Shown here one piece after another: positions 1 through 46,551 of a stretch of DNA of 46,551 nucleotides. A model generated the notes under the pieces. It was not told where the DNA came from. It did not search any database and was given only the letters and a program-made list of their open reading frames with translations. Positions within the stretch are counted from its first letter, which is position 1; each line of letters begins with the position of its first letter. The DNA is from Bacillota bacterium (lineage in GTDB: Bacteria > Bacillota > Bacilli > Alicyclobacillales > SLC66): positions 1-46,551 of the forward strand of contig JAJZEE010000021.1 of assembly GCA_021805735.1 (NCBI GenBank), read 5' to 3'. The translations under genes and the position numbers were made by a program.

Positions 1-2572
1 GCTACGACGACAGAATCCGTGAACCAAGCTGTGATGCCGAAAGGCGTTGAGCACTTGACCAGTTGGGTGGGAGTTTTTTCACGCCTAATATGTGAACCAA
101 GCTGTGATGCCGAAAGGCGTTGAGCACAGGATTAGTCGCCCTGATGAGCCCGGACGGCAACCGTGAACCAAGCTGTGATGCCGAAAGGCGTTGAGCACCG
201 ATCTGTAAACTCAGCGCAATCACGGCCAACAAGCGTGAACCAAGCTGTGATGCCGAAAGGCGTTGAGCACCTCCAGTTCGGGCTGTGAAATGACGTACCG
301 ACAGGTGAACCAAGCTGTGATGCCGAAAGGCGTTGAGCACTCGAAATTGTTAGAGAGGATAAGTGTCTTGAGCGTAGTGAACCAAGCTGTGATGCCGAAA
401 GGCGTTGAGCACATCCTGCTTCGCGAATACCGGACGATTGACGCAGACATGTGAACCAAGCTGTGATGCCGAAAGGCGTTGAGCACTGAGCGACCTCTCA
501 GACCTCTACGCCGAACGCCAGCAGTGAACCAAGCTGTGATGCCGAAAGGCGTTGAGCACTGGTGAAGCGGGCGAAGTTGCGTAAGGTGGGTGTCGGTGAA
601 CCAAGCTGTGATGCCGAAAGGCGTTGAGCACGCACTCTATCAGGTGCAGGGATGGTACGACGCCGAAAGTGAACCAAGCTGTGATGCCGAAAGGCGTTGA
701 GCACTTAGAGGCCTGGATGAGTCCGAAGAAGAGCAAGAAGTGAACCAAGCTGTGATGCCGAAAGGCGTTGAGCACCCACCGACGTCGTTTTCTTGAGCAG
801 TAGGTACCTCTTATGAACCAAGCTGTGATGCCGAAAGGCGTTGAGCACGTCCATCTGTCCGCTTTAGGGCCGTGCCATGAGCGTGAACCAAGCTGTGATG
901 CCGAAAGGCGTTGAGCACACTTAACCTCCCGAGTGATTCGTAAGTAACCCGAGTGAACCAAGCTGTGATGCCGAAAGGCGTTGAGCACACCGTCCAGTCC
1001 CGGAGCTTGGCGAGATCCGCGCCGGTGAACCAAGCTGTGATGCCGAAAGGCGTTGAGCACAAGCACGTCCACGGCATCCGTGTGCCTCCTTTCCATGTGA
1101 ACCAAGCTGTGATGCCGAAAGGCGTTGAGCACTTCAGGGCACCTATTGAAGCAATCGTAAAAGGGAACGTGAACCAAGCTGTGATGCCGAAAGGCGTTGA
1201 GCACTTGTTGATAGTGGGGTTGGTCGCCCCAGCGGCAAAGTGAACCAAGCTGTGATGCCGAAAGGCGTTGAGCACAGATGACCCGACAGCGTGGTTTCTA
1301 AGGCGAACGAGTGAACCAAGCTGTGATGCCGAAAGGCGTTGAGCACATCTGCGGAAAAACGAGTTGAATATACGCAAGAGTGTGAACCAAGCTGTGATGC
1401 CGAAAGGCGTTGAGCACAAATAGGACAGGCTCTCAGACAGCCTGTCCCGGTCAGTGAACCAAGCTGTGATGCCGAAAGGCGTTGAGCACACCACGTATAC
1501 GGTGCCCAGTACTGGGAGCGGCGCTCGTGAACCAAGCTGTGATGCCGAAAGGCGTTGAGCACACACCAAATCGCGACACTGAGCCTTAACCACATCCGGT
1601 GAACCAAGCTGTGATGCCGAAAGGCGTTGAGCACTTCTGTCCGCCGCCAATCAACTCGGCTCATCGCTCGGGTGAACCAAGCTGTGATGCCGAAAGGCGT
1701 TGAGCACGTTCGCGGGTAGAACGCTCTGAGCGCCTTTGTGGAGGTGAACCAAGCTGTGATGCCGAAAGGCGTTGAGCACATTCGCAGGCATAATTTAGTA
1801 TACTATAAGGAAAGGGTGAACCAAGCTGTGATGCCGAAAGGCGTTGAGCACACCAACTCCAACGGCACGGCCATTGGTGACCCGTCTGTGAACCAAGCTG
1901 TGATGCCGAAAGGCGTTGAGCACTTTGGTATCCATTCCGGTGGCAGCCGGGGCAGACGTGAACCAAGCTGTGATGCCGAAAGGCGTTGAGCACCCGCTGC
2001 CGTTTGCGCCGCCTGTCGTGGCATAATCCAGTGAACCAAGCTGTGATGCCGAAAGGCGTTGAGCACATAGTTGCCTTGTAGAGCGCCAGGAATTACAGTG
2101 GGTGAACCAAGCTGTGATGCCGAAAGGCGTTGAGCACAAACACTGCAATGCGAAAACTCGAGGCGGTTCTCGTGTGAACCAAGCTGTGATGCCGAAAGGC
2201 GTTGAGCACTATCGCTTGGAACGCATCCGGATCGCGTCTGGCAGGGTGAACCAAGCTGTGATGCCGAAAGGCGTTGAGCACGAGTGCAGTATCGTGGGCG
2301 GGCGCGCCCACGTACAGGTGTGAACCAAGCTGTGATGCCGAAAGGCGTTGAGCACATTGCCGCCCGACGCACGAAGATCAACAACGAGCTTCGGTGAACC
2401 AAGCTGTGATGCCGAAAGGCGTTGAGCACGGCGAAATGGCGCCGCTCAGCCAGTGGTTCGTGCGTGTGAACCAAGCTGTGATGCCGAAAGGCGTTGATCA
2501 CTGGCTCCTGCTGGAGTATGACCGAAGTCGGTCGGAGTGAACCAAGCTGTGATGCCGAAAGGCGTTAAGCAC
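1..2572 (+). CRISPR. CRISPR array, 36 repeats, left end outside the window
   Basis: The 36-nt repeat begins GTGAACCAAG and ends GGCGTTGAGCAC. Thirty-six copies start at 19, 92, 163, 235 and so on to 2466 and 2537, every 70-74 nt, giving 35 complete spacers of 34-38 nt. Bases 1-18 are the tail of a further spacer, so the array continues to the left. The repeat core contains GCCGAAAGGC, a short stem capped by a GAAA loop. Only three copies deviate: the copy at 813 starts with A, the copy at 2466 has GATCAC at its end, and the last copy at 2537 has TTAAGCAC. Degeneration at the right end marks it as leader-distal, so transcription is inferred to run left to right. The repeat lacks the ATTGAAAC/G tail of many class 1 arrays. 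Its GGCGTTGAGCAC end resembles remembered Cas12b repeat ends (GGCATTAGCAC, AAGTGGCAC), so type V-B is a guess. No cas gene lies in the window. Confidence 0.99.
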
Positions 2573-2719
2573 GCAGTGAAAAGGATATAAATCCTTCGGA
2601 ATAATTGCGATGCGAAATTTCGGTGTCAGGAACAGTACTTTGTACTCGGCGTGGAGACGGACTTATCCAGTCCGTTGTCAGGGTGTTACAATGGTTGTAA
2701 ATCAAAGGGGGGCATCTCG

Positions 2720-2975
2720 ATGCTCAAACGGCTTGAAGGTACAGATGCAGAGCAATTTTAGCGTTTTGTTGAGGACGAAAATCCAATCATTCTTGTGAAT
2801 TGGAATCCCTTATCTAATTGCACGGTTGCCAGTCCTTAACGAAATTGGGTTTGAAATCGAATCAGACTCCGAACTGAGAGCGTCGATTCAACTCGCCAAA
2901 AAAGACATCAAAGCTGGACGTATGTATTCCACAGAGGATGCCATCGAAGTGCTGGAACTTGGGAATTTGGAGTGA
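2720..2975 (+). pseudogene. Broken Phd/YefM-like antitoxin gene
   Basis: An ATG at 2720 follows a good ribosome site (AAAGGGGGG, 2705-2712) and encodes MLKRLEGTDAEQF before an in-frame TAG at 2759-2761. Reading continues as RFVEDENPIILVN. One extra T near 2800 then shifts the frame; removing it continues as GIPYLIARLPVLNEIG and on to the stop at 2973-2975. The C-terminal part has SIQLAKKDIKAGRMYSTED, matching the usual antitoxin tail pattern (A-x-x-D/E-I-x-x-G-R-x-Y-S-x-E-E). The restored protein would be about 84 residues. Two separate lesions make this a decayed gene. No toxin partner is visible. Bases 2573-2719, between the CRISPR array and this remnant, hold no convincing gene. Confidence 0.7.
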
Positions 2976-2982
2976 CCTACGT

Positions 2983-3462
2983 ATGGATTATCAATTCTGT
3001 CCGATTTGCGGCGAAAAACTGGAAAGAGATCAACACACCGGGTACCCGAGGTGTGCAACTGGACATTATGCATTTTTACCATGGCAGAATGTCGGTGTAG
3101 CCGCAGTCGTCTTCAAAGACAATGCGGTGCTGCTCGAGCAGAGGGCATTTGGGTCAGCTTACGGTTTCTGGGCACTGCCCGGAGGTATGCTGGAGTTCAA
3201 TGAACAGACGGACGAGGCGTGCGTTCGGGAGGTTTTAGAGGAAACAGGCATCCAGGTCGAGATCGGAGAACTGGTGGGAGTCATAGGCGGACAAAAGGTA
3301 TGCATCATCTTCTATGAAGCCGAGCCAGTTGGAGGTAGCTTAGCCAAGTCTGAAGAATCGCTAAATGTGAAGTGGTTCCAATTAGATAACATTCCTTGGG
3401 AGCAAATGGCGTTCCCTCGACATACACAGATTCTTCGGGAATGGGTATCAAACCACTCTTGA
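2983..3462 (+). CDS. NUDIX hydrolase with N-terminal zinc ribbon
   Basis: This 159-residue protein begins with a small zinc-ribbon pattern (Cys6, Cys9, Cys24, His28). A complete Nudix box follows at about residues 68-90: G68, E74, then REVLEETGI from Arg82 to Ile90. The family hydrolyses nucleoside diphosphates linked to another group; the ribbon-plus-Nudix layout resembles NudC/NADH-pyrophosphatase-like and ADP-ribose-type enzymes, but the substrate cannot be read from sequence. The ATG at 2983 is preferred over an upstream in-frame ATG at 2938, because the protein family starts with the CPICG ribbon and GGAG at 2969-2972 is well spaced. That ribosome site lies inside the end of the antitoxin remnant. 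Confidence 0.93.
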   Translation: MDYQFCPICGEKLERDQHTGYPRCATGHYAFLPWQNVGVAAVVFKDNAVLLEQRAFGSAYGFWALPGGMLEFNEQTDEACVREVLEETGIQVEIGELVGVIGGQKVCIIFYEAEPVGGSLAKSEESLNVKWFQLDNIPWEQMAFPRHTQILREWVSNHS

Positions 3463-3553
3463 TTATGGTATGGAAGCCCTGTACAGGAGTCCTGTCCAAC
3501 TGACCGGCGATGGCCACATCATTATCGGGAACGATGGTTCAATTACGCGGGGT

Positions 3554-4285
3554 TCACGGCATGGCGGCCCGTTCCATGCTCTGCGCCAAACGTTCGCGGT
3601 GCGGATAGTCGAGCCGTTCGAGGGCTTCGAGAGCGAGCCGCAAATCGTACGTTACCCTGTGGATGCTGGCGTTCATAGTGTTCGCCGATGTCTCAATGAC
3701 AGCATACGAAGCCTTCGGATTGCCGTCAAACGGCAGTCCCACACTGCCCGGATTCAGGATGGTCGCTCCTTTAAGGCTGCGAATATAGGGGATATGAATG
3801 TGTCCATACGCGGCTATGCTGGGCTCTTTCTGGTCCTCGGTCAGATAGAGTGCGGCAAGGTCCTCGTCTGAGGTATTCGGCAAAACGACCTGAAATCGAT
3901 CGGACGGGGCGGCGTGGCAGGCGTACAGCGTCTGGCCGTGCCCCAAATCAAAGGTGGCGCTCATGGGCAGGGAAGACAGATAAGCGATGTCTTCGTCCGC
4001 AATGTGATCGACCGTGAAGGAACGTTCCTCGTTCATGCGCAACAGGACATGATCGGGCACTTCGCCCGCACGGACGCCGCGTACGGCCCATTCATCGGCA
4101 TTGCCGCCGATCACCGCGCGCGCAGAAAGGCGTATCAACTCAATGCAGCGCTTTGGTTCCGGTCCTCGGTAAGCGAGATCGCCCAGCACGATCAACTGGT
4201 CGATGTCTTGCCTGTCCAGCTCGCGCAGCACGGTTTCCAGAGCGACTGCGTGACCGTGGATGTCAGACAGAATGGCAGTCTTCAA
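3554..4285 (-). CDS. Metallophosphoesterase, YfcE/MJ0936 type
   Basis: The 243-residue protein carries the calcineurin-like phosphoesterase motifs in order: SDIHGH near the N-terminus, GDLAYRGPEP, GGNADEW (the GNHD-like block), and GHIHIPYIR late in the protein. It then has the NPGSVGLPFDG motif typical of the small bacterial YfcE/YmdB-like phosphodiesterase group. It probably hydrolyses phosphodiesters or nucleotides in a two-metal site; the real substrate is unknown. The start is TTG at 4285, giving a protein that begins directly with the first beta strand, with GAGGTGA 6-7 nt upstream. It converges on the NUDIX gene with a 91-bp gap. Confidence 0.93.
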   Translation of the reverse strand: MKTAILSDIHGHAVALETVLRELDRQDIDQLIVLGDLAYRGPEPKRCIELIRLSARAVIGGNADEWAVRGVRAGEVPDHVLLRMNEERSFTVDHIADEDIAYLSSLPMSATFDLGHGQTLYACHAAPSDRFQVVLPNTSDEDLAALYLTEDQKEPSIAAYGHIHIPYIRSLKGATILNPGSVGLPFDGNPKASYAVIETSANTMNASIHRVTYDLRLALEALERLDYPHRERLAQSMERAAMP

Positions 4286-4368
4286 AATGCTTCACCTCAC
4301 ACATTGGTTTCCGTCGAACGCTGCTGTCAACAGTATAGCAAACCTGATTGTTCCCTGTGTTGTGCGCA

Positions 4369-5151
4369 TCAGCCACTGCGCAGACGGAGCCGTCTTGCTG
4401 TCTGGCGCCGTTCCTGGGCGGTTTTGACGATCAGGCGATAGGCGCTTTGGTCCCTCATATGGTGAAACAGCAGGTGGCTGGGCCCGGTATTTTCTTCGAG
4501 TATCCAAATGTGTCCAGTGTGATCAATTCCAACATCCAGACCTATTTCGGCGTATGGTTGATACTGCTCAAAACGGCGACAGACAGCGAACCCCAGTCTC
4601 TCTAGTCGGTGTTGCAGCACCCGAATGTCAAGGGTTGACCACCCTTGTGACTCTCGCAGAGCGTCAGCCAGAGACAGGACTGTGCCGCGACTTCGCGCCA
4701 CATTGGCAATGGCGGAATGGGGCCCGGCCACTTTGGCGCAGATGCCTGTGCACGTCCACTGGAATTTGCCGTTTTTCTGCATCATAACCCGAATGTCGAA
4801 CGATCTGCCATGAACTCGGGACAGTTTGACATCCTGTTGCACGATCAGTTTACGATTTTCCGCCAGCCTGCGGATCTCCCTGGTCAGTGACGGCAGACTT
4901 TCAATGCGCATCGGGTACCTGTTTTCATAGTGCAGACCGTATCCATGTTCCCGGCGGTAGGCACGCATGACGCTCCGGCCGCGCGCTCCCGCTGTGGGCT
5001 TGACGTACACAGAGCCATATTGGTTAATCATAGTCTCAAGGGCATGGTCTGAAAATGGTCTGGTCGCGGGCAGGTGAGGCCGAATGGCGGCGTCGCGCCA
5101 AAACAGCTTCCATAACAGCCATTTGCCCAGTTCTGGTCGGCGTGGATTCAT
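4369..5151 (-). CDS. YheC/YheD-family ATP-grasp protein
   Basis: A 260-residue protein of the YheC/YheD endospore coat-associated family, an ATP-grasp fold. Visible landmarks are YVKPTAGARGRSVMR (nucleotide-binding strand and loop), SFDIRVMMQKNGKFQWTCTG (the central D-x-R segment) and a late EIGLDVGIDHTGHIWILEEN, which supplies the metal-binding acidic and Asn residues. In Bacillus the homologues are spore-associated but their reaction is not settled. The ATG at 5151 has GGGGAGGA six bases upstream and is preferred over an ATG 29 codons further out. The gene is part of a minus-strand run with the phosphoesterase, separated by 83 bp. Confidence 0.88.
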   Translation of the reverse strand: MNPRRPELGKWLLWKLFWRDAAIRPHLPATRPFSDHALETMINQYGSVYVKPTAGARGRSVMRAYRREHGYGLHYENRYPMRIESLPSLTREIRRLAENRKLIVQQDVKLSRVHGRSFDIRVMMQKNGKFQWTCTGICAKVAGPHSAIANVARSRGTVLSLADALRESQGWSTLDIRVLQHRLERLGFAVCRRFEQYQPYAEIGLDVGIDHTGHIWILEENTGPSHLLFHHMRDQSAYRLIVKTAQERRQTARRLRLRSG

Positions 5152-5255
5152 GCCGTTCCTCCCCTCACACTCGTTCTGCGCTCCGGCGACATGCATCAAA
5201 CCACCGTCTGACTTGTGTGATATCGTATGGTTATGCACCCTAACATTGAACGGCG

Positions 5256-5444
5256 TTAGCGGAGTCTTCCAGTATTGTTCAACAATATATGGATGCTGGT
5301 AGATGGTGAGAGATAAACTGGTCCATCGACAACTTTAATCTCACAGCGAGAACTCGTAACGTACAATTCTCCCTGTTTAGGGTGTTCCATGCGTGTCACA
5401 TCTGGCGCGATCTCAGCCGGTGAGACAAAGGAGCTTGTCCTCAC
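5256..5444 (-). CDS. Small hypothetical protein, coupled to upstream ORF
   Basis: A possible 62-residue protein. Its GTG start overlaps the TGA stop of the upstream ORF as GTGA, the arrangement expected for translational coupling. The second half, CEIKVVDGPVYLSPSTSIHI, has an alternating beta-strand look. No family is recognised. The absence of an independent ribosome site and the short length keep confidence low. The 104 bp between it and the YheC/D gene start contain nothing I can name. Confidence 0.35.
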   Translation of the reverse strand: MRTSSFVSPAEIAPDVTRMEHPKQGELYVTSSRCEIKVVDGPVYLSPSTSIHILLNNTGRLR

Positions 5445-5728
5445 CGAACCGGCGTGAACCCCGACAACGGCGGCACATTGTACCCACCATTCTCCAGAAC
5501 CCGAGCCAAAGCATGCACAACTGCAGTCGGCGTGTCCTGACCGTCCCAGCCTGAAAACCCAAGAAGTTGTGCGCCCAACTCCACCGTTTCACGTTCGCTC
5601 AAGAAGCACAGCACGTGCGCCGGCGAATCCTCCATGACCGCCGCGTACCGATCGATGGCAAGCTCCACGGTCTGTATGGCTTCCTGGAGTTCCGTGTGGT
5701 CAACCGGCTGAGCCAGGCGGAACACCAT
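5441..5728 (-). CDS. Hypothetical protein, possible second half of a split gene
   Basis: A 95-residue ORF with a helical N-terminal half (TELQEAIQTVELAIDRYAAV) followed by a small mixed domain. Its ATG lies inside the end of the upstream helix-turn-helix ORF, in a different frame, with a 29-bp overlap and only a weak ribosome site. Two readings are possible: an overlapping, coupled gene, or the C-terminal part of one HTH-containing protein split by a frameshift near 5700-5728. The product is not recognised. Confidence 0.5.
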   Translation of the reverse strand: MVFRLAQPVDHTELQEAIQTVELAIDRYAAVMEDSPAHVLCFLSERETVELGAQLLGFSGWDGQDTPTAVVHALARVLENGGYNVPPLSGFTPVR

Positions 5729-5897
5729 GCGCTGATTCCGGTGCGTCGTGGGCGGCAGGGCCCATCCGTCGAAGGTCGGTGATGATATCGCCCACTCTGA
5801 ATTCTGTGAGGCCTAGGCGTCTCGCAATCTCGTTGTAAGAGCAACGTCGCACCGTGAGCAGCGTCGCCACTTCGTGTTTGATGTCGTCCTGCGTCAT
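5700..5897 (-). CDS. Small helix-turn-helix protein
   Basis: A 65-residue ORF starting at an ATG with GGGGGAT upstream. The stretch YNEIARRLGLTEFRVGDIIT (about residues 21-40) reads as a winged-helix or MarR-like recognition unit, so DNA binding is likely. The last 20 residues (PAAHDAPESAHG onward) are low in structure and overlap the start of the next ORF. This suggests that the normal C-terminus is in the neighbouring frame and that the gene is either frameshifted or tightly overlapped. It may control the small genes downstream of it. The 267 bp between it and the divergent lipoprotein gene (5899-6165) show no gene. Confidence 0.5.
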   Translation of the reverse strand: MTQDDIKHEVATLLTVRRCSYNEIARRLGLTEFRVGDIITDLRRMGPAAHDAPESAHGVPPGSAG

Positions 5898-6165
5898 GGA
5901 CGATCCCCCGTTTCGCCTCTTACAGTATCACATGCACACATAGGGTTTCGGTGGGTCACGATCATTTTACGCGACATGGTCCGTGTGCGTTTGGCGGAGC
6001 AGCGCATGAGGTTCGATGCGTCGACCATGTTTTTCGGGGGCTGAGGAGTCCGGTACGGGGGATAGTGATGGGAAAGAGTGCAATTTCGTGCATCTCGGAC
6101 GCTTTGTAACCTCTTTGGCTGTGAATCGTCTAATTGGAGACCATGAAAGGAAGCGGTGATGTGCA

Positions 6166-6948
6166 ATGAAAGCGCAGGGGATTTTTCGCGCAGGTTCTAT
6201 CGCCATTATTGCGAGTACGGCGATCATGTTATCGGGGTGTGGAGCCACATCCGCCGCTTCATCGCAGCAATCCAGTCAGCACGTTACGGAGGCGGGGAAG
6301 ACAGTTGTGCGTAAAACTGAAGCTCTAAATACCCCCACTTTCGACGCGCGTTCTATGCTCACTTCCATACCCAAGGGGGACCATTATTTAAAGGTCACGT
6401 TTGCAGTCAAGGAAAATCGGACTTACTTTCTTAACATCGGACATCCTCTAACGGATACTGGTGCTATCGTTCCCACAACTTTTAACTTTCCGGCGAGAGG
6501 TGGTATGGTAACAGAATATATCCCCATGGGGGTGGTCTTTGATACCGTTGCAAATGGTGAGTTATTCGCTTACTTTCCTCCATCGAAATCCCGCAACGTC
6601 AACGAGAAGGCTTCTTCTGTATGGCTGCTTCTATATTCCGATTCTCCAGTGACTGTGTATGCGATGCGCAGATCCATAATACGGCCAGCCAATCTGATCA
6701 GTTGGCCGTATTATGGATCTGCAAACGTTCAAAATCGAGAAAGTTTAAGGACAGAACAGACGGCCGCCAAGACAGGATGGAAACTCTTCAAAACCATCCA
6801 TATGAACAGCAGTTTAACCGGTCTTAGGGGTGTAAATGGGCTTGTGAATCTACCGTTACACACGCCAGTCAACCTCATTAATGCTTATGGGCATGGAAAT
6901 ATTATCTTTGAAATTGATGGGATCATACCGGCATCTGCTGTACATTAG
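6166..6948 (+). CDS. Predicted lipoprotein, unknown function
   Basis: A 260-residue protein with a lipoprotein signal: positively charged start (MKAQGIFRAG), hydrophobic core and the lipobox LSGC ending at about residue 25. It should be anchored on the outside of the cytoplasmic membrane. The rest has a Ser/Gln-rich linker followed by a beta-rich domain with no motif I recognise (for example FAVKENRTYFLNIGHPLTD). Its base composition is more AT-rich than its neighbours. AAAGGAAG lies about 10 bases upstream of the ATG. It converges on the cysteine-rich gene across a shared hairpin terminator. Confidence 0.85.
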   Translation: MKAQGIFRAGSIAIIASTAIMLSGCGATSAASSQQSSQHVTEAGKTVVRKTEALNTPTFDARSMLTSIPKGDHYLKVTFAVKENRTYFLNIGHPLTDTGAIVPTTFNFPARGGMVTEYIPMGVVFDTVANGELFAYFPPSKSRNVNEKASSVWLLLYSDSPVTVYAMRRSIIRPANLISWPYYGSANVQNRESLRTEQTAAKTGWKLFKTIHMNSSLTGLRGVNGLVNLPLHTPVNLINAYGHGNIIFEIDGIIPASAVH

Positions 6949-6983
6949 AAGAGTGGCCAACTGAGGTGCGTTGGCCACTCTTC
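6948..6983. terminator. Bidirectional hairpin terminator
   Basis: A perfect 14-bp inverted repeat (GAAGAGTGGCCAAC, 6948-6961, with its complement at 6970-6983) around an 8-base loop. It sits exactly between two convergent genes and overlaps the lipoprotein stop codon by one base. The T-tracts on both sides are poor, so it may act by structure alone. Confidence 0.75.
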
Positions 6984-6986
6984 ATC

Positions 6987-8036
6987 TTACGAACTACAAG
7001 CACAATTCGAATTGGTGCAGGAAATTCCCGTCTGATTCGTGTATTGCAGAATCGCACAGCAGACCGCAGAACATGGGGCTCCGATCCATTCGCCCACTGT
7101 TCCACAACTATTAGCAGACGTAGAGAAGGCCCACCAGTAAAACTCAGCGAACGCGGTACCCGGATCATATACTAATGTACAAGCATCGATTCCTCCCGGA
7201 AACCAAACTGTCGTGCTTTGCCCCTGATTCGTTACTTCGTTCAGGGCTTTCTGTGCATGCGAGAGATTCGTTTCTTGCAATACGCCGTATCCTTCGTTGG
7301 TAACGGGCGAACTGCAGTTGCACGTAAAACCAGAATTTTCTTCGTAACAGGCGTTTGGGCAATTGTAGCACCCTTGGTTAATCATTGCTGCCACAGCCAT
7401 GTATTTGTCGAACCCGGACGTGTTAACCCCCATGCCAGTCATGAGATTGATGATATTCTGAGCGGTATTTTCCGGATCCCATCCAGAAGAGACGGCAGCA
7501 GATTGAACATCGGCGATAGTATCACTGCACGTTGAACTGGAGCCGCTACAACCGACAGATGCACTGCAACTATTCCCAAAATTCTCGGTGTTTCCGTTGA
7601 CTGGGTTTGCCCCGATACAAGAATCGGTAGGGTCAATTGGGGAGATGCCGCTGTAACACCCATTGCAGTTGCCGTTCAGCGCGTAGTACACGTAATTGAA
7701 GGCTAAATCGTAACTGTCTGTGCCCGTTGACCCGGAGGCGTTCATGTAGTTATTGGCTCCCGGAAGGATATCACGCACAGTGTTCAGATAGTTAAACGGA
7801 GTGCTCCCTGCTATAAATCCGGAAAATCCGCACTGGTTGTAAAACAAAGCATTATTCGCCGCTTGACCAACAGCTACGACCATGAATTTTCCGCTCGCTG
7901 TGGCCGTGTACGCCAAGGCATAGCTACCAACCACGTTTCCACTAGGCAAACCAAAGTGGGTCGCCACTTCCGTGGCATAGTTGTAGTCACCGTAGTCTGC
8001 TGCGTACAGGTAAATTTGACTCTTACTTAACGTCAC
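6987..8036 (-). CDS. Cysteine-rich protein of unknown function
   Basis: A 349-residue protein with 20 cysteines, nearly all after residue 65, in clusters such as NCNGCYSG, QGCYNCPNACYEENSG, FTCNCSS and APCSAVCCAIL, ending in SNCACSS. The N-terminal third is free of cysteine until NQCGFSG and looks like an alpha/beta domain (IYLYAADYGDYNYATEVAT, then KFMVVAVGQAANNALF). There is no signal peptide or membrane segment. Asn, Ser, Gly and Tyr are abundant. Cysteine-rich proteins of this kind in spore formers are often part of the spore surface, but no family is recognised. The start overlaps the upstream small gene by 14 bp, implying coupled translation. Confidence 0.8.
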   Translation of the reverse strand: MTLSKSQIYLYAADYGDYNYATEVATHFGLPSGNVVGSYALAYTATASGKFMVVAVGQAANNALFYNQCGFSGFIAGSTPFNYLNTVRDILPGANNYMNASGSTGTDSYDLAFNYVYYALNGNCNGCYSGISPIDPTDSCIGANPVNGNTENFGNSCSASVGCSGSSSTCSDTIADVQSAAVSSGWDPENTAQNIINLMTGMGVNTSGFDKYMAVAAMINQGCYNCPNACYEENSGFTCNCSSPVTNEGYGVLQETNLSHAQKALNEVTNQGQSTTVWFPGGIDACTLVYDPGTAFAEFYWWAFSTSANSCGTVGEWIGAPCSAVCCAILQYTNQTGISCTNSNCACSS

Positions 8037-8328
8037 TCTTGATCACTCCTTCTGAATTTTTTACAGCACAAATCGTTTGGGCATCGTCGTTCCTGGTGAG
8101 CAGGTTATCATTCAAAGCCTTGGCCTGTGTGGCCAATAATTCACACATGGCCTGAAGCATCTCGCGTTCCGCATCAGTGTTGGCATCACAGATACACTCT
8201 GCACAAGCAAGAAGGGCCAAATGGGTCTGTGTCAACGCATGGACCAACTTTTCCTCGCAGGACACCGAAAGCACCTCTCTTTCTGGAATGACTCTGACTT
8301 CAAGAACGTGATCAACACGTGAGCGCAT
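8023..8328 (-). CDS. Small Cys-containing helical protein, partner of the cysteine-rich protein
   Basis: An ORF of up to 101 residues whose stop lies inside the start of the cysteine-rich gene. The centre is a helical segment with a cysteine cluster, LLACAECICDANTDAEREML, then MCELLATQAKALNDN; five or six cysteines in all. The ATG at 8328 has only a distant ribosome site. An internal GTG giving a product starting VSCEEKLVHALTQ has GAGAGG eight bases upstream and is a good alternative. No family is recognised. The helical four-cysteine pattern and the coupling suggest that it works with the downstream protein, perhaps as an assembly partner or chaperone. About 135 bp upstream (8329-8465) contain no gene. 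Confidence 0.65.
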   Translation of the reverse strand: MRSRVDHVLEVRVIPEREVLSVSCEEKLVHALTQTHLALLACAECICDANTDAEREMLQAMCELLATQAKALNDNLLTRNDDAQTICAVKNSEGVIKSDVK

Positions 8329-8465
8329 TCACGCTCATCCGTCCTCGCCGATCTCGCCTTCCTCTTCACCTCCATTTCACCCCCTCACCATGTGTACGGC
8401 CGAATCCAAATTTGCGCATGGACAGATTGTCTGCGTCAGATGCATCAAAGTTTCGCGTTGCATAA

Positions 8466-8687
8466 ACCGAGGCGTTTCAACTCGTTGGAAAATCAGATGC
8501 CAAGTGGCGGGAACGCATCGGCAATGCCGTGCCGCCGTCAGCTGCCCGAGCCATCGCGGGAGAAGCGCTGCGAGCGCTCATGGCGCAGAGTGATGGCGTG
8601 TGGCTCATGGACGCGGCGGAGATCTGGGTGGCACCGGCGGAGGAAGGAACCGACTCGGAATGGGAACTGGCGATGAGTCCGGAGTAA
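8466..8687 (+). pseudogene. C-terminal fragment of a C5 DNA methyltransferase
   Basis: The open frame from 8466 encodes TEAFQLVGKSDAKWRERIGN followed by AVPPSAARAIAGEALRALM and ends at a TAA at 8685-8687 (73 residues). RERIGNAVPP with A-x-A-I is motif X of cytosine-5 DNA methyltransferases, and TEAFQLVG matches the segment just before it. The catalytic and cofactor motifs (I, IV, VI) are absent; the frame is closed by a TAA at 8463-8465. This is the 3' end of a degraded, probably phage- or island-borne, methyltransferase gene. Confidence 0.8.
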
Positions 8688-8723
8688 AAACATGCGGCTA
8701 ACACTGCAGAAAGGAAAGAACAA

Positions 8724-8861
8724 ATGGCAGAATACGAACTGAACATGCGGTCTGGCCAGTATCACGTGATTGCAAGTGGAATCTCGACGATTGCGCACAG
8801 ACAAGATCGTGGGTATAAAATTGTGAAAAGTGCTGGACATATGGCAAAAGATGTGGCATAA
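8724..8861 (+). CDS. Small hypothetical protein, 45 residues
   Basis: An ATG at 8724 preceded by AAAGGA (spacing about 8) opens a 45-codon frame beginning MAEYELNMRSGQYHVIASG and ending at TAA 8859-8861. It lies 36 bp after the methyltransferase remnant on the same strand, so both may belong to one old mobile segment. No family is recognised. The 234 bp that follow, up to the cold-shock gene, hold its long leader and no other gene. Confidence 0.4.
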   Translation: MAEYELNMRSGQYHVIASGISTIAHRQDRGYKIVKSAGHMAKDVA

Positions 8862-9095
8862 TGACCTGGTCGAACACAGTATGTCGAACGCGTTGAACCC
8901 GCTGTACTTGGGAATGCACGATTATAGAAGTGCCTTTCCTGAATAGAGTTGGACTTTTATGCGTATAGTAGTAACTGTTCTCGCTAATCAACATGCAGCG
9001 ACTCGCGAACGGTGAGACGAAGTTGCGACATGCGACTTCTGTGGACGCATAACTGAAGGTACCGCTAAGTGAGCGGTTTAGGAGGAGCAGGAACC

Positions 9096-9296
9096 ATGCA
9101 AGAAGGCATTGTGAAGTGGTTTAACGCAGAAAAAGGCTTTGGATTCATCGAAGTACCAGGCGGGGACGATGTATTCGTACATTACAGCGCCATCCAAGGA
9201 GACGGCTACAAATCGTTGGACGAAGGCCAGCGTGTAACCTTCGAGATCGTTCGTGGCGATCGCGGTCTGCAGGCAGCCAACGTTTCGAAACTGTAA
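9096..9296 (+). CDS. csp: Cold-shock protein, CspA family
   Basis: A 66-residue single cold-shock domain. The RNA-binding motifs are intact: [14 protein letters not shown] (RNP1) and [10 protein letters not shown] (RNP2). It binds single-stranded RNA and DNA and acts as an RNA chaperone. The ATG at 9096 has AGGAGG ten bases upstream. Just before the ribosome site, ACCGCT/AGCGGT (9061-9066 and 9072-9077) can form a small hairpin in a long leader, a layout compatible with temperature-responsive translation as known for csp mRNAs; that role is inference. The gene is monocistronic and closed by a strong terminator. Confidence 0.97.
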
Positions 9297-9313
9297 GCGA
9301 TACTAGCGATCGG

Positions 9314-9344
9314 AGACCCTGGATCTATGATCCAGGGTCTTTTA
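9314..9344 (+). terminator. Intrinsic terminator after csp
   Basis: A perfect 12-bp stem (AGACCCTGGATC, loop TAT, complement to 9340) followed directly by TTTT. It is a textbook Rho-independent terminator 17 bp after the csp stop. Confidence 0.95.
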
Positions 9345-9397
9345 TGTAACGCGGGTTCCGAAGAACATACGTTCAATGACGCCATTTAAATAACGAG

Positions 9398-10105
9398 GTG
9401 GATGACGTGTCGGTGCAACTATCGCGCAAGACCATTCCATACACGCCTGTAGCAAAGTCTCTCGAGCAGATGACGATCATGATTGTATCCACCGCCGGCA
9501 TTCATTTGCGGTCGCAGGAACCGTATGACCGTGCGGGCGATGCCACGTATCGGATCATTCCCGGCGATGTTTCCGTGAAAGACCTGACAGTGACGCATGG
9601 CGCTCCCATTGAGCACTATAACTGGGAAGAGCCGCGGCGGGATCCGAACACGATCTTTCCGATCGATCGGCTGCGCGAACTGGCGGAGCAAGGATATATC
9701 GCGCAGGTCGCCGACAAGCATCTGTCCATGATGGGATATGCCATGCGGTTGAATGAGATTATGGCCGTCACCGCCCCCGAGCTTGCCAAAGAAGTGGATC
9801 GCTCGCGGGCTGACGCGGTGCTCCTCACGGCCGGGTGACCGCTCTGCCATCGAACCGTGGTCACGGTTCAACGCGCCATTGAAATGATTGGCATCCCTAC
9901 GACGCTGATCACCATCGATCCAGAGCAATCAGGCTTGATGCGTCCTTCCAGGGCCATTCACCCCGAAGGGTTTGCGTTTGGCCATTCGCTGGGCAAGCCG
10001 CATGACGCGGTCACCCAGACAGCGGTCCTTAAAGCAGCGCTGCAACGACTCATCACTCCTGGTGAACCAGGGCGCATCGAGACAGTCCAGTTCAGCAGTT
10101 ATTAG
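9398..10105 (+). CDS. Probable selenoprotein, GrdB-like (glycine/sarcosine/betaine reductase selenoprotein B family)
   Basis: One reading frame runs from ATG 9398 to TAG 10103-10105 with a single in-frame TGA at 9836-9838. Read as selenocysteine it gives 235 residues with the redox motif U147-P-L-C150 in DAVLLTAG-U-PLCHRTV. Before the TGA the protein has family hallmarks: GDATYRIIPGD, NTIFPIDRLRELAEQGYI and a following KHLSMMGY. After it, homology-like sequence continues without a break (IEMIGIPTTLITID, then GHSLGKPHDAVTQ). A SECIS-like hairpin sits at the proper distance. Downstream of the TGA there is no ribosome site for an independent gene. GrdB-type proteins carry Sec or Cys at such a U/C-x-x-C; this short form is not a complete glycine reductase subunit and its substrate is unknown. 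A plain nonsense mutation is the alternative. Automatic annotation would split it into 146- and 82-residue pieces. Confidence 0.82.
9852..9869 (+). promoter_or_regulatory. SECIS-like hairpin after the in-frame TGA
   Basis: GAACCGTG at 9852-9859 pairs with CACGGTTC at 9862-9869, which physically leaves a GGTC tetraloop on a 7-bp stem. The loop begins 20 nt after the TGA and opens with G. Bacterial SECIS elements lie inside the coding region just after UGA, with a small apical loop about 16-37 nt away and a G among its first two bases. The fit is good, but SelB binding cannot be judged by eye. Confidence 0.7.
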
Positions 10106-10144
10106 CCGAGAGTCTGACGGCAATTTAGTTGTGTAGAACGCATG

Positions 10145-10489
10145 CTATTTTTCTTTATCGCCATGTTCACCTGGCAGTTCAGGAGACTCCTCGTCTGCGT
10201 CAGGTTGTGTTCGATACAGGATGTTGAGATCGTTTATCCGGCTTGCGTAGTCCGAAATTTCATCCATCAATGCTACGGTTTGTTCCCATTCTTCCACTTG
10301 CTGCAATAACTGATGACGCTCGTCAATCTCGGCTTCAAACTCGGCGATTATCCCCGGTATACGCCCGCGCATGGGCTCCCACAGTTCGAGGATGCGCATT
10401 CGTTCATCGCTGCTGTAATCGTTCCATTCTTCTTTCAGGTCGGGGATGTAAATGCGCAGTCGATCGTCAAAGCGAAACCGTTCTTTCAT
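10145..10489 (-). CDS. Hypothetical coiled-coil protein
   Basis: A 114-residue, strongly acidic, helical protein. The middle (GIIAEFEAEIDERHQLLQQV onward to ISDYASRINDLN) has heptad-like spacing and probably forms a coiled coil; the C-terminus is acidic and disordered. There is no signal or membrane segment and no family I can name. The ATG at 10489 has AGAGGAGG nine bases upstream, a very good site, and is preferred to a TTG two codons earlier. It diverges from the small transporter gene. Confidence 0.75.
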   Translation of the reverse strand: MKERFRFDDRLRIYIPDLKEEWNDYSSDERMRILELWEPMRGRIPGIIAEFEAEIDERHQLLQQVEEWEQTVALMDEISDYASRINDLNILYRTQPDADEESPELPGEHGDKEK

Positions 10490-10589
10490 TCGCAATTGCC
10501 TCCTCTATGGAAAACAGCTTCATATCTGCATTCGGCTGGCTCGATCGTGTACAATAGGTTCGAAGAATCTGCGGCAGGGAGAGAAGTGG

Positions 10590-10940
10590 ATGCTGGTTTA
10601 TGTTTTGGTGCTGGTCAACGTAGTGCTTTTGGTGATCGGCCAATTGTTGTTTAAACTCGGGTTGGATCGCATTGGCGCCTTGACGCTGCATAATCTGTTT
10701 GTGGTCTTTTTGTCTCCTCTGATCTGGGCCGGTTTGGTGCTGTATGTGGTTGCAACACTGATATGGTTCTTTGTTCTGTCGCGCGCGCAGTTGAATGTGG
10801 TGTATCCGCTGCAGAGCATCTCTTATATTTTAGCGCTGGTTCTGTCAATCGTCATCTTGCATGAACAGGCGACACCGCTTCGTTGGGTGGGGACTGTCGT
10901 GATCCTGGTCGGCGTCGTCCTTGTACAGGTGCGTACCTGA
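10590..10940 (+). CDS. Small EamA/DMT-type transporter (ArnE/SMR-like)
   Basis: A 116-residue protein with four hydrophobic helices, the first being VYVLVLVNVVLLVIGQLLFK, and a late YPLQSISYILALVLSIVILHE motif typical of half-size EamA/SMR transporters. Such proteins act as dimers and export small drugs or flip lipid-linked sugars (ArnE/ArnF). The convergent neighbours encode a predicted polytopic glycosyltransferase-like protein, so a lipid-linked sugar flippase role is plausible but inferred. ATG 10590 has GGGAG nine bases upstream. The last 89 bp overlap the tail of the convergent gene. Confidence 0.85.
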   Translation: MLVYVLVLVNVVLLVIGQLLFKLGLDRIGALTLHNLFVVFLSPLIWAGLVLYVVATLIWFFVLSRAQLNVVYPLQSISYILALVLSIVILHEQATPLRWVGTVVILVGVVLVQVRT

Positions 10941-12345
10941 CCGATTGTCTGACGCCTCCGGATGTGCCTGAGAGCAGCAGGACAAAGGCCACGGCGATGA
11001 GCGGATCGACACGCATCAGATAGCGGTCAAGGCTGGATGCGTGCAGAGCCTCAAATGCCGAGAAGACGGTCATATAGGCGACGAACAGGTAGACGATCTG
11101 CGCGCAGACGAGCGCGCACAGGAAATACAGTTCGCGCCTTTTCGTCAATAACGTTGCGATCACTAGAACGATGAAAAATACGCCAATGGGATACGTATGC
11201 AGGTTGGAAATCGTAGTCCACATGGAATTCCACACCATGGTTACAAATGGCGGCTGCAGTCGGTGACTGATGGTGCTCCACGACAGGCGGGTGATCCATC
11301 CTGCCCGAGCGTGGTAGTGGTCCTTGAAGTAGGCCCAGAGGAGAGCGGGCAAGGCAGCCGCGCCTAAAGCAACCATCCAGGACATCCAGAGTCCTTTGCG
11401 AGAAGTTCCGATCCCTGCAAACCATAACAGGATCAGCGTAAAAATGGCCACGTAGGCGCCGTCCACTCGCAGGAAAGTCGAGAGGCCGAGAAACAGTCCG
11501 CACAAAGCGAGGTCGCTCCGGTTCTGTGTGCGCAACCATGCCGCGCCGTACAGAACTCCTATTACGTAGGTGTCCATGAAGGCCATCTCGCCAAAGGCAA
11601 GCCAGTTATACAGCAGGAGGGTTTCTGTGCCCCATACGGTTAACGCGATGGCCAGCAGCGCGAGAAACCGGCCGATGCGCAGGCGAATCAGCAGGCTGTA
11701 AATGGTAACCAGCGTTGCGGTCGTGAGGAGAGGAGAGATCCATTTGGCCTGCGCGATGGAGATCACCCCTATCAAATGGTAGCACCAGGCCACCAGATAT
11801 GGGAAACCAAGGGGATAACTCGCATACGCGTTGTGGAGCAGCACTGTGCTTCTGCCATCCGACAGGGTGATGAGTTTCGCCGCATACAGCCAATAAGAAT
11901 ACTCATCCCAACCAAACAGAGGTTTGGCGGCGCCCGCAGCCGTCTGATACAGAAAGATCGCGATCGCGACCGCCAGTATGACCGTGGCCACACGCGCCGG
12001 AACGGATTGCTGCCCGTGCTTGATCCCGTTCTTGCGCTCGCGTTGCGCAGGTTTTTTAGTCCGCCTCTGCCCACGCCTGCGCCACGCAGGACCTGCTTCG
12101 ACAGCGACTCCGATCGCCAGAGCCAGCAACAGGACCCCAAAAAACGCCAGACCTCCGCCGTTCGTCGCGAGTACTGGGATGCCCCAAAAGGTGTTGACGA
12201 CAAACAGCAACAGCGGCAACGCAGTGGATCCAGCGACAAATCCGGCTGCGATCCGCTCCGGAAGAGCCAGTCCGAATGGCCGCAACAGTAAAAATCCCGA
12301 TGCGGTGAGGGTGACGACAAATAGCGTCCAGCCAATCCCGATCAT
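10852..12345 (-). CDS. Polytopic membrane protein, GT39/ArnT-like glycosyltransferase
   Basis: A 497-residue protein with roughly a dozen hydrophobic helices. After two to three N-terminal helices comes a basic, Arg/Lys-rich cytoplasmic stretch, then FGWDEYSYWLYAAKLITL. An acidic Asp-Glu pair in the first extracellular loop after a helix is the hallmark of GT-C enzymes such as ArnT and PMT, which use polyprenyl-phosphate sugars. ATG 12345 overlaps the upstream stop as ATGA, so the two genes are coupled. The last 38 or so residues (from GTSGGVRQSVRYAPVQ) are antisense to the convergent transporter gene and look unlike a normal ending, perhaps read-through past a lost stop. The acceptor is unknown. 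Confidence 0.8.
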   Translation of the reverse strand: MIGIGWTLFVVTLTASGFLLLRPFGLALPERIAAGFVAGSTALPLLLFVVNTFWGIPVLATNGGGLAFFGVLLLALAIGVAVEAGPAWRRRGQRRTKKPAQRERKNGIKHGQQSVPARVATVILAVAIAIFLYQTAAGAAKPLFGWDEYSYWLYAAKLITLSDGRSTVLLHNAYASYPLGFPYLVAWCYHLIGVISIAQAKWISPLLTTATLVTIYSLLIRLRIGRFLALLAIALTVWGTETLLLYNWLAFGEMAFMDTYVIGVLYGAAWLRTQNRSDLALCGLFLGLSTFLRVDGAYVAIFTLILLWFAGIGTSRKGLWMSWMVALGAAALPALLWAYFKDHYHARAGWITRLSWSTISHRLQPPFVTMVWNSMWTTISNLHTYPIGVFFIVLVIATLLTKRRELYFLCALVCAQIVYLFVAYMTVFSAFEALHASSLDRYLMRVDPLIAVAFVLLLSGTSGGVRQSVRYAPVQGRRRPGSRQSPPNEAVSPVHAR

Positions 12346-12872
12346 GGAACCCTCACCACCAGGGACAACGCGGACGCCAGTGTTGCTCCGGTCAGGAGTT
12401 TGCGGCGATGGACGCGGTACAGGTAGAGACCGACGGCGGATGCGTGCAGCAATCGGAGAATCGCCGGGTGATCGATGGCAATCACATAACTGACGCGACG
12501 ATTCAGCATGATGCTCCGCAGCGAGGCAGCCTGTGTGAAGCGCGGAATATTCCACACATAGCCGCCCTGATTCGGGTCGCGCCATGACCAATAGTCCACG
12601 AACGACAGAGGATACAGCAAATAGCGAACGCGGTAGAAGTTATCGCCGCCGTCGATGCCATTCAGATACAACACGGTGAGTCTGGACGTAAGCGGCATAT
12701 GAGCGCGGACGAGGTTTGCGACTTGTCGCGCCTGTTTGTCTGGACGGGCGCTCTGCGCCAGGGAGCGCGCGATGGTCTGAGGCACCGTAGTAAACGATTG
12801 CCACGCCGCCGTTACGATCCACAGGCAGGTCAGCAGGATCGTAACCTTTCTGATGACTGGCCGCGTTTTCAT
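12342..12872 (-). CDS. Hypothetical membrane-anchored protein, partner of the GT39-like protein
   Basis: A 176-residue protein with one N-terminal helix (VTILLTCLWIVTAAWQSF) that acts as a signal anchor, followed by an outward soluble domain containing RLTVLYLNGIDGGDNFYRVR and VSYVIAIDHPAILRLL. A similar soluble domain is often the C-terminal part of GT-C membrane glycosyltransferases. Together with the ATGA overlap, this suggests a two-polypeptide version of one enzyme. That reading is inference. No catalytic motif is visible. Confidence 0.7.
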   Translation of the reverse strand: MKTRPVIRKVTILLTCLWIVTAAWQSFTTVPQTIARSLAQSARPDKQARQVANLVRAHMPLTSRLTVLYLNGIDGGDNFYRVRYLLYPLSFVDYWSWRDPNQGGYVWNIPRFTQAASLRSIMLNRRVSYVIAIDHPAILRLLHASAVGLYLYRVHRRKLLTGATLASALSLVVRVP

Positions 12873-13070
12873 GCGTTGTTCCCCCCTGACTGAGCCCGTT
12901 TTATTGTACTGTTTACGCTGCGTATTGGCAAAGCTTTCGGAGCCGGGGGGGTGCAGAGCCAGGTCTGATTCTCTCTTGTATAGAAAAATTCCCCACTGCG
13001 CATCCTACGCAGGTGAGTGACGCGAGTCAGGATCATGCACGCGTCCGATAACTCAGAAAGGGGATTGTTC

Positions 13071-13277
13071 ATGCAACCGCTCACGTCAAAGGAACTGAAT
13101 TATGCGAACGACATGCTGGGTGGGGAAGACCTGCTCATCAAAATGTGCGCCACGGCGCAGACGAGCGTCTCGCAACCGGAAGTGCAGCAGTTTCTTCATC
13201 ACGTGATTGGCGAGCATCAGCGCCGTCATGACGAACTGGTTCACACTCTCGAACAACACGAATCCATCGCGCACTGA
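13071..13277 (+). CDS. CotF-like spore coat protein, small
   Basis: A 68-residue helical protein starting MQPLTSKELNYANDMLGGED, then FLHHVIGEHQRRHDELVHTL. The opening L-T-x-K-E-L-x-Y and the helical hairpin ending in repeated His/Glu fit the CotF/YraG-like coat family of Bacilli, expressed in the mother cell and placed in the spore coat. ATG 13071 has AAAGGGGA seven bases upstream. It is followed 41 bp later by a second coat-type gene, and both share a terminator. Confidence 0.8.
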   Translation: MQPLTSKELNYANDMLGGEDLLIKMCATAQTSVSQPEVQQFLHHVIGEHQRRHDELVHTLEQHESIAH

Positions 13278-13318
13278 ACGGTTGACAAAGTGGAGTGGTG
13301 AAAGGAAGGACACAGACC

Positions 13319-13909
13319 ATGCAGACACAGCAACAGACAACGCAGTTGCAGGAAAAGGACTTGATGCACCAAATCCTCATCATGTTAAAACATCAGTCGC
13401 GCGAATACACCACTGCGGTAACAGAGGCTAATTGTGCGCAGGTTCGTCAAACAATGCAACGCATGCTCAATGAGACACTGGCGGAACAGGCCGATTGCTA
13501 CCAGATCATGGCCCGACAGGGTTGGTATCCGTCTCCGACCGCCGTTAGCCACCAGGAACTGCACAAATCGATTCAGTCACATCGCCAGAATGTCCAAATG
13601 ACGATGCACACTGTGCAGGCTGCGGGCCTCCGGGGCGCCATGCAGCGCACGGGCATCGCAGGTCAGCAAAACGGCGCTGCCCAGCAGTGGCAGCCGGGCG
13701 CGGTTGGGCAGCAGTGGCAGCAACCACAACCATGGCAAGTGTCACAGAACAGGCCGGCGGATCAAAATCCGATCACATGGCAGAGTCCGCAGGCATACCA
13801 GAGCGCGGCTCAGGGTGGTTTCCAGGGAACTGATCAACAAAATCAAAGGCATCCGCAACAACAGGCGGGCCATTTTCAACCCTGGCAAACCGAGAATCGC
13901 TATCAGTAA
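13319..13909 (+). CDS. CotF-family spore coat protein with Gln-rich tail
   Basis: A 196-residue protein. Residues from about 15 to 90 are the helical CotF-like domain (DLMHQILIMLKHQSREYTTA, then ADCYQIMARQGWYPSP with the family's Y-x-x-M-x-x-x-G-W-Y-x-P signature). The rest is a low-complexity tail rich in Gln, Pro, Trp and Gly with repeated QQWQPG/QPWQ units. Gln-rich tails are common in cross-linked coat proteins. ATG 13319 with AAGGAAGG nine bases upstream is preferred over GTG 13295. It forms an operon with the preceding gene. Confidence 0.88.
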   Translation: MQTQQQTTQLQEKDLMHQILIMLKHQSREYTTAVTEANCAQVRQTMQRMLNETLAEQADCYQIMARQGWYPSPTAVSHQELHKSIQSHRQNVQMTMHTVQAAGLRGAMQRTGIAGQQNGAAQQWQPGAVGQQWQQPQPWQVSQNRPADQNPITWQSPQAYQSAAQGGFQGTDQQNQRHPQQQAGHFQPWQTENRYQ

Positions 13910-13988
13910 CTGACGACGGCGGACGTTGCTATTTGACGTCCTGCTCGCTGTCGCGGAGATATGTTCTCCGTAATAGGCCAGACCGAAT

Positions 13989-14022
13989 GCCGCACTGGGG
14001 CGCAAAGACCAGTGCGGCTTTT
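13989..14022 (+). terminator. Intrinsic terminator of the coat operon
   Basis: GCCGCACTGG at 13989-13998 pairs with CCAGTGCGGC at 14009-14018, followed directly by TTTT. It lies 80 bp past the second coat gene and also faces the convergent haemoglobin gene. Confidence 0.9.
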
Positions 14023-14118
14023 GCGCTGTTTGTCACGATTGGCAATGGCAGGCGCTGCGCGTCTGCGCTTCGAATAGTTATGGCGCAGGCTTGGACCCAG
14101 GCTTGCGGCGACCTTGGG

Positions 14119-14499
14119 TCAGTCGGCGCCGTCCGCGCTGTTGACCATGTGGCGCGCCGTGGTGGTCAGGCGCTCGAAAATGAAGTCGCGGACATCGCCC
14201 GTGAGGCCGATCTCGTCCATGGCCGCCTCCATACAGCCCAGCCACGCCTCTGCGGCAGCGGGTGTGATCCGGTGCGGCGCGTGTCGCGCGCGCAGCATCG
14301 GGTGTCCATATTGTTCGGAATAAACGGGTGGACCGCCCAGGAACTGCGTGAGAAAGAGGTGCTGCTTGTCTCGCACCGGCGTGATGTCGGCGGGAAACAG
14401 GGGGGCGAGATCGGGGTGCGCCTGTACTCGGGGGTAAAAGGCGTCAACCAGTTTCGCGACCGTTTCCGCGCCGCCGATGGCTTCGTAGGCTGTGATCAT
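14119..14499 (-). CDS. Truncated haemoglobin, group II (trHbO/YjbI-like)
   Basis: A 126-residue globin of the short 2/2 fold. Group II features include AYEAIGGAETVAKLVDAFY at the start, FLTQFLGGPPVYSEQYGHPM (the F-L-G-G-P-x-x-Y-x-x-x-x-G-H-P-x-L-R block) and HAPHRITPAAAEAWLGCMEA, which contains the proximal His region and the group II Trp. It binds haem and oxygen or NO; in Bacillus YjbI has been linked to redox protection. Its ATG overlaps the thioesterase stop as ATGA, so the two are one transcriptional unit. Confidence 0.95.
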   Translation of the reverse strand: MITAYEAIGGAETVAKLVDAFYPRVQAHPDLAPLFPADITPVRDKQHLFLTQFLGGPPVYSEQYGHPMLRARHAPHRITPAAAEAWLGCMEAAMDEIGLTGDVRDFIFERLTTTARHMVNSADGAD

Positions 14500-14906
14500 G
14501 ATTCAAAGAGGCGGCGCAGCGCCGCAGGCGCCGGAACGCTCGCGCGAGTCACGGCGTCCACCGTGACCAGGGTGACAGAGGCGTCGGCAATCAGAACGTC
14601 GTCGCGTTCACGGATCACAGTCTGTTCCATCGTAAAGCTGCTGCGCCCCATGCGTCCGGGTCTCGTGATCACGGTCAACTCATCGTTTTGTTTCGCCTCC
14701 CGGCGATAGTTGATATTGATGTTGACGCTCACAGTGATCACGCCCTGCGCCAGCAATGTCTCATACGACAGCCCGGCCTGTTCGTAGAACGCCTCTCGTC
14801 CCCATTCAATGTATTCCAGGTATTTGGCGTTATTGACGTGCCCGTTCACATCGATCGCTGTGGACCGGACGATCAGGGAGATTCGCGACTCGCGGTCGTG
14901 GTTCAT
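14496..14906 (-). CDS. Acyl-CoA thioesterase, 4HBT family
   Basis: A 136-residue hotdog-fold protein. DVNGHVNNAKYLEYIEWGRE carries the family Asp and the H-V-N-N-x-x-Y motif of the 4-hydroxybenzoyl-CoA/FadM-YbgC-type thioesterases; NININYRREAKQNDELTVIT is the typical second strand set. It probably hydrolyses medium or aromatic acyl-CoA esters. ATG 14906 has GGAGTGA seven bases upstream. It is coupled to the downstream truncated haemoglobin. Confidence 0.92.
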   Translation of the reverse strand: MNHDRESRISLIVRSTAIDVNGHVNNAKYLEYIEWGREAFYEQAGLSYETLLAQGVITVSVNININYRREAKQNDELTVITRPGRMGRSSFTMEQTVIRERDDVLIADASVTLVTVDAVTRASVPAPAALRRLFES

Positions 14907-14974
14907 CCTGGTTTCACTCCATTTCGCACCACGCGCCTGTCAGGCGAAGGGACATATGATAAACCAAATTTAGG

Positions 14975-15043
14975 CAGGCGCACTGGAGTATATCTAGTGT
15001 TTGATTAAAGCCTCAAACACTAGATATGGGATCATAGCGCCTG
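14975..15043. repeat. Large interrupted palindrome
   Basis: A perfect 15-bp inverted repeat, ATATCTAGTGTTTGA (14990-15004) and its complement (15013-15027), is framed by a second pair, CAGGCGC (14975-14981) and GCGCCTG (15037-15043). It lies between the aldo/keto reductase stop and the thioesterase start. A terminator for the reductase gene is possible, but there is no T-tract in that direction. An operator or old element end is the alternative. Confidence 0.7.
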
Positions 15044-15057
15044 TTGTACGGACTTTA

Positions 15058-16011
15058 TCACATGTCCCCGAGGATCGCTGTGATCTCATCCAATTCTCCG
15101 GGCGTCAATACGACGCCAGACGCTTTGACGTTCTCCTCGATCTGTTCCGGGCGGCTTGCCCCGATGATGGCTGACGACACATTCGATTGGCGGAGAATCC
15201 ACGCCAGCGCCAGTTGGGCTAGAGAAATGTCGCGACGGTTGGCTATCGTGCGCAGTTTTTCAACACGCGCAAAATTTTCCTCGGTCATTAGCCTGCCGAT
15301 AATCTTTGCTGTCCGGTCGCTGGCAGCGCGGGTGCCTGCGGGCGCTGCCTCGCCCTGTGTGTATTTCCCGGTCAACATGCCTTGTCCGAGAGGAGACCAG
15401 ACGATCTGTCCGACGCCTTCGCGCTCGCAAAGGGGGATGATGTCCGGTTCGATGTATCGTTCCAGCATGCTGTACTGGGGTTGGTTGGAAACGATGCGAT
15501 CCACCCCCATGCGGTCTGCCGCATGCAACGCGTTGGTAATCTGCACCGCCGACCATTCGCTGACACCCGCATAGAGCACTTTGCCCTGACGGATCAGGTC
15601 GTCGATGGCGCGCAGCGTTTCGTCCAACGGTGTTTCCGGGTCGTAACGGTGGCACTGCCATAGATCCACATAGTCTACGCCAAGTCGTTTCAAACTTGCA
15701 TTGCACTGCTCGATGATGTGTTTGCGGGATAGTCCACGATCGTTGGGGCCGTCTCCCATGGGCCAGAAGGCCTTGGTAGCCAGCACATACGAATCGCGAG
15801 GGAACTCTTTGATGGCCTGACCCAACACTGTTTCAGCAGCGCCGCGGTCGTATACGTTCGCGGTGTCAAAAAAGTTGACGCCCAGCTCATAGGCGCGATG
15901 CACACAGGCAATGGCCGTATCCCGTCCCACAGATCCTCCGTATGTAAGCCAGGATCCCAAACTAATCTCGCTGACTTTGACGCCAGCGCGCCCTAAACGA
16001 CGGTAGTTCAT
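15058..16011 (-). CDS. Aldo/keto reductase, AKR14/Kv-beta-like
   Basis: A 317-residue NADPH-dependent reductase of the YghZ/Kv-beta branch. The catalytic tetrad is visible: Asp and Tyr in FFDTANVYDRG, Lys in LATKAFWPMG, His in LWQCHRYDPETP. The cofactor-binding end is SNVSSAIIGASRPEQIEENV. The start MNYRRLGRAGVKVSEISLG matches the family exactly; ATG 16011 has GGGAGG eleven bases upstream. It likely reduces aldehydes such as methylglyoxal or glyceraldehyde-type carbonyls. It has its own sigma-A promoter. Confidence 0.95.
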   Translation of the reverse strand: MNYRRLGRAGVKVSEISLGSWLTYGGSVGRDTAIACVHRAYELGVNFFDTANVYDRGAAETVLGQAIKEFPRDSYVLATKAFWPMGDGPNDRGLSRKHIIEQCNASLKRLGVDYVDLWQCHRYDPETPLDETLRAIDDLIRQGKVLYAGVSEWSAVQITNALHAADRMGVDRIVSNQPQYSMLERYIEPDIIPLCEREGVGQIVWSPLGQGMLTGKYTQGEAAPAGTRAASDRTAKIIGRLMTEENFARVEKLRTIANRRDISLAQLALAWILRQSNVSSAIIGASRPEQIEENVKASGVVLTPGELDEITAILGDM

Positions 16012-16053
16012 CCGTCCATCGACCTCCCTGCAAAATATAAAGAATCTCACTTT

Positions 16054-16082
16054 ATTATAGCGGTTTTCTGCGATGCGGTCAA
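16054..16082 (-). promoter_or_regulatory. Sigma-A promoter of the aldo/keto reductase gene
   Basis: On the minus strand TTGACC (16082-16077), a 17-bp spacer and a perfect TATAAT (16059-16054), 43 bp before the start codon. The match to the housekeeping consensus is close. Confidence 0.8.
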
Positions 16083-16207
16083 AATGAGCAGGGTTGTGAG
16101 CAGGCATGGGACGTACCGGTTGCTCTGTGTTGCTGGATGCGCATGAATGGCGCCTATCAGCGTATGCGTCAGCATCGCTATGCAGGTCACTATGGTCGCA
16201 GTCCGCG

Positions 16208-18109
16208 TCACTCCGCCACAAGGGTCCACTTGCGTCCGCCGTCAACAGTGCGGTAGATGCTGCCGTCCCAAAATTGTACATAGCCGTCTCTGGATGACGT
16301 GAACTGGATTATCTCTGGTTGGTTCGCTATGTTTTGAGGGAATTTCACCGTCTTCCACGTATCGCCTCCATTTGTCGTGAGAGAAAAACCGTCCATTGCA
16401 GTCACCCAGGCAACCTGCGATCCTGCCGTTCCGACGCCGTCCTGGCCATTCGTTCTTTGTATCTGGATGCTTGCGGCGCGCGCGAGGGAGGGCGGCAGCA
16501 TTTCAGACTGGGCAACCTGCAGGTTGACGGGTGTCGCCGTCTGCCAAGTCTGCCCTCCGTTCGTGGTCAGGAAGCGGCGAGGCGCGTTGTTATAGCCGGT
16601 GACCACGAAGGCGCCGGCGTGTGCGTTCGCGAACCAGACACTGCCGTACATGTAGGGGTAATGCCGGATGCGCAACGGAATCCGGCGCCAGATGCGGCCT
16701 CCGTCGACCGTGCCGTACAGCAGCGCATCACTTCCCACGGCGAAACCGCGCCGCGCAGACACAAAATGAATGGTCCAAGGCGCCGCTGAACCGCCGTGGA
16801 ACTGCGGGGCGGCCGTTACAGGCAATCGGCCGACAACCTGCCACGCCGCTCCGCCATCCGTCGTTTTTACAACGTCATTGGCGTGGCCCGGCACGCCGAG
16901 TCCGAAGCCGACCGCCCGGTTGACAAATGAAAATCCGTTGGCAGGCGTTATTTTCGGGTACGCCTGCGACCAATGGCGTCCGCCGTCCGTGGTGTGGTAG
17001 AGCTGATGGGAGATGCCCACCATGTCGCCGATCAGCCAACCGTCGGAGGCAGTCGGAAACGCCGCTGCCGAGCCGCTGCCAGAGCTGTTCGGGAGACCCG
17101 GCAGATCGGGGATCGGCGGATACTCCGTCCACGTTCGCCCGCCGTCAGACGTCCGTGCAAACATGGTGATCCCCGCGCCGCACGCCTCACATTCTCCCGC
17201 CATGTAGGCGACGCGGTCGCTTACCGCGACAAAAGGCCCCGGAGAGGTGCCCGGCCCCTGTGCGGCATGTATCGCATCGCCTGGCGCGGGCCCGGCGCCC
17301 GCAGTTGACACTCCAAGAACCGGCTTGAAATGCACACCGTCCACGCTGGCAAACACCGAATAACTGGTCTGCGACATCCCGGACGCGCCGATCGACAGCA
17401 ACCATACATGATGCGCGCCCGTCGCGTCCATGCGTCTCACGCTCCCATTGGTCGGGGTACGCGTCACGCGAGTCCAGGTGGAACCGCCGTTTTCGGTGCG
17501 ATAGATCCAATGATATGTGCTGGCCCAGCCCACGCGCGCGTTGGCAAATGTCAGCGCCATCACTTGGCGCAAGCCCGGAACTCGACGCCAGGCGTTGCCG
17601 CCGTCTTTCGTCACATAGAGATTGCCAACGAAGTTGTTGCCGTTGCCGCCGATCGCAAATCCGGTCGTCCTGGAGGTGAAGTCCATTTGAATGATCGGGC
17701 CATACGGCATCCTGAGTGAAGTCCACGTTCGCCCTCCGTCGCTCGTTTTGAGCAGCTCATGCAGGCCGTACGCCACGACATCCTGGGCGCTGTGCGCCTG
17801 CACGCCGAATAGATCCAGAGAGCCCCGATACTGCGCCGTAAAGCGACTTCCGCCGTTCGTCGTGCCGAGAATCACTCCGTTGCCCACGACCCACCCGCGC
17901 TCGACATTGGCAAACGCGACTGCGTGTAGCGTGTACTGCGTCAAGCCGGAATTCGACAGAGAGGCTTGAATCACCGTGATTGGGCGCGCCGCTTCTCCAC
18001 GCACGTCTGGGGAACTTATGTGGGGGATCACCATGGTCTGTCCCAGGAGTGCGCTGCAGACCATGCAGGCTGTTCCGATAAGAGTGAATCGTTTTTTATA
18101 AATGCTCAA
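16208..18109 (-). CDS. Exported Asp-box (BNR) beta-propeller protein, 11 repeats
   Basis: A 633-residue protein with an N-terminal membrane signal (YKKRFTLIGTACMVCSALLG). The rest is a chain of Asp-box units of the form T-S/T-D/N-G-G-x-x-W, for example TSDGGRTWTSL, TKDGGNAWRRV, TENGGSTWTRV, TTDGGRHWSQA, TVDGGRIWRRI, TTNGGQTWQTA and TVDGGRKWTLV; I count eleven. Such proteins fold as one or two beta-propellers, as in Ycf48-like and sialidase-type folds. No sialidase active-site residues can be assigned, so the role is probably structural or binding on the cell surface. The start is TTG 18109 with GGAGGT seven bases upstream. It is a paralogue of the next gene. Confidence 0.85.
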   Translation of the reverse strand: MSIYKKRFTLIGTACMVCSALLGQTMVIPHISSPDVRGEAARPITVIQASLSNSGLTQYTLHAVAFANVERGWVVGNGVILGTTNGGSRFTAQYRGSLDLFGVQAHSAQDVVAYGLHELLKTSDGGRTWTSLRMPYGPIIQMDFTSRTTGFAIGGNGNNFVGNLYVTKDGGNAWRRVPGLRQVMALTFANARVGWASTYHWIYRTENGGSTWTRVTRTPTNGSVRRMDATGAHHVWLLSIGASGMSQTSYSVFASVDGVHFKPVLGVSTAGAGPAPGDAIHAAQGPGTSPGPFVAVSDRVAYMAGECEACGAGITMFARTSDGGRTWTEYPPIPDLPGLPNSSGSGSAAAFPTASDGWLIGDMVGISHQLYHTTDGGRHWSQAYPKITPANGFSFVNRAVGFGLGVPGHANDVVKTTDGGAAWQVVGRLPVTAAPQFHGGSAAPWTIHFVSARRGFAVGSDALLYGTVDGGRIWRRIPLRIRHYPYMYGSVWFANAHAGAFVVTGYNNAPRRFLTTNGGQTWQTATPVNLQVAQSEMLPPSLARAASIQIQRTNGQDGVGTAGSQVAWVTAMDGFSLTTNGGDTWKTVKFPQNIANQPEIIQFTSSRDGYVQFWDGSIYRTVDGGRKWTLVAE

Positions 18110-18247
18110 GTGGGCACCTCCGTTGAAGTGAGCGCCTTCGTCAGTTGGCTGGCGCGCGGTCGCGCACCCCGCGCGATCGAACGCTTTGCTCCCAAGCCCG
18201 GTCGCCATCGCCAATGGTTAAAATGTATCTGTCGCGTTCTGAAGCAA

Positions 18248-19507
18248 TCAGTCCATGACTTGCGCCATCGCCGTCTTCCAAGTGCGTCCTCCATTATTTG
18301 TCTGTACAATGCCGCCTTCCAAGGGTGCGGTTCCATACAGGCCCCAGTTTACCGCCCATCCTCCGTTGCGCCCCTGCACAGTAGTTTTTCCGTTGGGGCT
18401 GTCCGTGTACGCGAACCCCTTTCTGGGCGAGACGAACCATACGGAACTGACCCCGAAGAGCGCCTGTGAACTTCCTGCCTTTTGCCAAGTGCGGCCTGCG
18501 TTCCGAGTAACGTACAGAATGCCTTCATTCCGACCTGAATTCGCGACGGCGTAAATCGCGCCGGTTTTTGAGACGTCACAGATGATCGGTTGGTTGGTGC
18601 GCAAGAACGCTGCCGATCCGGTTGCGCGCCAATGTACGCCGGCATCGCTAGTCTCGAAAATCGTAGTGAACGTTCTGCCCCGTGCGTTCACCTGATAGGA
18701 CACTGGCATGACGCCCCGTGAGGGGCTGAAAAAATACGGGGAAAACAGAGTCGCCATGTAACCTTTTTGTTTCAAGGGGGCTGGCAACGCATAATACCGC
18801 CAGTACCTCCCGCCGTCTCTGGTCACGCCATAGTCCGCCGTACCCGTGACCGGATTCATCCCCGTAATCCATGCGGTCTGTGGTCCGGTGAACGAGTAGT
18901 CCGCGTAGGCTGACTCCGGAACAGCATGTAGAGCGGCCGAAGAAGAATTGGAGACGAGTTGCCAGTGACGACCGCCATCGCTGGTTATGTCGAGATGCCA
19001 AATCATCTGAACCGTGGCTGGGAAGCCATTTGTGAGGAGCCAACCTCGTGAACGGTTCACGAAGTCAAGATTGGCAAACGACTGAGTATCGCGGACAGAG
19101 CTGAGACGAGCCCACTGCAGGCCGCCGTCGTTCGTGAAATAGATGCGATCGATGTTCGCCTTTTGATCGCGCGCTACGACCCATGAATCTGTGGATGACA
19201 GGGCGTAAAAGCTCCATTGCCAGGAACGAGCCACTGGGGGAAGGCGGGTTTTGGACCAGGTCAATGCGCCATTGCCGGTTGTCAGCAGAACCGGACTGCC
19301 GTCGATTGTCGCGAGCCCCCATCCTGTCTTCGCGCTGGTCATCCACAGGGCCAGCAAAGGAAGTCTCCGTGATATAGCGGCGTACGCCTGCTCCTTTGCC
19401 GATGGAAATTGAGAATGCGCCAAAGAAGAATACGGGGTTGGTCCCAGCGTGATAAAGGCCGCCAATACGCTCGTTCCCAAATATCTTGTCATTGCCATTT
19501 TCCCCAT
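18248..19507 (-). CDS. Exported Asp-box repeat protein, second paralogue
   Basis: A 419-residue relative of the neighbouring propeller protein, with a signal sequence (YLGTSVLAAFITLGPTPYSS) and fewer, more diverged Asp-boxes: TNDGGLQWARL, TSDGGRHWQLV, TRDGGRYWRYY, TSDAGVHWRAT, TRNAGRTWQKA and TNNGGRTWKTA. About seven blades are plausible, enough for one propeller. ATG 19507 has AGAGGTGA about eight bases upstream. It is transcribed toward the larger paralogue with a 138-bp gap and may be cotranscribed. Function is unknown. Confidence 0.82.
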   Translation of the reverse strand: MGKMAMTRYLGTSVLAAFITLGPTPYSSLAHSQFPSAKEQAYAAISRRLPLLALWMTSAKTGWGLATIDGSPVLLTTGNGALTWSKTRLPPVARSWQWSFYALSSTDSWVVARDQKANIDRIYFTNDGGLQWARLSSVRDTQSFANLDFVNRSRGWLLTNGFPATVQMIWHLDITSDGGRHWQLVSNSSSAALHAVPESAYADYSFTGPQTAWITGMNPVTGTADYGVTRDGGRYWRYYALPAPLKQKGYMATLFSPYFFSPSRGVMPVSYQVNARGRTFTTIFETSDAGVHWRATGSAAFLRTNQPIICDVSKTGAIYAVANSGRNEGILYVTRNAGRTWQKAGSSQALFGVSSVWFVSPRKGFAYTDSPNGKTTVQGRNGGWAVNWGLYGTAPLEGGIVQTNNGGRTWKTAMAQVMD

Positions 19508-19761
19508 GGTTACGTCACCTCTCCGCAATGCATTGACGTAGGAAGGCGCGGGAAGGTTACAGGCCTTCGATATTTATGTCCGTCGGACCACGTCGTTTTT
19601 GAGATAGAGGTATAATGGTTGATGGATCACTGCCGCGCGGAAACGCCGCAGTCGTTTTGAACCGCTGCGTGCCGGGCTCGCCTGACCCTCCGCAAAAGAG
19701 TGGTCTGCTGTTGTGCCGGGCTGTCCGCAGGCGCCTGCAATTGTCTGAACATCGTTTGGGA

Positions 19762-20592
19762 GTGATCGGGATCGCTTTCATTACATTTGACCTTGACGGA
19801 ACACTGGTGGATTCACCGTTTGAAAGAATTGTGTTGCCTCGCGTGTGGCAAAAACTCGAAGCGTACGGCGTGCGCGAACCTCGCGAAGCATTGATTCGGG
19901 AACAGTTGAAGCGATTCGCGCAAGATCGGCGTGTGGACGCCTTTCACTGGGATGATCTTGTCATGACCATCGCCCGCGAGCAGGGGGTGGACTGGACGGA
20001 TCGTCTGGAGGATCTGGTGCGCGGAGAACTCGGCGAGCGCATCAGCCAGGAAACGTTTTTCGACGACGTGCCGCAGGCTCTTGACCTGTTGCGAGCCAGG
20101 GGATACCAGTGCGGCGTCATCAGCAACGGATATGTGCGGTATCAGAAGGCGTTGTTTGATCGCATGTCGCTGACCCATTATTTTGACGCTTTTCTGGGTC
20201 CTGACGTGCTGGGTATAGCCAAACCGGATCCACAGGTGTTTGCGCACGAGGCTCTTCGTTCCGGTGTGGCGATGCACGTGGGGGATCTCCTGACACAAGA
20301 TGTGACCGTCGCCAAACGCGCGGGGATTCTGGCGGTGATGGTTGCGCGACCGAAGCAGGTCACCGCGGATTTTGCCAGGCTGGCCGAGTATGCGCCAAGA
20401 GTTCGGCCGCATGTCGCGTTGCGGGAAGGTTGGCTCCTTTCGCAGTATGAAAAGGAGCATCGTTATTTGCGCAGGAATATTCCACCCGAACCGCTGAACT
20501 CTGCGAGCGACGCGTTTCCCGATGCGATCGTGCTGTCTTTTTCGGAACTGGAGAATCTGCTCGAAGACGGCGCGCCAAGAAGCGAGGGATAA
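19762..20592 (+). CDS. HAD-superfamily hydrolase
   Basis: The protein starts almost directly with motif I, ITFDLDGTLVDSP (nucleophile Asp and acid/base Asp). It continues with a cap domain, motif II in GVISNGY, motif III Lys in LGIAKPDPQVFAHEA and motif IV in AMHVGDLLTQDVTVAKRAG, where the usual G-D-x-x-x-x-D is present. It is a phosphatase of the HAD-IA type; substrate unknown. The 276-residue form uses GTG 19762, which has a poor ribosome site. TTG 19741 or ATG 19615 (behind GAGG) are alternatives that would add 7 or 49 residues. The C-terminal 40 residues look like an unstructured tail. Confidence 0.88.
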   Translation: MIGIAFITFDLDGTLVDSPFERIVLPRVWQKLEAYGVREPREALIREQLKRFAQDRRVDAFHWDDLVMTIAREQGVDWTDRLEDLVRGELGERISQETFFDDVPQALDLLRARGYQCGVISNGYVRYQKALFDRMSLTHYFDAFLGPDVLGIAKPDPQVFAHEALRSGVAMHVGDLLTQDVTVAKRAGILAVMVARPKQVTADFARLAEYAPRVRPHVALREGWLLSQYEKEHRYLRRNIPPEPLNSASDAFPDAIVLSFSELENLLEDGAPRSEG

Positions 20593-20704
20593 CGCGCGTC
20601 GACAGCGTCGCAGTTGACCATGCAGATCGGTTGTGATCGCGTTTTATTTGTGACGCGTGCTTGACGACGAAACTTTCGTGCTCAGCGACATGAAGATTGC
20701 CCAG

Positions 20705-21583
20705 TTACAGCTTTTGTTCCGTGAGTTCCTGCCCCAACTGTTCTGCGCGCACGGTGGCGCTGCGCACTGCATGCATTACAGCGGTGGAGAACCCGTGCTG
20801 ATCAAGCGCGCTGATGCCCGCAAACGTCGTTCCGCCTGGCGAAGTCACGCGTTCGCGCAAAAAGGCGGGAGACTGTCCCGAGGATTGCAGCATGCGCGCC
20901 GCGCCATACAGAGTTTGGGCGACCATCGACGACGCGGTCTGTTCATCGAGTCCCGCGTCAATGCCGGCGCTGGTCATGGCTTCCACGAGATAATACACGT
21001 AAGCGGGACCGCTGCCCGAGAGTCCGGTGACGGCGTTTAACAGATGTTCCTCCACGGGGTACGCTGATCCTACGGCGCTGAGAATCGTTTCAACCATGCG
21101 TCGATCCGCGTCCGTGCATGTGTCGCTGAGCGCATAGGCGGTCGCTGATTCGAGCACGGCGCATGAGGTGTTGGGCATCGTGCGGACAACGCGCGGCAGG
21201 GCACCGTACTGGCCCTCCGGCCGATGCGCCGCGATCGTGTCCGAGATATCCGCAATTGTGCAGCCCGCGGCGACAGACAGATACAGGGCGTCTGGCGACG
21301 CATGTTTCGCCACGGCCGAGAGCGCCCGATGCACATCCCTGGGTTTGGTGCACAGCACGATGACGTCGGCAGACCATACGGTGTCTCTCATGTCCGGGAA
21401 GATGCGCACCCCGTATGCTTCTTTTATCCAGGCCAGACGATCACGCGACTTGCGGTTCGTGACCGCGATCTGTTGGGAATTGGCGATGCCCGTCTGACAC
21501 AGGCCCCTGATCAGGGCTTCAGCCATCGAACCCGCCCCGATAAAGGCGATTTGTTTGTCCGTCAGTTCAGTTTGTGTTTGCAT
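20705..21583 (-). CDS. proC: Pyrroline-5-carboxylate reductase
   Basis: A 292-residue enzyme that reduces 1-pyrroline-5-carboxylate to proline with NAD(P)H. It has the N-terminal Rossmann motif AFIGAGSMAEALIRG, the conserved VVRTMPNTSCAV block, and the C-terminal helical domain with LSGSGPAYVYYLVEAM and SPGGTTFAGI. The start at ATG 21583 has AGGGA eight bases upstream. It is preceded by a T-box leader, so its expression should rise when proline-charged tRNA falls. The gene is monocistronic. Confidence 0.97.
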   Translation of the reverse strand: MQTQTELTDKQIAFIGAGSMAEALIRGLCQTGIANSQQIAVTNRKSRDRLAWIKEAYGVRIFPDMRDTVWSADVIVLCTKPRDVHRALSAVAKHASPDALYLSVAAGCTIADISDTIAAHRPEGQYGALPRVVRTMPNTSCAVLESATAYALSDTCTDADRRMVETILSAVGSAYPVEEHLLNAVTGLSGSGPAYVYYLVEAMTSAGIDAGLDEQTASSMVAQTLYGAARMLQSSGQSPAFLRERVTSPGGTTFAGISALDQHGFSTAVMHAVRSATVRAEQLGQELTEQKL

Positions 21584-21642
21584 GTCTTCAATCCCTGCCT
21601 TTCTAGTTTGTAGTGTTGCTGTTGCCTGCTGTTCTCGCCAAC

Positions 21643-21880
21643 AAAAAAAGCGCACTCTCGTCCTGTCAAGGACGAGAGTGCGCGACTCCCGCGGTGCCAC
21701 CTTGGTTGGCTCCGGTCCACAGAGCCCCCTCTTAGCGCTAACGGGCTGACCCGTTCTTCCTTCTTGGGGAAGACCGCTCCAGAGTCGGTTGAGGCAATCG
21801 GTTGGGGCGGGATTCACAGCGACACCCGCTCTCTGAGCCCAAACAATCGATTGTCTCCGTCCTTCGCGGCGTTTGGTGAT
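21643..21880 (-). promoter_or_regulatory. T-box leader of proC, probably tRNA-Pro responsive
   Basis: On the minus strand the leader has the Stem I landmarks AGAGAGCGGGTGTCGCTG and GAATCCCGC, the T-box itself AGGTGGCACCGCGGGAGTC (21702-21684) and a perfect 14-bp terminator stem (21683-21670 with 21663-21650) followed by seven T. The T-box sequence competes with the terminator for antiterminator formation when uncharged tRNA binds. Pairing of AATCG with CGATT places an internal loop holding G-CCT-CA. The CCT at 21794-21792 is the likely specifier, a proline codon, which fits proC. Proline-specific T-boxes before pro genes are known in Bacillus. Confidence 0.93.
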
Positions 21881-21960
21881 GTGTGGGGCAAGCACATTCG
21901 AAATGATACCCAATGATAGTCGAAATAGTGAATCAAATGATAAGGGGTTAATCGTCATCT

Positions 21961-22007
21961 GTCAAGAGCAGGACTGAACAGAGCAGCAGAGCAGGACTGA
22001 ACTTGAC
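21961..22007. repeat. Short direct repeat inside a weak inverted repeat
   Basis: GAGCAGGACTGAAC occurs twice (21966-21979 and 21989-22002), a 23-bp period, between GTCAAG and CTTGAC. It lies just past the thrB stop. It may serve as the end of the thr transcript, but no T-tract is present. Confidence 0.5.
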
Positions 22008-22026
22008 GGGAAACTGCCGCACTCTC

Positions 22027-22950
22027 TTACGTTGACACCTCGCGCATGAACACGTGCGTATATGCTCCCACGCCCGCAGGCGCCAAAATCCGCGCCTCGG
22101 AGGAGCATCCTGCCGAGTGAAACGCATCCACCATGGCTGTCGCCACGGCGCCCGCGAGCGATCCACCCTCGACGATGGCGAGCACCGTGGGGCCGGCGCC
22201 ACTAAGGACGGTGCCAAGAGCTCCGGCCTGTAAAGCGGCCTCAGCGACATCCGCGAAGCCAGGAATGAGCGCCTTGCGAGCGTCCTGGTGCATTCTGTCC
22301 GCCAGAGCGCGCCGCAGCAGCGCGAGATTGCCCGTCGTCAGGGCGGCGGTCAAAAAACTGGCGTGGGCGACATTGAAGACAGCGTCGCCGCGCGCAACGA
22401 CAGGCGGCAAAATGGCGCGCGCCTGTTCCGTGAGCAAAGGAAAGTCTGGAGTCACCGCTATAAATTGCAGATTGTCGCGCAGGGGCAATGTCACATGCGT
22501 GACCTGATCGGGATGCAGATAGGCGAGCACCGCGCCGCCCAGAAAAGCGGGAGCGACATTGTCCGGGTGCCCTTCCTCTTCCACGGCGAAGCGCAGCACC
22601 TGCGCACGGGTCAGCGGAGAGTTCAGCAGGTTGTTCCCAATGAGCAACCCGCCGACGAGGGCCGCTGCGCTCGAGCCAAGACCCGAAGCAATCGGTATTC
22701 GATTGGTCATCGCGAGTCGAATGGGCGGCATCGTGATGCCAAAGCGGTCATACACCAGCCGTATGGACTGAAGGACAAGGTTGCTCTCATCACGTGGGAG
22801 TGTGTCGGCGCCATAGCCCTTGATGACGATCTCCGTGTGCTGCGCAGGTTCAGCGTGAATTTCGTTCCAGAGATCGAGCGCGATGCCCATGCAGTCAAAT
22901 CCGGGACCCATATTGGCGCTTGTTGCCGGCGCGTAGACGCTGATTTTCAT
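22027..22950 (-). CDS. thrB: Homoserine kinase
   Basis: A 307-residue GHMP kinase that phosphorylates L-homoserine with ATP, the step before threonine synthase. Landmarks are [20 protein letters not shown] at the N-terminus, the ATP-binding [30 protein letters not shown] and the C-terminal [17 protein letters not shown] 22950 has GGAGG six bases upstream and overlaps the thrC stop as ATGA. It is the last gene of the ACT-hom-thrC-thrB operon. Confidence 0.97.
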
Positions 22951-24017
22951 TGGGGAGCCTCCATGACAGCCTGCCACACGTCACGCATGTTCGCCTCGAC
23001 TGTCACCGGTTTGGCGGAACCCGCGCGTATGGCGGTATCCGGATCCTTTAGCCCATGCCCCGTGAGAACGCAGACAACCGAACTGCCGCGGGCCAGCAGA
23101 CCAGCCTCTGCGCGCTTGATGACGCCCGCGACGGAAGCGGCGGAGGCGGGTTCCGCAAACACGCCCTCCCGACTGGCAAGCAGACGGTAGGCCTCGAGAA
23201 TTTCCTCGTCGGTCACTGCGTCGATGACGCCGTCGCTGGCGGAGACAGCGGACAGCGCCAACTGCCAGCTTGCGGGGTTGCCGATACGAATGGCGGTCGC
23301 GACCGTCTGCGGGTCGGCGACCGGCTCGCCGCGAACGATCGGCGCAGCGCCCGCGGCCTGAAATCCCAACATCTTTGGAACAGTCGTGTGAAAAGCGTCC
23401 GCATATTGGGTGAAGCCGCGGTGATACGCCGTGATATTGCCCGCATTGCCAACGGGAATGGCCAAATAGTCGGGAGCGCGGCCGAGTTCCTCGCAAATTT
23501 CAAACGCGCCCGTTTTCTGCCCCTCGAGCCGAAAGGGGTTCACCGAGTTGACGAGCGTGATCGGTTCCTTCTCGGCGATCTCGCGCACCAGGGTCAGCGC
23601 CTGGTCGAAATTGCCCCGAATCGCAATCACCTGCGCGCCGTACATGATGGCTTGAGCCAGTTTGCCGAGAGCCACGTAACCGTCCGGAATCAGCACGATG
23701 GCCCGCATGTCGGCCCGCGCCGCGTACGCGGCGGCCGCTGCCGATGTGTTGCCGGTGGACGCGCAGATGACCGCCGAACTTCCTGCTTCGAGCGCTTTGG
23801 CGACCGCCAACACCATGCCGCGATCCTTAAAAGAACCGGTTGGGTTTGCCCCTTCGTATTTGAGCCAGACGCTGAGACCCAGCCGTTCGGACAGGTGGCG
23901 GGCCTCAATCAGCGGTGTAGAACCCTCTCCGAGCGTCAGTTTGGGCGTGCGGTCAGTCAACGGCAAGAACTGCGCGAAACGGGCCAGAATACCCCGTCTG
24001 TTTTGGGCGGCGCTCAT
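22947..24017 (-). CDS. thrC: Threonine synthase
   Basis: A 356-residue PLP enzyme converting O-phosphohomoserine to threonine. The PLP lysine lies in [13 protein letters not shown]; the phosphate-binding loop follows as [30 protein letters not shown] is the usual N-terminal segment. Length fits the short Bacillus type. ATG 24017 has AGGAGGAG just upstream and overlaps the hom stop (ATGA). It overlaps thrB in the same way, so the three genes are translationally coupled. Confidence 0.97.
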
Positions 24018-25303
24018 TCGACTCCTCCTAACACAGGCATTACACTGTGAATGGCCTGTAAATGTGGCTGCAACGCAAGTTCATCGAGGGCGCGCGTCAA
24101 TTTTTCGGAATCGATCTCATGCGTGATGATGACGATTTCGGCGATTTGGCCGCGCACGCGTTTTTGTAACACAGTTTCCATGCTGATTTCCGCTCGGCCA
24201 AAAATACTCGCTATCTCCGCGAACACGCCGGGTTCGTCGTTAGCTTCCAAACGTAGATAATATCGGGCGGGAACGCCCTGTCCGCGTTTGACCATTTTGT
24301 GCGGCAGACAGATCTGCTTGACTCGCAGCGAAGTGTCCATGCTCAAATTGCGCATGACCTCAATCACATCGCCGACAATCGCGCTGGCGGTCGGCAGGGA
24401 GCCTGCTCCGCGTCCAAAAAACATCAGATCGCCGCTGGCGTCTCCGCGCACATAGAGAGCGTTGTACGCGTCGGACACGTGCGCCAGGGGATGCGTCTTT
24501 GGCACAAGCGTCGGGCGCACCTGCAGCGTCAGGTCGCCTTGACGATCGGCGCCCGTGGCCAGAAGTTTGATGACGGCGCCGAGTTCCTGCGCGTAGGCCA
24601 CATCAGCGGCAGTCAGGTTGCGAATGCCGTAAGTGTCGACTTCCTCCAGACTGACTTTGGCGTGAAACGCAATCGAAGCCAAAATAGTCAGTTTCCGAGC
24701 CGCGTCAAGTCCGTCGATGTCACTGGAGGGATCGCTTTCGGCATAGCCCAGTTGCTGGGCCTCCTGCAAAACCGCGTCAAAGTCGGCGCCGGTTGCCGTC
24801 ATTTTGGACAGGATAAAGTTTGTCGTACCGTTGATGATTCCCATGAGGTCAGTGATCTCGTTGGCTGTCAATGACTCTTTGAGCGGGCGAATCAGGGGAA
24901 TGGCGCCACCAACCGCCGCCTCGTAAAACACGTCGACATGCGCCTGTTCGGCCGCTTCCAGAATCTCGGCGCCGTGCAGGGCGATCAGATCCTTGTTGGC
25001 CGTGATCACGTGCTTGGACGCCCGCAGCGCCTGCAGGATCATGGATCTGGCGGGTTCGATGCCGCCGATCGTTTCGATGACCACGCGAATCGAGGGGTCA
25101 TTCAAAATAGCGGACGGATCGGTGGTCAACTGTTCTCCCATAAACTTCACAGAGCGCTCCTTAAGCGGGTTTCTCACCAGTACCTTCGTGATTTGCGGAT
25201 GCCGTCCAGTCAAATCCGCAATCTTGTCGGCGCGCTTTTGCACAAGTTCAATAACGCCGGCGCCGACGGTGCCGCAACCAAGCAATCCGATATGGATGTG
25301 CAC
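24014..25303 (-). CDS. hom: Homoserine dehydrogenase with ACT domain
   Basis: A 429-residue enzyme reducing aspartate semialdehyde to homoserine. The nucleotide-binding loop is [12 protein letters not shown]; the catalytic domain holds [14 protein letters not shown] and [16 protein letters not shown]. The C-terminal 80 residues form an ACT domain ([18 protein letters not shown]), which in this family gives feedback inhibition, usually by threonine. The start is GTG 25303 with GAGAGGAG nine bases upstream. It is the first enzyme gene of the threonine operon here; no aspartokinase gene is present. Confidence 0.97.
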
Positions 25304-25364
25304 GCAGAACCGCTCCTCTCTCCATGTTGCTGTCTATGCGCGTTGTGAGGCTGTCCGGTCGCGG

Positions 25365-25532
25365 CTAATAGAGGTTGTCCGAAAAGGGTCGAGAACTCCG
25401 CGCTGCAGGGGCTCGGCTTGCGCCGGACAGGCGTGCTCATGTACCGCACATGTACACTGCGCGCGCCTGCCCGGGCTTCACCAATCCCCTGCAGGCGTCT
25501 TACCTCGACCCTTTTCGGACACGCATTAATAG
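25365..25532. repeat. MITE-like palindromic element, long copy
   Basis: An element of about 160 bp folds almost completely on itself. Perfect 18-bp arms (TGTCCGAAAAGGGTCGAG, 25376-25393, and complement 25504-25521) enclose CTGCAGGGG/CCCCTGCAG (25403-25411, 25486-25494) and a third pair around GGACAGGCG/CGCCTGCCC. The outer ends are CTAATAG and TTAATAG. It has no coding capacity. It sits between the ACT-domain gene stop and hom, and its left sequence recurs at 39565-39589. Non-autonomous transposon (MITE) is the best reading. Confidence 0.75.
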
Positions 25533-25969
25533 CCCTGACCTACGATCAGGGTCTGCTCGACTCCGGGTACGTCCCGAACGGCGTCAAGCGCTGCCTGCAT
25601 TTCCTGCGTCATATCTCGCGTCTCCAGTGAAATAATGACAGTGGCCCTCCCCTGCAGAGGCAAAGTTTGATTGATCGTCAGAATATTGGCCTGAAGGGAC
25701 GCCAGTAGATTCAACACTTCTGACAAAATGCCGCGTTGATGTTGCAACGTCAGAGCCACAGTGACGATTTGACCCTGCATGGTGGACTGAAAGGGTTTTG
25801 CCACATCCTTGTACTTGTAATAAGCGCTGCGGGAAATGCCAATTTGCGACACGGCCTGCAGGACGCTGAGCTGTGGTTCGCGACCGAGCAGATCGGTCAC
25901 CAGAGTGGTGCGTCGGATAACGTCTGGCAGATGGGAGCGGCGAATCAGGTAATAGGGATCGTCCACCAT
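25526..25969 (-). CDS. ACT-domain protein, PheB/UPF0735 family
   Basis: A 147-residue protein: an N-terminal helical part with an HTH-like GISRSAYYKYKD segment, and a C-terminal ACT domain (IVTVALTLQHQRGILSEVLN through INQTLPLQGRATVIISLE). UPF0735 proteins commonly lie directly before hom in Bacilli and are thought to sense an amino acid. Their exact role is not settled, and the old name PheB (chorismate mutase) is not supported by sequence. ATG 25969 has AGAGGAGG close upstream. It heads the threonine operon. Confidence 0.93.
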   Translation of the reverse strand: MVDDPYYLIRRSHLPDVIRRTTLVTDLLGREPQLSVLQAVSQIGISRSAYYKYKDVAKPFQSTMQGQIVTVALTLQHQRGILSEVLNLLASLQANILTINQTLPLQGRATVIISLETRDMTQEMQAALDAVRDVPGVEQTLIVGQGY

Positions 25970-26026
25970 GTCCTCCTCTGGTCTCTGTGTCCTTGTCGGG
26001 CGAACAACTGTGTACGTTTAACGGAC

Positions 26027-26055
26027 ATTATACCGTTAGGAGTTGCTATACGCAA
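26027..26055 (-). promoter_or_regulatory. Promoter of the threonine operon
   Basis: Minus strand: TTGCGT (26055-26050), 17-bp spacer, TATAAT (26032-26027). It lies 58 bp before the ACT-domain start codon and back to back with the ilvE promoter. Confidence 0.7.
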
Positions 26056-26063
26056 TAATTTTC

Positions 26064-26093
26064 TTGACCGTTCACGGTTCGTGCATTTATAAT
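26064..26093 (+). promoter_or_regulatory. Promoter of the ilvE riboswitch transcript
   Basis: TTGACC (26064-26069), 18-bp spacer, TATAAT (26088-26093). A start near 26100 would place the whole riboswitch on the transcript. Its -35 lies only nine bases from that of the divergent thr promoter, so the two may compete. Confidence 0.8.
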
Positions 26094-26117
26094 AATAAAA
26101 ATTTCTCACAAATGAAC

Positions 26118-26275
26118 GTCAGGAGGATGTCTAGGGTTCCGCCGTTTTGCGGGTCTGGTCCGAGCGACATCGCACTCGTTTTTGCGAGTGTACACCCTGG
26201 GGATAAAAGCCCCGCGGCAGGTTCTGGCTGGCGCGCGTCGCACGCCGTCACGACTACTGTTGCGCGGCCCTTTTT
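26118..26275 (+). promoter_or_regulatory. ykkC-class riboswitch before ilvE, probably ppGpp-sensing
   Basis: The leader carries the ykkC core in order: GATGTCTAGGGTTCCG (26125 on), CTGGTCCGAGCGACATC (closing the first stem by GATGTC/GACATC), a hairpin from GCACTCG/CGAGTG, TACACCCTGGGGATAAAAGCCCC and GCGGCAGG. The CTAGGGTTCCG, CTGGTCCGAG and GGATAAAAGCCC blocks are diagnostic. Subtype 2 of this class binds ppGpp or PRPP instead of guanidine, and the ppGpp group is known before branched-chain amino acid genes, ilvE included. A GC-rich segment ending GCGCGGCCC with TTTTTAT at 26271 looks like the expression-platform terminator. The class is read directly; the ligand is inferred from gene context. 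Confidence 0.88.
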
Positions 26276-26339
26276 ATATCCTCTTCAGGATACTCTGGAA
26301 CGCGAGTCAGAGGGGAAAAAAGATGTAGGGGTGGATCCA

Positions 26340-27224
26340 TTGCAAGAGCCCGTCGAGCGCACAATTTATTTGAATGGCCAACTGGTGCAAAAGGAACAGG
26401 CCGTCGTGTCCGTCTTTGACCACGGATTCTTGTACGGGGACGGAATCTTTGAGGGCATCCGGATTTATGACGGCGTCATCTTTCGTCTCGACGAACATCT
26501 GTCGCGTCTGTATGAGTCAGCCAAATCGATTCTTCTCACGATTCCGCTGGCCTTTGAGGAGATGGCCGAGGCGGTCATTGATACGGTTCGGGCCAATGGA
26601 TTGCGTGATGGGTATATTCGGCTCGTCGTTTCACGGGGACCGGGTGATCTTGGACTCGATCCACGCAGTTGCCCGCGCGCCAACGTCGTGATCATCGCGG
26701 ACACCATCCAGCTCTTCCCGCAGGAACTCTACGAACAGGGACTACGGATCATCACCGTTGCAACCAGGCGCAACAGTCCGGCAGCGCTCAATCCTCAAAT
26801 CAAATCGTTAAACTATCTAAACAGCGTTCTGGTCAAGATCGAGGCTGCCAATGCGGGCGTTCTTGAAGCCCTTACACTGAACGCGGAAGGCTATGTATGC
26901 GAAGGCTCGGGAGACAACGTGTTTATTGTAAAGCGCGGCGTCGTGTATACTCCACCCATTTATCTCGGCGCTTTGGACGGCATTACCCGTCGCGCCATCA
27001 TGGAACTTTGCGCTCAGCTGTCGATACCGCTGGCGGAGACTCCGTTCACACGCCATGATGTGTACGTCGCCGACGAGTGCTTCCTGACCGGCACAGCGGC
27101 AGAACTCATTCCTGTTGTTGAGGTGGACGCAAGAGTGATCGGCGATGGGAATCCGGGCCCCATCACAAAGCTTCTGCTGGAGGCGTTTCACAAAGTGGTT
27201 CGTACTCAGGGGCGCCGCGTTTAA
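26340..27224 (+). CDS. ilvE: Branched-chain amino acid aminotransferase
   Basis: A class IV PLP aminotransferase of 294 residues that moves amino groups between glutamate and the keto acids of Val, Leu and Ile. IYLNGQLVQKEQAVVSVFDH and GFLYGDGIFEGIRIYDG open the fold; the PLP Lys is in PQIKSLNYLNSVLVK; YVCEGSGDNVFIVK and GITRRAIMEL follow. D-amino-acid transaminase is a related alternative, but the G-D-G-I-F-E-G-I-R sequence favours IlvE. TTG 26340 has AGGGG eight bases upstream; GTG 26331 is possible. It is controlled by the riboswitch before it. Confidence 0.93.
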   Translation: MQEPVERTIYLNGQLVQKEQAVVSVFDHGFLYGDGIFEGIRIYDGVIFRLDEHLSRLYESAKSILLTIPLAFEEMAEAVIDTVRANGLRDGYIRLVVSRGPGDLGLDPRSCPRANVVIIADTIQLFPQELYEQGLRIITVATRRNSPAALNPQIKSLNYLNSVLVKIEAANAGVLEALTLNAEGYVCEGSGDNVFIVKRGVVYTPPIYLGALDGITRRAIMELCAQLSIPLAETPFTRHDVYVADECFLTGTAAELIPVVEVDARVIGDGNPGPITKLLLEAFHKVVRTQGRRV

Positions 27225-27251
27225 GTTTTTAAAAAAATCTGCTTATAAGGG

Positions 27252-27280
27252 TTGTGGTAGGTGGCGTCTCAGACTATAAT
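27252..27280 (+). promoter_or_regulatory. Possible internal promoter before ilvB
   Basis: TTGTGG (27252-27257), 17-bp spacer, TATAAT (27275-27280). It would give a 120-base leader for ilvB. The 185-bp gap also contains a hairpin, GCCTTTG/CAAAGaGGC, but no T-box sequence. Confidence 0.5.
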
Positions 27281-27409
27281 TTAGTAGCAGGTCCTAGTAG
27301 CAACTCATATAGAGGCGGCAGCAAACACACGATGCGCTGCGGGCCGACAGAGCCTTTGATACCAAAGAGGCAAGAGAGAGTATCCGGAAGTGTAGGGGAG
27401 GAACGCCAC

Positions 27410-29152
27410 ATGTATGGGAGTAGTGACGCCGCTGCGCCCGCAGCAGCGCGCGAATTCGTCGACCAGATGAACGCTGGCATGGTGCGTACTGGCGCTGACC
27501 TGCTGTGTTCATTGTTGCAGCAGGCGGGAGTCGATGTGATTTTCGGCTACCCGGGCGGCGCTGTGCTGCCGATCTACGATGCGCTGTATTCATCCTCGCT
27601 GCGCCACATTCTCACTCGCCACGAGCAGGGGGCGATCCACGCGGCCGAAGGGTATGCTCGGGTGACCGGTCGCCCTGGGGTAGTGCTGGCCACGTCGGGA
27701 CCGGGCGCAACCAATCTGGTGACCGGAATCGCCGACGCCTACATGGATTCGACGCCGCTCGTCGTGCTGACAGGCCAGGTCGTCACAGAAAGCATCGGTC
27801 GCGACGCGTTCCAGGAAGCGGATATTGTTGGGATCACGATGCCAATCACCAAACACAATTATCAGGTGCGAGACATTGACACCTTGCCACAGGTGATTGC
27901 TGACGCCTTTCACATCGCAACTTCAGGCCGACCAGGCCCAGTTCTGATCGATTTGCCAAAATCAGTGACAAGCGGACCCGCGCGCGACGCGGTGTTGCCG
28001 GCGCCTGACGCCCGCGGCTATCGCGTGCCTGGTCATCCGTCGGATGAAGCGCTCACAGCGATTCAGGACGCCATTCGACAGGCCAGGAAACCGCTTCTGT
28101 ACGTGGGGGGCGGGATCATCAGCGCAGGCGCGGCCGAAACGCTGCGTCGGTTTGCGCGCGTCAACCAGATTCCAGTGACCTCCACTCTGCTGGGCCTTGG
28201 TGGATTTCCGGCTCATGACGAACTGTTTGTCGGAATGCTCGGAATGCACGGCACGTATGCGGCCAATCAGGCGATCACAAACTGCGACCTGCTGATCGCT
28301 CTTGGCGTACGGTTCGATGATCGCGTGACAGGTAAGTTGCAAAGGTTTTCGCCGCACTCCAAGAAGATCCATGTCGACATCGATCCTGCGGAAATTGGCA
28401 AGAATGTTCCGGTTGACATCGCGGTGGTCGCTGACGTCGGACTCACTTTGCAGGCGTTGTTGACGGATCGCCTGTCTGCAGACACTGGGGAGTGGCGTGC
28501 GCAGATTGCCGCCTGGGAAGCAGAGTGGCCTTTGCGTTACAGGGCAGATGACACTTGTCTGAAACCGCAGGCCGTCATTGAACTCATTGCGCAGCGCACA
28601 CGCGGTGAGGCGATCGTAACGACAGAAGTAGGGCAGCATCAGATGTGGGCTGCGCTGTTCTATCCTTTTTCAGAGCCCCGCAAATTCGTCACATCGGGCG
28701 GTCTCGGCACCATGGGATATGGGTTCCCATCGGCCTTGGGCGCTCAGGTTGCGCTTCCCGGCGAAACGGTCGTGTGCATTGCGGGCGATGCCAGTTTTCA
28801 GATGAATATCCAGGAACTGCAGACCATGGTCGACTATGCGCTCCCGGTTAAGATAGCGGTTATCAACAATCGCTTCCTGGGCATGGTTCGGCAGTGGCAG
28901 CAGTTTTTCTATGACCGCCGTTATGCGGAGAGCCGCATCAGTTCTCCAGACTTCGTCAAGGTGGCAAACGCTTACGGGGTGCTCGGACTGCGCGCCGCTA
29001 CATTCGATGAAGCCAAAGTTGCGATTGAACAGGCGTTTGCCCACGAAGGGCCGGTTGTGATCGACTTCGTTGTGCTGGAAGAGGAAAACGTCTTTCCCAT
29101 GGTTCCCCCAGGCAAAGGCACTGACGAAATGACGCTGGAATGGGAGGGCTAG
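27410..29152 (+). CDS. ilvB: Acetolactate synthase, large subunit
   Basis: A 580-residue ThDP enzyme condensing two pyruvates, or pyruvate and 2-ketobutyrate, the first common step to Val/Leu/Ile. FGYPGGAVLPIYDAL and RHEQGAIHAAEGYARVTG (catalytic Glu) open the N-terminal domain; LATSGPGATNLVTG follows. The ThDP/Mg site is GDASFQMNIQELQTM followed by NNRFLGMVRQWQQFFY. The second residue after GD is Ala where most family members have Gly, a mild change. ATG 27410 has GGGAGG eight bases upstream. The stop is two bases before ilvN. Confidence 0.97.
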   Translation: MYGSSDAAAPAAAREFVDQMNAGMVRTGADLLCSLLQQAGVDVIFGYPGGAVLPIYDALYSSSLRHILTRHEQGAIHAAEGYARVTGRPGVVLATSGPGATNLVTGIADAYMDSTPLVVLTGQVVTESIGRDAFQEADIVGITMPITKHNYQVRDIDTLPQVIADAFHIATSGRPGPVLIDLPKSVTSGPARDAVLPAPDARGYRVPGHPSDEALTAIQDAIRQARKPLLYVGGGIISAGAAETLRRFARVNQIPVTSTLLGLGGFPAHDELFVGMLGMHGTYAANQAITNCDLLIALGVRFDDRVTGKLQRFSPHSKKIHVDIDPAEIGKNVPVDIAVVADVGLTLQALLTDRLSADTGEWRAQIAAWEAEWPLRYRADDTCLKPQAVIELIAQRTRGEAIVTTEVGQHQMWAALFYPFSEPRKFVTSGGLGTMGYGFPSALGAQVALPGETVVCIAGDASFQMNIQELQTMVDYALPVKIAVINNRFLGMVRQWQQFFYDRRYAESRISSPDFVKVANAYGVLGLRAATFDEAKVAIEQAFAHEGPVVIDFVVLEEENVFPMVPPGKGTDEMTLEWEG

Positions 29153-29154
29153 GA

Positions 29155-29730
29155 ATGGAACGGACGATTTCCGTGCTGGTCAATGACCGCCCTGGTGTGC
29201 TGGCGCGCATTGCCGGGATGTTCTCCCGGCGCGGCTTCAATATCGCCAGTATCACGGTTGGAACAGCGGAAGAGGAAGGGCTCAGCCGCATGACGATCGT
29301 CAGTTCCGGCGATGATGCCATGGCTCTGCAAATGGTCGCCCAGTTGCAAAAACTGATCGACGTCATAGAGGTCCATGACATATCTCGCGAACAGACTGTG
29401 AAGCGTGAACTGGCCTTGGTGAAAGTTCGCATTACGAAGACGACCAGACCCGAAATCGCCCATATTCTGGAGCCGTTTCGAGTTTCTATCGTGGATGTGG
29501 GTCACGCGTCACTGACCGTTCAGGTGACCGGGGACGTGCAAAAGATTGATGCGCTGATCGGTCTGTTGCGACCCTTTGGCGTGACGGAGATTGCCCGTAC
29601 TGGCGTGACCGCCCTATTGCGATCAGGTGTTCTGGAAAGCGGCTTCGCAGGCGCGGACACCCCGTATCGACCGTTGATTGAGGCTGAGGCGACGAATGAC
29701 GATGATCTATTTGAAACCGAAAGAGAGTGA
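29155..29730 (+). CDS. ilvN: Acetolactate synthase, regulatory small subunit
   Basis: A 191-residue small subunit. The N-terminal ACT domain ISVLVNDRPGVLARIAGMFS, then RRGFNIASITVGTAEEEGL, binds valine for feedback control of IlvB. The C-terminal part continues VKVRITKTTRPEIAHILEPF and has the second, smaller domain. The C-terminus, after ALLRS, is longer and acidic. ATG 29155 has GGGAGGG within the ilvB tail, so translation is coupled. ilvC follows after nine bases. Confidence 0.97.
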   Translation: MERTISVLVNDRPGVLARIAGMFSRRGFNIASITVGTAEEEGLSRMTIVSSGDDAMALQMVAQLQKLIDVIEVHDISREQTVKRELALVKVRITKTTRPEIAHILEPFRVSIVDVGHASLTVQVTGDVQKIDALIGLLRPFGVTEIARTGVTALLRSGVLESGFAGADTPYRPLIEAEATNDDDLFETERE

Positions 29731-29739
29731 GACTTCTAA

Positions 29740-30726
29740 ATGAAAATGTACTATGAACACGACGCAGACATGAACATGCTTGCCGACAAGGTTGTGGCCG
29801 TGATTGGCTACGGAAGCCAGGGCCACGCGCAGGCGCAGAATCTGCGTGACAGCGGGGTGCGGGTTGTTGTGGCAGTCCGTCCAGGAAAATCGGCTGCCCA
29901 GGCGGAGGAAGACGGGTTTTCCGTGATCTCTGTCGCGCAAGCGGCAGAAACCGCGGATGTCCTGCAAATCCTGCTGCCTGATGAGACGCAGGCCAGGGTA
30001 TACCGCGAGGACATCGAGCCTCATCTGCGACCTGGGCAAACGCTCATGTTCTCGCACGGGTTCAACGTTCACTTTCGGCAGATTGTGGCTCCGGACAGTG
30101 TCGATGTCGTATTGGTCGCTCCGAAGGGGCCCGGTCATCTGGTGCGCCGGGTGTATGAGTCGGGCGGCGGCGTACCGTCGCTGATCGCGATCCAGCAGGA
30201 TGCGAGCGGCAACGCGTTTGCCACTGCGCTCGCTTATGCCAAGGGTATCGGAAGCACAAAGGCGGGCGTGCTGGTCACCACATTTAAAGAAGAAACGGAG
30301 ACCGATCTGTTCGGCGAACAGGCAGTGCTTTGCGGCGGCGTGGCCGATCTGATCAAAGCTGGATTCGAGACACTCGTGGATGCCGGCTACCAGCCTGAAA
30401 TAGCGTTCTTCGAATGCTGCCATGAGATGAAACTCATCGTTGACCTGATTTATGAGGGTGGACTGTCGCGGATGAATTATTCGATCAGCGACACGGCGGA
30501 GTTTGGCGGGTATAACGCGGGTCCGAAAATTGTTACGGATGATACGCGCAAGGCGATGAAGGGGCTTCTCGACAACATTCAAAAGGGTGTCTTTGCCCGC
30601 GACTGGATTCTCGAAAACCAGGCCGGAAGACCATCCTTTACTGCCATGCGCCGCCAGTCCGCCGAGCATCAGATTGAAACGGTCGGCAAAACGTTGCGCG
30701 GCATGATGAAATTCATCGGAAAATAG
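29740..30726 (+). CDS. ilvC: Ketol-acid reductoisomerase, class I
   Basis: A 328-residue enzyme turning acetolactate or acetohydroxybutyrate into dihydroxy acids, with Mg2+ and NAD(P)H. The cofactor loop begins [19 protein letters not shown] and is followed by [16 protein letters not shown], whose Arg and Ser are the usual NADPH-contact residues. Metal and substrate residues lie in [13 protein letters not shown] and [18 protein letters not shown]. Length and the single knotted domain mark class I. It follows ilvN closely; the next gene, leuB, is 252 bp downstream across a repeat region. ilvD is absent. Confidence 0.98.
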
Positions 30727-30736
30727 CCGTAGCGGG

Positions 30737-30862
30737 CAGAAAAACCTGCTTGGTCGGAAGAAAAACCCGCTTGTCAGGAAGAAAAACCCGCTTGTCAGGA
30801 AGAAAAACCTGCTTGTCAGGAAGAAAAACCTGCTTGTCAGGAAGAAAAACCTGCTTGGCCGG
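30737..30862 (+). repeat. Six tandem 21-bp repeats between ilvC and leuB
   Basis: Six contiguous copies of a 21-bp unit of the form AAGAAAAACCTGCTTGTCAGG. The inner four copies are nearly identical (C/T at one site); the outer two vary at the last bases (TTGGTCGG, TTGGCCGG). They begin 10 bases after the ilvC stop. Period 21 is two helical turns, so a protein-binding array or a slippage-grown spacer are both possible. Any protein reading is unlikely. Confidence 0.95.
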
Positions 30863-30932
30863 AATCGTATGCTGTGCCGAGGCGAGTTCGGCGCAGCCGT
30901 GTTTGAGAAGCGGCGCAGCATACGATTCCGGC
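30858..30932. repeat. 22-bp inverted repeat before leuB
   Basis: GCCGGAATCGTATGCTGTGCCG (left arm 30858-30879, in two overlapping halves of under 20 bases each) pairs with 30911-30932 with one mismatch, around a 31-base loop that has its own GC-rich pairing. The last tandem unit overlaps the left arm. It could slow transcription into leuB or be the trace of an excised element. Confidence 0.9.
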
Positions 30933-30978
30933 TGGCAGGAATGGCCTTATTTGTCGGAACAGACGCGAGGTGGTCGGA

Positions 30979-32046
30979 TTGACCTATAAAATTGCAGTGT
31001 TGCCGGGGGACGGGATCGGTCCGGAAGTGGTTCACGCGGCAATGCAAGTCCTGCAGAGAGTCCTTGCTGAGAGCAGAATCGCGGCGCAATTTTCCTCCCA
31101 TCTGCTCGGCGGGGCGGCGCTCGATGCGACCGGTGTTCCGTTTCCGTCGGAAACGGAAGCGGCTGTGACATCGGCGGATGCGGTCCTGCTGGGCGCGGTC
31201 GGCGGACCCAAATGGGACACGGGTCCAGGACATTTGCGGCCGGAAGCAGGACTTCTGGGTCTGCGCAAAGCTCTTGGCGTGTATGCCAATTTGCGGCCGG
31301 TCAAAGCCTTTCCCCAACTGATAGACGCCTCGCCGCTGCGGTCAGAGATCGCCTCTGGCGTCGACGTGATGATCGTTCGCGAACTGACCGGCGGCGTGTA
31401 TTTTGGCAGTCGTGAGCGGGGCGAACTGGCGAGTGGCGAACGGTTCGCGTATGACACGATGTACTATGCAGAACGGGAAATTCGGCGAGTCGTCGCAAGG
31501 GCGTTTGCAGCCGCAGCCATGCGTCGGGGCAAACTCACTTCGGTGGATAAGGCCAATGTTCTCGACAGTTCCAGACTGTGGCGTGAGGTTGTGCAATCCA
31601 TGCAGGGTGAGTATCCGGACGTCACAGTGGAGCATCTGCTGGTTGATGCGTGTGCCATGCATCTGGTGACCAGACCGCAATCCTTTGACGTCATCGTTAC
31701 GGAGAATCTGTTTGGCGACATCCTGAGTGACGAGGCAGCCGTGTTGACGGGCTCGATCGGTATGCTGCCGTCGGCCAGTCTGGGCGATGGAGCAGGACTC
31801 TATGAACCGATACACGGTTCGGCTCCGGACCTCGCCGGGCAAGGGCTTGCGAATCCTCTGGCGGCGATTTTGTCATGCGCGTTGCTCCTTAGGTATTCGC
31901 TGCGTGAAGAGACCGCTGCACAACGAATCGAGAGCGCCGTTAAACAGGCGCTCGCACAGGGGGCGCGAACCAAAGATTTGGCCCGCGCCGGAGACTCGGT
32001 GTTGACAACCGAACAGATGACTGAGGCGGTGCTTTTACACCTGTAG
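30979..32046 (+). CDS. leuB: 3-isopropylmalate dehydrogenase
   Basis: A 355-residue enzyme oxidising 3-isopropylmalate with NAD+ in leucine synthesis. It opens with IAVLPGDGIGPEV; the substrate-binding VRELTGGVYFGSRERG follows, then the metal-binding ENLFGDILSDEAAVLTGSIG and the NAD-binding PIHGSAPDLAGQGLANPL. The start is TTG 30979 with AGGTGG six bases upstream; a GTG three codons earlier is possible. leuA and leuCD do not accompany it. A terminator-like hairpin follows. Confidence 0.96.
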   Translation: MTYKIAVLPGDGIGPEVVHAAMQVLQRVLAESRIAAQFSSHLLGGAALDATGVPFPSETEAAVTSADAVLLGAVGGPKWDTGPGHLRPEAGLLGLRKALGVYANLRPVKAFPQLIDASPLRSEIASGVDVMIVRELTGGVYFGSRERGELASGERFAYDTMYYAEREIRRVVARAFAAAAMRRGKLTSVDKANVLDSSRLWREVVQSMQGEYPDVTVEHLLVDACAMHLVTRPQSFDVIVTENLFGDILSDEAAVLTGSIGMLPSASLGDGAGLYEPIHGSAPDLAGQGLANPLAAILSCALLLRYSLREETAAQRIESAVKQALAQGARTKDLARAGDSVLTTEQMTEAVLLHL

Positions 32047-32151
32047 CACATACACCCTTATCTGGGGCCGAATCCTGTACATGGAATCGGGCCTGTCTGG
32101 TTAACGCCTAGCAATGAGTGGTATACTATCATTGAGATGTTCTATAGTATG

Positions 32152-32176
32152 CCAGCCCATTGCTGGGTGTTTTTTT
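32152..32176 (+). terminator. Terminator of the ilv-leuB unit
   Basis: CCAGC/GCTGG around CCATT (32152-32166), followed by GTGTTTTTTT. It sits between convergent genes. A further inverted repeat, GGTATACTAT/ATAGTATGCC, precedes it (32120-32152). Confidence 0.8.
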
Positions 32177-32186
32177 GCGGGCTCCG

Positions 32187-32678
32187 TCAGGTCCGGGTAA
32201 ACAGCAGCATGATCAGGCCGGCGAAAATGGAGATCGCGAAGCTGAGCGCCATCCGGACAAATGTCAGCCGAATGCCGAAAAAGGGAAATTCGGAGGCGCT
32301 GCGGGGGATGCTGATCAACATCCAGGACGTTGTAAACGCCATGACGGAAGGCAGACTGGCCCGCGCGGCGAGCATGGCTGCAGCCAGGGGATAGACGCCC
32401 CAGCGGGAACCGGTTCCAAGAGAGCCAAGTATTGTTGCCAGAAACACGCCGCGAAATCCGCTGTGCGCGCCAAACAGGCGGTATAGCAGATGACGATCAA
32501 TCGAACGTTCAAGCAGTCCTGCGATGAGCATCGACACTGTCATCCAGGGCAACGCTTTTGTAAACATGAGCCAGGCGCTTTGCGTTCCGTGCAGCGCCAT
32601 GGCGGGGTTTCGCCAGAAGAGCACCAGATAAACGCCCGTAACGATAAAACTGAGTCCTACTAGAATCTGATCATTCAT
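32187..32678 (-). CDS. Half-size permease-like membrane protein
   Basis: A 163-residue protein with about five hydrophobic helices. LLYRLFGAHSGFRGVFLATI followed by LGSLGTGSRWGVYPLAAAML resembles the conserved half of the DUF318/YraQ permease family (proteins near 300 residues with two such halves). It may form a homodimer in place of the fused form. Transported solute unknown. ATG 32678 has AGGAG eight bases upstream; a longer ORF reading from 32738 has no good site. Confidence 0.75.
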   Translation of the reverse strand: MNDQILVGLSFIVTGVYLVLFWRNPAMALHGTQSAWLMFTKALPWMTVSMLIAGLLERSIDRHLLYRLFGAHSGFRGVFLATILGSLGTGSRWGVYPLAAAMLAARASLPSVMAFTTSWMLISIPRSASEFPFFGIRLTFVRMALSFAISIFAGLIMLLFTRT

Positions 32679-32799
32679 GGGTTCCGCTCCTGCAGATTGG
32701 ACATGCTCCCAGACAACCCTGGGTGGCTGCTCGTACACAGTTTGTAGGATTATATGATTTTAGATGCATGATCATGTGGTCGCAGGGGGTGATGAGTGA

Positions 32800-34494
32800 G
32801 TGGACATGCAGACACGTCCAGTCATTGTACAGATGGACGGTTCAATTCTGCTCGACATCCATAATGGACACGCGGACGAAGCCCGTCTCGTCTTGGCCAA
32901 GTTCGCGGAGTTAGAGAAGAGTCCTGACCACTTTCACACCTACCGCGTCACGGCCCTGTCGCTTTGGAACGCTGCTGCGGCAGGCCATGATTCTATGGAA
33001 ATCCTTGAACAACTGCGAGGGTTAAGTCGCTATGAAGTGCCGTCAGCCATCGCCCGGTTTATCAGGGAGACCATGGACCGCTATGGCATTTTGGAACTGC
33101 GGCGCGGTGAAGAGGGGCTTGTTCTGGCCTCTGCGGATGAACTGACGTTAACGGAGATTGTACACCACAAGACTATTGCTCCCCTGGTGCGTCGGATGCT
33201 GTCAGGAACGGAGGTTGAGGTACCCCTGCTCTCTCGCGGCACGGTCAAGGTGGCGCTCACGAAGCTGGGTTACCCGGTGAAAGACTTGGCCGGATACACG
33301 GCAGGAACACCGCTGTCTTTTCGCATTGTGCCCGAGTTGCCTGATGGACGGTCGTTCGCCCTTCGCCATTATCAGTTGCAGGCGGCGGACGCATTTCACC
33401 AAGGCGGCGGTCTGGCAGGGGGTTCCGGGGTGCTGACGTTGCCCTGCGGCGCCGGGAAAACGATCATCGGCCTGCGGGCGATGGAGTTGCTGCAAACGTC
33501 CACATTGATCCTGGCGGCCAACATCACGGCTGCCAGGCAGTGGATTCGCGAGTTGCTGGAGAAGACGACGCTGCGGGAGGACCAGGTGGCGGAGTATAGC
33601 GGCGAACACAAGGATACTGCCCAGATCACTGTCGCCACGTATCAGATTCTCAGTTACAGACCACGGGGCAAGGATGAATTCCCGCATCTGTCACTCTTGT
33701 CCGGACACAACTGGGGTTTGATCGTATACGACGAGGTGCACTTGCTGCCCGCTCCTGTATTTCGTATCACCGCGGAAATTCAGGCAAGACGCCGCCTTGG
33801 TCTGACAGCCACCCTTGTTCGGGAGGATGGTCGGGAGGACGAAGTTTTTTCGCTCATCGGACCCAAGAAATTTGATGCTCCATGGAAAGAGCTTGAGGCG
33901 GAAGGATGGATTGCTACGGCGGTTTGCATGGAGGTCCGGATCGAACTGACGGACGAGGAACGACGTCGTTACGCGGTCGCGGAGCAACGTGAAAAAGCCC
34001 GTATCGCCGCGGAGGCGTCCGCCAAGGAAGAGGCCGTCCTGGCACTGATGGAACGACACGAAGGAGAACTGATACTCGTCATTGGCCAGTATCTTGACCA
34101 ACTGGAAAAAATCGCGATGCGTACGGGCGCCCCGCTCATTACGGGCGCCATGCGCCAGCAGGAACGGGAACGCCTGTATCACGCGTTTCGCACAGGTGAG
34201 ATTTCATCGCTGATCGTTTCCAAAGTGGCGAACTTCTCCATCGATCTGCCGGATGCAAGCGTTGCCATTCAAGTTTCCGGGGCCTTTGGCTCGAGGCAGG
34301 AGGAAGCGCAAAGGCTGGGCCGGATCATGCGTCCAAAGGAAGAGGGCATGTACGCGCATTTCTACACGATTGTGGCGAAAGAGACGAAAGATCAGGAGTT
34401 TGCCTTGAGCCGTCAGCGTTTTTTGACGGAACAGGGGTATGAATACGAGATTGCAGATCTGGAAGAATTGCTCTCAGGGGAGGTGACTGTCTAG
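32800..34494 (+). CDS. Bacterial XPB-type DNA helicase
   Basis: A 564-residue superfamily 2 helicase of the XPB/Ssl2 type. The N-terminal 180 residues contain the damage-recognition-like region. Then come motif I LPCGAGKTIIG, motif II VYDEVHLLPAPVF (DEVH), motif III GLTATLVREDGRED (with the R-E-D block specific to XPB) and motif VI QEEAQRLGRIMRPK. XPB unwinds DNA 3'-5' in nucleotide excision repair and transcription in eukaryotes and archaea; bacterial members are best known from actinobacteria. GTG 32800 has GGGGGTGA seven bases upstream. It is coupled to the next gene. Confidence 0.93.
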   Translation: MDMQTRPVIVQMDGSILLDIHNGHADEARLVLAKFAELEKSPDHFHTYRVTALSLWNAAAAGHDSMEILEQLRGLSRYEVPSAIARFIRETMDRYGILELRRGEEGLVLASADELTLTEIVHHKTIAPLVRRMLSGTEVEVPLLSRGTVKVALTKLGYPVKDLAGYTAGTPLSFRIVPELPDGRSFALRHYQLQAADAFHQGGGLAGGSGVLTLPCGAGKTIIGLRAMELLQTSTLILAANITAARQWIRELLEKTTLREDQVAEYSGEHKDTAQITVATYQILSYRPRGKDEFPHLSLLSGHNWGLIVYDEVHLLPAPVFRITAEIQARRRLGLTATLVREDGREDEVFSLIGPKKFDAPWKELEAEGWIATAVCMEVRIELTDEERRRYAVAEQREKARIAAEASAKEEAVLALMERHEGELILVIGQYLDQLEKIAMRTGAPLITGAMRQQERERLYHAFRTGEISSLIVSKVANFSIDLPDASVAIQVSGAFGSRQEEAQRLGRIMRPKEEGMYAHFYTIVAKETKDQEFALSRQRFLTEQGYEYEIADLEELLSGEVTV

Positions 34495-36195
34495 TTGCGT
34501 CTGGAGTATACTCTGCTCTCGCTGACACCCAAACAATTGTATGCACTGAACGAATTGCTGGGCGGTCAGGCGGGCGCGTCGGCCGTCAAGAAGGACATGC
34601 TGGTCTATAGCGTCGCGGAACGACTCAGCAGCGTCGATGGCTTTCGTCGAGTGTGGCGCAGTCTGACAGAGTTCGAACAGTCCGTATTCATCGCCGCGCT
34701 CCTTGAGATGCGAAGCGATGGATTCTCAACGGGCATCGCCAAGTCGCGGTTGCTGCAGGTGTTGCCGTACTATAAAATCGCTGCGCAGGACCCCTCGCCG
34801 GGCCTGTCGCGCCTTGTCGCTGTTGGCATTCTCGCTCCCACGCAGATCTGGTATATCGGGGATGGCTATGAACTGCCCGATGCTCTTCGCGCTGTCGCGT
34901 ATCGCGTGATCTGTGAGAACTTGACCGTGACGACAGCTGTTCCGTCGCCTGAGGTTCAGATCATGGAGAACGGCGCTCTGACTTTTTTGCGCGACTTGAC
35001 CCGCTTTGCGTGCTATGTGGCGAAAAACCAGGTATCTCTCACGAAAGCCAACATTATTTACAAGCGCGAGATTCCGAAACTTCTGCCACATTTGCGCCAG
35101 TCTGGGAATACAACCACTGTGACGGGAGGTCCGTGGGAAGGAGTGCAGGTCGCAGTCTTTCTGGTTGTTCGTATTCTCGAACAGATGAATGTGATCTCTC
35201 TTGAGGGCAGTTCAATCCAATTGCTGGGCCAACACTTGCGAGAATTCCTCTCGCTGTCTGACGCCGAATTGGTTCAAACGGTTTTTGAGCTGACGAGGAG
35301 TGCGCAGAATGTTGGATATCGACATGCGGTGGGCATTCTTTATGAATGGTTGGCGACTGCGCCGCGGGAGAGTTGGACTCCTTTGTGGTCACTTTCAGAT
35401 GCTCTTGGGGGGAGCACGAAACGTACGTCCGGCGCCCTTGGGCAGTCCATCGAGACCTTCGCGCATATGGCGAGCCTCTGTGGACTGCTGGAGGTCGGCG
35501 CGCATGAGCAACACGGTCTTGTGGTCAGGAGGGCTCGCGTTGCGCCTCGGGCGAGGCGCTCTGAGTTGATTGTACAACCCAATATGGATGTGCTGATTCC
35601 GGAAGACGCGCCGGCGATCATGCACTATTTGGCGGGTCAACTGGGCGAACTGCAGCAGGCCGACGAAATGTCGGTGTACAGGATTACGCGTGCATCCGTG
35701 CTTTTGCTCACCGACCGCGGCTGGAAGTATGAAGATATTGCGAGGGCTCTCACGGAGTTCAGTCACGCGCCGGTGGCGCAGAGTGTGCTGCGCACCGTGC
35801 GCGATTGGATGAATGCCTACGATAAGGCCGTGATTTGGGATGCCATGTTGGTACGGTTTCAAACTCCGGCCATTCAGTCTTCGTTTATGAAAGATCCACG
35901 TTCTGCCAAATGCATGGTCGAGGCGATTGGTGACCATGCCGTCATCGTAAAGCGAAGTTCTGAAAAGCTGACTCGCGAGATCCTGTCTGATCTCGGCGCG
36001 ACGCCACCCCGTGACGTGCGCATTCCGGCGGCAGATCTGACCGGCGCGTCAGGCGGTGGAGACGCGCGCAAACGGGCGATCGCAAAGGGTGTGACCAAGG
36101 CAAACGCCATGTTGCTGAATCAGTTGACGGGCCGTGAATTGCTTGATTTTGTCGTGGAGCGTTTACGGGGGGAAACAATGAAGGCTTCGCTATAG
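34495..36195 (+). CDS. Helicase-associated protein (XPB partner)
   Basis: A 566-residue protein starting immediately after the XPB stop (TAG then TTG 34495), with GGGGAGGTGA nine bases upstream inside the XPB end. Its late region, ELIVQPNMDVLIPEDAPAIM to MSVYRITRASVLLLTDRGW, is the helicase-associated domain (Helicase_C_3/XPB-N type). That domain also occurs next to XPB genes in mycobacteria. The rest is helical and wing-like. It has no ATPase motif and probably gives DNA binding or regulation to XPB. Function in this partner is not established. Confidence 0.88.
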   Translation: MRLEYTLLSLTPKQLYALNELLGGQAGASAVKKDMLVYSVAERLSSVDGFRRVWRSLTEFEQSVFIAALLEMRSDGFSTGIAKSRLLQVLPYYKIAAQDPSPGLSRLVAVGILAPTQIWYIGDGYELPDALRAVAYRVICENLTVTTAVPSPEVQIMENGALTFLRDLTRFACYVAKNQVSLTKANIIYKREIPKLLPHLRQSGNTTTVTGGPWEGVQVAVFLVVRILEQMNVISLEGSSIQLLGQHLREFLSLSDAELVQTVFELTRSAQNVGYRHAVGILYEWLATAPRESWTPLWSLSDALGGSTKRTSGALGQSIETFAHMASLCGLLEVGAHEQHGLVVRRARVAPRARRSELIVQPNMDVLIPEDAPAIMHYLAGQLGELQQADEMSVYRITRASVLLLTDRGWKYEDIARALTEFSHAPVAQSVLRTVRDWMNAYDKAVIWDAMLVRFQTPAIQSSFMKDPRSAKCMVEAIGDHAVIVKRSSEKLTREILSDLGATPPRDVRIPAADLTGASGGGDARKRAIAKGVTKANAMLLNQLTGRELLDFVVERLRGETMKASL

Positions 36196-36290
36196 CCGCT
36201 TCTGCGTGGCACCATCTTTTTTTACGTATGAAACTGCCGCTGGTGTGACAGGGTAACCACGAACGAACTTGATCGGTTTGGGGGACTGTC

Positions 36291-37112
36291 ATGCTGCGAA
36301 TACTAACATCAAATAAGAGTTTTGCGCGCGCCTGTGCGCTCTTTGTGATTCTGGGCGTCATGCCCTCGGTGGACGGCGGGGGTGCGCGCGTGCTTGCATT
36401 TTCCCCGGATGCGACGTCTGCTGGTCGGGAACACAGGGCGAGCACCCCTGAGGAACTGAATCAGACTCGGGAAGCGCGGCGAGTTATCGTTGTCGATCCA
36501 GGCCATGGCGGGATTGACGGCGGAACGAGCGGCGCCGGATTGGTGGAGAAAAACCTGACTCTCGACATTTCCAGGCGCATCAGGCTCTATTTGGAGCGTG
36601 ACGGGTTCGCGGTCAAGATGACGCGCGAGACAGATGTGGATGTATCTCAACTTTTTCCGTCCACATTGACAGGGCGTCATAAACGGGATTTGCAGAACCG
36701 CCTGGACTTCATTCGCCAGACGCGCGCTGTCGGGTCGCTCAGCATCCATATAAACAGTTCGACCAACCCGGGCGATCGTGGGCCCATCGTGTTTTATGCG
36801 GTTCATTCTGAGCCCGGCAAAGGGTTGGCCATCCATTGTCAAGCAGCAGTCAATCGCGTATCGGGATCAACCCAGCAAGCGGTGGGACGCAAAAATCTGT
36901 TTATCATTCGCCACGCGCCGTGTCCTGCTGTACTGGTGGAGGTCGGTTTTCTGACCAACCAAAGGGACAGCGTTCGGCTGAGAGATCCACAGTACCTGGA
37001 TCAGATGGCCAGGGCCATTGCGTCTGCGGCCGCCGGAACCCTTCGCCGCGCCCCGGTTCCGGCGCCCTATGTGAAGGGAACGGCAGTCAATGACTGGGCG
37101 CCGCCAACTTAG
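36291..37112 (+). CDS. cwlD: N-acetylmuramoyl-L-alanine amidase, CwlD type
   Basis: A 273-residue Amidase_3 enzyme with an N-terminal signal helix (ACALFVILGVMPSVDGG). Zinc ligands are visible: His in VDPGHGGIDGG, Glu in VEKNLTLDISRR, His in SIHINSSTN; the catalytic Glu is in VLVEVGFLTNQRD. CwlD removes the peptide from muramic acid in the forespore so that muramic-delta-lactam of the cortex can form, which is needed for germination. The ATG at 36291 has GGGGGA five bases upstream. It ends with a strong terminator. Confidence 0.9.
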   Translation: MLRILTSNKSFARACALFVILGVMPSVDGGGARVLAFSPDATSAGREHRASTPEELNQTREARRVIVVDPGHGGIDGGTSGAGLVEKNLTLDISRRIRLYLERDGFAVKMTRETDVDVSQLFPSTLTGRHKRDLQNRLDFIRQTRAVGSLSIHINSSTNPGDRGPIVFYAVHSEPGKGLAIHCQAAVNRVSGSTQQAVGRKNLFIIRHAPCPAVLVEVGFLTNQRDSVRLRDPQYLDQMARAIASAAAGTLRRAPVPAPYVKGTAVNDWAPPT

Positions 37113-37135
37113 GCGGCGCAGTCGTGTTCAGGAGC

Positions 37136-37174
37136 ATAAAACAGGGGGAGGCGTCAGGCCTCCCCCTGTTTTAT
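37136..37174. terminator. Strong terminator after cwlD
   Basis: A 17-bp perfect stem (ATAAAACAGGGGGAGGC and complement, 37136-37152 and 37158-37174) with a T-run on both faces. It ends cwlD and can serve the convergent NYN gene. The next 143 bp hold no gene. Confidence 0.95.
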
Positions 37175-37317
37175 GGAGCGCATATAGTCGGGATCAATAA
37201 GGGCGGACGGTCATAGGAGCACCATAACTGACATCATCATAAACGCATCTACATGGTCTGTCAAGATTCGACGGCAATCGTCACGACTCCATCGACTGTG
37301 ATCAGAAATGCAACGCC

Positions 37318-38256
37318 CTAGAAGTTTGTTGACAGTTGTTCGCGCGACGGAATTTCAACTTCTGTGTTCAGTATTATATTCTTATGCGTGCCATATTCGT
37401 TGGTACGCAGTTCTTCGCGGATATAATTTCCGCGGTGCAACAAATCGATGACTTGGCTCGCAGTATTGCTGGGAATGGAAAGATAATCGGCGAGACCGTC
37501 GCGCAGCCACTTGGGCCCCAGATTTTTTGTCTTGTTGGCGGGTTGCGCATGCCATTCCGAGATGTAACCGATCGCGTCTTCGAGAAAATCGGACGGATTC
37601 TTGGGGCTGATGTCAACATGCAGGAAGCTTAACAGATCATGACTCTCATGCGCATAGTTGCGAATGTCGGTGTGCTTGGCGATGGCGTCCTCCACATAGA
37701 ACAGTTCTACATACTTTCCACGGTACAGCATGCGACTCATGATGGGGATCATATCGCTGTCCGCCGTGACAAAGACATAGCATGTGATATTGGGGTCGGA
37801 ATACGATGTTTCCATCGCGTCGATCGACAGTTCAATGTCAGACGCGTTCTTTGCTTTGTCTTCACTTTTTCCGTTAGCGTACACATGACGGATTTGGATG
37901 CGTTTTTTCTGTAGACTCGTCAGGTTGGCGTCGACCTGTTCAAAATCCGCGTACGCTTTAAACATCCGAATATTATCCATCCCATAGAAATTCCATAAGC
38001 GTTCAAACAAGTTTTTATCGGAATCTTCATGATCGGGATCGTGTCGATAACGGTTCATCAAAGTCCAGTAGACATTGTCGTAATCCACGAAGATGGCCAC
38101 GTTGTCCTTTGCGTTCTTGCGTGTTACCTTGGTCAGCGCCGATTCAACGGCGGTGGACACCACCTGACCAAACAGCCGGGTCGCGGAATCTTCACCGCGC
38201 CCATCCAAATCCGCCCTCGGTTTTGCCGACGGGGGCGTCGCTCTCTCTTCTTTCAT
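37318..38256 (-). CDS. NYN-domain (PIN-like) ribonuclease-type protein
   Basis: A 312-residue protein. The NYN/LabA-like domain (about 55-200) has the metal-binding acidic residues: IFVDYDNVYWTL, NASDIELSIDAMET and FVTADSDMIPIMSR, as expected for a single-strand RNase. The C-terminal 100 residues carry a winged-helix-like part (LRDGLADYLSIPSNTASQVI). NYN proteins act in RNA processing; the target here is unknown. ATG 38256 has AGGAGG six bases upstream and is preferred to an ATG 25 codons earlier. The N-terminus is basic and disordered. Confidence 0.88.
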   Translation of the reverse strand: MKEERATPPSAKPRADLDGRGEDSATRLFGQVVSTAVESALTKVTRKNAKDNVAIFVDYDNVYWTLMNRYRHDPDHEDSDKNLFERLWNFYGMDNIRMFKAYADFEQVDANLTSLQKKRIQIRHVYANGKSEDKAKNASDIELSIDAMETSYSDPNITCYVFVTADSDMIPIMSRMLYRGKYVELFYVEDAIAKHTDIRNYAHESHDLLSFLHVDISPKNPSDFLEDAIGYISEWHAQPANKTKNLGPKWLRDGLADYLSIPSNTASQVIDLLHRGNYIREELRTNEYGTHKNIILNTEVEIPSREQLSTNF

Positions 38257-38371
38257 GTAGGGCCTCCTAATCTGCGCGGCATTGGGCCGCTTGTATTGAT
38301 ATGTTCTCCAATGACCGTAAATTTCCTGCATGATGACACTAACATTTATATGCGGTCGTTTCGCTGTGCAG

Positions 38372-39511
38372 TTACGTTGATTGTAAGTTTACCCTTACGC
38401 GATTGCCCAGAAACATTTGACAGAGCAATCCCGCAGGTATGGGCAGCCAAAAAGATGCGATTCTGTAGAGCAGTGTGCCTGCAAGCGCAAGGGGAACAGG
38501 CACCCCAAACCATCCAAGTGTTGTGGTCAGGGCAACTTCCACTACGCCGAGCGTTGTGGGAGCGAGTGAAACTACCGAGAACAGCAGGGTCAGCGAATAG
38601 GCGTATATCGCCGCACCGAGGCCCAGATGTGTGTGCAGGGCCATAAAACACAGCTCAAGCATCAACACTCGGACTGCGTATATGGCAGTGAGCAGCAGGG
38701 TGGCAAGCGCCACTCGGCCCGGTTGATGCGCGACTCTTTCCCATTCCCTACCCAGGGCGTCGCGGTCATACCACGCTCTGATGCGTGCCAGACGCCCAAG
38801 CAGTCGCAGCAACACGTTCGACCCGTCTGCAACGGGGCGAGAAAGGTCCATCTCATGGCCGATCTCAACCACGTGATCGCTGACGTGATCGCTGGCGTCA
38901 TGGGCGTGATCCTTCAGACTGCGCGCGAGGGCCGATTTTGTTCTGCTGGCTAGCGTCCTGCCATAGCGGTAGAGTCCATACGCGACCATGACCCCTGCCG
39001 CGGCAAACAGGACCATGACCTTTAACGCGTCCACAATGATCGTGCGCGGCCCTTCCGGGAGTACAAATATCGCCCGGATGCAGACGCCCACGAGGGGACT
39101 GATCGCGACGTAACTGAGTACTGTCATCCAGATCGAAATGGCGATGGAATCGCGCAGACCGTACTTGAGGCGGTCTCCCCAGTACACAAAACCAGCCGTG
39201 CCCGACGCGCCCGACGTTGGCATGACTTCGTTCAGCATGGTCGCGTGCACCAGCATGGCAGTCAAAATGGCGACGCCTGTGGTTTTGCCGTACATCCTGT
39301 AAAGTAGTTGCGCGGCATACCCCTGAATAACGAAAAACACGAATTCGCAGGCGGTGGTCACGATCAGGACAGCGTAATCGGCATGCGCGAGGTAGGGAAG
39401 GGCGCGGATGACCTCCGCACGTTCCCGCCAGGCGAGAAGACCCACCAGAACCGCGATTACGGCTCCCCAAATTAAGGTCAGGCGCCGGTTCCTGCGGGCC
39501 GAAATCGCCAA
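38372..39511 (-). CDS. UPF0104/LPG-synthase-type membrane protein
   Basis: A 379-residue polytopic protein of the lysylphosphatidylglycerol synthase transmembrane family. NEVMPTSGASGTAGFVYWGD (the N-x-x-x-P-x-x-G motif) and SVVSLAPTTLGVVEVALTT (the P-T/G-x-G-x-x-E motif) are the two conserved blocks. It lacks the C-terminal soluble tRNA-dependent transferase domain, so it is not a full MprF; such proteins may flip lipids or sugars. TTG 39511 has AAAGGAG nine bases upstream. A His/Asp-rich loop (DHAHDASDHVSDHVVEIGHE) could bind metal. Confidence 0.88.
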   Translation of the reverse strand: MAISARRNRRLTLIWGAVIAVLVGLLAWRERAEVIRALPYLAHADYAVLIVTTACEFVFFVIQGYAAQLLYRMYGKTTGVAILTAMLVHATMLNEVMPTSGASGTAGFVYWGDRLKYGLRDSIAISIWMTVLSYVAISPLVGVCIRAIFVLPEGPRTIIVDALKVMVLFAAAGVMVAYGLYRYGRTLASRTKSALARSLKDHAHDASDHVSDHVVEIGHEMDLSRPVADGSNVLLRLLGRLARIRAWYDRDALGREWERVAHQPGRVALATLLLTAIYAVRVLMLELCFMALHTHLGLGAAIYAYSLTLLFSVVSLAPTTLGVVEVALTTTLGWFGVPVPLALAGTLLYRIASFWLPIPAGLLCQMFLGNRVRVNLQST

Positions 39512-39531
39512 CGTTGTCCGCTCCTTTCACT

Positions 39532-39589
39532 ACTAGAGCCTGCTCGAAAAGGGCTCTTGCCTGACCCCTTTTTGAACAACCTCTATTAG
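39532..39589. repeat. MITE-like palindrome, short copy
   Basis: A 58-bp imperfect palindrome: ACTAGAGCCTGCTCGAAAAGGG on the left, CCCCTTTTTGAACAACC and CTCTATTAG on the right. The right end, read on the minus strand, matches the left end of the 25.4-kb element (CTAATAGAGGTTGT, then about ten of twelve bases). It sits just upstream of the membrane protein gene. It looks like the two ends of the same element family after internal deletion. Confidence 0.7.
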
Positions 39590-39773
39590 CCATCTTACCA
39601 TAAAAGACGGTTCACGACCCTTCTCAGGCCGCCTCGGCACAAGTCAACTCCCGTGGTGAGCGCGAGTCGTCATGGTTTGCCGATGGATGGATGAGTTTGC
39701 CGCGGATACGAAATATTGACCGGTTTATACTATGTTCGCAAGCAGCGAGATGGATAAGGTGGGACGTCTTCCT

Positions 39774-42700
39774 ATGGCAATGCAACTGTCTACGGTGGTG
39801 CGGCAATGGCCAGGTCGTATACGACTGTGTGTTCCAGGGCTGCGGGGCAATCCGTCGCTGGGGCGGTTTCTCTCTTCGACACTGGCGACTTATAGAGGAG
39901 TCGTCGAAGTCAAAACAGACGTTCGCACCGGCAGAGCGCTGATTCTTTATGAGTGTGCTGAAGCTTCGCAGCGATCACGCTTTGAGGACCTGCGATTCCG
40001 TGTGGATGAGGCTGTCATCGCGTTTGTTCGCCGCAGTGCGACCGGCGAACAAACAGCCAGGAGCAGCGCGCCGGAACCGGCGACGGGCTCATACGCGGGG
40101 CTCGCGGTCTCAGACGGCAATCGGCCTGGAAAGGAGTCTGTGACGAGAGGATTAAGTAGAGAAGAGGCTGCCAGACGTCTGTTTATGTATGGGCCAAATT
40201 CGCTTCCCGAACCGCGAACACCGTCTTGGTGGAAGATCGCCGTAAGTCAGATTAGGGACCCCATGAGCCTGACGCTGCTTGGGGTAGCCGGAGTTTCATT
40301 CGCGCTGTTTCGGTGGGTGGATGCTTTGACGATTACAGCGGTCCTGGCCGTAAACGCGGTAGTGGCAATCATTCAGGAGAAACGGGTTTCCCGCGGGGCG
40401 CGGGCCCTCAAAGCACTAGCCTCCGACGGGGCGACTGTCGTGCGAGACGGGGTGACTCATGTTGTGCCGTCTGCCGATCTTGTGCCGGGGGATCTTGTCG
40501 TCGTTGAAGCGGGAGATCGGATATCCGCAGACGGGATTGTGGTATCCGCGCATCATCTGGAAGTGGATGAGTCGGCTTTCAGCGGGGAAACTGTTCCAGT
40601 GTCAAAACGCGCTTCGCCAAATGGAACAAAAACAACCGGCAACAGTGAGTGTATGGTGTGGCTCGGTACTGGCGTGACTCGCGGGAAAGCGCGCATCATC
40701 GTTACAAAGACAGGCGGCAGCACGGCAATGGGCGCCCTTGCCGCTGACCTTTCAGTCGATGATCAGGCTCCCACTCCCTTGCAGTTGCGAGTACGCGTGT
40801 TGGGGCGAATTCTCGTTGCAGGGATAGTGCTTGTCGTCGGGGTTCTGGTCGCGGTTGGGCTTCTTAGGGGACTTCCCGCGCCGAACACGATCTTGACGGG
40901 TGTCACGCTTGCGGCGTCGGCGATTCCCGAGGGGTTGCCTGTGCTCATCACTATTGCGTTAACTGCCGGGGTTCGTCGGATGGCCAGCACAAGCGCGTTG
41001 GTTCGCAAACTGTCGTCTCTGGAGACACTGGGCAGGGTCACGGTGATCTGTTCCGACAAAACGGGAACATTGACAACAAATGAAATGACGGTTCGCATGG
41101 TCTCCACTGGAACTGGGCAGTGGCGCGTGACAGGAGAAGGATACAGTCCGCGCGGAGAGATTGTATCGAGCACTGGGAATTCCACTTCTGCGTCAGAAGT
41201 GCGGGAATTGGCTCGCCTGAGCGTTCTGTGCAATGACGCTGACATCATGGTTCAAAGTCGGTCGTTGCGCACATGCGCGCAAACGCCTGAACAGTTGAAC
41301 GTTGGCAATTGGACCGTGCGGGGGGATCCAACGGAAGCTGCCCTATTGACATTTGCTGTGAAAGCGGGTGTTGATCTTTGGGGCTTGAGCAAGAAGACGC
41401 GCAGAACGCATGAAGCGCCGTTTGAGTCGGAGAAAAAACGGATGAGCGTCGTATGTGTCACGGACGGACAGCACGAACTGATCAGCAAAGGCGCCGTTGA
41501 GGAAATCATCCGCCATTCGCGCTTTGTCATTGGGGAAACGGGCAGCGAACCACTGACTGAGGCGAAACGCGCGGAGATCCTGGAGCAGGCCGATGCTATG
41601 GCAAGAGGGGCGCTGCGTGTAATCGCCTTCGCCAAGCGCGCGCTCACCGACGAACAGTGCGTTGCTAACGCAGGTTCCGGGAGCGATTCACTGCCGGAAC
41701 AGTGGGAAACAGAACTGACGTTTGTCGGACTATGCGCCATGATGGATCCACCGCGCGCCCAGGTGAAGGAGAGTATTGACTTGTGTCGAGAAGCGGGCAT
41801 TCGCGTGATCATGATCACTGGCGACCATCCCGCAACGGCCCTTGCTGTGGGCAGGGAGATTGGTCTTGTACGCGGCGCTGCGAGCCAATGTCTCCTGACA
41901 GGGCGTGAGGTGGAGCGCATGACAGAAAGGGAACTGCGAAGCGCAGTCCAGCGTGTCGCGATTTTTGCCCGCGTTTCTCCGCGCCATAAACTGGCGATTG
42001 TGAAGGCGCTGAAACATCGGGGTCAGGTTGTAGCGATGACCGGCGACGGGGTGAACGACGCCCCCGCGGTCAGACAGGCGGATGTCGGGATTGCGATGGG
42101 GATCGCGGGCACAGACGTGACCAAGGAAGCCAGCGCCATGACGATTACCGACGACAACTTTGTGACGATTGTGAGCGGGGTGCAAGAGGGTCGGGAGGTA
42201 CTCGGCAATATTCGGCGGGCGCTTGGGTATCTGCTGTCCGGTAACCTGGGCGAACTGTTGTACGCGTTTCTGGCCGTGTTGCTTGGAATGCCACTTCCAT
42301 TTTTACCGATCCAGATTCTGCTTGTCAATCTGTTTACGGACGCGGCCCCTACGATCGCTCTGGCCACACTGCGCAGACCTTCTGATCTGCGCGGAATCAG
42401 GCTGCACGTGGAACGTGATCTGACAGATCCCATGTACTTGCGGCAAATCGCTTTGCACGCGATCGCCGTCGGTCTGTCTACGCTGGGAGTGTTTCGCGCG
42501 GGTCTATCCTTCTTTGCCAGTGAAGCGATGGCCCGTACCATGGCCATGGTGACTATGGCGACGGCTGAACTCATGCATATGGAAGGGTGGCATCGGGACG
42601 ATGTGGCAATATCGTCGATCATGCCGTCGAACAGACTGCTCCAGCTGATATTCTTCGGCACATTACTGTTGCTGGCGGCCACGGTGTACCTCAAACCATT

Positions 42701-42854
42701 GCAGGGCGTCTTTCAGACAGTCTCCTTGCCGCTGCCTGCCGCGGCGATCTCTGGGGGCGGCGCAATAGCTGCCTATCTGGCGCAGACTGCATGGCGGCAA
42801 AGGGGGTCGCGGCGGTGCTTGAACCCGTACAAGAGCGGTTGCGCAACGCGCTGA
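39774..42854 (+). CDS. P-type cation ATPase with N-terminal HMA-like domain
   Basis: A 1026-residue pump. Residues 1-90 resemble an HMA_2-type domain (WPGRIRLCVPGLRG onward) without the CxxC of true metal-binding HMA domains. Core motifs are complete: SGETVPVSK, AIPEGLPVLITIAL in M4, the phosphorylation site CSDKTGTLTTNEM, KRMSVV, MITGDHPATA and MTGDGVNDAPAVRQADVGIA. AIPEGLP and the M6 block LLVNLFTDAAPTIAL are of the P2 (Ca2+-type) kind, not the CPC heavy-metal kind. A Ca2+ role is supported by the antiporter downstream but is inferred. ATG 39774 has AAGGTGGGA nine bases upstream; the 39-bp-longer start is weak. Confidence 0.92.
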   Translation: MAMQLSTVVRQWPGRIRLCVPGLRGNPSLGRFLSSTLATYRGVVEVKTDVRTGRALILYECAEASQRSRFEDLRFRVDEAVIAFVRRSATGEQTARSSAPEPATGSYAGLAVSDGNRPGKESVTRGLSREEAARRLFMYGPNSLPEPRTPSWWKIAVSQIRDPMSLTLLGVAGVSFALFRWVDALTITAVLAVNAVVAIIQEKRVSRGARALKALASDGATVVRDGVTHVVPSADLVPGDLVVVEAGDRISADGIVVSAHHLEVDESAFSGETVPVSKRASPNGTKTTGNSECMVWLGTGVTRGKARIIVTKTGGSTAMGALAADLSVDDQAPTPLQLRVRVLGRILVAGIVLVVGVLVAVGLLRGLPAPNTILTGVTLAASAIPEGLPVLITIALTAGVRRMASTSALVRKLSSLETLGRVTVICSDKTGTLTTNEMTVRMVSTGTGQWRVTGEGYSPRGEIVSSTGNSTSASEVRELARLSVLCNDADIMVQSRSLRTCAQTPEQLNVGNWTVRGDPTEAALLTFAVKAGVDLWGLSKKTRRTHEAPFESEKKRMSVVCVTDGQHELISKGAVEEIIRHSRFVIGETGSEPLTEAKRAEILEQADAMARGALRVIAFAKRALTDEQCVANAGSGSDSLPEQWETELTFVGLCAMMDPPRAQVKESIDLCREAGIRVIMITGDHPATALAVGREIGLVRGAASQCLLTGREVERMTERELRSAVQRVAIFARVSPRHKLAIVKALKHRGQVVAMTGDGVNDAPAVRQADVGIAMGIAGTDVTKEASAMTITDDNFVTIVSGVQEGREVLGNIRRALGYLLSGNLGELLYAFLAVLLGMPLPFLPIQILLVNLFTDAAPTIALATLRRPSDLRGIRLHVERDLTDPMYLRQIALHAIAVGLSTLGVFRAGLSFFASEAMARTMAMVTMATAELMHMEGWHRDDVAISSIMPSNRLLQLIFFGTLLLLAATVYLKPLQGVFQTVSLPLPAAAISGGGAIAAYLAQTAWRQRGSRRCLNPYKSGCATR

Positions 42855-43030
42855 CATTGCTGAAGGAGGCCGTGGACCTCAGTGTGAGTCTCTTTGTGCA
42901 AGGGGCCGACAAAACTCAGATAGGAGCCGAGTGGAGCGAGTTTCTTGGCGAGTTCTTCTCTTATGTGAAGCACAAGAGCAGGGAATCGAAGCAAAATCTG
43001 CTCGGGTGGATTCGTTGGCCACGACTGTAA
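42815..43030 (+). CDS. Small helical protein in the cation-transport cluster
   Basis: A 71-residue protein beginning at GTG 42815 (AAAGGGGG eight bases upstream), inside the last codons of the ATPase gene, so probably coupled. It starts VLEPVQERLRNALTLLKEAV and is amphipathic and helical, ending in KQNLLGWIRWPRL. An ATG at 42791 would give 79 residues but has a poor site. No family is recognised. Small proteins next to HMA_2-type ATPases are common and may bind the pump. Confidence 0.65.
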   Translation: MLEPVQERLRNALTLLKEAVDLSVSLFVQGADKTQIGAEWSEFLGEFFSYVKHKSRESKQNLLGWIRWPRL

Positions 43031-43057
43031 CCCAGGTCGAAAGGAGGAATGCGTCGG

Positions 43058-43336
43058 ATGGGAAGGCAAAGTATCTTGGGCTGGTTCATCGCGGCGGGGA
43101 CCGTAGCAGCGGGCGCGCTGGCCGCGCCTGCCGTCAAGGGAGCGCTGCGCAAGGTTGCGGTCAGGGCGTTGGTGGAGGGATTGACACTGGCAGACAGGGG
43201 CGCCGCATGGGTCGCCTATACACGTGAAGAGTGGGAGGACCTCGTAGCGCAGGCTCGATATCAGCGCACACTGACCAAGCAGGAACAAATGCCTGAAGAA
43301 GAGGGGGTGTTTCAGCAGGATTCCATTGTTGGCTAA
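43058..43336 (+). CDS. DUF5132-like small membrane protein
   Basis: A 92-residue protein with an Ala/Gly-rich membrane helix (ILGWFIAAGTVAAGALAAPA) and a charged helical C-terminus (REEWEDLVAQARYQR). The layout fits DUF5132 proteins, which are found beside HMA_2-type P-ATPases. ATG 43058 has AAAGGAGGA nine bases upstream; ATG 43049 is too close to it. Function unknown. Confidence 0.7.
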   Translation: MGRQSILGWFIAAGTVAAGALAAPAVKGALRKVAVRALVEGLTLADRGAAWVAYTREEWEDLVAQARYQRTLTKQEQMPEEEGVFQQDSIVG

Positions 43337-43415
43337 ACGCGCTGCCAACCAATTGATATAATCAAGCTTGTACCGCTAATCTCGTTTCACATTGTGCGGG
43401 TCTATGAGGTGGGAT

Positions 43416-44468
43416 ATGGGTAAACCGCAACTTCAACTGTTGTTGATTGCGATTATGACGGGTGCAACTTTTGTTTCTGCGGGTTTCCATTGGGATCCCT
43501 CGGTTACGTTTGTGACAGCGGCGGCCACGGTGGTGCTGCTCGCCAGAGTAATCGGGCAGGCGACGGAGGTTCTGGCCGATGCCCTGGGACCATCGATAGG
43601 GGCTTTGCTGGGGGCTACTTTTGGCAACAGCGTCGAACTTATGATTGCGCTCCTGGCTCTGCGCGATGGCTTGTACACCGTCGTCAAGGCAAGCATCATC
43701 GGCAGTATTCTGGCTAACTTGCTGTTGACGCTTGGCGTCTGCATGTTTGTTGGCGGGCTGCGGAGGCCGTTGCAAACGTTTAATCAGATGAAGGCCGGAT
43801 TGAACAGTGTCATGCTCTTTGTCGCTGTCATCGGGCTGACCATCACCAGTATCTATTCTTTCTCCAGACCGCGTGTATCAGGCGCGGAACCTCTTAGCAT
43901 CGGCGTCTCAATCGTCTTCCTGCTTGTTTATATGTTGGGTTTTGTATTTTCGCTCTTTACGCACCGCACATTTCTTACGGCGGCGGACCGCAGACAGGGG
44001 ATTGTTCTTCCGCCCGGTGCAGTGCGCACAGTGGCAATACTCATTGCCGCTACGGTCCTTGTTGCGCTGGTGAGCGACGAATTGGTCAAGACACTGATTC
44101 CCCTGACGACCCAATGGCACTTGAACGAACAGTTCGTGGGCTTGGTCTTTGTGCCTGTTATAGGCGTCGCTCCGGAATTCTTTTCAGCGATCTTGCTGGC
44201 GCGAGCCAACCGGATGGACGGCAGCGTAGAGATCGCCGTGGGATCCAGTCTGCAAATCGCTCTCTTTGTCGCGCCTGTTTTAGTGCTCGTCGGAGCATTG
44301 ATCGGCCGACCGCTCACACTCGTCTTCACGGGTACAGAGGTCGTTGTCATTTTTTTGACTACGATTTTGGTCAGCCTTGTTTCTCTGGATGGAGAATCCC
44401 ATTGGTATGAGGGCATGATGGTGGTAGCTACGTACGCGATCTTTGCAATGTTATTTTTCTTTTCATAA
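43416..44468 (+). CDS. Ca2+/H+ antiporter, CAX family
   Basis: A 350-residue exchanger with eleven or so helices. The two signature c-repeats are clear: ATFGNSVELMIALLALRDGL with NLLLTLG after it, and IGVAPEFFSAILLARANRMD with VGSSLQIALFVAP after it. The Glu of each repeat is the cation ligand. CAX proteins export Ca2+ using the proton gradient, useful in an acid environment. ATG 43416 has GAGGTGGGAT just upstream. The next gene starts 121 bp later. Confidence 0.95.
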   Translation: MGKPQLQLLLIAIMTGATFVSAGFHWDPSVTFVTAAATVVLLARVIGQATEVLADALGPSIGALLGATFGNSVELMIALLALRDGLYTVVKASIIGSILANLLLTLGVCMFVGGLRRPLQTFNQMKAGLNSVMLFVAVIGLTITSIYSFSRPRVSGAEPLSIGVSIVFLLVYMLGFVFSLFTHRTFLTAADRRQGIVLPPGAVRTVAILIAATVLVALVSDELVKTLIPLTTQWHLNEQFVGLVFVPVIGVAPEFFSAILLARANRMDGSVEIAVGSSLQIALFVAPVLVLVGALIGRPLTLVFTGTEVVVIFLTTILVSLVSLDGESHWYEGMMVVATYAIFAMLFFFS

Positions 44469-44589
44469 GCACTCATGTCTGGACGTTCCTTCCAGGCAAA
44501 GATTGGGCCGTTTCTGGGCAAACTGTATCGTAGCGCGTACGGCAGGGGAGGGAACACGATCGAATCGCGTCCTAAGGCGTCAAATCGTC

Positions 44590-45249
44590 ATGTGGGGATG
44601 CTGCCTCGCGGTCGTGGCAGCGTTCGGGGTTTGGCTGTATGTGTCGGGTGTATGGTGGAAAATCCCTGATCTGATGCGGCAAGCCGGCGCATTCGGCATC
44701 GCCCTCAGTTACGTTCTGATTCTGGTTCAGACTATCGTTCCATTTGCTCCGTTTGCCATTCTGGCTGGATTCAATGCGACCGTTCACGGCTACATTGTCG
44801 GATATATCACGACGTTTGCGGGAGCGTTTACAGGCGCGGTGCTGCTCTACATATTCGCCCGGCGGGCGGCGAAGGGGATTTTGCATAAACCGCTGGGGCG
44901 ATTTTTGAAGAGACATCCGAAACTGCGGCAAGCCTTTACGCGAATTCCAGCAGAGGGCGCGTGGTCCATATTTGTGGCCATTCTTGCGCTCAGACTGCAA
45001 CCGTGGTTACCCTCGTCCGCGATCGATGTGATGGCTGGAGCGTCCAAGGTTCGCCTTGCGCCGTTTCTTCTGGCGACCTTATTTGGACAGGCGCCCATGA
45101 TTGCGCTAGAGTCTTACGTAGGGCACCGCATCCTGCACTTTCGAGAGCATCAACGGGAACTTTGGCTACTGGGCGCTCTGAGTCTCCTGTTGTTCGCGAT
45201 TTATGTCCTCTGGCGCCGCGTTTCTGCAAGGAGAAAGCGAGGTGTCTGA
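44590..45249 (+). CDS. TVP38/TMEM64-family (VTT) membrane protein
   Basis: A 219-residue protein with five to six helices. FAILAGFNATVHGYIVGYIT and TFAGAFTGAVLLYIFARRAA form the VTT core with the usual G-x-x-x-x-G-A; ILALRLQPWLPSSAIDVMAG is the second conserved half. VTT proteins are linked to lipid scrambling and undecaprenyl-phosphate recycling (DedA). ATG 44590 is the first good start in frame, although AAGG lies about 12 bases off; a longer form without a normal start codon reads back to 44443. Confidence 0.85.
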   Translation: MWGCCLAVVAAFGVWLYVSGVWWKIPDLMRQAGAFGIALSYVLILVQTIVPFAPFAILAGFNATVHGYIVGYITTFAGAFTGAVLLYIFARRAAKGILHKPLGRFLKRHPKLRQAFTRIPAEGAWSIFVAILALRLQPWLPSSAIDVMAGASKVRLAPFLLATLFGQAPMIALESYVGHRILHFREHQRELWLLGALSLLLFAIYVLWRRVSARRKRGV

Positions 45250-45300
45250 CCACCCGCGGTCGTTTTGTTGCGAGTTCTGCGCGAAGGGGTGGTGAGAGAA

Positions 45301-45966
45301 GTGATTGCAGCCAGCGTGATCAAACTCGCTGAGATTTTGATCGTCAACGTGGTGTTATCGGGTGACAATGCCCTTGTGATTGCCATGACGGCGCTCCGCC
45401 TTCCCCCCAGTCAGCGACGCCTTGCCATCGCCGTGGGAACAGGTCTCTCGGTTTTCATACGGATATGGCTGACCATCATGGCGTCCAGGTTGGTCCGGTT
45501 GCCGTACCTGCAGGCCGCAGGCGGCGTCCTGCTGGCCTATCTGGCCATTGGACTGCTCTTGAGGCGCGCGGATGATCGCGGAAACAGCCAGACAGAAGAA
45601 GAAAACAAACCTGCCGACCGGATGGTCGAGGCGGTGGCCGCGATCGTGTTCGCGGATGTCGTCATGAGCCTTGACAATGTGGTGGCTTTGGCCGGAATTG
45701 CCGCTGGCAATGAATCGTTGCTGGTGGTCGGCCTGGTTGTGAGCGTAACACTGATCATGTTCGCAAGCGCAGTGATCGCGGAGATGATCGACAGGCGCCG
45801 TATACTCGTGTACATTGGCGCCGCTGTGCTCGCTCTTGTAGCGGGCGGCATGGTCGCGCATGACCCGGCGCTGAGAGGCTGGCCGCATGGCTTGTCGCTG
45901 GCGGCGGCCGCAGTGCTGGCCAGCGCTCTCTACGGCGTCATGCGGGTGTTGAGAACAAGCGGGTGA
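45301..45966 (+). CDS. TerC-family membrane protein (YjbE/YkoY type)
   Basis: A 221-residue protein with seven helices. The TerC Asp-Asn motifs appear twice: NVVLSGDNALVIAM in the first half and FADVVMSLDNVVALAG in the second. Members of this type are tied to Mn2+ export and insertion or metalation of exported proteins in Bacillus. GTG 45301 has GGGG ten bases upstream; an in-frame GTG at 45292 or TTG 45265 are alternatives. The stop overlaps the convergent HD-domain gene by 37 bp. It closes the cation-transport cluster. Confidence 0.92.
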   Translation: MIAASVIKLAEILIVNVVLSGDNALVIAMTALRLPPSQRRLAIAVGTGLSVFIRIWLTIMASRLVRLPYLQAAGGVLLAYLAIGLLLRRADDRGNSQTEEENKPADRMVEAVAAIVFADVVMSLDNVVALAGIAAGNESLLVVGLVVSVTLIMFASAVIAEMIDRRRILVYIGAAVLALVAGGMVAHDPALRGWPHGLSLAAAAVLASALYGVMRVLRTSG

Positions 45967-46551
45967 CCAAACGCCCATTTCCATGCATCGGCTTTTTTCT
46001 CCGCCAGACGCTTCGCAAAGGGATCGCTGATCTCTGACACCTCCAGGTGAAACTGCCCCTGCAGAAGTGTTCCCGACACCAGTCGCGAGTTGCCCGTGTG
46101 TCCGTGATCCAAACCGTCCGCGACACGCAAAATGGCAGCCAGTTGGAACAGTACCGGACGATTGTCAAAATGTCGGTTCAACCATGTACGCTTGGCCGAT
46201 TTGCGGTGCGCGAACACCAGCGCGGCGACATCCGCCCGCAACAGCGCGTGCCAGGCTTCGGTCTGGCGCGCGGATTCCACGAGGTAACGACTGTGCCTGT
46301 GATGACCTCTGTCCGCCACGTAGTGCCCGACATCATGAAGCAGAGCCGCCAGGCTGAGGCGCGTCCACATGCCCGACTCTTCGTCTGCGCTGACCAGCGG
46401 TGTGCCGCGCTCCGTGTATACCCAGGTAAAGATCTGCTGAGCGTAAGCCTCTACCCGCTCGCAGTGCGCGATGTCCGTCTGATATTGTCGCATCATCTCG
46501 TACGCCGCGCGGCGAAGGTCGAGCGACAGGGCGGGGCGCGGCGTCGTGATC
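45930..46551 (-). CDS. HD-domain protein, N-terminus beyond the window (Ppx/GppA-like C-terminal part)
   Basis: The frame is open to the right edge, where ITTPRPALSLDLRRAAYEMM precedes RQYQTDIAHCERVEAYAQQI. The HD metal-site residues follow: His in AHCERV, LAALLHDVGHYVADRGHHRH (HD) and VFAHRKSAKRTW, then LAAILRVADGLDHGHTGNS. This order is that of the HD half of Ppx/GppA exopolyphosphatases, but the phosphatase half itself is not in view. A stand-alone HD phosphohydrolase is possible. Its tail overlaps terC. Confidence 0.85.
   Translation of the reverse strand, partial: ITTPRPALSLDLRRAAYEMMRQYQTDIAHCERVEAYAQQIFTWVYTERGTPLVSADEESGMWTRLSLAALLHDVGHYVADRGHHRHSRYLVESARQTEAWHALLRADVAALVFAHRKSAKRTWLNRHFDNRPVLFQLAAILRVADGLDHGHTGNSRLVSGTLLQGQFHLEVSEISDPFAKRLAEKKADAWKWAFGHPLVLNTRMTP

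Follow-up and report, generated by a model that had tools for sequence, protein, structure and literature searches.

An orphan PrdB-like gene with an in-frame TGA predicted to encode selenocysteine in a member of the Alicyclobacillales

The window analysed here, a stretch of 46,551 nucleotides from a bacterium of the Bacillota (order Alicyclobacillales; contig JAJZEE010000021.1), contains on its plus strand a reading frame (9398-10105, stop TAG 10103-10105) that is open apart from a TGA at 9836-9838. This raises the question of whether the TGA ends a protein or is decoded as selenocysteine (Sec), and of what a full-length product would do. The first-pass annotation had described one frame interrupted solely by this TGA, with a TGA-Pro-Leu-Cys motif at the interruption, and both points are borne out on reading the frame (LTAG-U-PLCHRT). 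Judged by its sequence, the gene is close to certain to encode a selenoprotein, and its assignment as a genuine selenoprotein of an orphan PrdB-like kind is held with high confidence.

Orthologues were sought in 61 genomes, namely this one and relatives that nearly all belong to the same order. Eight full-length orthologues were found, including the gene itself, in two families of one order and with 71-99% identity to it; in addition there are one fragment that ends at a contig end and one distant paralogue (37%), the latter also with the TGA. Translation probably starts at GTG 9407, because the GTG at 9398 overlaps a sequence resembling a ribosome-binding site (GAGGTGG, 9395-9401, plus strand) and all eight orthologues have a possible start exactly 143 codons 5' of the TGA. 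GAGGTGG is the putative ribosome-binding site of the gene, with approximately 8 nt from GAGG to GTG 9407. With this start the gene (9407-10105) would encode a product of 232 residues, in which the predicted Sec is residue 144 rather than residue 147 as first annotated. Residue 147 is the cysteine (TGC 9845-9847) that partners Sec144 in a UxxC redox motif, and it is invariant across 32 aligned homologues.

The product had been called GrdB-like. This holds at the level of the GRDB superfamily (PF07355, 31.9 bits against a gathering cut-off of 22), but the nearest relative is the D-proline reductase protein PrdB, according to both the best NCBIfam match (the PrdB equivalog TIGR04483, 169.1 bits, below the curated cut-off of 300) and a tree of 32 proteins. 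In the tree, the protein and its orthologues group in a clade by themselves (100/100), for which true PrdB is the sister group (97/93); a looser UPxC group lies apart. At around 40% identity, the protein shares with PrdB its length, fold family, Sec column, the UxxC motif in an LTAGUxxCHR context and the core invariant residues; U144, C147, R156, E159, H64, D79, N81 and R182 are unchanged across the PrdB and orphan clades. It differs in having UPLC where PrdB has UGTC, and in a 4-residue insertion before Asp79 (GAPxxxYNxxEPxRD). The selenoprotein B components of glycine, sarcosine and betaine reductase (GrdB, GrdF and GrdH; PF07355, TIGR01918) belong to the same superfamily and carry Sec or Cys at the corresponding position, but they are about 435 residues long and act with GrdE, GrdA and GrdC, whereas this protein is approximately half that length and a GrdE-type partner (PF09338) is absent.

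Orphan PrdB-like selenoproteins of other Bacillota (the UPxC group, L055-L065 and L082) have the UPxC motif in common with this protein, but form separate, more distant branches with 26-36% identity. Near four distant UPxC-type loci of other Bacillota (L085, L088, L091 and L094) a MerR-type regulator is encoded, and heavy-metal ATPase-like genes were noticed by eye near two of the UPxC-type loci. No relatives were found to be encoded on viral contigs.

Also unlike PrdB, the gene stands singly, beside a cold-shock protein gene (csp), in a genome without PrdA or PrdC and in a host with haem-copper oxidases. No operon partner is present within the window, and no match to the PrdA/GrdE-type pyruvoyl protein (PF09338) was obtained in this genome or in nine relatives, in agreement with the earlier statement that the gene is not part of a glycine-reductase operon. 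The same search clearly found PF09338 in two PrdB-bearing clostridial-type genomes (G097 and G177). The electron-transfer protein PrdC (TIGR04481) likewise had no match in this genome. The assembly is a draft of 170 contigs (96.75% complete), from which a partner gene could be missing, but this is unlikely since the partner is also absent from the nine relatives.

These observations bear on the most durable of the alternatives, that the protein is a subunit of a real D-proline (or glycine-type) reductase whose diverged pyruvoyl partner is encoded elsewhere in the genome. Such a role would suit the sister relationship to PrdB and the retained core residues, but we consider it improbable given that PF09338 went unmatched in ten genomes while being readily found in clostridial-type ones, that PrdC had no match, that the PrdB score is 169 rather than 300 bits, and that there is no shared operon. 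Neither of the two partners searched for was found and the score falls short of the PrdB cut-off, so a D-proline reductase subunit appears unlikely; the absence of PrdA/GrdE (the pyruvoyl subunit) and PrdC means that the enzyme is most likely neither a D-proline nor a glycine reductase. In terms of sequence, score (below the cut-off), motif (UPLC, not UGTC) and missing partners (no PrdA/GrdE or PrdC), the interrupted gene belongs to a sister clade of PrdB and is not a true PrdB.

For the TGA to be read as Sec, the cell needs the corresponding machinery, and the check suggested in the first-pass annotation found all of it: the genome encodes SelA (592 bits), SelB (388 bits), SelD and a tRNA-Sec with the anticodon TCA (UCA in the RNA). 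There are two different selD genes (L019 and L020, on contigs C112 and C6), each with an in-frame TGA of its own, in GUGCK and GUACK motifs. A second match to tRNA-Sec proved to be a tRNA-Ser, and a second SelB-like match an EF-Tu-like protein. SelA is present in all eight genomes that carry a full-length orthologue and is above the cut-off in 30 of the 61 genomes searched (nearly all of the same order). It is also frequent in relatives without the PrdB-like gene; the Sec trait thus predates this protein or extends beyond it. The remark that Sec use is sparse in aerobic Bacilli therefore needs tempering, since aerobes make up approximately 40% of Sec-using bacteria in one survey (PMC5029168) and selA is common here. 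Our literature search brought up no publication on selenocysteine in bacteria of the Alicyclobacillus type.

Decoding of the TGA without Sec, for example by a near-cognate suppressor tRNA, would also give a full-length protein, but it has very little to recommend it beside a complete Sec machinery with a canonical tRNA-Sec, a hairpin that obeys the bacterial SECIS (bSECIS) rules, and homologues with Cys or Sec at the site. In the homologue alignment that had been proposed as a check, the TGA column holds Sec in nearly all UGTC homologues, clostridial ones included, and Cys in one.

The stem of the hairpin (9852-9869, plus strand; GAACCGU-GGUC-ACGGUUC) starts 13 nt downstream of the TGA, and its loop 20 nt downstream. 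The GGTC loop and the distance of 20 nt agree with the earlier description, but the stem has 7 bp, not 8. The published model (PMC13188914) puts the bSECIS loop at 3-9 nt, with G within its first two positions, the stem at 4-16 bp, the distance from the UGA at 16-37 nt and the minimum free energy at -7.5 kcal/mol or lower. The hairpin conforms to every one of these rules, with a 4-nt loop, a 7-bp stem, a distance of 20 nt and an energy of -9.6 kcal/mol. Its conservation was examined with 118 codons in which the amino acid is invariant among seven distinct orthologues and which are able to vary synonymously. Only 5 of these 118 codons are identical in all seven, and four of the five lie consecutively at the apex of the hairpin, a run matched by none of 20,000 permutations. 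In the second pair of the stem, A-U is replaced by C-G in one genome and by G-U in another. Over the hairpin, 100% of cells are paired. This covariation is thin (one compensatory change, matched by 66 of 500 shuffles), since the sequences differ too little. No excess folding stability of the region was seen in a single-sequence 60-nt fold (z = 0.23), and Rfam at gathering thresholds gave zero matches in the window. Support for the bSECIS thus comes from codon invariance and position within these sequences, not from folding energy; on this basis, the role of the hairpin as the bSECIS for read-through of the UGA is strongly supported.

A second start within the frame was also considered, in which the locus would make two products, one of 143 residues that stops at the TGA and one of 82 residues that begins at the in-frame GTG 9857. 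This is very improbable: GTG 9857 is part of the SECIS stem, and it has no evident ribosome-binding site, as had been noted at first for the codons after the TGA. Homologues, including the stop-free Cys homologue, align without a break through this part as the continuation of one domain, as the first reading also held. The joined protein is moreover modelled by AlphaFold2 as a single confident fold (mean pLDDT 93 for the full read-through product), in which Sec144 opens a helix (145-160) after a strand (137-141). Searches of the PDB by sequence and by fold gave no close solved structure, only generic Rossmann-like matches. The best fold match, microcystinase C (Z 8.8), is of this generic kind and was not taken as a sign of kinship; an early idea of an Asp/Glu racemase fold received no support from the fold search.

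Each of the eight orthologues has a single internal stop, and this is always TGA, down to 71% identity. On both sides of the TGA, pN/pS is below 1 in every orthologue pair; downstream it is at most 0.39, and the sequence beyond the TGA has therefore been evolving as protein-coding DNA in the frame that precedes it. By these sequence comparisons the TGA is conserved far beyond chance. A lone in-frame TGA in a draft assembly would look like a pseudogene or an error, but a recent nonsense mutation or a sequencing or assembly mistake has next to no probability: the same TGA is kept in eight orthologues from different genera and from two families, between which synonymous divergence reaches saturation at its highest. 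The coding sequence is under purifying selection before and after the TGA, and the SECIS apex is codon-invariant.

We therefore return to the reading of a single selenoprotein and its possible function. Ribosomes with SelB and Sec-tRNA-Sec would read the UGA at 9836-9838 as Sec in response to the hairpin that lies 20 nt further on, which we propose to be a bSECIS. The 232-residue product is predicted to adopt a Rossmann-like alpha/beta fold, in which Sec144 lies at a helix N-terminus and Cys147 follows after one turn. From the UxxC motif and the chemistry of PrdB and GrdB we infer that Sec144 would attack an electrophilic substrate, as is thought for the Sec of those proteins, and that Cys147 would then displace the product with formation of an Se-S bond; cellular thiols of the thioredoxin type might reset the enzyme. 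On the best reading, the protein is a stand-alone thiol-dependent selenoreductase of a small electrophile, a role for which the chances are about even. A peroxide is a rather doubtful candidate for the substrate, and another electrophile, such as an oxidised or alkylating compound, a tentative one.

This genome has haem-copper oxidase genes, as do all five carriers tested, and the host therefore probably respires oxygen. In one other genome (G031, locus L080), the PrdB-like gene lies just downstream of, and on the same strand as, a peroxiredoxin gene (AhpC/TSA; 5891-6499, minus strand) that has an in-frame TGA (6215-6217) at its peroxidatic position (TPVU). From its sequence this peroxiredoxin is likely to be a second selenoprotein, and the two genes might possibly form a two-selenoprotein operon. 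The neighbour offers a hint of thiol-peroxide chemistry, from this one genome only.

Short PrdB-type selenoproteins with UxxC are abundant in oxic waters according to sea-water surface metagenomes (PMC1088965, PMC2398784). These marine proteins are, by their description, likewise short, Sec-containing and from outside the clostridia, and may or may not belong to the clade described here. Sec-containing PrdB-like proteins outside the clostridia were thus known before (PMC1088965, PMC2398784); the present protein forms a clade separate from true PrdB. It is fairly probable that these single-gene PrdB-like proteins of oxygen-respiring Bacillota make up a selenoenzyme clade of their own, act without a pyruvoyl partner and catalyse a new Sec-dependent reduction, whose substrates might be peroxides or else electrophiles of an alkylating or metal-related kind. 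A PrdB-like enzyme would then apparently dispense with the pyruvoyl subunit that the known D-proline mechanism requires, and what a lone Sec active site does in a host with the genes for respiring oxygen becomes a focused, testable question. In standard annotation such a selenoprotein would be broken in two or truncated, and selA is common in this bacterial order.

The csp gene upstream (9096-9296, plus strand; PF00313) is a conserved neighbour that adjoins the selenoprotein gene in most genomes of the same family. Between the two genes lies a terminator-like hairpin (9313-9344, plus strand; -23.3 kcal/mol for the fold of 9306-9350), which a consensus scan did not list because its T-run is short. 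The csp leader and gene (9008-9344) resemble the cspA thermoregulator RF01766 (47.6 bits, E 5e-10), under the gathering score of 78. On the minus strand, at 10852-12591, is a 579-residue open frame with no Pfam match, which has a counterpart of 40% identity in another locus (L078).
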